From the NCBI GenBank assembly GCA_947259285.1, contig CAMYMR010000010.1, forward strand, positions 1-41,794: DNA of 41,794 nucleotides, read 5' to 3'. The DNA comes from an uncultured Woeseiaceae bacterium. GTDB lineage: Bacteria; Pseudomonadota; Gammaproteobacteria; Steroidobacterales; Woeseiaceae. A program made the translations under genes and the position numbers. Below, one piece after another: positions 1-41,794 of the stretch (positions are counted from its first letter, which is position 1; every line of letters starts with the position of its first letter). Under the pieces are notes generated by a model. It had not been told where the DNA came from, ran no database searches, and saw only the letters and a list, made by a program, of their open reading frames with translations.

Positions 1-6
1 CCGTCG

Positions 7-889
7 TCAGGCCGCCTTCCTGTCCACAAAGACGAACTTGCCGTTATCCAGTCGCTGTTCCCCGTCCCACCGATAGGCGACCAGCTTACCGCCGCCGTCA
101 GATGCCACGCTGTAGTCGAGACACGCGACGTTCGGGGCGAGCAGTTCGGGCCCGCCGTCCAGCCAGTAGTGCCCGAAAAACACCGGTGGGTCGTCGTGCG
201 AGTACTGGATGATGTGATCCGCGCCGACCGGGTCCTCCGGGATATGGCTCCTGGCTTTTTCGGGGCCCAGGAATGCCGCCTGGTAGGTAATCGCGTCGGC
301 ATCGAACCAGCGGATGCGAACGGCGTGCCGGGCATGGCCATCCTTGTCGAGAAACGAGTGGCCTTGTGGCAGCTCGACTTCCTTGCCCTTTAACAGGATC
401 TCGACTGCTTCATGCTCGAGCGCATCCTTGCGCGATGCTTTAACGAGCAGCTCGTCGTCGAGATAGTCGTTCAGGGATGGGTAGTTAACGAGCAGCGCCT
501 GCATCAGTAGATCATCCCAGCAGGCGTGCACGACGCGCAGCTCGCCGAGATCCAGCCACATCGGCAAGGTACGAAACCACTCGCATGTGCCTCGCGGTGT
601 GTTCACGAAGATACTGATACGGATTGTACGGGTCCTCGGTATGCCAGGCGATGGCGTTGAACTCATGGTTGCCCATGACCGCCATCGCGGTGCCGGAGTC
701 GATCATCGGCCGGACGATCTCGATGACTTCGCGTTGATTCGGACCTCGGTCGATGAAGTCACCGAGGAAGATCACCTGCCGGTCGGGCCGGCAGTATACG
801 CCGTCTGTAAGTTGGTAGCCGAGATTCGCTAGCAGCTCCTCGAGCGGCTCGCTGTAGCCGTGGATGTCGCCGATCAGATCGTAGCTCAC
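7..889 (-). pseudogene. Metallophosphoesterase (calcineurin-like), frameshifted
   Basis: The N-terminal part (from GTG at 889) carries the ordered phosphoesterase metal motifs GDIHG, GDFIDRG and GNHE within about 75 residues. The C-terminal part (WFRTLPMWLDLGELRVVHAC, then GHYW and a region ending at the stop at 7) is in another frame. The switch lies near 575-600. Family members usually have about 15-20 more residues there, so an out-of-frame deletion is more likely than a single-base slip; the span of 883 nt is not a multiple of three. If intact it would be a PP2A/Ap4A-hydrolase-like cytoplasmic phosphatase; the substrate cannot be told. The GTG start is chosen because the protein begins directly with the metal-binding strand. 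There is no Shine-Dalgarno, and a TATCAT -10-like hexamer (897-902) places the transcription start about 1 nt before the GTG. Either a pseudogene or a sequence error. Confidence 0.8.
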
Positions 890-987
890 GATAGGGATGA
901 TAGCGTGCCTGCGAAGTTGGCAACATTGTGACTTGCCGCAGGTTGGTTATCGACGCGGAAACGGCGGCAATGATCGGCAATCTATAG

Positions 988-1012
988 TATCGCGGCGAAA
1001 AGCCGCTCCCAC
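988..1012 (-). repeat. REP-like palindrome
   Basis: Read on the minus strand this is GTGGGAGCGGCTTTTCGCCG followed by CGATA: a GCGGC/GCCGC stem with a five-base loop preceded by GTGGGA. It closely resembles the REP palindromes dispersed in Pseudomonas and Xanthomonas-group genomes. It sits between the divergent metallophosphoesterase and DUF885 genes. Only one copy was noticed in this window and no REP-associated transposase is present, so the assignment rests on sequence resemblance. Confidence 0.5.
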
Positions 1013-1079
1013 TGGATTGCGGGCAGCATTCGAGAAAGAAACACGTACAATCGGCCGCTAAGCCGGTTAGGACGGAAGA

Positions 1080-2841
1080 ATGAAGACACTGACAATCGCG
1101 CTCGCCACGCTCCTGTTATCACTCTCGGCGGTTACGCGGGCGGATGCCACGAGCGACTTCGCTGCATTACTCGAAGAGCACTGGGAGTGGACGCTTAGAA
1201 ACTCGCCCGCGTTTGCTTCATCGCTGGGCGATCATCGTTTCGATGACCAGTGGCGCGATGAAAGCATCGCGGCGTATGAGACACGTCATGACGAGCGGCG
1301 GGAGTTCCTGCGTCGCGTTTACGCGATCGAACGCACCGCCCTCTCCGATGCCGATCAGCTGAACTACGAACTCTTCCGCCGACAGCTGCAGGATGACGTC
1401 GATCTGTATCAATTCGGTGGCCGCATGATGCCGTTCTTTCATCGCGGCGGCCTTTCATCGCGGCGGCATACAGAATCTCGAAAACACGACGAATCGGCTG
1501 CGTCTCTCCACGACGCAGGACTTCGACAACTGGCTGACGCGTATGAGCAAGGTCGATGTGCTGATTGATCAGCAGATCAAACTCGCAGAAGCCGGTCGCA
1601 AGGCCGATCTCATGGCGCCGAAAGTCCTGATGCAGCGCATCACCTCTCAACTCGCGCTGCAGCGGGTCGAGAACGGTGAGGACAGCCCTTTCTATCGCGT
1701 CTTCCAGGAGTTGCCGGACTCGATTCCTGCAGAAGAGCAGGAGCTTCTGCGCTCCACGGCTCTCGAGACAATCGAAAAGACCGTGCTGCCCGCGTACGAG
1801 AAGCTCGATCGCTACTTCAACGACAAATACCTGCCGGCAAGCCGTGAAAGCATCGGCCAGTCTGCTTTGCCGAACGGCAGCGCCTGGTACGAACACCTGG
1901 CGCGCTCGTTCACGACCACACGCATGACGCCCGACGAGATTCACCGGGTGGGCCTCAACGAGGCCAAGCGTATACGGGGTGAGATGCAGGAAATCATCAG
2001 CGAAGTCGAGTTCGACGGCAGCTTCTCGGACTTTCTCGTGTTCCTGCGCACCGATCCGCAGTTCTACTTCGATAACCCCGATGACCTGCACCAGGCCTAC
2101 CTTGCCACCTGCAAGCGCATCGATCCGGAGCTGGTGACGTTGTTCGGCGTGCTGCCGCGCATGCCCTACGGGATAAAGCCGATTCCGGATTCGATCGCGC
2201 CGGACACAACGACAGCCTACTACTCACGGCCCGCGGCGGACGGCAGCCGTGCCGGCATCTACTGGGTCAACCTCTACAAGCCGGAGGTGCGACCGAAATA
2301 CGAGATCGAGGTCCTGAGCGTCCACGAGGCGATGCCGGGCCATCATCTGCAGATAGCCCTGCAGCAGGAGCTCGACGATATGCCGGATTTTCGCCGCTTC
2401 AGCGGGTTTACTGCCTTCGTTGAAGGCTGGGGTCTCTACAGTGAACGGCTCGGATACGATCTCGGGCTCTACAAGGATCCCTACTCACGGTTCGGGCAGC
2501 TCACCTATGACATGTGGCGCGCCGTGCGTCTCGTCGTGGACACAGGCATTCACTACAAGGGATGGACCCGCCAGCAGGCGATCGACTTCTTCAAAGACAA
2601 CGCCGCGAAGACCGAGCATGACATCGTCAACGAGATCGATCGCTATATTGCCATGCCCGGTCAGGCACTCGCCTACAAGATTGGGCAGCAGAAGATAATC
2701 GCATTAAGGGAACGTGCCGAGCGGCAGCTTGGCGAGGCCTTCGACATTCGTGCGTTTCACGACGAGCTGCTCGGCGCAGGCGCTTTGCCGCTTGATATCC
2801 TGGAGCAGCGCATGGACGCCTGGCTGGCGTCACAGCCCTAG
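1080..2841 (+). pseudogene. DUF885 family secreted protein, frameshifted by a 16-bp duplication
   Basis: The start at 1080 follows a purine-rich site (GGACGGA) and encodes a signal peptide (MKTLTIALATLLLSLSAVTR, then ADA), so the product would be exported. The downstream part contains the family hallmark HEAMPGHHLQ, an HExxxHH metallopeptidase-like motif, and FVEGWGLYSE, both typical of DUF885 proteins, which are putative zinc peptidases. The reading frame is broken by an exact tandem copy of 16 bp (1436-1451 and 1452-1467). Removing one copy joins the halves perfectly (…MPFFHRGGIQNLENTTNRLR…) and gives 582 codons, a normal family length. As it stands translation stops near 1568; a reinitiated C-terminal fragment from 1543 is possible but would lack the signal peptide. 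The substrate is unknown. Confidence 0.85.
1436..1467 (+). repeat. Exact 16-bp tandem duplication inside the DUF885 gene
   Basis: The unit CTTTCATCGCGGCGGC occurs twice back to back with no mismatch. Because 16 is not a multiple of three, it shifts the reading frame. Deleting either copy restores a continuous family-like sequence. Confidence 0.97.
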
Positions 2842-2917
2842 GGAAATGTCAGGTGCCGTGCGTCGCTAAGGACCGGCTTGCTCGGCGACAGTGAAGCACG
2901 TGATCGGGGCAGGCAGG

Positions 2918-3097
2918 TCAGGCGCGACGGGCGCGTCTTCGCTCGGGGTAAAACGGCTTGTCCTGGGCTGACACCCGCCGCTCCCGCGGGTAACTGCGTC
3001 GCTCGCGTGGACGCGGAGACAGTAGGCGCTTCAAGCGAAACCACGAGAAGACAATGAAGTCCTCGATGTCATCCATCAATCGAATCAATCGTTCCAT
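2918..3097 (-). CDS. Possible small basic protein (59 aa)
   Basis: The reading frame begins MERLIRLMDDIEDFIVFSWF and continues into an arginine-rich tail (for example PRERRSYPRERR) ending at a TGA. It has an amphipathic or hydrophobic N-terminal stretch followed by about 35 strongly basic residues, and GC-rich third positions in keeping with coding use. There is no clear Shine-Dalgarno. It lies in the gap between the DUF885 gene and the ATP-grasp gene and is convergent with DUF885. Function not recognised; a short plus-strand frame (about 3054-3200) overlaps it and looks less convincing. The rest of the 2842-3240 gap holds an AT-rich stretch (about 3187-3240) and a small 7-bp hairpin (3169-3186). 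Confidence 0.35.
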   Translation of the reverse strand: MERLIRLMDDIEDFIVFSWFRLKRLLSPRPRERRSYPRERRVSAQDKPFYPERRRARRA

Positions 3098-3240
3098 CAG
3101 TTGCGGCTCTGTCCCGGCAGCTATCGCAGTGTTGTCTCTTTTCCAGCCGTACTATCTTACGCCTGATTCAGAAACCCCTGTTTCTGATATTACATAATAT
3201 AACAGCTCCAAGGCCCTGTTAACTAGGCAAATTTGTCAAT

Positions 3241-3360
3241 GAGGGAAACTCACGACGTACGACACGCGCGCGATCCAGCGCATTCCTTGACAGGCGGCGG
3301 AACCCTTTGATGCGCTCAGTCCGCTCCGTGAGGCCGGTGTCGTTCGCAGTCGGGATTCAG
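3241..3360 (-). pseudogene. Decayed second copy of the ATP-grasp C-terminal tail
   Basis: This 120-bp block aligns along its whole length with 3391-3512, the coding 3' end of the neighbouring ATP-grasp gene. Translated in the matching frame it reads NDTGLTERTERIKGF… then NALDRARVVRREFP, against NNTGLRERIERIEAL… and NALQRARVARREFP in the gene. A small indel at its 5' edge puts it out of frame with an upstream start, so it is a remnant. It could come from a tandem duplication of the gene end or from replacement of the gene by a related copy. Confidence 0.8.
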
Positions 3361-3387
3361 GCGGTTTTGAACAAGTCCGCCTGAATC
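3354..3387 (-). other. 11-bp inverted repeat at the ATP-grasp stop codon
   Basis: GATTCAGGCGG (3354-3364) and CCGCCTGAATC (3377-3387) are perfect inverted repeats with a 12-base loop, overlapping the last codons and stop of the ATP-grasp gene. No T-run follows on the minus strand, so it is not a classical terminator, though it could protect the mRNA end. It lies exactly at the junction between the gene tail and its decayed copy. Confidence 0.6.
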
Positions 3388-4340
3388 CTGGCGGGAAATT
3401 CACGACGCGCGACACGCGCGCGTTGCAGCGCATTCGCCGACGGATCGTATAACGCTTCGATGCGTTCGATCCGCTCCCTTAGCCCGGTGTTGTTCGCAAT
3501 CTGGATATTCAGGCCCGGTCTTGCGTTCATTTCCAGGATCAGTGGGCCGCGGTCGGCATCGATGACCATATCCACGCCGAGGTAGCCGAGCCCGGTGACG
3601 TCGTAACCCCTCGCCGACGATTCGAGAATAAAGTCCCACATTGGAATCTGGAGCCCGGCGATCAGCGCGCCGGTATCCGGATGCTCATCGACGACGTCGT
3701 TGCCGAGCACGCCGGTCAGCGTTTCACCGGTGCTCATATCCACGCCAGCGCCGACCGCGCCCTGATGCAGATTCGCCTTGCCGTCGGATGCCCGTGTCGG
3801 CAATCGCACCATCGCCATGACCGGGTAGCCGCGATAGACGATCACGCGGATGTCGGGCACTCCCTGGTAGCTGACCTCGGCGAATGTCGCTTCGAAGTGC
3901 ACGCAGTATTCGATCAACGCATGATCGCGTTGTCCGGCCAGGCTGTATTGACCGCTGACCGTGTTCGAGATGTGGTGCAGGATTTCGCCTTCGGAGACAA
4001 ACAGGCCGCTGCTCAGGCGATAGTTGTCACGCTTCCGTTTGCCGCGACCGATGACGACGAAGATTCCATCGCCGCCGCTGCCGCGAGCCGGCTTTATCAC
4101 GAACGATTCGCGGTCACGCACGATGTCAGCGAACTTGCGTACCTCGCCCTGGTGCGCGATCACGCCATAGAGATCCGGCACCGCCATTCCCGCCTTCAGC
4201 GCAAGTTCCTTGGTCAGGACCTTGTCGTCGACAAGCGGGTACAACCGCCGGGGGTTCAGGCGTGCAATGTAGTCGGCATTGCGTTCGTTCAATCCGAGTA
4301 CGCCGATGTCATGCAGTTGTTTTGGTCGGGCCAATATCAT
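3357..4340 (-). CDS. ATP-grasp protein, alpha-L-glutamate ligase-like
   Basis: A 327-residue ATP-grasp enzyme. Visible features are the nucleotide-binding lysine strand and glycine loop (FVIKPARGSGGDGIFVV), the PDIRVIVYRGYPVMAMVRLP segment, the AVGAGVDM stretch, and the metal-binding LEMNARPGLNIQIAN near the C-terminus. These match the RimK-related 'alpha-L-glutamate ligase-like' group, which would form a carboxylate-amine bond using ATP; the real substrate is not established. The ATG overlaps the stop of the upstream transglutaminase-like membrane gene by 4 nt, indicating translational coupling. In other proteobacteria the same pair usually travels with a retropepsin-like protease gene, which is not present next to it here. 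Confidence 0.88.
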   Translation of the reverse strand: MILARPKQLHDIGVLGLNERNADYIARLNPRRLYPLVDDKVLTKELALKAGMAVPDLYGVIAHQGEVRKFADIVRDRESFVIKPARGSGGDGIFVVIGRGKRKRDNYRLSSGLFVSEGEILHHISNTVSGQYSLAGQRDHALIEYCVHFEATFAEVSYQGVPDIRVIVYRGYPVMAMVRLPTRASDGKANLHQGAVGAGVDMSTGETLTGVLGNDVVDEHPDTGALIAGLQIPMWDFILESSARGYDVTGLGYLGVDMVIDADRGPLILEMNARPGLNIQIANNTGLRERIERIEALYDPSANALQRARVARREFPARIQADLFKTA

Positions 4341-5857
4341 TCCGTGGATAACGCCCTAAACCGCCGCAATTCCGACAGTCGATAGCCCGTGTAGCGGCCC
4401 GCCACTATTACCATCGACAGGACCAGCAGCAGCAGTTCCGGAAACGTGAATATGAGATGTTCGAGCCACGACATGCCCATGAAGACATAGGCGACGACGG
4501 CGACAACGAGGCTGCCGGCGCCCGCGCGCATGGCATCAAAGGCGCCTCGCTCCTCCCAGACGACCGACATTCTCTCGATCGTCATGGCGATAATCACCAT
4601 CGGGAATAGCGCGACGGACAGTCCGGTCTCTAGACCCAGTCGATGCGACATGAGACTGATGATCAGCATAAGGATAACCACCACGATCAACACGGCGCCG
4701 AGGCGCGGTACGAGCAGCAGCCGAAGTCGATCGAGCAGGAACCGAATGCTGAGACCCAGGGCAACCAGCGTTGTGAACAGGATAACGCCCCACAACAGTT
4801 TGGTCTCCCGAAATGCCAGCGCGATCAGGACCGGCATGAAGGTGCCGAATGCGTCAATACCGACAAAATTGCGCAATATCACCATGATCAGCGCACCGAT
4901 CGGAATCATAAGCAGCACGCTGTATACGGCCTGCGTCTGTATCGGCAGGCTATAGAGTGAAAAATCCACCGCGAAAGCGTCGCGCTCTGCCGACTGGGTC
5001 TCGGCAATGGCAATCGCGTCGAGGTGGTTCTCCTGGATCGCAAAACGCACATCGACATTGCTGCCGCCTTCCACATTGACGATGCGTTCATTGCCGCGCC
5101 ACCAGACGAAAAAGCGATCCGGCAGGCGCTCCTCACCGGTCACGGGATTGAAGTACAACCACTGGTCGCCGTCATGAACCTCGAGCCATGCCACGAGATC
5201 CGCGCTGCGTTGCCGTCCGGCTAGCGGAAAGCCACGCACCATGCGCGCCGGGATACGCGCCGCCGCCAGTATCGTCGTCACGACGCCGACGAAGTCCGCA
5301 CTCGAGTCCACGCCGGTCATCAGCAACTCGACGTTGGTATCCGGAGACGGGTCGTTGACGCGTCTTAGCAATTCGGTCGTGAAGGACGCCGTGTCCGCCG
5401 AGTGGTCGCGCACTTCGGAGACCAGTACATCCACGGCCGTCTTTAGCGGCTCATTGATAACCGGTAAGGGCGGAAACGGCGGCGTTGTATCCGACTGGTC
5501 TACGCTGTCATCCTCGTAAACCGATATTCGGTAGTAGATTGTCTGCTCGCCATCGGCGCGCCGGATCGCCCACTGGGCCTCACGCCCTCCGCTGCCATAG
5601 TTGAGGCTGAATCCGTATCCACGCGACACCGAGTTTTCATTCAGCATCCGAAAGCCCGGCGTGAGCGTTGGCACATGTAGCTGCACTTTGATCGAACCGG
5701 GTCCGCTGTCGAACTTCACGGCCGCTTCAATGGTCCATACCGGTTTTTCCTGGTTCTCGGTGACCGGAAAGCCCAGCACCTGCCACTTGTAGAAAAACAC
5801 GGCCAGACCGACCACGGTCAGCAATAACGCGAGTACGTAGACGTAACGCTGATTCAT
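4337..5857 (-). CDS. UUP1-type membrane protein: inactive transglutaminase plus 7-TM domain
   Basis: A 506-residue protein. An N-terminal membrane anchor (residues about 5-22) leads to a periplasmic region of about 280 residues with a transglutaminase-like fold (TTILAAARIPARMVRGFPL … LVAWLEVHDGDQWLYFNPVT). The catalytic cysteine position reads SSADF and the histidine position V, so it should be inactive as a transglutaminase. The C-terminal 200 residues are strongly hydrophobic, with about seven membrane segments. This is the pairing known as inactive-transglutaminase/7-TM (families Transglut_i_TM and 7TM_transglut). The ATG at 5857 has a good AGGGAG site and lies 18 nt after ubiI, so it is probably transcribed with the ubi genes; its stop overlaps the ATP-grasp start. 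The pair is probably an envelope system linked to osmotic or cell-surface physiology; this is inference from family literature. Confidence 0.88.
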   Translation of the reverse strand: MNQRYVYVLALLLTVVGLAVFFYKWQVLGFPVTENQEKPVWTIEAAVKFDSGPGSIKVQLHVPTLTPGFRMLNENSVSRGYGFSLNYGSGGREAQWAIRRADGEQTIYYRISVYEDDSVDQSDTTPPFPPLPVINEPLKTAVDVLVSEVRDHSADTASFTTELLRRVNDPSPDTNVELLMTGVDSSADFVGVVTTILAAARIPARMVRGFPLAGRQRSADLVAWLEVHDGDQWLYFNPVTGEERLPDRFFVWWRGNERIVNVEGGSNVDVRFAIQENHLDAIAIAETQSAERDAFAVDFSLYSLPIQTQAVYSVLLMIPIGALIMVILRNFVGIDAFGTFMPVLIALAFRETKLLWGVILFTTLVALGLSIRFLLDRLRLLLVPRLGAVLIVVVILMLIISLMSHRLGLETGLSVALFPMVIIAMTIERMSVVWEERGAFDAMRAGAGSLVVAVVAYVFMGMSWLEHLIFTFPELLLLVLSMVIVAGRYTGYRLSELRRFRALSTE

Positions 5858-5875
5858 TCTACTCCCTGGGCGACG

Positions 5876-7078
5876 TCAGCCGACGCCAAGTGCAACCTTG
5901 ACCGCATGTTCTCGTAGCGGCCCGCTGCGATTGAACATCCGCATTCCGGTCGTTCTTATTTCGCCGATTAGACGGGAGTCTGTCGCAAACAGGCGATTGA
6001 GGCCAGTCATGAAGTGCAGCATCGTCGCATTTGCGCCTTTCCTGGCCCGCTCGTAGCGCCGCAATACGGGCTGGTCGCCCGGATGCAACCCCTGACCGAG
6101 CGCCGTTTCGAGAACTTCCGCGAGCGCCTGTGCATCCTGTAGCCCGAGATTCGCGCCCTGGCCGGCGAGCGGGTGAATTGCGTGGGCTGCATCCCCGATC
6201 AGCGCGACTCCGGGCAGCACGTATCGCTCCGCATGCTGGGCACCAAGCGGAAATGCACCGCGCGGCCCTGCCGCCGAAAGCGCGCCGAGGACCCGATCCG
6301 ATGCGGTTGTCAGCATGCTGCCAAGCTCCCGGTCACTCGCCGCCATTGCACGCTTTGCAATATGCGGCTTCGTCGACCAGACGACGGATACCTTGCCGTC
6401 GGACAGCGGCAAGATACCCAGCGGGCCGTCACGAAGAAATCGCTGCCAGGCCGTCGACCGATGTTCGCGCTCCGGACAGAGATGCGTGACGAAAGCCGTC
6501 TGCTCGTAAGGCCAACTGCGGGTCTCGATACCGACGGCCGAGCGCACAAACGAGCGGGAGCCGTCGGCTCCTACAACAAGGTCGGCGGACCTTTTGACAC
6601 CGTCCTCCAACTCGACCGCGTACCGCTGCCCCGACTGCCGCAGCGAGCGGATCGGACTCCCGAATCGCAATTCGACGTCTGTGGCATCGAGCTCGCGCAA
6701 CAGCGCATCTTGCAACAGGATATTCTCGACAATGAACCCCAGCTGCGGCAGCGCGAATTCAGCCGCGTCGAAACGGAGCGCCGATGGGCTGTCGGGCGTG
6801 TCGGCCGCGTCCCAGACCCGCATACGCTCGTAAGGACTCAGGCGCGACGCTGCGACATGCTGCCACGCACCGACGGCGTCCAGTAAATCGGCCGAGCCGC
6901 TCGCGATAGCCGATACCCGAAGCGTGACCTCGTCATGCGGAGAGAAGCGCGGACGCTCGGCGCCATCCAGCACGGTAATCCGCAACGAATCGCGGCTCGC
7001 ACCTGAGGCCAGCTTTGCGGCAAGGGTCAACCCTGTGATCCCCGCGCCGACCACTACGATGTCGAAGCGCTGCTTCAT
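5876..7078 (-). CDS. ubiI: FAD-dependent ubiquinone-biosynthesis hydroxylase (UbiI-type)
   Basis: A 400-residue class A flavin monooxygenase. It shows the N-terminal dinucleotide-binding motif (VVVGAGITGLTLAAKLA), the central DG motif (VVGADGSRSFVRSAVG) and the C-terminal FAD ribose-binding motif (GDAAHAIHPLAGQGANLG). Enzymes of this group hydroxylate the polyprenyl-phenol ring during ubiquinone synthesis at the inner membrane. It is named ubiI (formerly visC) from its position directly after ubiH in the conserved ygfB-pepP-ubiH-ubiI order; UbiI introduces the C5 hydroxyl. Sequence alone does not exclude another ring position. Its ATG overlaps the ubiH stop by 4 nt. Coq7, encoded in the same window, would do the C6 hydroxylation. 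Confidence 0.88.
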   Translation of the reverse strand: MKQRFDIVVVGAGITGLTLAAKLASGASRDSLRITVLDGAERPRFSPHDEVTLRVSAIASGSADLLDAVGAWQHVAASRLSPYERMRVWDAADTPDSPSALRFDAAEFALPQLGFIVENILLQDALLRELDATDVELRFGSPIRSLRQSGQRYAVELEDGVKRSADLVVGADGSRSFVRSAVGIETRSWPYEQTAFVTHLCPEREHRSTAWQRFLRDGPLGILPLSDGKVSVVWSTKPHIAKRAMAASDRELGSMLTTASDRVLGALSAAGPRGAFPLGAQHAERYVLPGVALIGDAAHAIHPLAGQGANLGLQDAQALAEVLETALGQGLHPGDQPVLRRYERARKGANATMLHFMTGLNRLFATDSRLIGEIRTTGMRMFNRSGPLREHAVKVALGVG

Positions 7079-8322
7079 TTAAGCGACACGCCGCGTGACA
7101 GCCGTGGCAAGGTGCCCGCGAGGCCCATCGTGTGTTTCGCGAACAGCGATCGAACACCCGGGATCAGGTCGAACCCGAGCATGCCGACATTACGCAACGT
7201 ACGCAGCGATCGGCTAGAGCTACCGAACAGGCGAACGAGGCCGTCGGTGAATCGCACCAGCTTCTTCTGATCACTGCGACGCCAGTCAGCATACCGCTGG
7301 AGTACTTGCTCATCGCCGGTATCGACACCGTTCGACTCGCCCCGGCTGTCGGCAATGCAGTCGCACAGCGCGGCGATGTCGCGCATCCCCAGGTTGAATC
7401 CCTGCGCCGAGACAGGATGAAGGCCGTGTGCGGCATTGCCGACCAGCACGCTTCGAGTTGCGGTGAGTCGCGCCGCCTTGCTGAGCGTTAGCGGATAGGA
7501 CGCGCGCTTCCCAACGTTCGAGAAAGCGCCCAGGCGATAGCCGAACTCCTCCTGCAGTTCCGAAAGGAAAGCGTCATCACCCAACGCCAGTACGCGCTCC
7601 GCGTCCTCTTCAGAAACGACCCAGATAAACCCGGCCCGATCGGCCGACATCGGCAACACGGCGAGCGGCCCCTGAGCCGTGAATCGCTCAAACGCACGGT
7701 GCTCCATGTTCTTCTCGACGAGCATGTTGCCGATAATGGCGCGCTGTCGGTATTGCGTCTTTTGCGCCGAGATGCCCAACATGCCGCGGACCGTCGAATT
7801 GGCGCCGTCGGCTGCCACGAGCAGATCAGAGCTCAGCGCCTGTTGTTTGCCGTCGCCAGACTCCAGCGTCGCCGTTGCCTGCCCGGACGTCAGCTCAACG
7901 TCGACGATGCGCGCCGGGCAAAAAAGGTCTACGCGATCGGAGTTATCCATTGCTGACTGCAAAACGTTGCCCAGCACCCGATTGATGACGACGTACCCCA
8001 GCGCCTCGACGCCCTGCTCTTCGGCGTCGATGTGGGAAAAGCCGAAGCGGCCCTGGTCGGATACGTGAATGCTCTTGATCGGTGTCGACGCGCACAGGAT
8101 TTCTTGCCACAGACCCATCGCCTCGAACATGCGCTGCGTACTTCGCGACAGCGCGGTTGTCCGATCGTCAAAACTGGGCTGCCCCGGATCTCTGCGCGCA
8201 ACCGCCTCGACCACCGCAACGCGCAGGCCGAGCGGTAGAAGCGCGAGCGCAAGAGTCGTGCCGATCATGCCGCCGCCGGCAATCACAATATCGTAACGGC
8301 TGTCGCGACCAGCTGCGCTCAT
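7075..8322 (-). CDS. ubiH: 2-octaprenyl-6-methoxyphenol hydroxylase
   Basis: A 415-residue FAD monooxygenase of ubiquinone synthesis. The first 35 residues hold the FAD-binding GGGMIGTTLALAL motif; HVSDQGRFGF, ERFTAQGPLAVLPMS and GNAAHGLHPVSAQGFNLGMR are strikingly close to E. coli UbiH, supporting this name over UbiI or UbiF. The reaction is C1 hydroxylation of the octaprenyl-methoxyphenol intermediate. The ATG at 8322 overlaps the pepP stop by 4 nt and the 3' end overlaps the ubiI start, so pepP, ubiH and ubiI form a tightly coupled unit. Confidence 0.95.
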   Translation of the reverse strand: MSAAGRDSRYDIVIAGGGMIGTTLALALLPLGLRVAVVEAVARRDPGQPSFDDRTTALSRSTQRMFEAMGLWQEILCASTPIKSIHVSDQGRFGFSHIDAEEQGVEALGYVVINRVLGNVLQSAMDNSDRVDLFCPARIVDVELTSGQATATLESGDGKQQALSSDLLVAADGANSTVRGMLGISAQKTQYRQRAIIGNMLVEKNMEHRAFERFTAQGPLAVLPMSADRAGFIWVVSEEDAERVLALGDDAFLSELQEEFGYRLGAFSNVGKRASYPLTLSKAARLTATRSVLVGNAAHGLHPVSAQGFNLGMRDIAALCDCIADSRGESNGVDTGDEQVLQRYADWRRSDQKKLVRFTDGLVRLFGSSSRSLRTLRNVGMLGFDLIPGVRSLFAKHTMGLAGTLPRLSRGVSLK

Positions 8323-9623
8323 GAGCCTGACATCAGTGCCTCGATCTCATCGGGGTGCTTTGCAAGTCCCTTACTCAGTACGTCCGGACCCTTGGCCGTC
8401 ACGGCGACGTCATCCTCGATCCGGATTCCAATGTTTCGAAATCCCTTTGGTACGCTGCGTTTGTTCGGGATATACAGGCCGGGCTCGACCGTGGTCACCA
8501 TGCCGGTTTCCAGCACCCGCCACTCGTCGCCGACCTTGTAGTCGCCGACATCATGCACATCCATGCCGATCCAGTGCCCGGTGCGATGCATGTAATAGTC
8601 GCGGTACGCCCGATCCTTGATGAGCTTGGGCAAAGAACCCTTGAGCAGGCCCAGTTTGCGCAGACCCTTTGTAATCACTTTGACGGCCGCGTCGTGCGGA
8701 TCGTTCCAATGATTCCCTTTTACGGTCTTGTCAATAGCGGCCAGCTGCGCTTCCAGTACGATTTCGTAGACCGCACGCTGCTCCGGGCTGAATCGCCCGT
8801 TTACAGGGAAAGTCCGGGTGACGTCGGATGCGTAATAATCGAGTTCACAGCCCGCATCGATGAGCAGCAGGTCGCCGTCTTTGAGTTCGGCGCTGTTTTC
8901 GACATAGTGCAAGGTACATGCGTTGGTCCCGCCGCCGACGATAGGGCTGTAGGACGCCCACGCGCCGTTGCGTCGAAATTCGTGCCGAAACTCGGCTTCG
9001 ACCTCGTATTCAAACAGCCCGGGCCGCGTCATTTGCATGGCCCGCTTGTGCGCTTCTACGGCGACCCTTGCAGATCGTCGCATTGCCGCAATTTCGCCGC
9101 GACTCTTGTATAAGCGCATGTCGTGCAGAAGATGATCCAACGCGACGAATTCCTGCGGGGTGTGCAGTCCGCGCGACAGGCCCGAGCGCAATGAGTTAAC
9201 CCAGTCCGCGATCCGCGAATCGAACTCCGAGTACATTCCCATCGTGTAGTAGACGCGGCTGCAGGGCTCGATGATGCCCGGCAAGATGTCGTCCAGATCA
9301 TCGATCGGGAATGCGTCGTCGGCACCGTAGTCGCTGACGGCACCGTCCTGCCCCGCTCTCAATCCATCCCATTGCTCTCTTTCACGATTCCGTTCGCGAC
9401 AGAACATCAGGAATTCACCCGCGTCGCGGCCAGGAGCCAGGACCGCTACAGCCTCTGGCTCGGCGAATCCGGTCAAATAATAGAAATCGCTGTCCTGGCG
9501 ATACCGATACTCGACATCGCGGCTGCGCGTCCGTACCGGTGCCGCAGGAAGTATTGCGATGCCGCCTACACCAACCATGCGCATCAACTGTTTGCGGCGA
9601 CGCTCGAATTCCTTCTTATCCAT
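8319..9623 (-). CDS. pepP: Xaa-Pro aminopeptidase (M24B)
   Basis: A 434-residue aminopeptidase P, cleaving N-terminal residues that precede proline. The first 130 residues form the AMP_N domain (RYRQDSDFYYLTGF, EPEAVAVLAPG). The pita-bread catalytic domain carries the expected dinuclear metal ligands: two Asp in LLIDAGCELDYYASDVTRTF, His in HRTGHWIGMDVHDVG, Glu in VTTVEPGLYIP and Glu in GIRIEDDVAV. It is cytoplasmic. Its position upstream of ubiH is conserved across gammaproteobacteria without an obvious functional link. About 99 nt separate it from ygfB, with no clear promoter seen in the gap. Confidence 0.96.
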   Translation of the reverse strand: MDKKEFERRRKQLMRMVGVGGIAILPAAPVRTRSRDVEYRYRQDSDFYYLTGFAEPEAVAVLAPGRDAGEFLMFCRERNREREQWDGLRAGQDGAVSDYGADDAFPIDDLDDILPGIIEPCSRVYYTMGMYSEFDSRIADWVNSLRSGLSRGLHTPQEFVALDHLLHDMRLYKSRGEIAAMRRSARVAVEAHKRAMQMTRPGLFEYEVEAEFRHEFRRNGAWASYSPIVGGGTNACTLHYVENSAELKDGDLLLIDAGCELDYYASDVTRTFPVNGRFSPEQRAVYEIVLEAQLAAIDKTVKGNHWNDPHDAAVKVITKGLRKLGLLKGSLPKLIKDRAYRDYYMHRTGHWIGMDVHDVGDYKVGDEWRVLETGMVTTVEPGLYIPNKRSVPKGFRNIGIRIEDDVAVTAKGPDVLSKGLAKHPDEIEALMSGS

Positions 9624-9722
9624 GTGAAAAGTTCGCTCTTCGGTTCTCGGGCGGGCGGTATTCTACGCCGCCACGCCCCATTTTGGGGGATTTAGCGCGA
9701 GGGAGATTCTCGTGTCACGACG

Positions 9723-10313
9723 CTACTGCATCGTCTCGCGATCGGGCGCAGACGCGTCGCTAGCATGGCGAACTTCCGAAAGTTCCTCGTAGGCAAGCTG
9801 CGCTGCGACCCGCAGATACTCCACGAGCTCGACATACGCTGCTTCGTTGGTCTCCTCATCAACCGTCTCGTCGAAATCAGCACGCGTAATCTCGAGCATG
9901 TCACGAATGATGTCGGCAAGTGGCTCCGCCGCCAGCCTGTTGCGCAATTCGTCGCCGTGTTTCGCGGACACGAGGCCGTGCAGGAATCCCTCGCTCCAGT
10001 GGGCCATGGCTGCCGTCCGTTCGACAACGTCGCAGTCATCGTCGGGCAGGAGCGGCGTGAACTCCGACAGCCGTTCAGAAAGCTGCCAAAACGTCGACTG
10101 ATACAGCGTATTGAGCAGCTTCTGACATTCTCCGCAAGCGGCATTGCTGTCATCGGTACCCTCGAGAACGTGTGTGAGCCAATCCGGTCCCGCCGCCATG
10201 CCTGAAGCAGCCAGGCGGCCGGTCAGCAGGCCGTGAGTTTGCGCGGCATCCCAGCTCGCATCACATCGCCTGAGCGCGCTTTCCAACGTGTCATAATCAA
10301 CCTTTTCATCCAT
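9723..10313 (-). CDS. ygfB: UPF0149 / YgfB family protein
   Basis: A 196-residue acidic helical protein with typical family segments: HGLLTGRLAASGM near the N-terminus, FTPLLPDDDCDVVERTAAMA and HWSEGFLHGL in the middle, and YVELVEYLRVAAQL near the end. E. coli YgfB is an uncharacterised cytoplasmic protein; in Pseudomonas aeruginosa the homologue influences gene regulation and beta-lactam tolerance. It is the first gene of the minus-strand run and is divergent from the coiled-coil gene at 10442, with 128 nt between them. Its start (ATG 10313) is at the family N-terminus; the Shine-Dalgarno is weak. Confidence 0.92.
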   Translation of the reverse strand: MDEKVDYDTLESALRRCDASWDAAQTHGLLTGRLAASGMAAGPDWLTHVLEGTDDSNAACGECQKLLNTLYQSTFWQLSERLSEFTPLLPDDDCDVVERTAAMAHWSEGFLHGLVSAKHGDELRNRLAAEPLADIIRDMLEITRADFDETVDEETNEAAYVELVEYLRVAAQLAYEELSEVRHASDASAPDRETMQ

Positions 10314-10406
10314 ACGATTGGCAACCTTTTCAATTCCGCCAATCCCTTATGATCCCACGGAGCGATTCCAGAGACCACGCCCGACATGACCTATATAAAG
10401 AGATAA

Positions 10407-10435
10407 TTGATTCTGTCCTTTAGCGTGACTATATT
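10407..10435 (+). promoter_or_regulatory. Promoter of the coiled-coil gene/zapA, predicted leaderless
   Basis: TTGATT (10407-10412) and TATATT (10430-10435) are 17 bp apart. The expected transcription start, seven bases after the -10 element, is 10442, exactly the A of the ATG. No Shine-Dalgarno precedes that ATG, so the mRNA is predicted to be leaderless. Confidence 0.65.
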
Positions 10436-10441
10436 CTGTCT

Positions 10442-10672
10442 ATGGCCGATAACATTAGCTCGACTTTCGAACACGAACTTAAACGCCTGGAAAAGCGCGT
10501 CGATGCCCTGGTGCGCGTTTGTGACCAGCTGCAGGACGAGAATCGCTCCCTGAAGCAGCGTCAGGATGTACTCACCTCCGAACGCGCAACGCTCCTTCAG
10601 AAAAATGAGCAGGTTCGCGCCAGGGTTGAAGCAATGATTGGCAGACTGAAAGCAATGGAGCAAGGCTCTTGA
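10442..10672 (+). CDS. TIGR02449-type small coiled-coil protein upstream of zapA
   Basis: A 76-residue, almost wholly helical protein with heptad-like leucine and valine spacing (LKRLEKRVDALVRVCDQLQD, then ENRSLKQRQDVLTSERATLL). It matches the short coiled-coil family found directly upstream of zapA in Pseudomonas-type genomes (TIGR02449), which is ZapB-like in size and character. A role in division-ring assembly with ZapA is plausible but inferred from position. The stop lies 34 nt before the zapA ATG. The start coincides with the predicted transcription start. Confidence 0.85.
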   Translation: MADNISSTFEHELKRLEKRVDALVRVCDQLQDENRSLKQRQDVLTSERATLLQKNEQVRARVEAMIGRLKAMEQGS

Positions 10673-10706
10673 TGCCTTGCAGCCAAAAGCACACGGAGTA
10701 CGTTGC

Positions 10707-11021
10707 ATGACTGAACAATTCGCGCAGGTGAGTGTCCGCATTCTTGACAAGGAATACCAGGTCGCGTGCCCTCTGGAGGAGCGCACCGACCTGCTAGACT
10801 CTGCCGAGATTCTGAATACGAAGATGCGAGAAATCCGCGACAGCGGCCGGATCGTTGGTCTGGATCGCATTGCTGTTATGGCGGCACTGAACATGGCAAA
10901 TGACTTGATACATGCGAAGGCGCGTGATCAGGAACTTGAAGGCGGCATTAGCAGCCGGCTGAAAATGATTTCCGATCGCGTCGACCATGTTCTGAGTGCT
11001 TCCGAGCAACTCGACCTCTGA
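10707..11021 (+). CDS. zapA: Cell division protein ZapA
   Basis: 104 residues. The N-terminal domain (VSVRILDKEYQVACPLEERT) is the FtsZ-binding ZapA fold, followed by VGLDRIAVMAALNMANDLIH and a C-terminal coiled coil. ZapA bundles FtsZ filaments at the Z-ring. The ATG at 10707 is preceded by GGAG (10694-10697); an in-frame extension to 10677 lacks family similarity. The 3' end overlaps the putative 6S RNA promoter, and the gene order zapA, 6S RNA, 5-FCL is the classical gammaproteobacterial one. Confidence 0.95.
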   Translation: MTEQFAQVSVRILDKEYQVACPLEERTDLLDSAEILNTKMREIRDSGRIVGLDRIAVMAALNMANDLIHAKARDQELEGGISSRLKMISDRVDHVLSASEQLDL

Positions 11022-11043
11022 TTCCTGGCGTTCGCGATTAACG

Positions 11044-11049
11044 GATAAG
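11044..11049 (+). promoter_or_regulatory. -10 element of the 6S RNA gene (candidate)
   Basis: GATAAG lies seven bases before the first G of the 6S closing stem at 11056, the spacing expected for a transcription start. The -35 side (about 11021-11027, TTCCTG) is weak and overlaps the zapA stop. Assigned by position. Confidence 0.4.
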
Positions 11050-11055
11050 CGAATT

Positions 11056-11245
11056 GGCGTCTCCTGCAGTGTTCGATACCGACCTGGAAACCTTTCGACC
11101 CTAAATTTCCATCTCGGGGTCGTGTTCTGTCGGAAGCATATGCGCATAACCGCTTCGGCGGTGAGCCTGTTGCGACCACGGCTGACCCCACCTTTTGCTC
11201 CGGTTCGAGAGCGAAGGTTTGTAACGGCACAGGCGGGAGACGCCT
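11056..11245 (+). ncRNA. ssrS: 6S RNA
   Basis: A transcript of about 190 nt between zapA and 5-formyl-THF cyclo-ligase, the conserved location of 6S RNA. The ends pair as a closing stem: GGCGTCTCC (11056-11064) with GGAGACGCC (11236-11244). Inside, a hairpin CCTTTTGCTCCGGTTCGAGA continuing to GCGAAGG, and the GTAACGGC segment before the 3' stem, resemble the E. coli 3' half. 6S RNA mimics an open promoter and sequesters sigma-70 RNA polymerase in stationary phase. The 3' end lies only about 5 nt before the next start codon. Exact ends are inferred. Confidence 0.88.
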
Positions 11246-11249
11246 CCTT

Positions 11250-11813
11250 ATGAATGATCTCCGCGCAAAAGCGCTGCGTGCGAGACGCGAGCTGCAAGCC
11301 GATGCGCGCGCACGGTCTTCCGAAATAATTTGCCAACGCGTCGTTCGTTCTCGCGAGTTCCGGTCCGGCAGAGCTATCGCATGCTATTTGCCGATGGGCG
11401 ACGAAGTCGACACCCTTGAAATTTTCGATCGCAGCTGGCGCGCAAACAAGCGCATTTTTGCGCCGGTTTTGCACAGTCGTGGAAAAATGTCGTTTCGAGA
11501 AATTCGGCCAGAATCGACCCTCGAGCGAAATTCATTCGGCGTTTGGGAACCGTCGACCGGATCAACGATCAGGCCGCGCGATCTAGACATGGTAATAACA
11601 CCAACCGTTGCCTTCGACGACGACAACAATCGCATCGGAATGGGTGGCGGCTACTTCGATCGCTGTTTCTCATTCCTGAGATACAGAAAGTACTGGTTGC
11701 ACCCGAAACTCATCGGCGTTGCATTTGCATGCCAAAAAGTCGAGAAAATTACGCCAAACGTATGGGATATACGGCTTTACAGCATCATCACCGATGCAAA
11801 CCCAGGCAATTAA
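11250..11813 (+). CDS. fau: 5-formyltetrahydrofolate cyclo-ligase
   Basis: 187 residues. It carries family segments VVRSREFRSGRAIACYLPMG, the substrate-loop region and the signature VITPTVAFDDDNNRIGMGGG followed by YFDR. It converts 5-formyl-THF to 5,10-methenyl-THF with ATP (also called YgfA). The start at 11250 has a GGGAG site (11235-11239) that belongs to the 3' strand of the 6S closing stem, so folding of 6S RNA within a longer transcript should hide it. The neighbourhood (6S RNA upstream) is conserved in gammaproteobacteria. Confidence 0.94.
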   Translation: MNDLRAKALRARRELQADARARSSEIICQRVVRSREFRSGRAIACYLPMGDEVDTLEIFDRSWRANKRIFAPVLHSRGKMSFREIRPESTLERNSFGVWEPSTGSTIRPRDLDMVITPTVAFDDDNNRIGMGGGYFDRCFSFLRYRKYWLHPKLIGVAFACQKVEKITPNVWDIRLYSIITDANPGN

Positions 11814-12127
11814 TACACGCACTAACCGCGGTTTTCGCTGCTTCACAAACACTCGGCGTAATTTTGACAGTGCTCGAAAAGCATCATTTTTGATAGACGC
11901 AAGTTCGTCTGATTCAACTTTCTCCGCTGCACCACTTTGACGTTCGGTTCACTTTTCTTTCGCCCCGTTCCGATCGTAAATCACCATCGAGAACATTCGC
12001 CATTTTGCGACACCTTTCGACTGCCGCATTGCCGAGATTTCGCGATACGAAAACCCGGAGTAACTTTCTGGATTTTTTGCAATGGTTGTATATACTCAGC
12101 TCCGGGTACCCGACACGGAGAAAATTG
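11814..12127 (+). other. 314-nt intergenic stretch upstream of the H1-like gene
   Basis: AT-richer than its neighbours and without a convincing reading frame. It holds a -10-like TATACT (12091-12096) about 32 nt before the next ATG, with no good -35 element. A 7-bp inverted repeat, CCCGGAG (12054-12060) and CTCCGGG (12100-12106), flanks this promoter and could be an operator. The predicted start near 12103 gives a leader of about 25 nt. Confidence 0.4.
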
Positions 12128-12604
12128 ATGGCTACCAAAAAGAAGTCTCGTAAGAAAGTTTCGAAGCGAAAGGTCGCGAAGAAACGTAAAGTAACAGCAC
12201 GAAAGAAAGCCGCGCCGAAAAGGCGTGTAGCGAAAAAGAAGGCCACTAAGCGCAAAGCGAAAAAGAAAGTCGCCAAGCGTAAAGTGAAGAAGAAGGCGAA
12301 AAAGAAAGTCGCCAAGCGCAAAGCGAAGAAGAAAGTAGCTAAGCGCAAGACCAAGAAGAAGGCGAAAAAGAAAGTCGCCAAACGGAAAACCAAGAAGAAG
12401 GCCAAACGCAAAGCGAAAAAGAAAGTCGCCAAGCGTAAAACCAAGAAGAAAGCGAAGAGAAAAGTAGCTAAACGCAAGACCAAGAAAAAGGCGAAAAGGA
12501 AAGTCGCTAAACGCAAGACCAAGAAGAAGGCGAAGAGGAAAGTCGCCAAACGTAAGACCAAGAAGAAAGCTACTAGGAAGAAAGCGTCTCGTAAGAAGAG
12601 ATAG
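12128..12604 (+). CDS. Lysine-rich histone H1-like repeat protein
   Basis: A 158-residue protein made almost only of Lys, Arg, Ala, Val and Thr. From about residue 48 it consists of eight repeats beginning VAKRK, with lengths of 9, 13 or 17 residues, differing by whole AKKK/AKRK tetrads; the commonest unit is VAKRKTKKKAKRK. Such proteins resemble the eukaryotic H1 tail and the AlgP/Hc-type bacterial DNA-binding proteins, so nucleoid compaction by charge is likely. The ATG at 12128 has GGAG eight nt upstream. A strong terminator follows. Low-complexity coding DNA makes the copy number prone to slippage or assembly error. Confidence 0.85.
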   Translation: MATKKKSRKKVSKRKVAKKRKVTARKKAAPKRRVAKKKATKRKAKKKVAKRKVKKKAKKKVAKRKAKKKVAKRKTKKKAKKKVAKRKTKKKAKRKAKKKVAKRKTKKKAKRKVAKRKTKKKAKRKVAKRKTKKKAKRKVAKRKTKKKATRKKASRKKR

Positions 12605-12649
12605 CTAGCTGGACGCTTTGGAAGAGGCCTTCTTCCCGAGCAAGCAAAA

Positions 12650-12679
12650 GGGCCCGCCGTTGGCGGGCCCTTTTTATTT
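12650..12679 (+). terminator. Rho-independent terminator after the H1-like gene
   Basis: GGGCCCGCC (12650-12658) pairs perfectly with GGCGGGCCC (12662-12670) around a GTT loop, followed by TTTTTATTT. The stem is preceded by AAAA, which extends the pairing. Confidence 0.95.
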
Positions 12680-12739
12680 GTCGGAATTGTGCGCTGATCG
12701 TACGTGCAATTCGTCGCGATTTGACTATAGTACCTGCCT

Positions 12740-13399
12740 ATGGACGCTACTCAGAAGAAGGCAGCGGCGGCAAAAGCGGCGCTCGAATACATAGTACCGG
12801 GAACCGTGCTGGGGGTCGGAACCGGCTCCACGGTGAACATGCTGATCGATATGCTGCCTGACGTTCGCGATCACATTGAGGCTGTCGTATCGAGCTCCAA
12901 GGCAAGCACTGCGTTGTTGAAAGAAAACGGGTTCGAGGTAAAGACGCTCAACGAAATCGGCGATATTGATGTTTATGTCGACGGCGCGGACGAGTGCAAC
13001 AAGCACCTGCAGCTGATCAAGGGCGGGGGCGGCGCTTTGACGCGTGAAAAGGTGCTCGCTGCGGCAGCGCGTCGGTTCGTCTGCATCGTTGACGATTCCA
13101 AACTGGTTGGCATGCTCGGAGCTTTTCCCGTCCCTATCGAGGTACTGCCGATGGCACAGGAATTCGTGTCCCGCCGTCTGCTCAAGATGCGGGGAAACCC
13201 GGTTTGGCGCGACGGCTTTGTCACTGATAACGGCAATCATATCCTCGATGTGGACGGTCTCCAGATTCCCAATCCCGTTGAGATGGAGGCACGCATCAAC
13301 CGAATACCGGGCGTAGTCACCGTTGGCATTTTTGCAGACCGGCCGGCCGATTTATTGCTGATCGCCGATGACAGTGGCGTTAGGGAAATGCGGGTTTAG
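12740..13399 (+). CDS. rpiA: Ribose-5-phosphate isomerase A
   Basis: 219 residues, the usual RpiA length. Conserved motifs are GVGTGSTVNMLID (phosphate-binding), YVDGADECNKHLQLIKGGGG with the catalytic acidic residues, and ALTREKVLA. It interconverts ribose-5-phosphate and ribulose-5-phosphate in the pentose phosphate pathway, complementing rpe further along. No Shine-Dalgarno precedes the ATG; a TATAGT hexamer (12726-12731) predicts a transcription start about 2 nt upstream, so the mRNA may be essentially leaderless. Confidence 0.96.
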   Translation: MDATQKKAAAAKAALEYIVPGTVLGVGTGSTVNMLIDMLPDVRDHIEAVVSSSKASTALLKENGFEVKTLNEIGDIDVYVDGADECNKHLQLIKGGGGALTREKVLAAAARRFVCIVDDSKLVGMLGAFPVPIEVLPMAQEFVSRRLLKMRGNPVWRDGFVTDNGNHILDVDGLQIPNPVEMEARINRIPGVVTVGIFADRPADLLLIADDSGVREMRV

Positions 13400-13411
13400 A
13401 AGGTCGCAGAA

Positions 13412-13440
13412 AACGGGCCCGAGGGGACCCGTTCTTTTTT
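13412..13440 (+). terminator. Terminator after rpiA
   Basis: AACGGG (13412-13417) pairs with CCCGTT (13428-13433), with a partly paired interior, followed by TTCTTTTTT-type sequence ending at 13440. Confidence 0.8.
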
Positions 13441-13456
13441 GGCTGGGGGAGAGGGA
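13435..13456 (-). repeat. Duplicate of the tRNA-Gln 3' end and flanking T-run
   Basis: Twenty-two bases are identical to 13648-13669, which cover the flanking T-run, encoded CCA, acceptor and part of the T-arm of tRNA-Gln. Both copies follow a GC hairpin on the plus strand. The 190 nt between the copies hold no convincing gene, only a GTCGCCC/GGGCGAC hairpin (13539-13555) and the terminator. Looks like a remnant of a tandem tRNA duplication or of an integration at the tRNA 3' end. Confidence 0.75.
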
Positions 13457-13612
13457 AGGTCGCGCCGGCTGATTCCTCATCTCGCTCGTCACTCCGTTGA
13501 AAAGCAGCTCCGGCATCCATACCGGGTAGAGAGGGATTGTCGCCCTGCGGGCGACCAACGGGCTTCGCCGCGTTGTCGAACAGGGTCCGAATCCCGAGCT
13601 CCCCACGGCCAT

Positions 13613-13653
13613 AAAAAGCGAAAGGCCCCGCGAGGGGGCCTTTCACTTTTTTT
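13613..13653. terminator. Bidirectional terminator between rpiA and tRNA-Gln
   Basis: GAAAGGCCCC (13620-13629) pairs with GGGGCCTTTC (13635-13644) around a five-base loop. T-runs lie on both sides: 13647-13653 on the plus strand and, on the minus strand, the complement of 13613-13617. It would end transcripts of the rplM-rpsI-tRNA unit. Confidence 0.85.
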
Positions 13654-13726
13654 GGCTGGGGGAGAGGGATTCGAACCCCCGTTGGCGGAGTCAGAGTCCG
13701 CAGTCCTACCGCTAGACGATCCCCCA
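13653..13726 (-). tRNA. tRNA-Gln (CTG anticodon)
   Basis: 74 nt with encoded CCA. The acceptor TGGGGGA pairs with TCCCCCA, the discriminator is G, the anticodon stem is GCGGA/TCCGC with loop CTCTGAC giving anticodon CTG (codon CAG), and the T-arm is GGGGGTTCGAATCCCTC. It starts 28 nt after the rpsI stop on the same strand with no promoter visible in the gap, so it is probably processed from the ribosomal-protein transcript. Confidence 0.95.
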
Positions 13727-13754
13727 AGTAAAGAGATCAACTGTCCCGGCGCTG

Positions 13755-14147
13755 TTAGCGCTTGGAGTACTGCGTGGCGCGACGTGCTTTCCTGAGACCC
13801 ACCTTCTTGCGTTCAACCTCGCGCGCGTCGCGCGTAACAAACCCGGCTTTGCGCAAAGACGGCCGCAACGACTCGTCGTAGGCCATTAATGCGCGAGTCA
13901 GGCCGTGGCGAATGGCGCCGGCCTGCCCTGTCGTGCCGCCGCCTTTGACGGTGACATTCACGTCGAAACGGTCAACCAGCTGGGTCAGTTCAAGCGGCTG
14001 GCGAACGATCATCTGCGCCGTTTTTCGACCGAAGAATTTATCGAGCGAACGCTTGTTGACCGTAATATCGCCATTTCCGGGCTTCAGGAATACACGGGCC
14101 GTCGACGTCTTACGCCGGCCGGTTCCGTAAAAAAATGTATCACTCAT
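13755..14147 (-). CDS. rpsI: 30S ribosomal protein S9
   Basis: 130 residues, the normal S9 length. Shows [18 protein letters not shown] at the N-terminus, [19 protein letters not shown] in the middle and the basic tail ending in [11 protein letters not shown], which reaches toward the P-site tRNA. It is downstream of rplM in the universal rplM-rpsI pair, 30 nt apart, and is followed by tRNA-Gln. Confidence 0.98.
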
Positions 14148-14177
14148 AGTCTCTTCTCAGCGTTGAAGGCCAAAGCC

Positions 14178-14612
14178 TCAGGCGCTTATATCCAGGGGAA
14201 CGGGCTGTTGTGCCGCGTGGCTATGCGACGGACCGGCGAAGACACGCAGCTTGCCCAGCATCTGACGCCCAAGCGGTCCGCGGGGAAGCATGCCCTTAAC
14301 AGCTTTCTGAAGCACGCGCTCCGGAGTCTCGGCAAGCATCTTGTCCAATGACACCGACTTCAGGTTGCCAATGTATCCCGTGTGGTGGTGATATACCTTA
14401 TCTTTCAGCTTGTTGCCGGTAACACGGACCTTTTCGGCATTGACGACAACAATATAGTCGCCGGTGTCCACGTGCGGCGTGTATTCGGGCTTGTGCTTGC
14501 CTCGCAGGCGACGAGCGATCTCCGTGGAAAGGCGACCCAGGGTCTTTCCTGTCGCATCAACCACGTACCAGTCGCGTCGCACCTCTGCTGGCTTCGCAGA
14601 AAACGTCTTCAT
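14178..14612 (-). CDS. rplM: 50S ribosomal protein L13
   Basis: 144 residues. Contains [36 protein letters not shown] and the C-terminal [20 protein letters not shown] followed by [11 protein letters not shown]. An early-assembling large-subunit protein. First gene of the rplM-rpsI operon; a good promoter lies about 115-140 nt upstream, leaving a leader of roughly 100 nt that could hold autoregulatory structure, although none is obvious. Confidence 0.98.
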
Positions 14613-14726
14613 AATTCTGATTTCCGTAAGGGAAGTATCGTGTTGTCAGGGGATTCAGCGCAATGCGACGTCCCCGTCAGCCATCCGCGCGCTCAGAAAA
14701 ATCGCTGCAGTGGCGAAAGGCGCGAA

Positions 14727-14755
14727 ATTTTACTGTAGCCCCCGCCCTAATGCAA
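14727..14755 (-). promoter_or_regulatory. Promoter of the rplM-rpsI operon
   Basis: On the minus strand TTGCAT (14750-14755) and TAAAAT (14727-14732) are separated by exactly 17 bp. It lies between the terminator of the upstream DUF481 gene and rplM, with no competing reading frame. Confidence 0.75.
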
Positions 14756-14781
14756 TCGATCCGGGACTTTTTTCTGCAGAA

Positions 14782-14805
14782 AAAGCGCCTGCGGGTGGGC
14801 GCTTT
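14782..14805 (-). terminator. Terminator after the DUF481 gene
   Basis: AAAGCGCC and GGCGCTTT pair around an 8-base loop; on the minus strand the stem is followed by a short T-run (GGCGCTTTTTC). It separates the DUF481 gene from the rplM promoter. Confidence 0.8.
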
Positions 14806-14867
14806 ATTTACTGGTTTTTCAAAAGCTTATCATTTCTATGACAGACCAGTGGCGGCGAGCAGGTCGA

Positions 14868-15581
14868 TTAGAAGGCATATTCGAGGGACAAGGCGGTGTA
14901 GGTATCCGTCTCTTCCGTCAGCGCGGGCACATCGGTATTGTGCTTGGCCGTGAAGGACGCAACGAGCGCCAGGTTACCCGCGAGCTTCGCGGAAATCGCC
15001 GAGACAGACTCGAGATACGTATTCTCGCTACCCGATTCGACGGTCACATCCTGGCGAAACTCCGCCGTCTCGCTGAAAAGCCACTTGTAGTAGGCGCCGC
15101 CGCGGAAGATCGCCTCGTTTTCCGAGATACCGTCCTGCGTCTCGGACTGCCGCGCACCGAGGCCTGCCTCGACGTTCAGCAGGTGTCTGTCCGTCTTGAT
15201 CAGGCGACGACCGTAACCGATGGTCTGGGAAAACTGCGTGTCGAAGGCGCCGAAAACGTCTTTACGCCAGTCCAGCTGTCCGAATGCGAAGTTTGCATCC
15301 GTTATGTTCCATTCGGACTTCCAGCCGGCGGTATAGGCCTCCGCGGTACTCACCTCGTTCTCGGATGCTTTGATTGCAGACGCCTTGGCAAGATGCACCC
15401 ACTGCCCCGTCTTGTATCCGACTTCGAAGCCCGTATTCAGGGTCGAGGTCTCCGTATTTCCGGATGTCGCGAGGTAACCCAGCGTCGCTTTGCCGGTCCA
15501 GGGGCTTTCGGGCTCCTCCTGGGCCATCAATGAAAAGGGAATGATCGACGCCGCTGCGATCAAGGCTATACGCAATTTCAT
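14868..15581 (-). CDS. DUF481 (YdiY-type) outer-membrane beta-barrel protein
   Basis: 237 residues with a signal peptide (MKLRIALIAAASIIPFSLMA, cleavage before QEE). The mature part is a series of alternating amphipathic strands with family features GYLATSGNTETSTLNTGFEV and LFSETAEFRQDVTVESG, and it ends in phenylalanine (SLEYAF), the usual signal for barrel assembly. Members are salt- or stress-induced outer-membrane proteins of unknown substrate. It is monocistronic: its own terminator follows, and coq7 is divergent upstream. Confidence 0.9.
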   Translation of the reverse strand: MKLRIALIAAASIIPFSLMAQEEPESPWTGKATLGYLATSGNTETSTLNTGFEVGYKTGQWVHLAKASAIKASENEVSTAEAYTAGWKSEWNITDANFAFGQLDWRKDVFGAFDTQFSQTIGYGRRLIKTDRHLLNVEAGLGARQSETQDGISENEAIFRGGAYYKWLFSETAEFRQDVTVESGSENTYLESVSAISAKLAGNLALVASFTAKHNTDVPALTEETDTYTALSLEYAF

Positions 15582-15657
15582 GCCTGTAACTCCTGGAGAG
15601 AATCGGTGCTGGAAGCAAAAAGGCAGCGGAGTATACCGTCTGAGGCGAGCGGTTCGC

Positions 15658-15663
15658 TATACT
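15658..15663 (+). promoter_or_regulatory. -10 element of coq7, predicted leaderless GTG
   Basis: TATACT ends exactly seven bases before the GTG start at 15670, so the predicted transcription start is the G of the start codon. No Shine-Dalgarno is present. The -35 region is weak (around 15634-15641). Confidence 0.5.
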
Positions 15664-15669
15664 CCAATT

Positions 15670-16314
15670 GTGACAAAACGTGAACTCTCCCCGATCGACC
15701 GTCTGCTGGCCGGCGCCGGCGATGCCCTGCGCACCATCGCGGCGCCCGCCGGGCGTCCTGCTCGCGAAAATCCGGCCGGAATGATCCGGGAGACGGATTT
15801 GGATCCTCGAGCGAAATCGCACGCCGCCGGGCTGATGAGAGTCAATCATGCGGGTGAAATCGCGGCGCAGGCACTTTACAAAGGCCACGCAACGGTCGCT
15901 CGTGATGCGAGGATCGAAAAGCAGATGCAGCGCGCGGCGGCCGAAGAATCAGACCATCTTGCCTGGTGCGAGCAACGACTCCAGGAACTCGGTGAGGAGC
16001 CGAGTCGCTTGAGTCCCGTTTGGTACGCTGGCGCCTACGCCATCGGCGCGGTCAGCGGCATTCTGGGCGACAAATGGAGCCTGGGCTTTATTGCAGAAAC
16101 CGAGCGACAGGTCTGCGAACACCTGGACACGCATCTCGATGGCTTGCCGCCGCAAGACGCGAGGAGCCGTGCCATTATTGAACAAATGCGTGACGAGGAA
16201 GCCGAACACGGTGAAAATGCCGTCGAAGCCGGTGCCGCCGAACTGCCCGGTCCGGTCAAGACGCTGATGCGGTTGACGGCAAAAGTCATGACGAGGACGG
16301 CGTATTGGGTATAG
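15670..16314 (+). CDS. coq7: Coq7-type 3-demethoxyubiquinol 3-hydroxylase
   Basis: 214 residues, close to Pseudomonas Coq7 in length. A ferritin-like di-iron enzyme: the ligands are visible as Glu in LMRVNHAGEIAAQAL, ExxH in AAEESDHLAW, Glu in AETERQVCEHL and ExxH in DEEAEHGENA. It hydroxylates the demethoxy-ubiquinone ring (C6), the step done by UbiF in E. coli. The start is taken at GTG because homologues begin near SPIDRLL; upstream in-frame sequence (to 15490) lacks similarity and overlaps the divergent DUF481 gene. Followed by crp at 103 nt; the speD gene often found between coq7 and vfr/crp in Pseudomonas is absent. Confidence 0.94.
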   Translation: MTKRELSPIDRLLAGAGDALRTIAAPAGRPARENPAGMIRETDLDPRAKSHAAGLMRVNHAGEIAAQALYKGHATVARDARIEKQMQRAAAEESDHLAWCEQRLQELGEEPSRLSPVWYAGAYAIGAVSGILGDKWSLGFIAETERQVCEHLDTHLDGLPPQDARSRAIIEQMRDEEAEHGENAVEAGAAELPGPVKTLMRLTAKVMTRTAYWV

Positions 16315-16417
16315 GGCAGGCGGAAAAGACGATAAACCGCGTCGAAACACGGGCTTAGCTTGCCGTGACCGCTAAACTGTATTAAAACAGGACCGCAACA
16401 GGGGCGAGGATCAATCA

Positions 16418-17071
16418 ATGCAGACTACAGCCAAGAATCTCAGCGATGTGCCGGCAATCAATCGATTTCTGAGCTACTGCCGTGTGCGCACGGTGCCGTC
16501 GAAAACCGTGATGATCCATGCCGGCGACCTGCCCGACGTGCTCTATTACATCGTCGACGGTTCGGTCGAAGTCATGATCGAAGACGAAGATGGCAACGAA
16601 ATGGTGCTCGCCTACCTCAACAAGGGCCAGTTCTTTGGCGAGATGGGTCTTTTTTACGAGCAGCCCACGCGCAGCGCATGGGTGCGCACTCGCACCGAAT
16701 GTGAAATCGCCGAGATGACCTATCCGCGGTTTCGCCAGATCGCCAGCGAGAGCCCGGGTCTCGTATTCGAGCTTGCGACACAGCTTGCGACCCGCCTCGA
16801 TCGAACCAACCGCAAGTTGGGCGATCTTGCGTTCGTTGATGTTACCGGTCGAGTCGCGCACGCGATTATGGACCTCTGTAACGAACCGGACGCCATGACG
16901 CACCCGGACGGCATGCAGATTAAAGTCAGCCGCCAGGAATTGAGTCGCCTGGTCGGCTGCTCACGTGAAATGGCGGGGCGTGTGCTCAAGGTACTCGAAG
17001 AGCAAGGCCTGGTCTCGGCCAGCGGCAAGACGATCGTTGTCTATGGGGCACGCCCGAACCGCAAACTCTGA
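16418..17071 (+). CDS. crp: cAMP receptor protein (Crp/Vfr-type)
   Basis: 217 residues and very similar to E. coli CRP. The cyclic-nucleotide domain keeps the cAMP contacts GEMG (residues 74-77) and Arg-Ser (85-86) in FFGEMGLFYEQPTRSAWVR. The dimer helix reads TNRKLGDLAFVDVTGRVAHA, retaining the Thr and changing the neighbouring Ser to Asn. The C-terminal helix-turn-helix VSRQELSRLVGCSREMAGRV has the RE…GR recognition residues for TGTGA half-sites. It is a global activator of carbon and virulence-type regulons. A GAGGA site precedes the ATG. Confidence 0.95.
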   Translation: MQTTAKNLSDVPAINRFLSYCRVRTVPSKTVMIHAGDLPDVLYYIVDGSVEVMIEDEDGNEMVLAYLNKGQFFGEMGLFYEQPTRSAWVRTRTECEIAEMTYPRFRQIASESPGLVFELATQLATRLDRTNRKLGDLAFVDVTGRVAHAIMDLCNEPDAMTHPDGMQIKVSRQELSRLVGCSREMAGRVLKVLEEQGLVSASGKTIVVYGARPNRKL

Positions 17072-17097
17072 GATCGATGTCCGGATAACCGCGCTAT

Positions 17098-17290
17098 GTC
17101 AGGCATTGCCTGACGGCTGTGCCGGTTGGGCAGTTCTCCCTCATGGCTCAGGCGGCGCAACGGTACTTTGTTTCGACGAAGTAAAGCGCAGTGTCAGCGA
17201 GCCATGAGGAGAAATAAAGTACCGTTGCGATGCCTTCCGCTTTACTTCGGTCGAATTACCCAACCGGCACAGCCGTCAGACTACCAGTCT
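17098..17290. repeat. Interlocked inverted-repeat element between crp and rpe
   Basis: The outer arms are perfect 21-bp inverted repeats (17110-17130 and 17259-17279). Between them lie three further inverted pairs: B 17134-17149 with 17199-17213 (one bulge), C 17156-17169 with 17216-17229 (perfect 14 bp), and D 17172-17188 with 17238-17255 (one extra base). Their order is B C D B' C' D', so every pair crosses the other two and only one can fold at a time without a pseudoknot. Small hairpins overlap both ends: the palindrome GTCAGGCA-T-TGCCTGAC (17098-17114) and AGACT/AGTCT (17278-17290). There is no T-run, no reading frame and no clear target-site duplication. It lies between convergent genes and touches the rpe stop codon. 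Confidence 0.9.
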
Positions 17291-17957
17291 AAGTAGCAGA
17301 CGCTATCTCCGCTTTCATTGCGGCGATCGTCTTCGCGTAATCATCACTGCCAAATATTGCCGACCCGGCAACGAACGTGTCGGCTCCCGCCGCCGCGATT
17401 TCACCAATGTTATCGACCTTCACGCCACCGTCGATTTCCAGGCGAATGTCTCGCCCGCTGTCCATGATGATTTTCCTGGTCGCGCGGAGCTTGTCGAGGG
17501 CGGACGGAATGAATTTCTGACCGCCGAAGCCCGGGTTCACGGACATTAGCAATACCATATCGACCTTGTCGATCACATGGTCGAGCCAGGCCAGCGGCGT
17601 GGCGGGATTGAACACCAGCCCGGCCATGCAGCCGTGTTCATGGATCAGGCCAATGGAGCGGTCAATGTGTCGACTGGCCTCGGGATGAAACGTGATGTAG
17701 CTGGCGCCGGCCCTGGCAAAGTCAGGAATAATGCGATCGACGGGTTCAACCATCAGGTGCACATCAATGGGCGCTTCGATGCCGTAGCTTCGCAAAGCCT
17801 CGCAAATTAGCGGACCAATGGTCAGATTCGGGACAAAGTGATTGTCCATCACGTCGAAATGCACGATATCCGCGCCGGCTTCCAGCACGGCATTTACGTC
17901 GTCACCGAGACGGGCAAAATCAGCGGACAGTATCGAGGGGGCAATAAGTGGAGTCAC
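17289..17957 (-). CDS. rpe: Ribulose-phosphate 3-epimerase
   Basis: 222 residues. The TIM-barrel motifs are all visible: [31 protein letters not shown] with metal and catalytic residues, [25 protein letters not shown] and LEIDGGVK. It interconverts ribulose-5-phosphate and xylulose-5-phosphate. Downstream of djlA on the same strand with about 57 nt between; the stop codon overlaps the inverted-repeat element. Confidence 0.97.
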
Positions 17958-18014
17958 GTTGATTCCTGATTGTGTCTGGTAGAACTCTACCTCAGTCGTC
18001 GAGATTGCGACAGC

Positions 18015-18809
18015 TCATCGTATCGAGCGCCGGGCTTTCAGCATCTCGTAGGCAACGCGAACCTCCCGGGTGCGGCGCTCAGCTTCGGCAAGTACCGCCT
18101 TGTCCGGATTACTGCCGGCAATCTTGTCCGGGTGATTTCGGTTCATCAGTCGCCGATACGCCTTCTTGATCTCGTCATTGCTTGCGTCGGGCGTCATGCC
18201 GAGCGCGTGGTACGCGCTCCGCACACGGGCCGCATCCGCGTCTCCGGCGGGCGATCGCCTGAATCCTTTTTGCGCCCGTATCATCGCCTCCAGCTGCGCG
18301 AGTTCGACGCGGCCAATGTCAAGTTCTGTGCAGACGATCCAGATGACCGCGCGCTCTTCCTTCTTTAACGGGTCCTTTGCCAGCACGACTTCAAGAAGCA
18401 GCCGCAGGAACAAGCTCCTGTGCGCGGCGCTCTTCAAACTGACCCGCCGCGCCTCGCGAATTGACTGCAACAACGGGAAGCCGGGTCGTTTGCCATCCTC
18501 GAACCAGTTAATTGCTCGGCGAACACTGGACGGACCGAGCCCCAGTCGATGCATGATCATGCGAGCCGCGCGAATCTCCTCTTCGGATACGCGCCCGTCA
18601 GTCTTGGCGAGATGGCCCATCGCCTGGAACAAAAAGCGAACAAAGTCGTCCGAAACGCGGCCAACCTTGGCTCCCTGCTCTTCAAAATTGCGGTAACGAT
18701 CGGCGAAGCCGCGATCGAACTGGTGGCCGAGGAATAGGCCCAGAACCGCGAACCAGGGCTTCAGCGTTGCAAGCCCTGCCAGCGTGCCAATAACTTTGCC
18801 CCAATACAC
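18015..18809 (-). CDS. djlA: DnaJ-like membrane co-chaperone DjlA
   Basis: 264 residues from the GTG at 18809. N-terminal membrane segment ([20 protein letters not shown], then [12 protein letters not shown]), a TerB-like helical domain in the middle ([20 protein letters not shown]), and a C-terminal J domain ([31 protein letters not shown] with the HPD tripeptide). It stimulates DnaK at the inner membrane. The GTG is chosen because E. coli DjlA begins MQYWGKIIG; the longer frame from 18848 adds unrelated residues. Confidence 0.9.
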
Positions 18810-18948
18810 TACAGATTCCGGACACCGGGTGACGAGGAGAGGGCCCATCCTAACGGTTGTTTAAGGCCATTCCTATGCTCTGTGCTTGCCTGCTCGTGGC
18901 CGAGAGGCGATCATCGCGTACAGTTCCTGAAACGGCGGGCGCTAAAAC

Positions 18949-19842
18949 GTGAACACCACGGACGTATTATTCGAGTCTTCGATACCCGAGCTACCCCTGC
19001 TGGGCAGAGGCAAGGTCCGCGATATCTACAATGTCGATGATCATCATCTCCTGATCGTAACCACGGACCGCCTTTCCGCCTACGACGTAGTACTGCCGGA
19101 CCCGATTCCCGGCAAAGGACAGGTGCTCACCAAGCTGTCGGTGTTCTGGTTTCGCATGATGGCCGATATTATCGATAACCAGTTGACAGACCTGACGGTG
19201 GATGACGTCGTAAAAGATCCTGCGCTGCGCCAACTGCTTCGAGGCCGTGCACTCGTCGTCAGACGTTTTCGACCGTTACCGATCGAGGCGGTTGTTCGTG
19301 GCTACCTGATTGGCTCCGGGTGGCGAGACTATCTCGCGACCGGCCAGGTCTGCGGCATCGATCTGCCCCGAGGCTTACAGCAGGCGCAGCAGTTACCGCA
19401 ACCGCTGTTTACACCGGCGAGCAAGGCGGCTGCCGGAGATCACGACGAAAACATAAGCTACGCGGCGGTAGTGGACCTCATCGGTGAGAAAATGGCGGCG
19501 CATGTACGCGATGTATCGATCCGGATTTACGAGCGCGCGGCAGCATTCGCATTACAGCGCGGCATCATCATCGCCGATACCAAGTTCGAATTTGGCCTCG
19601 ACGATGAGGGTCGCCTGCACATCATCGACGAGGCTCTAACCCCGGATTCATCGCGATTCTGGCCGGTCGACGGCTACATGCCTGGCATTAGCCCACCGAG
19701 CTTCGATAAGCAGTTCGTGCGCGACTATCTCGACACGCTGGACTGGGACAAGACGCCCCCGGGTCCGGAGCTTCCCGCAGACATTCTGCAACAGACCGGT
19801 GAAAAATACCGCGAAGCGCTGGATCGGCTGACCGGCCTGTAA
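18949..19842 (+). CDS. purC: Phosphoribosylaminoimidazole-succinocarboxamide synthase
   Basis: 297 residues, the longer PurC type. Contains [15 protein letters not shown] (ATP loop), [61 protein letters not shown] and [12 protein letters not shown]. It condenses CAIR with aspartate in de novo purine synthesis. Start GTG at 18949; an upstream TACAGT (18919-18924) would give a leader of about 18 nt. The next purine genes, purE and purK, lie 3.2 kb downstream. Confidence 0.96.
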
Positions 19843-20029
19843 GCCCGCCTGCTCGCCAAAACGCGCCTGTAGACCTCGTCGTCGATCTCGGATCGAATCA
19901 GGCCCGGCGCGGTTCGGAGATTTCTCGAGCTTCGTGTGGAGTGCAGCGACGCATGAAATCCAGATTGAACGATTTTTATTCGGCATCTCAGGAAACAGCG
20001 CCGCGTCTCTCCGATGTACAATGCATCGC

Positions 20030-21346
20030 ATGATTATCGACGTAAGCGGTCAGATCGACAGATTCATTTGGGGCGACTCGCTCCACAAGTTCGGCCTGCC
20101 CGGGCGACTCCTGACCACCCTGTTGCAGCATATTTACGCCGTTCTACGCGATATGTTTGCGGGGCAACTCACGTTACGAGCGATGAGTCTTGTTTACACG
20201 ACGCTGCTATCGGTCGTGCCACTGATCGCATTCAGCTTTGCGCTGCTGAAGGGATTCGGCGTGGACCAGTTGCTGGAGGACAGGATGTACCTGCTGCTGG
20301 AACCGCTGGGCGAGAAAGGGCAGGAGATCACTGACAATGTAATGCGCTTGGTGAAGAACGTTAACGGCGGCCTGCTCGGCGGCGTCAGCCTGGCCTTCTT
20401 TATTTACACAGCCATATCGATGGTGCAGAAGGTCGAAGAAGCCTTCAACTATGCCTGGTATGTCAGCAAACCCAGAAGCTTCGCGCGACGTTTTACCGAA
20501 TACGTCTTCGTACTGACGATCGGACCCGTCGTCATCGTACTCGCCCTCGGCATGATCGGCTCGCTCCAGGACGAGGGCATCGTAAGGTACCTGCTCGAAA
20601 ATCAGATCGTCGGGCCGTTATTTGTTGCCACCAGCAAAGTAACGCCGTTCCTGCTCGTGAGTGGTGTATTCGCATTTCTCTACTGGTTCATGCCCAATAC
20701 CAAAGTCCGATTGAGCTCGGCATTCGTCGGCGGAGTCGCCGGCGGGTTTCTCTGGGCGACGTTGGGTGTACTTGTCGCCGCATTTATCGTCAATTCGGCG
20801 AGGACCATGACCGTTTACGGCGGCTTCGCGATCGCCATTATTGCGTTGATCTGGCTGTACCTGAACTGGCTCGTGCTGCTGGTGGGCGCGCAGCTCGCCT
20901 ATTACCACCAGAATCCTGCGTATTTGCGCATCGGCAGGCGCGAGCCGAAACTGTCCAGCAGTACTCGAGAACGTCTTGCGCTGAATATTATGCTGCTGGT
21001 TGGCCAGGCATTTCGCGACTCCGAGGCAAGCGTAACCATCGCTGACGTCAGCGAAAAGCTCCGCATCCCGTCAATCACGCTGGAGCCGATCGTCGCGGGT
21101 CTCGAAGGGAACGGCCTGCTGACATCAACAGAGAAAGAGGACCTGCTGCCGGGTCGCGATATGGCAGGGATCGCATTGAGTGACGTCCTTGCGGTCGTTC
21201 GAGAGTACGGCGAGACCGGCTCGATCAGCAAGCCACGCTGGTCGCCTGTCGTCGAGGAAATTGGCGACAGCCTCGACACCGCCGTTGCGTCGACCATCAA
21301 AGGAACGACACTTGCCGAACTGCTCGATCAAAAGCGGGAAGATTAG
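20030..21346 (+). CDS. yihY: YihY family inner-membrane protein with C-terminal extension
   Basis: 438 residues. The first 300 form the YihY/BrkB-type membrane domain with about six membrane segments (SLVYTTLLSVVPLIAFSFAL; WLYLNWLVLLVGAQLAYYHQ). The remaining 130 residues are soluble and look like a winged-helix domain (SVTIADVSEKLRIPSITLEP). Proteins of this family were once called ribonuclease BN, which is not supported; the function is unknown. The start is placed at 20030 rather than 19934 or 20021 because a TACAAT hexamer (20017-20022) predicts a transcription start at 20029, and the upstream extension is not family-like. The 187 nt upstream hold nothing else evident. Confidence 0.85.
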   Translation: MIIDVSGQIDRFIWGDSLHKFGLPGRLLTTLLQHIYAVLRDMFAGQLTLRAMSLVYTTLLSVVPLIAFSFALLKGFGVDQLLEDRMYLLLEPLGEKGQEITDNVMRLVKNVNGGLLGGVSLAFFIYTAISMVQKVEEAFNYAWYVSKPRSFARRFTEYVFVLTIGPVVIVLALGMIGSLQDEGIVRYLLENQIVGPLFVATSKVTPFLLVSGVFAFLYWFMPNTKVRLSSAFVGGVAGGFLWATLGVLVAAFIVNSARTMTVYGGFAIAIIALIWLYLNWLVLLVGAQLAYYHQNPAYLRIGRREPKLSSSTRERLALNIMLLVGQAFRDSEASVTIADVSEKLRIPSITLEPIVAGLEGNGLLTSTEKEDLLPGRDMAGIALSDVLAVVREYGETGSISKPRWSPVVEEIGDSLDTAVASTIKGTTLAELLDQKRED

Positions 21347-22701
21347 CTGCCCGCGATCGTCATTTCTTCAACCAGCAGCGAGCCGCAGCGCAGTCCGCCG
21401 CGGATATCCTGATCGCTGCCGATGGCAACGATACGCGGGTACAGATCCTTCAGGTTTCCCGCGATCGTCACCTCGTGAACAGGGTATTGAATTTCGCCAT
21501 TCTCGACCCAGTGCCCGACTGCTCCGCGCGAGTAATCGCCGGTCACGCCGTTGACGCCCTGCCCGATCAATTCTTCCACCAGGAAACCTGTGCCCATTTC
21601 CTTGATAAGCGAGGCTTTGTCGTGTTCACCGCCTGGAACGATAAGATTTTGCGCGCCGCCAGCATTGGCCGTCGTCTCGAGGCCCAGCCGCCGCGCCGAG
21701 TAGCTGCTCAGAATATAGCCGCGAAGTACACCGTCGGTTACGACATCGCGATCATAGGTCGCGACACCTTCCGCATCGTAGGCAGCGCTTGCCATCGCTT
21801 TTTCCAGGTGCGGCCGCTCCTGAATAGTGACGAAGTCCGGGAAGATCTTTTCACCAACGGCATCCAGAAGAAATGACGAACGACGGTACTGTGCGCCGCC
21901 GGCTATGGCGCCAATCGCGTGACCGAAAAATCCTCTTGCGAGCTCCGCGGTAAAAAGCACAGGCGCTTTGGTCGTCTTTATCTTGCGCGCGCCCAGGCGA
22001 CCGAGCACGCGTCGAGCCGAGGTCTCACCGACGTCGGCAGGCTTGACGAGGTCGTCAGGGTCGCGGGACGACGTGTAGTCATAGTCACGCTCCATCGCAC
22101 CGTCCGTCTCGGCCAGGACAACGCACGTGATGCCGTGCCGCGTCCGCGACACGCTGCCCAGGAAACCGTGCGAGTTCCCGTAGGCGCGCATACTTCGGTT
22201 CGTCGAAACCGTCGCGCCCTCAGAGTTGCTGATCCGCCTATCGAAATTCAGCGCAGCCGCCTCCGTTTCAATCGCAATTGCGATCGCGTCTGCCGCCTCG
22301 ATGGTCCACGGGTGATCGAGATCGAGATCCCTGATATCGGTACACATCAGTTTGGGGTCCGCGAGTCCCGCGTATTGGTCGCGTGCGGTCACGGTCGCAA
22401 ACGTGCATGCCTTTGACACAGCCTCCCTTATCGCCGGGGGTGAAATATCGGACGTGCTGGCGTTCCCCTTACAGGAGTCCTTGTAGACCGTAATGCCGAT
22501 GCCGCGATCGTTGGTGTATTCGAGGTTCTCGACGTCTCCGTGCCGCGCGGTTGCGGAGAGCCCGTTGTCATGGCTGACGGCAACTTCGGCCTGATCGGCA
22601 CCCTGCTTTCGCGCTTCAGCGAGCGCCATCTCCACGATGCGCTCAAGCTCATCCCGGCCCAGTGAACCGCGTCTGGCTGGCTTTCCCATGGTTTTCTGCA
22701 T
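21343..22701 (-). CDS. pmbA: Metalloprotease PmbA/TldE
   Basis: 452 residues, the partner of TldD. Family segments are the N-terminal GADQAEVAVSHDNGLSATAR, GIGITVYKDSCKGNAST, FGHAIGAIAGGAQYRRSSFL, and the C-terminal GLETTANAGGAQNLIVPGG and GAVGHWVENGEIQYPV. TldE lacks the HExxxH zinc site found in TldD and forms a heterodimer with it to degrade unfolded peptides (microcin B17 and CcdA processing in E. coli). The 3' end overlaps the yihY end by 4 nt (convergent). The gene is divergent from the short darP gene. Confidence 0.95.
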   Translation of the reverse strand: MQKTMGKPARRGSLGRDELERIVEMALAEARKQGADQAEVAVSHDNGLSATARHGDVENLEYTNDRGIGITVYKDSCKGNASTSDISPPAIREAVSKACTFATVTARDQYAGLADPKLMCTDIRDLDLDHPWTIEAADAIAIAIETEAAALNFDRRISNSEGATVSTNRSMRAYGNSHGFLGSVSRTRHGITCVVLAETDGAMERDYDYTSSRDPDDLVKPADVGETSARRVLGRLGARKIKTTKAPVLFTAELARGFFGHAIGAIAGGAQYRRSSFLLDAVGEKIFPDFVTIQERPHLEKAMASAAYDAEGVATYDRDVVTDGVLRGYILSSYSARRLGLETTANAGGAQNLIVPGGEHDKASLIKEMGTGFLVEELIGQGVNGVTGDYSRGAVGHWVENGEIQYPVHEVTIAGNLKDLYPRIVAIGSDQDIRGGLRCGSLLVEEMTIAGS

Positions 22702-22747
22702 CCTCTAGTGAGCCCCCGGCGGTGAATCCATCACATGATAGACTCCG

Positions 22748-22762
22748 CCGCAGATCCTGCGG
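22748..22762 (+). promoter_or_regulatory. Hairpin abutting the darP ribosome-binding site
   Basis: CCGCAG and CTGCGG pair around a 3-base loop, and the GGGGAGG site starts inside the 3' arm. Folding would mask the Shine-Dalgarno of the gene at 22779. Confidence 0.45.
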
Positions 22763-22778
22763 GGAGGTACTTTAGCCG

Positions 22779-23039
22779 GTGACAGAATTAAAGCCCAGCA
22801 AAAGCGCGAGAAAACGCGAGTTTCACGCGCTGCAGAAACTCGGCGAGGACCTGATCAAGTTGAAAGAGCCCGATCTCCTCGACATGGGGCTGGACGAGGA
22901 CCTGCTGGAAGCCGTCCTTGCGGCACGTCGTATCAAGTCCCACAGCGCCCTGCGTCGTCAGAAACAATACATCGGAAAGCTGATGCGCAAGGTGGATCCG
23001 GAGCCGATTCGCGCGGCACTTTCTCGTCTCTGCCTTTAG
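22779..23039 (+). CDS. darP: DarP/YjgA (DUF615), N-terminal half only
   Basis: 86 residues beginning with family sequence PSKSARKREFHALQKLGEDL and continuing AARRIKSHSALRRQKQYIGK, LMRKVDPEPIRAAL. The family is usually about 170-190 residues; everything after this point is absent and the frame ends at a TAG 25 nt before purE. The GTG start has a strong GGGGAGG site. DarP acts late in 50S subunit assembly. The missing half means either a natural short form or a truncated gene. In Pseudomonas yjgA sits between tldD and pmbA; here only the pmbA side is preserved. Confidence 0.8.
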   Translation: MTELKPSKSARKREFHALQKLGEDLIKLKEPDLLDMGLDEDLLEAVLAARRIKSHSALRRQKQYIGKLMRKVDPEPIRAALSRLCL

Positions 23040-23064
23040 TTCACGAGAGTGTTAGTATTTCGCG

Positions 23065-23553
23065 ATGGGGATTGACGTCGGCATAATTATGGGGTCCCGG
23101 TCGGACTGGGAAACGATGCGTCACGCGAGCGAGACACTCGAAACGCTCGGCGTGTCGTTCGAAGTCCGAGTCGTTTCGGCGCACCGAACGCCGGATCTCT
23201 TGTTCGAGTATGCGGCGTCCGCCGTTCCGCGCGGCCTGAAAGTCATCATTGCCGGCGCCGGCGGAGCCGCCCACTTGCCGGGCATGACCGCCGCGAAAAC
23301 GCGGCTGCCGGTATTGGGTGTCCCCGTCCGTTCGGAAGCGCTCAGTGGTATGGATTCATTGCTGTCGATCGCACAGATGCCGGCAGGAATACCGGTCGGC
23401 AGCATGGCTATTGGTCGCGCCGGCGCCGTCAACGCCGCGTTACTCGCCGCAGCGATGCTCGCCAACAACGATTCGGCAATCGCGTCGGCGCTCGACGAGT
23501 TTCGCAAGAATCAAACCGACCGGATCCTGGCGAACAGCGACCCGACAGAATAG
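23065..23553 (+). CDS. purE: N5-carboxyaminoimidazole ribonucleotide mutase
   Basis: 162 residues, class I PurE. Motifs [21 protein letters not shown] with the catalytic His, and [27 protein letters not shown]. It converts N5-CAIR to CAIR. The purK start lies 5 nt after its stop. No Shine-Dalgarno is seen; a TAGTAT hexamer (23053-23058) predicts transcription starting at the A of the ATG. Confidence 0.97.
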
Positions 23554-23558
23554 CGAAG

Positions 23559-24635
23559 ATGCGAATCGGCATAATTGGCGCCGGCCAGCTGGGCCAGATG
23601 TTGGGTTTTGCGGCGCGCGAACTGGGCGTTGAGTGCCGCTTCCTGGATCCGTCGATCTCCCCGCCGGCCCGCGTCTGCGGTGAGGTCGTACAAAGGCCAT
23701 TTGACGATGCCGCCGCGCTGGCTGAACTGGCTCGAAGCTGCGACGTAATCACCTACGAATTTGAGAACGTCCCAGTCGATGCCCTGCAGCAGATCGAAGA
23801 CCAGATTCCTATTTATCCTCCGATAGACGCGTTGCGTCATGCACAAGACCGGCTGTACGAGAAACAGCTGTTCGGTAAGCTGGGTATTCCTTTGCCCGAC
23901 TACCGCGCCGTCGATACGCCGGAGGATCTCGCCGCGGCCGCCGAAGCGCTTGCACTGCCAATCGTGATAAAGACACGACGGCTAGGCTATGACGGCAAGG
24001 GGCAGTTTGTCGTACGGACGTCGCGTGACGTTGACGCAGCCTGGAAGGCACTCGGCAGCCAGCCGCTAATTGCCGAGCAGTGGGTCTCTTTCGATTACGA
24101 GGTCTCTGCAATCGGCGTTCGCAATGTTGACGGCGAGGTCCGATCTTATGCCCTGAGCCGAAACCGCCACCAGGACGGGATTCTCCGCACATCGCGTTCG
24201 CCGATTGACGCGCCGGTACTCACGGACAAGGCCGATGGGTACCTGAGCACGTTAATGGGGCATCTCGATTATGTCGGCGTCCTGGCACTGGAATTATTCG
24301 TCAGCGGCGATCATCTCCTGGCCAATGAATTCGCGCCGCGTGTACATAACTCCGGTCATTGGACCATCGAGGGCGCGGTTACCAGCCAGTTCGAGAACCA
24401 TCTGAGGGCCGTAATGAATCTTCCACTGGGTTCAACCAAGAATTTAGGCTTCGCCGGCATGATCAATCTGATCGGCACGATCCCGGATTCGGCACGCCGA
24501 TTAACTGACGCCCATTTGCACGATTATGGAAAAACGCCGAGACCCGGCCGTAAGCTCGGCCACATCACCGTGGTCGCCGACAGCGCACATAGTCGCGATG
24601 CGCGTGTCGAAAAAATTGACAAAACTGTGACTTGA
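23559..24635 (+). CDS. purK: N5-carboxyaminoimidazole ribonucleotide synthase
   Basis: 358 residues, an ATP-grasp enzyme that carboxylates AIR with bicarbonate to feed PurE. Seen are IGIIGAGQLGQMLGFAAREL, VITYEFENVPVDAL, IKTRRLGYDGKGQFVV, EQWVSFDYEVSAIGVRN and EFAPRVHNSGHWTIEGA. Directly follows purE in an operon. Confidence 0.97.
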   Translation: MRIGIIGAGQLGQMLGFAARELGVECRFLDPSISPPARVCGEVVQRPFDDAAALAELARSCDVITYEFENVPVDALQQIEDQIPIYPPIDALRHAQDRLYEKQLFGKLGIPLPDYRAVDTPEDLAAAAEALALPIVIKTRRLGYDGKGQFVVRTSRDVDAAWKALGSQPLIAEQWVSFDYEVSAIGVRNVDGEVRSYALSRNRHQDGILRTSRSPIDAPVLTDKADGYLSTLMGHLDYVGVLALELFVSGDHLLANEFAPRVHNSGHWTIEGAVTSQFENHLRAVMNLPLGSTKNLGFAGMINLIGTIPDSARRLTDAHLHDYGKTPRPGRKLGHITVVADSAHSRDARVEKIDKTVT

Positions 24636-24700
24636 TCGGCCTGCTCGCATGAGAACACGGCATAGGCTAAAGGCCGAAAAAGAATGTAAACTCTCTCCGC

Positions 24701-25969
24701 ATGTCCTATTTGCAGCATTTCAATTTGTCGGAGCAGCCGTTTCGGCTGACGCCTGATCCGGATTTTATTTACTGGAGCAAGCAGCATGCGCGCGCCAAAG
24801 CCTACATGGAATCCACCATATGGCTCGCCGACGGATTCGTGATTATTACCGGCGAAATCGGTTCGGGCAAGACAACGATGCTGCAGTCATTCCTGTCGGA
24901 ACTGGATGACAGTGTCGTTTATGCCATGGTGTCGCAGACGCAGCTCACCGCGACCGAGTTCCTGCAGGCGGTCCTGACCGAGTTTGGCTTCAAGCCGTTC
25001 GACAAGCGTAAGGTCGAGCTCCTGGACATGCTGAACATGTTCCTCATCGAGCAGTATTCGAACGGCAAGAAAGTTGTTCTGATCGTTGATGAAGCGCAGA
25101 ACCTGTCGCGAAAAGTACTCGAGGAGATTCGCATGATCTCCGGTATCGAGACGCACAAGGAAAAGGTGCTGCGTATTATCCTGACCGGACAGCCCGAGCT
25201 GCGGGACAAGCTCGACGCACCGAGCCTGAAACAGCTGGTTCAGCGCGTGCGGCTACGGTTTCATCTCAACGCACTCGACGCTAGGGAAACGCAGGAATAC
25301 ATCGAGCATCGCCTGACCATTGGCGGGCATGAAAAGAAAGACATCTTCACGGATGAATGTTTCGAAATCATTCATCGCTACAGCGGCGGGGTTCCGCGCC
25401 TGATAAACACGCTGTGTGATACGGCGTTGTTGTGCGCGTTTGCGGATGAGAAGCACTGCGTCGAAGCCGCCGACGTCATGGCTGCTGTCGATGAGCTGAA
25501 TTGGGAAGAGCACTACAGCGACACCGGTGTTTACGAAAAGCTGCAGCAGGTCGAGCGTCGCCTGCCGACAGAAGCCCTGGTGACGAAAATCGAAGTCCGA
25601 TCAGACGGAGAAATCGTCGCCGAACACGCGTTCCCGCTGGGGCGCGTTATCGTAGGACGATCTCCGGATAACGAAATCTACATCAGGAGCAAGTTCGTCA
25701 GCCGTCACCATGCGCAGCTGGTCAGCGACGACTCGGGTTGCGTCATTGAAGATCTCAACAGCACCAACGGCGTGTTCCTCGGCGAACGGCAGGTAAAGAA
25801 GTATCGTCTTCGTGACGGCGACGTTATTACGCTCGGCGTACACGAACTCGTGTATCGCGACCTGCGCCTGACCGGCCAGGAGCGGGATGCTTCAATCGAA
25901 GACCAGCTGGACGATTCCGACGACGCGGAAGATCAGGAATCCGAGGAAATGGATTCCGCGGTTAGCTAG
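24701..25969 (+). CDS. ExeA/GspA-like AAA ATPase fused to an FHA domain
   Basis: 422 residues. The N-terminus (YLQHFNLSEQPFRLTPDPDF) and AAA domain with Walker A GEIGSGKTT (51-59), Walker B VVLIVDEAQNLS, and FHLNALDARETQEYIEHRL are those of ExeA/GspA-type ATPases that serve secretion or polymer assembly. Residues about 300-385 form a forkhead-associated domain (IVGRSPDNEIYIRSKFVSRH, DLNSTNGVFLG), which binds phosphothreonine. The end is acidic. No secretion or kinase gene is adjacent, so the partner is unknown. No Shine-Dalgarno; TAAACT (24687-24692) predicts a start within 2 nt of the ATG. Confidence 0.88.
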   Translation: MSYLQHFNLSEQPFRLTPDPDFIYWSKQHARAKAYMESTIWLADGFVIITGEIGSGKTTMLQSFLSELDDSVVYAMVSQTQLTATEFLQAVLTEFGFKPFDKRKVELLDMLNMFLIEQYSNGKKVVLIVDEAQNLSRKVLEEIRMISGIETHKEKVLRIILTGQPELRDKLDAPSLKQLVQRVRLRFHLNALDARETQEYIEHRLTIGGHEKKDIFTDECFEIIHRYSGGVPRLINTLCDTALLCAFADEKHCVEAADVMAAVDELNWEEHYSDTGVYEKLQQVERRLPTEALVTKIEVRSDGEIVAEHAFPLGRVIVGRSPDNEIYIRSKFVSRHHAQLVSDDSGCVIEDLNSTNGVFLGERQVKKYRLRDGDVITLGVHELVYRDLRLTGQERDASIEDQLDDSDDAEDQESEEMDSAVS

Positions 25970-26012
25970 CCCGGATCATCCGCGCGGCGGATAAGCAAAT
26001 ACCGACTGGCGA

Positions 26013-26231
26013 TCAGGTGTCCTGATGCTGACTTGCCCTGCGGTCCCTGAATCGGTAATCGCGACGCTTCAACAGCACAACCAGACCGGCAACCAGGCAG
26101 ACCAGTCCGACCACGAAGCAGATTGTCGGCCAGTACCAGTGACTGACGTACATCGAGGCGCCCAGGGTGAGTGCCCCGACCAGCAAATAGAAGTACGGCA
26201 GACTTTCGTAGATTGGCTTCGAAACCCACAT
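26013..26231 (-). CDS. Small two-helix membrane protein
   Basis: 72 residues from the ATG at 26231, beginning MWVSKPIYESLPYFYLLVGA and containing two hydrophobic helices (residues about 10-28 and 33-53) with a basic cytoplasmic tail (KRRDYRFRDRR). Positive charges suggest both ends face the cytoplasm. Alternative in-frame starts at 26264 or 26297 would add up to 22 polar residues. It is convergent with the AAA-FHA gene. Function not recognised. Confidence 0.65.
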   Translation of the reverse strand: MWVSKPIYESLPYFYLLVGALTLGASMYVSHWYWPTICFVVGLVCLVAGLVVLLKRRDYRFRDRRASQHQDT

Positions 26232-26381
26232 GGATGCTTTTCTTCCGCTGCTGGATGGTTTCATTCTCCATAGCGGCGGCACATTGTCCAGTGTCACAAC
26301 GCAAGCTGCCGGACGTAGAAGCCGGGCAGCGCCTGCGTCAGCGAGCGCAGTCGCCTTCGGTAAATCCGTGAATTGGAGAGA

Positions 26382-26549
26382 CTATCGGCCGAAGCCGAAC
26401 AGGCTAAGGAACCTCGAGAGTATCGATTCCGACAGGCCATCCACGGCCAGATCTTGGTCGATATCACCGATTTCGCGGTGTAATCCCTGAACGAACTGTC
26501 GTGTACCTGCGTCCAGGTCGTTTTCCGTCAAGGTGTTTTCGAAAGCCAT
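26382..26549 (-). CDS. Small acidic protein of 55 residues
   Basis: Begins MAFENTLTENDLDAGTRQFV and ends SRFLSLFGFGR. The ATG is preceded by AAAGGA at a normal distance, and the coding frame is clean. The N-terminal 45 residues are acidic (many Asp and Glu) and helical; the last 12 are hydrophobic and could be a short membrane or partner-binding tail. It lies between tldD and the small membrane protein on the same strand. Function not recognised. The flanks 26232-26381 and 26550-26693 show nothing further. Confidence 0.6.
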   Translation of the reverse strand: MAFENTLTENDLDAGTRQFVQGLHREIGDIDQDLAVDGLSESILSRFLSLFGFGR

Positions 26550-26693
26550 GTTCGCGATCCTTTCGGTTAGTCGGCGTCAAGGTACCGCAGGGAAATGCTA
26601 GGTGCAGTGAGGCACTTCTCATTGTGCGTCGTCAGCAGTCGAAATTCGTAACTTATGTGAAACGCGGATCGCAGGATCCTGGCAGTGTGCGGC

Positions 26694-28145
26694 TCAGGCG
26701 GTACCGCCGACGGTGAGTTCATCGATCTTCAAAGTGGGTTGTCCAACACCGACCGGCACGCTTTGCCCTTCCTTGCCGCAGGTTCCTACCCCGGTATCCA
26801 GCTTGAGGTCGTTACCCACCATCGAAATCTCGCGAAGGCTTTCCGGCCCGTCGCCGATCAGCATCGCGCCTTTAACCGGCTGTGTGATCTTGCCGTTTTC
26901 GATCAGGTAGGCCTCGCTGGCGGAAAATACGAACTTTCCAGAGGTGATGTCCACCTGTCCTCCACCAAAGTTCGGCGCATACAGGCCTTTCTCCACCGAC
27001 GCGATGATTTCGTCGGGTTCATGTGGACCGGCAAGCATGTAGGTGTTGGTCATGCGCGGCATTGGAACGTGTGCGAATGACTCGCGACGCCCGTTGCCTG
27101 TCGGCTCGACGCCCATCAATCGCGCATTGAGCTTGTCCTGCATGTAGCCGCGCAGAATGCCATCCTCAACCAGCACCGTCTTCTGTCCCGGCGTCCCTTC
27201 ATCGTCCACCGATAGCGAACCGCGCCGATCTGCGATCGTACCGTCGTCGACGATGGTGCAATGCCTGGACGCAACACGCTGCCCGACCTTGCCGCTGAAT
27301 GCGGAGACGCCCTTGCGATTGAAGTCGCCCTCGAGCCCGTGACCAACCGCCTCGTGCAGCAGGATGCCAGGCCAGCCCGGCCCCAGAACCACAGGCATGG
27401 TCCCCGCCGGCGCCGGCACCGCGTCCAGCTGCACAGCTGCCTGACGAACGGCCTCGCGCGCGTACTCGAGCGGCAGGTCGCCGTCCAGGAAGTAATTGAG
27501 ATCGGTGCGAGCACCACCGCCCGCATAGCCTTGTTCCCGAACTCCGTCTTTCTCCAGGATAACGCTGACGTTCAGGCGAATCAGCGGCCTGATATCAGCC
27601 GCCATTGTGCCGTCGGACGCTGCAATAAGAATCAGGTCCTGGCAACTCGACAAACTGACAATGACCTGTTCAACGCGGCTGTCGAGATCGCGCGTGGCGG
27701 CATCGATGCCAAGCAGCAGGGCAGTCTTCTCTGCATCGTCGATGCTGCTCGTCGGATCGGCATGTGAATAAAGCGATTTTGGGGCGTTACGATGCCAGGC
27801 CTGGAGCCGCTTCTCCTGCCCCTGCCGCGCGATGGCGCGCGCCGCACCCGCGGCCTGCTCCAGCGCTGGCAGGATGACTTCATCAGAATAGGCAAATCCG
27901 GTCTTCTCACCACTCGTGGCGCGAACACCAACACCCTGATCAACGCTGAAGCTGCCCTCGCGGATGATGCCGTCCTCGAGATTCCAGCTTTCCTGCCGGC
28001 TGACCTGGAAATACAGGTCCGCGTAGTCGACGCCGCCGCGCATGACGCGACCCAGGGTCGACGTCAACTGCCGTTCGCCGAGCCCGGCGGGCTCCAGCAG
28101 CCGAGACATGACCGCATCAATTGATTGGGGTTTGGTATTGCTCAA
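26694..28145 (-). CDS. tldD: Metalloprotease TldD
   Basis: 483 residues. Carries the zinc-binding signature [11 protein letters not shown] (HExxxH plus downstream acid), preceded by [12 protein letters not shown], and the C-terminal [40 protein letters not shown] and [13 protein letters not shown]. Forms the TldD-TldE peptidase with PmbA. The start is a TTG (28145); an ATG 12 codons later is possible but would trim conserved N-terminal sequence. It follows the nitrilase gene in the run maf-rng-yhdP-nitrilase-tldD. Confidence 0.95.
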
Positions 28146-28219
28146 TGCTGTAAATCCATAGTTTGAGTTTGCTCTTGTCGACCCGTTGTTAAGGGGAATC
28201 GCCGGCTCCTATCCTCGGG

Positions 28220-29035
28220 CTATCGCAGTCGGCGATTGTCAAGCGCCGGAAATTCGCGCCGCAATTTCATTGGCAGCTGCGGATCGATATCCGCGGCAAC
28301 AATGCCGTTGCCCTCCGCACGCTCGGCCACGACACGCCCCCAGGGATCACAAATCAGCGAGTGTCCGAAGGTCGAACGATTGTCCGGGTGACGGCCATAT
28401 TGCCCGGGCGCGATCACATAAGCCAGATTTTCGATCGCGCGGGCGCGCAGCAACGTATGCCAGTGTGCTTTGCCCGTCGTCTCCGTGAACGCTGCCGGTA
28501 CCGTGAAGAGCGTCGCGCCATCGTCAACCAGTCGACGATACATCTCCGGAAACCTCAGGTCGTAACAAATCGTCAGGCCGATACGGCCGCACGGCGAATC
28601 CACCGTTACGAGGTCGTCGCCCGGGTACATGGAACGCGATTCCCTATACGATTCCTGCTTGTCGACGAGATCGACGTCGAACAAATGGATCTTCCGATAT
28701 ATCGCTCGTATCTCGCCGCCTGGATCGTAGACCGGGCAAGCACCGTAGACGCGCTCATTGTCGATCTCGGGCGATACCAACGGCATGCTGCCTGCAACCA
28801 CCCAGAGTCCGTGGCGCTTCGCGACGCTCGCCAGGAAATCCTGTATCGGCCCTTCGCCCGGCTGCTCGGCGTGCTTTGCCTTGTCCGTGCCACGTTCAGG
28901 CATCAGCGCGAAGTTCTCCGGCAGTACCGCAAGCGCGCATTTGTCGGTGGCGGCTTCGGCAAGCAGGCTGTCGGCCAGCTCGAGATTAGCCGTCACCTCC
29001 GAGCCACTGTTCATTTGTATGGCGGCTACTCGCAT
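28220..29035 (-). CDS. Carbon-nitrogen hydrolase (nitrilase superfamily)
   Basis: 271 residues starting MRVAAIQMNSGSEV. The Glu-Lys-Cys catalytic triad is seen in LAVLPENFAL, YRKIHLFDVDL and GLTICYDLRFPEMYR. This is the Nit1/YafV-like amidase group; homologues at this position in Pseudomonas-type genomes hydrolyse omega-amides or deaminated glutathione, which is inferred here. The start is set at 29035 because the upstream frame (to 29128) lies in the yhdP end. It is 34 nt after yhdP. Confidence 0.9.
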   Translation of the reverse strand: MRVAAIQMNSGSEVTANLELADSLLAEAATDKCALAVLPENFALMPERGTDKAKHAEQPGEGPIQDFLASVAKRHGLWVVAGSMPLVSPEIDNERVYGACPVYDPGGEIRAIYRKIHLFDVDLVDKQESYRESRSMYPGDDLVTVDSPCGRIGLTICYDLRFPEMYRRLVDDGATLFTVPAAFTETTGKAHWHTLLRARAIENLAYVIAPGQYGRHPDNRSTFGHSLICDPWGRVVAERAEGNGIVAADIDPQLPMKLRREFPALDNRRLR

Positions 29036-29069
29036 TGTTGATTGTCGGTCTGCCGGCTGCACCTGTCGT

Positions 29070-32000
29070 CTACTCCGCACTCGGGAGGCAGCCGGCAAGC
29101 TCACCGTGGCTCGCGAAGTTCGCTGCACTGGTGCTGTCTACCACCGGCTCATCCCAGCTACCGCCGATACGGTAGTAAACCTGCCCGACTTCTTGCAACG
29201 GCTTCTTGAAGATCTGCGAAAACACCAATAGAGCCGCTGCAACCTGCGGACCGGCGACCACGGCACCGACAATCGGCAGCGTATCACCTACGTTGGCGCT
29301 GACAACCGCCGCCTGGTCGTAGTCGCGACTGGCGAGGCTGGCTCGCCCGACAATTCCGATGTCGGCAGCAGGCCCCTCGAGGGAAAGGTCACAGGTATAA
29401 GACTCGCCATCAACAATGCGAAACGTGCCCGAGATCTCGTCGAATCCGAACCCCTTGCTGAAGACGTCACGAAAGTCCAGCGACAGGCGACGCGGCAACT
29501 GGACAACACTCATCAGGCCGAACACGCGACCAGCCCCCGGCTCGACTTCCTCGAGCTGGCCGTTTCCGAATCTCACCTGGACCTCGCCATCAAGTACGTC
29601 GAGAAACTCGGCGCGCGGTCCGCCGGACCATTTCAGGTCCATACCGACCCGCATCTGATCGCTGACGATTCCGGGCGCGAAATTCAGGCGAGTCATCGTC
29701 TGGACAACGTCGCTGCTGGTCAGCGTTGCGGTCACCGATGTTCTGCTGCCGAGCGGGTCCGATTCGTCGACGACCCACTGAGCGCTGCCAACGATCCCGA
29801 AGCTCGGATCCTGCGTCTTTATCGCCGCGGCCGATAGGCCTCCCTCGACGCGCTCTGCACGAAATTCGACAGCGCCGAGACCGCGGTCGCCCAGGGCAAA
29901 GTCATTGGCTGTCAACGTAATCGAAGGCAACCTCCGCGGGTCCACATCTGATCGCGCATCGTAGGACTCATCGCCGCCCGGAAGATACAGGCGGTCCATC
30001 TCCAGCACCATCGATCGGCCGGAATCAAAGTCGTAAGGCACAAACACGGAACCGACCACGTCATCACCCTCGATCTGCACAAGCCAGTCAAGCGCACTGC
30101 GGTCTACACGAACGCGATGATCCTTCAGGTGCTGGCCAATCGCATAAAGATCGGCCACGGCGAGATCAATGGAACGGATCCGATCGGCAGTGCCGATTTC
30201 ACGATCGCCGCTGCGTGAGAGACTCAGCCAGTCTTCAAGCCGCACTCGGCTCGTTTCACCCCGTATGTGCAGACCCCGTGTCTCCGCCGGCTCGACCAGC
30301 TCCCCACCCATCATAAGGACACCACGGTCGAAGTCCCAGGCATCCTCCGGCCGCTTGAACGCGAGCTGCCACGAGAGTCCGTTCGCGGCGACGCCGGCTG
30401 ATTCAATCGCCTCACCGCCAGGAATAAAGCGAATATCGCCTGTCACCCTCATGGCAGAGTCCGGCAGCTTGCTCAACGGTTCCGGAAGATTCAATCCAAG
30501 GCCTTCGAGGTCACTGTCGATCTGTATGGTGAGCGGAGGCGGCGTTTCCTGTTTGCCGCGCGGAAACAGAATGCGGGTCTCGTACTGCGTGCTGCCGTTG
30601 ATGAGGCCCTGTAGCGGCGCGCCGAGCTCGGTGATGATGGCCTCCGCGGCGACGGGACCGTTTGCTGTCGCGACGACGCTGAATCGCGGGTCTCCTGATC
30701 GTGACAGATCGAGTGTTACGCGGTCTCCAAGAAAACGCGCGCCGAGCGACTCGCTGGAGATGTCGTCGCGCGATATCGTCACTTCTCCGGTAACTTCCGT
30801 CAGCGGCGGCGGAAATCCGTCGATCGCAAGCGTGCCGCTCTTACTACTGACCCGGCTGGTAAATTCGAAAGCCTTCGGGTTTTTGAGCGGCACCATCAGA
30901 TCCAGCGTAAACGACGCTTCGCCGGAGACGGTAACGCGCTCAAGCTGGCCCCCGAAAACGTCGCCTATAGGACTCTGCATCGAAAATGCCCGAATCGATT
31001 CCAGCGTACCTGTCGAAAACGCATCGATGGTGAGTACGGGATCACGCAGGTCGGCAATCTCGACACTCGCGTCAATCGTCTCGTTGCCCGCGCTTAAGGA
31101 CCGATTGCGAACGGAATACAAGCGCGAGTTGTCCAGCACAACCTCCATGTCGGAGAGATCGGCGGCAGGCCACAATGGCTGATACTTGAAGGTCAGGTTT
31201 CGCACCGATCCTTCCAGCAGCAGTCGGCCCTCGTCATTGTCGAACGGAAACTTGTCCAGCGGTCCTTTGAGCGTCGTAGAACCCCGCGGTATCGACCCTC
31301 TCACCAGCGCCATCTGAAACCAGTTATACAGCTTTGGCTTGACGAGCTTTTTCGGGATATAGGCCTTCGCCGCAGCCAGGTCATTAATACTCCAGGCACT
31401 CGCAAGGTCGATTTCCGGCGCCGATGCGTCGTCGCTGATAATCAGCTGCACGTTGCTGCGACTGTCGAATACGTTGTTTCGAAGACGAATGCTGTCTGAC
31501 AGGACCGTTGTGGTCCCATCGCTGCTGCGCCAGATGACGGTGCCGTCGGCCGATTGAATATCGATTGGGCTCGACAGGTATTCCGGCAGCTCAACGATCA
31601 TGTCGGTAGACTGAATTTCAATACGGCCGCCGCCGCGGTTCGCGCGTAGCACGCCGGAGAAGCCGCGGAGGCCGGGCCGATCCCCGTCCGCCGCCATACC
31701 AATGCCGTCCAGTTGGGCCGCGACGTCAAACCGCGGCGACTCTGATTCGACGTCGGATACGGTGGCAATAAGGTCGCGAATCTCGCCGCTTGGAGCCACG
31801 CTCTCGAGCCGCTGCCGTTGCTGGTCCGTCAGCCATGGCGCGAAGAGGTCAGCGTCGTCGAGATTCAGATAGGATGCCTTGATATCCATCATCACGACCC
31901 GCCCATCCTCGTCCGTACTCACTTCGGCGCGCAGGGACGTCTCTGGCCATTGATGCTCCGGCGTCAACAAACGAAGCTCTTCCGCCGCCACCAGCCAACC

Positions 32001-32900
32001 GTCTGCACCGACGTTCAGCTCAAGCCGCCCGCTGAGATCGAAGACCTTGCTTTCGGTCAGTGCGAGCTCAACGAAATCGACTTCGGCAGTGGCATTCCGC
32101 ACAGCGCCTTGCGCGTAGGCGATCGACAGATCCAGGTCACCTATACCCGACAATAATCGCCGATCTGCGCTTTTTCGCAGTTTCGACCATCCCGCAAGAT
32201 CAATGTCTTCAGCCTCGATAAAGACGTCCCACTGTTGCTCCTCTTCGGCCGCAGCAAGTAATTGTGTCGCTGACACGCTGAGCTGACGACCGAGGTCTTC
32301 AGGCAGGCGAACATCAGCGGCAAGTGCGAGTCGATTTTCATCGGCACTTAACGTTGCACGCGGTATGTCGAAGAACCTGGGCCGCTCGTCTCCTGGCTGC
32401 AGGAACAGTATCTGCATATCCTCGCCAATCACCTCGACGTTCGACAGTCGCTGGTTGCTGCCGGCAGCGGTACCGAATAGCTCGTCGATCGGTGCACCCT
32501 GCAACCACCAGCGATCGTCCTCGAGCTGCCGAATCTCGAAACTCGTGTCGCTGATAACGATTCGGTCAACGACGCGCTCACCCTCCAGCAGGAGTCGGGT
32601 CAGCGCGACGCTGACGCGCACTTCCTCAGCAGCAATCAGCCGACTTTGGGTGACCGGACGTATCAGCTCGGCATCGTAAAACTCGAGCTCCGGACCACTC
32701 AGGCCCCAGCGCGCGTCCATGCCGCTAAACTCAACCTGCATACCGATTGCCGCGCTGGCCCAGTCTTTGATGTCCTCCTGGTACTCCGGTAGCCGCGGCA
32801 GAAACAAGCGAAACAGGCCAACGGCAATAGCAAGCAAAATAACAACGCCAGCCGCCGTATAGGCTGCGAACTTGAACAGGCGTTGTAGAAAGGCTTTCAT
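29070..32900 (-). CDS. yhdP: YhdP family AsmA-like envelope protein
   Basis: A 1276-residue protein with one N-terminal membrane anchor (AAYTAAGVVILLAIAVGLFR) and a very long periplasmic region of repeating beta strands, ending with a short C-terminal YhdP/AsmA-like domain (VQLPRRLSLDFRDVFSKGFG). YhdP is a bridge-like protein proposed to move phospholipids between the inner and outer membranes. The size and the position between rng and the nitrilase gene match the family. No frameshift noticed. Confidence 0.92.
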   Translation of the reverse strand: MKAFLQRLFKFAAYTAAGVVILLAIAVGLFRLFLPRLPEYQEDIKDWASAAIGMQVEFSGMDARWGLSGPELEFYDAELIRPVTQSRLIAAEEVRVSVALTRLLLEGERVVDRIVISDTSFEIRQLEDDRWWLQGAPIDELFGTAAGSNQRLSNVEVIGEDMQILFLQPGDERPRFFDIPRATLSADENRLALAADVRLPEDLGRQLSVSATQLLAAAEEEQQWDVFIEAEDIDLAGWSKLRKSADRRLLSGIGDLDLSIAYAQGAVRNATAEVDFVELALTESKVFDLSGRLELNVGADGWLVAAEELRLLTPEHQWPETSLRAEVSTDEDGRVVMMDIKASYLNLDDADLFAPWLTDQQRQRLESVAPSGEIRDLIATVSDVESESPRFDVAAQLDGIGMAADGDRPGLRGFSGVLRANRGGGRIEIQSTDMIVELPEYLSSPIDIQSADGTVIWRSSDGTTTVLSDSIRLRNNVFDSRSNVQLIISDDASAPEIDLASAWSINDLAAAKAYIPKKLVKPKLYNWFQMALVRGSIPRGSTTLKGPLDKFPFDNDEGRLLLEGSVRNLTFKYQPLWPAADLSDMEVVLDNSRLYSVRNRSLSAGNETIDASVEIADLRDPVLTIDAFSTGTLESIRAFSMQSPIGDVFGGQLERVTVSGEASFTLDLMVPLKNPKAFEFTSRVSSKSGTLAIDGFPPPLTEVTGEVTISRDDISSESLGARFLGDRVTLDLSRSGDPRFSVVATANGPVAAEAIITELGAPLQGLINGSTQYETRILFPRGKQETPPPLTIQIDSDLEGLGLNLPEPLSKLPDSAMRVTGDIRFIPGGEAIESAGVAANGLSWQLAFKRPEDAWDFDRGVLMMGGELVEPAETRGLHIRGETSRVRLEDWLSLSRSGDREIGTADRIRSIDLAVADLYAIGQHLKDHRVRVDRSALDWLVQIEGDDVVGSVFVPYDFDSGRSMVLEMDRLYLPGGDESYDARSDVDPRRLPSITLTANDFALGDRGLGAVEFRAERVEGGLSAAAIKTQDPSFGIVGSAQWVVDESDPLGSRTSVTATLTSSDVVQTMTRLNFAPGIVSDQMRVGMDLKWSGGPRAEFLDVLDGEVQVRFGNGQLEEVEPGAGRVFGLMSVVQLPRRLSLDFRDVFSKGFGFDEISGTFRIVDGESYTCDLSLEGPAADIGIVGRASLASRDYDQAAVVSANVGDTLPIVGAVVAGPQVAAALLVFSQIFKKPLQEVGQVYYRIGGSWDEPVVDSTSAANFASHGELAGCLPSAE

Positions 32901-32922
32901 GGCTTACGAACGTCTCTCGTCG

Positions 32923-34382
32923 CTACATCAACACGACGTCAAATTGATCCTGAAGATACAGTGACTCCGTCTGCAGCCGAATTGACTTGCCGGTCTGCTC
33001 TTCCAGCTCGGCGAGACTGCGGGCCTGCTCGTCAAGCAGCAGGTCGATTACGTCCTGATGCGCGAGCACCAGTGCCTCTTCGAATTCAAATTGCCGCGAC
33101 TGCCGTATGATCTCGCGAAAAATTTCAAAACAGACGGTCTCCGCGGTCATCACGAAACCGCGTCCCTCGCAACCTGGACAGTCTTCACACAGGACGTGTT
33201 GCAGGCTTTCGCGGGTTCGTTTTCGCGTCATCTCAACGAGCCCCAGCGGCGAAACCGGCATAATCTGGTGGCGCGCATGGTCACGCGCCATCGATTGCTC
33301 GAGCACCTGCAGGACATTGTCGCGATGCTCGGCCTCTTCCATGTCGATAAAGTCGATGATGATGATGCCGCCCAGGTTTCGAAGGCGAAGGCCGCCTCGA
33401 GATTGGTGCGATAGATCGTCTCCTCAAGATTACGGTGCCCGACATAGGCGCCCGTGTTGATATCGACGGTCGTCATCGCCTCGGTTTGATCGAAAATCAA
33501 GTAACCGCCTGATTTCAAGGGAATATCTCTGTCCAATGACTTGCGAATCTCATCTTCAATACCGTGCAGGTCAAAGATCGGCCGCCGCCGTTGATACAGT
33601 TCGAGCGCGGGATCGACATGCGGTAAGTAGGTCTCCGCGAATTCCTGCATAACGCGAAAGTCTTCCTCGGAATCAACCAGGATGCGCTCGATGTCCGTGG
33701 TCACCATGTCCCTCAGGACGCGAAGCGGCAGCGACAAATCCTCGTGCAGTAGCTTTTCTACATGACCGTTGCTGTATCGTTCCTTAACGACTTCCCATAA
33801 CCTGGCGGTGTAGGCGATGTCCGCGGCGAGGGGCTCCTTACTCATGCCTTCGGCAACGGTACGCACAATCGCACCACAGGACAGGCCGCGCTCTGCCAGC
33901 GCTTCTTCGGCAAGGACACGCAGTCGTTCACGTTCATCTTCATCTTCGATGCGTGCCGAAATCCCAACGGCATCACTGTACGGCAACAGGACGACGTGCC
34001 GGGAGGGGAGTGTGATGAAGGTAGTCAGTCGGGCGCCCTTGTTGCCCAGCGGGTCTTTCACGACCTGCACCATGATGTCGTCGCCTTCACGGACGAGATC
34101 CCGAATGTTCGGCGCCTCTCCGGAGCCGTTCTCGACTCGACTTGCCGCAATGTCCGAGGCATGCAGAAACGCCGTGCGTTCCAGGCCGATGTCTACGAAT
34201 GCGGCCTGCATTCCCGGCAACACGCGCAGCACGCGGCCTTTGTATATATTGCTGTTCAGTCCACGGCGAACCGCCCGTTCGATGTAGACTTCCTGAAGCA
34301 CCCCGTTTTCCAGCAGCGCCGCGCGTACTTCGCTGGGCGTTACGTTGATGAGAATTTCTTCTTTTACCGATTCATCCGTCAT
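32923..34382 (-). pseudogene. rng: Ribonuclease G, frameshifted by an apparent 19-nt deletion
   Basis: The N-terminal 350 residues hold the S1 domain (RRGLNSNIYKGRVLRVLPGM) and the first catalytic Asp region (MTTVDINTGAYVGHRN). After TIYRTNLEAA the frame changes at about 33390. The continuation (LRLRNLGG, IIIIDFIDMEEAEHRDN, EMTRKRTRESLQHVLCEDCP) is in another frame. Compared with E. coli Rng, the residues corresponding to QAIARQ are missing, best explained by loss of 19 nt; restoring them gives about 492 residues against 489 in E. coli. The present frame loses the second catalytic Asp and the zinc-link cysteines. RNase G matures 16S rRNA 5' ends. The ATG overlaps the maf end. Confidence 0.88.
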
Positions 34383-34956
34383 CGCTTGATCGTCCCAACA
34401 CTATGTCGATGCCTGCCTGCTTGAGCAGCTTGGCGGTTTCAAAGATGGGCAAGCCGACAACACCCGAGTAGCTCCCTGCAATGGACTCGACGAACGCACC
34501 GCCGCGTCCCTGGATACCGTAGGCACCGGCTTTGTCCCGTGGCTCTCCACTACGCCAGTAGGCGAGCGCCTCGTCGCGACTGATTTTTCTAAAAACCACA
34601 TCCGTGCAACTTAGGGCCGTTTGCACGCCATCCGGACCGCGCAGCGCGACACCGGTCAGGACTTGATGGCCTCTCCCGGACAGTCGCAAGAGCATTTCGA
34701 CGGCCTGGTCCCGATCGCGGGGCTTGCCAAGTGCCTCGCCATCAAGCACGACCGCAGTGTCGGAGCCGATCACGAAGCGAGCGTGGTCGACGTCTGCCGC
34801 TACGGCTTTCGCGATCGCCAATCTGAGCACCATTTGCTCGGGCGATTCATTGCCCAGGCGATGTTCGTCGACCTCGGCTCCACGCGCGGTGAATTCAAGT
34901 CCCAGGGCGGTAAGAATTTCCTCGCGCCGGGGTGACGAGGATGCCAGATGCAGCAT
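34372..34956 (-). CDS. maf: Maf-type nucleotide pyrophosphatase (YhdE-like)
   Basis: 194 residues from the ATG at 34956. Motifs LASSSPRREEILTALG, GSDTAVVLDGEALGKPRD and DKAGAYGIQGRGGAFVESIA match E. coli YhdE, which hydrolyses dTTP/UTP and modified nucleotides. A longer frame to 35043 overlaps the rlmH 3' end and is not used. Ends 11 nt inside the rng start, indicating coupling. Confidence 0.94.
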   Translation of the reverse strand: MLHLASSSPRREEILTALGLEFTARGAEVDEHRLGNESPEQMVLRLAIAKAVAADVDHARFVIGSDTAVVLDGEALGKPRDRDQAVEMLLRLSGRGHQVLTGVALRGPDGVQTALSCTDVVFRKISRDEALAYWRSGEPRDKAGAYGIQGRGGAFVESIAGSYSGVVGLPIFETAKLLKQAGIDIVLGRSSDDG

Positions 34957-34981
34957 TGGTAACGGTATCTCGCCCACAACA

Positions 34982-35452
34982 TCAGGCCCGATGATAGGGA
35001 TGGCCAGCCTGCAGTGACCACGCACGATAGAGCTGTTCGGCAAACAACACTCTTACCATCCCATGAGGCAATGTCAGCGGAGAAAGCGACCACGTGAAGT
35101 CCGCGCGTTTCCGGCATGCTTCACTTACGCCGTCCGGTCCGCCAATAATGAAACACAAATCGCGACCGTCCTGTTGCCATTCGGTAAGTCTCGACGTAAA
35201 CGACGCGCTTGTGAGCTGCTTACCGCGCTCATCCAGCAGAACGACCTGTTCCGTCGTCGCAAGTCTGGCAAGTATCTGCTCACTTTCCCTGGCCATCGCC
35301 TGGGGCGACTGGTTGCTCTTGTTGCGACGAACCGTGGCGATGGTATCGAGACGGAACTTCCACTCCCGCGGATACCGTGCGGAATAAATGCCGAAGGCAT
35401 CGTCCACCCATGACGGTTGGCGATCACCAACGGCCAATAATCGAATATGCAC
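34982..35452 (-). CDS. rlmH: 23S rRNA (pseudouridine-1915-N3)-methyltransferase
   Basis: 156 residues, standard RlmH length. The SPOUT knot is visible: LCFIIGGPDGVSEACRKRAD binds SAM, followed by LSPLTLPHGMVRVLFAEQLY and the C-terminal AGHPYHRA. It modifies helix 69 of the assembled 70S ribosome. It follows rsfS by 15 nt, as in most bacteria. Confidence 0.97.
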   Translation of the reverse strand: MHIRLLAVGDRQPSWVDDAFGIYSARYPREWKFRLDTIATVRRNKSNQSPQAMARESEQILARLATTEQVVLLDERGKQLTSASFTSRLTEWQQDGRDLCFIIGGPDGVSEACRKRADFTWSLSPLTLPHGMVRVLFAEQLYRAWSLQAGHPYHRA

Positions 35453-35467
35453 AGCCTGGGGCCCGCC

Positions 35468-35821
35468 CTAGCCTTCAGAGGCCGTAGCGTCGCCCTTAGG
35501 GACAATCGACCAGAGTTTCTCCAGATTATAGAACTCACGCACCTTCGGGAGCATCACGTGCACAATGGCATCCTGCAGATCCAGCAGCACCCACTCACCG
35601 CCGTCCTCACCTTCGATTCCTACCGGCCGGCGCCCGGCCTGTTTGGCCTTTTCGGCCACATTGTCAACCAGCGCTTTGACGTGTCGATTGGATGTGCCGC
35701 TGGCGACGACCATGTAGTCGGTTACCGTCGTCATACTGCGGACATCGAGCTTGACGATATCCTTAGCTTTGACGTCGTCGAGCGCGTCAATGACCAGGTC
35801 GGCCAGCTTCTCGCTATTCAT
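35468..35821 (-). CDS. rsfS: Ribosomal silencing factor RsfS
   Basis: 117 residues. Family motifs: [60 protein letters not shown] and LEKLWS. It binds uL14 and blocks subunit joining under starvation. The ATG at 35821 has a poor ribosome-binding site of its own; a short upstream frame with a good AGGAG overlaps it (see findings). Confidence 0.96.
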
Positions 35822-35943
35822 GCGCAGTTCTCAGTCGTCTTCAAATTACACTCCTATTCACTAAGCAAATCGTCTACCAAATCTTCTAATCCCTGGGTCG
35901 CCCACCCATTCCGGTGCCTGCTGGCACGTCGCTGCCCAATGCA

Positions 35944-36594
35944 TCAATTCCGAAGCGCCCCTTGGGCGTAGCATCCGCTCGCCTCAATCTCGTCGCGAAC
36001 CGCGTCGGGCATCAGGAATCTCGGGTCACGACCAGCCGCCACGAGATCACGAATCTCCGTCGACGAGATCTCGAGCTGCGTCACCGCATGAATGTGAATG
36101 CGCCCATGCAATGTGGCGTGCAGATCATCAACGCGATGCGTCCCGAACTCGGCGAGCAATTCGCCCAGCTGACCCATGTCGGGCGCCTTCCAGCCAGGCC
36201 GATGAGCAACGATGATATGGGCAATTCCAAGAAATTCGTCCCATCGATGCCAACCGGGTAAACCGAGAAATGCGTCCATTCCTACTATGAGACCCAAAGG
36301 GCGGTCCGGAAATTCCTCCCGCAGCGACAAAAGCGTATCGATCGAATAAGACGGGCCATCCCGCCGTATTTCACGGTCGTCGACCGAGAACCCGTCCTGA
36401 TTCAATATCGCGGCCTTCACCATGCGGAGGCGCTGATCCGCGGATGCGAAAGTGGTCCCGCGATGGGGCGGATCACCGCAGGGCACGAAACGCACATCCT
36501 TAAACCGCAGTGCCTGCAGCATCTCGAAAGCGGTGCGCAAATGACCATAATGAATGGGATCGAAGGTACCACCGAAGACGCCCATGGGCTTCAT
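35944..36594 (-). CDS. nadD: Nicotinate-nucleotide adenylyltransferase
   Basis: 216 residues starting MKPMGVFGGTFDPIHYGHLR with the HxGH nucleotidyl-transferase motif, and the late ISSTEIRDLV motif. It adenylates nicotinate mononucleotide in NAD synthesis. The ATG overlaps the holA stop (ATGA), supporting this start over the one ten codons upstream. 122 nt separate it from rsfS; proA, often between them in enterics, is absent. Confidence 0.96.
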   Translation of the reverse strand: MKPMGVFGGTFDPIHYGHLRTAFEMLQALRFKDVRFVPCGDPPHRGTTFASADQRLRMVKAAILNQDGFSVDDREIRRDGPSYSIDTLLSLREEFPDRPLGLIVGMDAFLGLPGWHRWDEFLGIAHIIVAHRPGWKAPDMGQLGELLAEFGTHRVDDLHATLHGRIHIHAVTQLEISSTEIRDLVAAGRDPRFLMPDAVRDEIEASGCYAQGALRN

Positions 36595-37595
36595 ACGCGC
36601 GCCATTCCAACGACAATATCGCAAGCCATCTGCCAGGGATCGCCGGCTCGCTGCCCCTTCGCCGCCGCATCTGCGCGCCCTGTTGCCTTCAGCATTCGGT
36701 GAAATGCGCCATGTTGATGGCGGCCCATGCAGCTGCGCACGAGGCCCTGTCGATTCCGCCAGACCCCGCTGCTTTGCATCGCGGCGCCAAGATTACCGCC
36801 TTGCCGCACCGCGTCATCCAACATTGAGAGCGTGCGCAACTCCCGCGTCAGCGCCCACATTACGATAACTGGCTCGACGCCCTCCGCACGCAGGCCACCG
36901 AGGATCTTGACCGCTCGCGCCGCGTCGCCCCCCAGCGCCGCATCGGTCAGTTTGTAGACGTCGTAACGGCTGCTATTGGCCACCGCATTGCTAACGTCCT
37001 CGACGGTGACCGGCCCCTCGCCGAGCAACAGGCGCAGTTTCTCTATTTCCTGTCCTGCCGCCAGCAGATTGCCTTCAACGCGATCCGCGATCAGAGCAAC
37101 GACGTCTGGCTCCGGCTGCAACCCGGCGCCTCGCATACGATTCGCAATCCAGCCAGGCAGTTCGCGCAGACCGACCGGCCAGATGGTCAGGCTGACGCCG
37201 AGTCGTTCGAGCGTCTTTGCCCACTTGGACGCGGCAGCACTGCGATCGAGCTTGGGCGCCGTGACGATAAAAAGCGTCTCCGCTGCCGATTGCTCCGCCA
37301 TTTCGATAATCGCCTGACCGCCGACACGCCCCGGCTTACCGGTCGGCAATCGAAGCTCGATGATGCGCTGCTCGGCGAACAGCGACAGGTTGGCGCTCGA
37401 CGCGGCGAGCTTGCCCCAGTCGAAGCCGGTGGTTGCGACGTGCAGTTCGCGCATACTGAATCCGCGCGCTCGCGCCGACTCGCGAATATCGTCGAGCGCC
37501 TCTGCGACCAGCAGGTGTTCATCGCCAGTAACGAGGTAACAGGGTGCGAGGGACTTCTTGAGATGCGACGACAGCTGATTTGCCTGCAGCTTCAA
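36591..37595 (-). CDS. holA: DNA polymerase III subunit delta
   Basis: 334 residues. The N-terminal strand CYLVTGDEHLLVAEALDDIR is the truncated AAA module, followed by FAEQRIIELRLPTGKPG and the C-terminal ALTRELRTLSMLDDAVRQGG typical of HolA. It opens the sliding clamp within the clamp loader. It overlaps nadD and the Trm112-like gene by 4 nt each. lptE, commonly upstream, is replaced here by the Trm112-like gene. Confidence 0.95.
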   Translation of the reverse strand: MKLQANQLSSHLKKSLAPCYLVTGDEHLLVAEALDDIRESARARGFSMRELHVATTGFDWGKLAASSANLSLFAEQRIIELRLPTGKPGRVGGQAIIEMAEQSAAETLFIVTAPKLDRSAAASKWAKTLERLGVSLTIWPVGLRELPGWIANRMRGAGLQPEPDVVALIADRVEGNLLAAGQEIEKLRLLLGEGPVTVEDVSNAVANSSRYDVYKLTDAALGGDAARAVKILGGLRAEGVEPVIVMWALTRELRTLSMLDDAVRQGGNLGAAMQSSGVWRNRQGLVRSCMGRHQHGAFHRMLKATGRADAAAKGQRAGDPWQMACDIVVGMARV

Positions 37596-37846
37596 GCAAT
37601 CTGCTCCATCGAGATGGATTCGCCCTCGAGTAGCACCGGGATCCCGTCGGCAACGGGGTAAACGCGTTTGCCATCATCGGTAACCAGGGCTTCGTCCAAC
37701 GGCTCGGCCAATCTGACCCCTTCGTGATTAACGAGGTCGCCTGCGTGAATCGCAGCGTTCAGGCGCTCCAGCCGGTCTTTCTTCAGAACCGAGAGACCCT
37801 TATGGCTTACGGGGCACCGCAATATCGTTAGTAGCCGCTTATCCAT
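37592..37846 (-). CDS. Trm112-like small protein (YcaR/UPF0434 type)
   Basis: 84 residues: MDKRLLTILRCPVSHKGL, then a central stretch and the hallmark RVYPVADGIPVLLEGE. Bacterial members are small zinc-ribbon-like proteins of unclear role. This one keeps only one cysteine of the usual set, so zinc binding is doubtful, and it has an insertion compared with the 60-residue E. coli YcaR. A TACAAT hexamer (37855-37860) predicts a start about 2 nt before the ATG and no Shine-Dalgarno is present. First gene of the holA-nadD group. Confidence 0.88.
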   Translation of the reverse strand: MDKRLLTILRCPVSHKGLSVLKKDRLERLNAAIHAGDLVNHEGVRLAEPLDEALVTDDGKRVYPVADGIPVLLEGESISMEQIA

Positions 37847-37897
37847 GGGTTTTTATTGTACAACGCATTGATCCGGCAAGAACCCCCAATCTTGGCG

Positions 37898-38941
37898 TCA
37901 ACTGTCCCTCAAGATGGCCGCCAGCTCGGGATTGTCGCACGCGTCGCAGGCGGCAATCGCTGCGCCCGTATCGTCGTGGAATGGCCGAAACCGGTTGTCG
38001 ATGAGTCGACAGCGCATGATCAGCTTCACTGCCGGCACCTGTTCGCCGTGACGCAGATGATCGTGTATTTGGTGTTGTGCAAAAAATAGCGCCGGCCGCT
38101 GGTCTTCCCATCGCAACATCTGAGCAAGAAACCAGTCCCACGCGGCGACCGGATCCGGGTCTTCTTCTATCCAGTCGAACAGGTGGTGGAACCCGCCCTC
38201 CCGGTTACCGCGGCTGATAAACCCGTAAGCATGATTGAGCACGTCCGTTCGGGCCTTTTCCAACTCGGCGGCTATCAGGTCGGCGTCCTGTTCCAGGGCA
38301 GCGGGAATGTCGATGTCTTCGATCAGACCGTAAGGCTTGACCAGGCCGCCAACCAGCGAGAAGAACGCGAAAGACAGCAGCAACCAGACAAGGCTTGCCC
38401 ATGTGAGGCCCAATGTCAGGGCCTCTGTAGCGAGCCACGAGGCGACAATAAGGAACAGCGGAGCCACCCAGAACGTGCTGCGACACCTGTCCCACAGGCG
38501 ACCCAGTGCCACGATGTTCAGGCTCTGTAGCGGTGAGTGCGTGATCGCGAGTACGGCGATCGAGGCCGGAAAAAATGCGGCAGCGAACAGCACGGGCAAG
38601 ATCGCCCAGGCGGTGCCAAATTCTCGTCCTAGCGCAACGGTTGCCAGAACCAGCGCCGATACGGTGACGAACGGGAACAACGTCCAGGCGTTGCCGAACC
38701 AGTTGAAGAAGCCCAAGTCCGGTGTCGCCGGCGTTGCCGACCGCGCCCGCGCTTCCAGCACGATCATCTGGAATCGAATCACCGCCGGAATGACGATAAG
38801 GAATAACAAGAACAATCCCAGCAAGCCGCCCCACAGTGCCATTGATACGAGCAGCCAGAAAACGACCAGCGGTACGAAGACGCTGGATTCCGTGACCGGA
38901 TAGACAACGGCGCGCAGAACCTCACTCGGCCTGGTGTTCAT
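37898..38941 (-). CDS. Uncharacterised multi-pass membrane protein
   Basis: 347 residues from the ATG at 38941. About six membrane helices in the first 220 residues ([40 protein letters not shown]), then a soluble C-terminal part rich in charged helices ([20 protein letters not shown]). I do not recognise the family. Its first 20 nt overlap the yidD 3' end, so it is cotranslated with yidD, cysS and sufE. The longer frame to 39145 is a yidD shadow. Confidence 0.8.
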
Positions 38942-39185
38942 CTTTCCGCTCGCCTGGCACCGGGTCGTAGCCAGCACCGCCCCACGGGTGGCATCGGCTG
39001 ATTCTCCTGGCCGCGAGCCAGGCTCCGCGGAAAACGCCGTGGGTTTGCAGCGCTTCGATTGCATACGTGGAGCAGGTCGGCTGAAAACGGCAGTTGCCGC
39101 CGAGCCAGGGTGAGATCGCCAACCGATAAAGCTTGACCAGCCCAATCAGTGGCTGCGCCAACAGTCGACTGACCCGGTTCGGCAT
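38922..39185 (-). CDS. yidD: Membrane protein insertion efficiency factor YidD
   Basis: 87 residues with the family core [31 protein letters not shown] and [14 protein letters not shown], including its conserved cysteines. An amphipathic, membrane-associated protein that aids YidC-dependent insertion. The ATG overlaps the sufE stop (TGATG). It is separated from its usual rnpA-yidC neighbours. Confidence 0.95.
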
Positions 39186-39610
39186 CAGGCCGCCCGCAGT
39201 GCCTCGGCTGCAAAACCGCGGATTGCTTTCAGCATCGAGGACAGTCCGTTGCTTCGCGTGGGACTCAGGTGGCTCTGCAGCTCGAGCGCAGTCACAAAGT
39301 CGGGCGGCGTGTCGAGAATATCCTGCGGGTGCTTGCCGCTATAGACGCGCAGCAGTATGGCAATCAAACCGGAGACAATAGCCGCGTCGCTGATGGCGCG
39401 AAAATGCAGTCGACCCTCCTTCTCTTCGGCTACAAACCAGACCTGGGACTGGCAGCCGCGAATACGATTTTCCTCTGTCCGAAGCGATTCGGGAAACTCC
39501 GGTAATCGGCGACCCAGATCGATCAGGTATTGATAGCGATCCATCCAGTCTTCGAAGAGGCTGAATTCCTCGACGACTTCGCGCTGCGCTGCCTTAACTT
39601 CGCTGCTCAT
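39185..39610 (-). CDS. sufE: Cysteine desulfuration protein SufE
   Basis: 141 residues from the ATG at 39610. The active-site Cys is C53 in [11 protein letters not shown], preceded by [16 protein letters not shown]. It accepts sulfur from a cysteine desulfurase for iron-sulfur cluster assembly. No suf genes are nearby, so this is a stand-alone copy beside cysS. It starts 7 nt after the cysS stop. Confidence 0.95.
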
Positions 39611-39617
39611 GGATCGC

Positions 39618-40994
39618 TCAACCGCGGCGCCAGGTCGTTCCATCCCGACCGTCCTGAATGGCGACACCGGCTTCCCGCAGCTGATCACGAATTGCATCGG
39701 CGCGCTCGAAGTCGCGCTCGGCTTTCGCGGCATTGCGTTGTTCGATCAGTGCCTCGATTTCGGCGACGGGCATTTCACCCTCGACATGACCCGCAAACCA
39801 CTGCTCCGGGTCACTGCCAAGCAGCCCTATCAGGTCGCCGGCTGCGTACATCGACGCGGCGAGTTCGATCATTTCTTTCTTATCGTTCGACTTGTTCAGG
39901 GCACGAGCCAGCGCAAAAAACTCGGCCAGGGCTTTCGGGGTATTGAGGTCGTCTTCGAGCGCCGCTACCAGTTCCGGCGGCGCCGTTGCCGCGGCGCGTG
40001 CCTCGTCCGAAATTTCAATGCCGCGAAGCGCGCCGTACAACCGGTCCAGCATACGGCGGGCCGACTGTATGGTCTCCGCGGACCAATCGAGCGGCTGCCG
40101 ATAATGCGCGCTCAGCAAGGCGAGGCGTATCACCTCGCCCGGGATACTCTCGACAAGGTCGTGCACCAGCAGTACGTTGCCCAGCGACTTCGACATCTTG
40201 GTCTGATCGAGACTCAGGAAGCCATTGTGCAGCCAGTAGCGCGCGAACGGCGCGCCGTCGTGCGCGCAGCGACTTTGCGCGCACTCGTTTTCATGATGAG
40301 GGAATACGAGATCCTGCCCGCCCGCGTGTATGTCGATTGTAGGACCGAGATGTTTTTCAGCCATAGCGGAGCATTCGATGTGCCAGCCTGGACGCCCTCT
40401 TCCCCACGGCGAGTCCCATCCAGGCAGTTCCGGAGTCGACGGTTTCCACAGCACGAAGTCATGCGCGGCCTTCTTGTACGGCGCTACTTCGACGCGCGAT
40501 CCGGCGATCATCTCGCGCAAATCACGTTTTGAAAGCTCACCGTATTCGGCGTGCGAAGCCACGTCGAAAAGAACGTGCCCTTCGGCCTCATACGCACAGC
40601 CTTTGTCCATCAAGGCCTGAATCATCTCGATCATCACATCGATGTGCTGCGTCGCTCTCGGCTCTACGTCAGGCGGCTGTACACCGAGCGCGCCCATATC
40701 CTCGTTGTAGGCGTTGATGTACTTCTCGGTGATTTCATCGATTGGCCTGCCGGTCTCGACCGACGCCGCGTTGATCTTGTCGTCGACGTCGGTGATATTA
40801 CGTGCGAACGTCAGCTTGTAGCGGCGCCGCAAAACGCGCGCCAACAGGTCGAACACCACTGCCGGCCGCGCATTACCGATGTGCGCATAGTTGTAGACGG
40901 TTGGCCCGCACAGGTACATCGTCACCTCGCCCGCTTTCAGGGGTTCAAACGGGACCTTTCTGCCCTGAAGCGTGTCGTGCAGCCGTATGGTCAT
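39618..40994 (-). CDS. cysS: Cysteinyl-tRNA synthetase
   Basis: 458 residues, class I. Seen are [19 protein letters not shown] (zinc Cys and HIGH-type motif), [29 protein letters not shown] (zinc ligands), TKMSKSLGN (KMSKS) and the DALR helix region. The start at 40994 (MTIRLHDTL) has AGGA upstream; a start 11 codons earlier is also open. It heads the run cysS-sufE-yidD-membrane protein and is divergent from hisI. Confidence 0.97.
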
Positions 40995-41038
40995 GTCATC
41001 CTGCTGAGGCATTTCAAAAGAATGCAATCATAGCAACA

Positions 41039-41067
41039 TTGCCGCTGACAGCTACGATCGGTATTCT
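41039..41067 (+). promoter_or_regulatory. Promoter of hisI
   Basis: TTGCCG (41039-41044) and TATTCT (41062-41067) are exactly 17 bp apart, in the divergent gap between cysS and hisI. The predicted start near 41074 leaves a 28-nt leader with an AAGGA site. Confidence 0.65.
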
Positions 41068-41101
41068 TTCCGGCGTCATTATTTCTACCAAGGACACCAG
41101 A

Positions 41102-41599
41102 ATGTCTGTCGCGCCCGTTAAATTCCAAGCCCGAAGGTCCATCGAGCAGGTAGAGGAAGGCAATGACCTTGCGCCGAAGTTTGACGATCGTGGCCTGATC
41201 ACTGTGGTAACCACGGATGCCAGCAGTGGCGAATTGCTCATGCAGGGCTACATGAACGCCGAAGCGCTGCAGCTGACCATCAGTACGGGTGAAGCGCATT
41301 ACTACAGTCGTAGTCGCCAGGTTCTGTGGCACAAGGGGGCGACCAGCGGGCTGGTACAGGCGGTTCGGGAACTGCTCGTTGACGATGATCAGGACTGCAT
41401 CTGGCTGCGCGTGGACGTCTCGGGTGGTGCGAGCTGCCACGTCGGCTATCGAAGCTGCTTTTACCGGAAAGTCCCGATCGGTGACGAGTTTGAAGCCAAA
41501 CAGGCTGACGGCCATGTGGACCTGGAATGGACGGATACCGAGAAAGTCTTCGATCCGAAAGAAGTCTACGGCGGCGCGCCTAACCCCACTGTTCTCTAA
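41102..41599 (+). CDS. hisI: Phosphoribosyl-AMP cyclohydrolase
   Basis: 165 residues from the ATG at 41102, which has AAGGA upstream. Motifs: [57 protein letters not shown] and [18 protein letters not shown] with the zinc cysteines. It opens the purine ring of PR-AMP in histidine synthesis. It is monofunctional (no HisE domain) and outside any his operon in this window. The C-terminal tail [10 protein letters not shown] is like that of alphaproteobacterial-type HisI. Confidence 0.93.
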
Positions 41600-41615
41600 C
41601 GATCTCTAACAGCGC

Positions 41616-41711
41616 AGCGGACGAGATGATTTCCGGCGAGACATAAAGCGAGTTCGTGTCGAGCCCGCTCGACACGAGCGAAGCAGTCCGCCGGGAAACC
41701 TGTCGTCCGCT
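41616..41711. repeat. Large imperfect palindrome downstream of hisI
   Basis: Three nested paired blocks: AGCGGACGA (41616-41624) with TCGTCCGCT (41703-41711); TTTCCGGCG (41630-41638) with CGCCGGGAAA (41689-41698, one extra G); and a perfect 11-bp hairpin TCGTGTCGAGC (41654-41664) with GCTCGACACGA (41667-41677). It would fold into one long rod. There is no T-run, and no reading frame is seen from 41600 to the window end. Confidence 0.85.
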
Positions 41712-41794
41712 TGCCGCTGATACTGCGCCGGACACGAAATCGAAAACATAGTTGATCAGCTACGCCTCTGGGATTTACGCCGCGTATCGCGTCG

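Follow-up and report, generated by a model that had tools for sequence, protein, structure and literature searches.

Between the convergent genes crp and rpe of an uncultured Woeseiaceae bacterium (G000) lies a set of inverted repeats that cross one another. A preliminary description had suggested that these might be a switchable structured RNA, a shuffled miniature mobile element or a bidirectional barrier between the two genes. The question this raises is what kind of element gives rise to pairings that exclude each other. The window referred to below is the whole stretch of DNA that was analysed, 41,794 nucleotides in length.

Two nested copies between crp and rpe

Four inverted pairs occupy the gap, their arms arranged as A B C D B' C' D' A'. 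Pair B (17139-17149/17199-17209) is 11 nt long and 100% complementary, pair C (17150-17174/17211-17235) 25 nt and 88%, and pair D (17177-17188/17238-17249) 12 nt and 100%. The earlier description is confirmed as to where pairs A to D lie, the succession B C D B' C' D' and the way these three pairs cross, and the perfect 21-bp outer repeat described earlier is the outermost part of a longer arm A. RNA folding of 17072-17300 compared with shuffled sequences gave z = -7.3 for the plus strand and -7.5 for the minus strand (0/200 shuffles each). A covariance model built without the window matches C-D-B'-C' on the plus strand with 63.8 bits (E = 1.9e-14); this inner copy has a stem of 28 positions by gapless extension. 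A second copy, A'-D'-...-B-A, is present on the minus strand, and the inner copy sits where its small hairpin would normally be. The model reports the inner copy only, and the outer one is recognised by its two loop halves, GAAGTAAAGCG..GAGCCATGA as in the rest of the family, and its paired stem A. The parts are as follows, the identities of crp and rpe being NCBIfam matches.

16418-17071, plus strand: crp, convergent, upstream (NF008732, 319.6 bits, cut-off 266)
17110-17279, minus strand: outer copy of the hairpin repeat, with pairs A and loop halves D'..B (L200, minus strand, 1481)
17110-17136, no strand assigned: arm A of the outer stem, 27 nt, 93% complementary to A', its outermost 21 bp perfect
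17139-17149, minus strand: B, conserved loop of the outer copy, second half, reading GAGCCATGAGG on the minus strand
17150-17235, plus strand: inner copy of the hairpin repeat, stem C and loop (covariance model match 17160-17225)
17150-17174, no strand assigned: arm C of the inner stem, from the inverted-pair listing, with a double change in G036
17177-17188, plus strand: D, conserved loop of the inner copy, first half (inverted pair and covariance model)
17189-17198, plus strand: small inner hairpin segment CAGTGTCAGC, the variable position of the family
17199-17209, plus strand: B', conserved loop of the inner copy, second half (inverted pair and covariance model)
17211-17235, no strand assigned: arm C' of the inner stem, from the inverted-pair listing
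17238-17249, minus strand: D', conserved loop of the outer copy, first half, reading CGAAGTAAAGCG on the minus strand
17253-17279, no strand assigned: arm A' of the outer stem, from the inverted-pair listing
17289-17957, minus strand: rpe, convergent, downstream (TIGR01163, 314.5 bits, cut-off 212.6)

The stretch 17110-17279 is two nested, oppositely oriented copies of one dispersed hairpin repeat family, and its overall structure is a single long hairpin (A, loop, C, loop). B and D, which had been treated as independent modules, are the halves of one conserved loop that occurs twice in opposite orientation. B is complementary to B' and D to D' because the same asymmetric loop is present once per strand, in opposite directions, and since loop halves on opposite strands must be complementary, the crossing of B, C and D is a by-product. 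The module order is likewise what results when a copy is embedded in a second one that faces the opposite way, so that nothing has been shuffled, although of the three initial suggestions the mobile element came closest. Mutual exclusion holds among B, C and D but does not extend to A, which nests with C; the best predicted fold of 17098-17290 is A + C, at -102.0 kcal/mol. An apparent three-way RNA switch can thus arise mechanically from the nesting of one asymmetric repeat in another.

A repeat family with a conserved loop and a variable stem

The nest in the window is a curiosity explained, and the main finding is the family to which its two copies belong. Common to the copies of the family is an asymmetric loop that is conserved, GAAGTAAAGCG-(small variable hairpin)-GAGCCATGA; the stem that closes it varies in sequence among copies but remains paired. 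The stem is 24-32 bp long in 110/149 copies. The segment between the loop halves is 9 nt in 138/171 rows, with a maximum of 31, and can form a small hairpin; one of its two pairs covaries (G-C to C-G, 3 sequences), and in distant genomes this hairpin is longer and takes several different sequences. When 60 relatives were searched with the whole stretch, a full-length match was found in G036 (96%, 170 nt) along with dozens of partial matches, mostly limited to the middle, from D to B'.

Covariance analysis, which the preliminary description had proposed for any such family, shows strong covariation of the stem between copies. In 43 non-redundant copies, 90.2% of the cells in 18 stem pairs are paired and 259 cells are changed on both sides, compared with 66 +/- 8 in shuffles. 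Double-sided change is seen somewhere in every one of the 18 pairs, and sliding the partner by 1-3 columns lowers pairing to 34-53%. The stems also contain more G-T than A-C combinations, 225 to 56 in 107 copies compared with 351 to 230 for shuffled partners, the rows behind these counts including four single pattern hits that are taken as chance. Sense copies (40 to 3) and those that lie antisense to both neighbouring genes (43 to 4) share this bias equally, and for this reason the strand kept foldable appears to be the one bearing the loop motif, whatever the transcription of the neighbouring genes. Such a pattern fits a single-stranded DNA hairpin better than a device acting in mRNA. Both the covariation and the G-T bias could stem from a few ancestral copies rather than from independent maintenance. 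In G494 and G498, the 20 copies fetched from each have a longer, imperfect stem and are much more alike in sequence, as would be expected of the young copies of one element.

Several copies depart from the common form. L198 and L204 have a variant loop, GAAATAAAGCG..GAGCCATTTC, in which Watson-Crick pairs could replace the GA mismatches adjacent to the stem. At one orthologous site (L014 and L092) the stem is kept and the subtype of the loop centre has switched, CAGCGCAGC in the one and GACCGAAGG in the other, which suggests gene conversion between copies. A structured stretch takes the place of the small hairpin in L202, a copy in the same genome as the window (G000:C10, ~99150), and also in L005, with 79 nt between the loop halves; a similar stretch, apparently a second repeat, is found in the disrupted loop of L068.

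The family is, apparently, an undescribed REP-like hairpin repeat. Its motif letters were not found in the literature text searched, which includes few subscription papers; with older stem-loop catalogues, such as that of Cozzuto et al. 2008 (PMC2267715), the comparison is a general one. The stem-loop families of that catalogue are similarly intergenic and share a common predicted hairpin; the motif letters are absent from its main text, which deals with 92 families. Like the structured RNAs of Rfam 15, the family has variable helices round a conserved internal loop, but the strand with its motif shows no link with the way neighbouring genes run. Rfam searches at gathering and permissive thresholds, covering the element itself and 18 other copy-bearing loci, gave no match at gathering level, sub-threshold matches being at the level of chance (e.g. 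12.5 bits against a cut-off of 38).

Placement, spread and mobility

The copies have a marked preference for certain gaps. Among 92 copies in Woeseiaceae, 47 lie between convergent genes, 18 are sense and 20 antisense in tandem gaps, 2 are in divergent gaps and 5 are at locus edges, and none is inside a gene as called by codon scoring. Gene pairs overall in the same 91 loci are 471 tandem, 92 convergent and 76 divergent (91/119 loci were used, the remainder being shorter than 6 kb or among 17 loci set aside as distant). A cruder ORF call placed 60 copies in convergent gaps, 22 and 19 in tandem gaps, 20 in divergent gaps, 25 inside ORFs and 18 at edges. On these figures the bias towards convergent gaps is smaller and the case for the convergent reading less good; the codon-scored genes were preferred, since the 'inside' and 'divergent' classes of the cruder call are swollen by long spurious ORFs.

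This placement would suit a bidirectional terminator or 3'-end protecting hairpin that is useful to the host, with a loop bound by a host factor and with spread by vertical descent and gene conversion in place of mobility. The preference for convergent over divergent gaps (47 vs 2 of 92) agrees with such a role, and a hairpin is often kept at orthologous sites with its stem much changed, a persistence that is also expected of a host-useful terminator. Yet orientation looks random, both in tandem gaps (18 sense and 20 antisense) and at orthologous sites, where 22 pairs have the same orientation and 17 of 39 are inverted, L001/L006 being scored as 'same' on its outer arms although the complete block lies the other way round with respect to crp and rpe. 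Antisense copies, as shown above, have no weaker a folding asymmetry than sense ones. TTTT occurs within 12 nt after the stem in 3/149 copies and AAAA before it in 5/149, and the copies are therefore not typical intrinsic terminators. A preference for convergent gaps and 3' placement has also been reported for REPs (PMC3733652), and a useful function sits poorly with the gaps in the distribution: at E <= 1e-4 the family was found in 57/73 genomes of the genus sample (Woeseiaceae), with 1 to 65 copies each, and no match was found in the other 16, while a sample of the phylum gave matches in 2/398 genomes, one of them the genome of the window itself (the filters used there lose weak matches). 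We thus regard a host-useful terminator as unlikely to account for the family.

Within the genome of the window there are 6 matches at E <= 1 and 5 at E <= 0.001, both counts including the inner copy. The exact pattern is present in 28/73 genomes of the genus sample, compared with 0/73 for a backwards-pattern control. Outside the genus the distribution is patchy, as judged from the phylum sample; a scan of named records places the family in at least the groups given here. Nine of 13 distant genomes searched with the model are multicopy and four have no match. The nine are three Coxiellaceae MAGs (28, 35 and 36 copies), two 'Deltaproteobacteria' (6 and 14), one Myxococcota MAG (4), two further gammaproteobacterial MAGs of unstated family (33 and 9) and G122 (6). 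The four without a model match, records of Nitrosomonas, Bacteroidetes, Lachnospiraceae and Bdellovibrionales, had each given a single pattern hit; only 5-8 of the 18 stem positions are paired in these hits, which are taken as chance. Viral contigs gave 0 matches to the outer arm and 0 to the loop pattern.

The reading we favour, and consider likely, is that the element in the window is a nest of one dispersed REP-like hairpin, mobile or formerly mobile, and that the interlocking is a by-product. Such a hairpin would be tolerated mainly behind genes and would be recognised as single-stranded DNA by a putative enzyme. As no mobilising enzyme was found, we infer mobility from variation in copy number, variation between sites and the nest itself. 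Differences in occupancy between sites could also be due to loss. Among 12 candidate empty sites, one is a self-match and only L037:16036 vs L114 aligns cleanly to both stem ends (77% flank identity, compatible with deletion); no target-site duplication was recognised, this being the one clean empty site. At L037:16036 the flank, when reverse complemented, is similar to the hairpin's left arm. Either the arm was copied from the flank or the empty site is a deletion scar, and loss explains the pair equally well; this one case fits an outer stem copied from flanking DNA.

REP, BIME and REPIN elements with their RAYT transposases (PMC3733652, PMC3116915, PMC2817692) are among the closest known systems. 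They too are short intergenic hairpins with tens of copies per genome, and they are reported to lie behind genes, often convergent ones, and frequently in pairs of opposite orientation (PMC3733652). The family consists likewise of multicopy short intergenic palindromes (57/73 genomes, 0/92 copies in genes). It differs in that its loop is conserved and its stem varies, with strong covariation between copies, and in having no GTAG or CGTC tag, no other conserved end and no link to a Y1 transposase. In the 149 of 189 copies that pass the stem score, no unpaired GTAG or CGTC tag was found at the base of the stem and no position within 20 nt outside the stem ends exceeds 44% for one base, although the ends were set for each copy separately in a mostly Woeseiaceae set, and a slightly displaced tag, a few bases off, could be lost in such a count. 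CGTC-type REPs, described as having no dedicated transposase (PMC3733652), are similar in being multicopy palindromes with no known mobiliser, but the family has no CGTC tag and does have a conserved internal loop. With regard to MITEs and DNA transposons, no conserved ends were found in the mostly Woeseiaceae set, and the longer, more homogeneous stems are those of G494 and G498 (20 copies each).

A RAYT was considered as the mobiliser and rejected. PF01797 (Y1 transposase) is present in 37/57 genomes with the repeat and 11/16 without it, and the carriers G034 (31 copies, 95% complete) and G001 (14 copies, 97% complete) yielded no Y1 transposase. Of the 48 genomes with a Y1_Tnp match, 8 loci were fetched, and none has a model match beside the gene. 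A tie between carriage of the repeat and a RAYT gene was not seen in these genomes, nor, in the 8 loci, repeats flanking the gene as known from REPs. A scan for a gene-bearing autonomous version across 1.40 Mb of fetched loci (loop halves up to 5 kb apart, stem at least 15/18) found none. Of the 8 cases it returned, seven have loop halves at most 126 nt apart, and the eighth (L020, 435 nt) is actually two separate copies flanking an ordinary gene. The family could serve as a test bed for the open question of what moves REP-like hairpins where there is no RAYT. Compared with ordinary REPs its logic is reversed: what is conserved is the loop, the stem can vary, and the strand able to fold seems to be preserved independently of transcription nearby.

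Many copies are paired in opposite orientation in the manner of BIMEs (e.g. G034:C23:4608/4699, G082:C9:12081/12234 and G082:C57:83197/83368), with a spacing of about 90-170 bp.

The crp-rpe site and the origin of the nest

The gap between crp and rpe was readable in 58 genomes of the genus sample. Five carry the family, 16 have another long hairpin and 37 have no long inverted repeat (67 genomes were taken, of which 9 were unreadable; 5/72 rows were duplicates, and of the 69 crp-bearing genomes all but G002 and G007 were fetched). G083, which has a loose motif match with neither a long stem nor a model match, was counted as 'none'. With both gene ends located, the gap is 0 to 300 nt long; if the rpe end was missing, the stretch taken was a constant 250 nt or ran to the end of the contig. 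The gap accepts hairpins readily, and this one is not needed there. A barrier between the two convergent genes, as first suggested, would suit the position of the nest, but 37 of the 58 gaps do without any long hairpin. Behind the convergent crp and rpe transcripts, the nested pair would probably act as an ordinary hairpin at most. Other long hairpins in the gap (L172, L173, L175, L177, L181-L183, L185, L188, L191 and L279) have recurring tips, AAATAGGGTG..CACCCTATTT, GGGACATTC, GGTACCGGACACC and GGGCCTGTCCC, and several hairpin families therefore seem to use the crp-rpe site in the genus.

G036 has the same nest at crp-rpe, with the whole block inverted relative to the two genes. When aligned in the same sense, the blocks of G036 and G000 differ at 6 of 170 nt, and all of these differences are in A or C pairs. 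Four of them make up two double changes from G-C to C-G, at 17124/17265 in stem A and 17162/17223 in stem C, two are one-sided and keep the pair, and B and D have none. With six matches in its own genome and compensatory changes in a relative, the idea that the element might be a one-off rearrangement, also raised in the preliminary description, fails.

Template switching at imperfect palindromes is a source of paired changes and inverted loops (PMC8794818), and both of its marks, double compensatory changes and an inverted block, are seen between G000 and G036. The stems of the family change yet stay paired and whole hairpins flip, plausibly through template switching during replication. Clear in-place flips are L109/L093, a doublet in L031/L050 and G000/G036; some of the other inversions may be replacements rather than flips, since most pairs have 70-80% flank identity and diverged stems. 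The hairpins described for template switching (PMC8794818) resemble the family in stems that change by paired substitution and in inverted loops, but template switching is a mutation mechanism rather than a repeat family, and its substrate in this case would be a dispersed element whose loop is fixed. The family may thus also help to show how far template switching, and not selection, makes the 'compensatory' changes that are taken as proof of functional RNA structure.

The same mechanism offers another origin for the nest, namely a local inverted duplication of one copy by template switching in place of the insertion of a second. The in-place inversions suggest that template switching does act on these hairpins (mechanism PMC8794818). 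The two stems A and C, however, are unrelated in sequence, and the loop subtypes differ, with GA..GA around the cap in the outer copy and CAG..C in the inner. A local duplication is accordingly an improbable source of this nest, and insertion of one copy into another is preferred.

A broader possibility, which we offer tentatively and think rather doubtful, is that these are mobile hairpins spread across phyla, in which a putative enzyme would read the folded single-stranded loop, copies would land in hairpin loops including their own, and template switching would rewrite the stem. If true, this would be an element that keeps its shape while losing its sequence identity.

As for the proposed switch, an RNA or cruciform alternating between exclusive B, C and D pairings to control crp or rpe expression, these pairs do cross, and forcing B/B' gives a predicted -99.0 kcal/mol, a cost of 3.0 kcal/mol in G000 and 2.8 in G036, an energy gap that seems too small for thermodynamics alone to decide against the alternative fold. 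A switch is nevertheless highly improbable, as forcing D/D' (-83.3 kcal/mol) costs 18.7 kcal/mol in G000 and 14.8 in G036, both pairings are imposed by two antiparallel copies of a loop that single copies elsewhere conserve without any partner, all six G036 differences fall in A or C, and 53/58 readable genomes of the genus do without the family at this site.

Small palindromes, GTCAGGCATTGCCTGAC and AGACTACCAGTCT, adjoin the nest, one on each side (17098-17114 and 17278-17290 of the window). Elsewhere in the window there is a 6S RNA gene at 11058-11243 on the plus strand and a tRNA gene at 13656-13726 on the minus strand.
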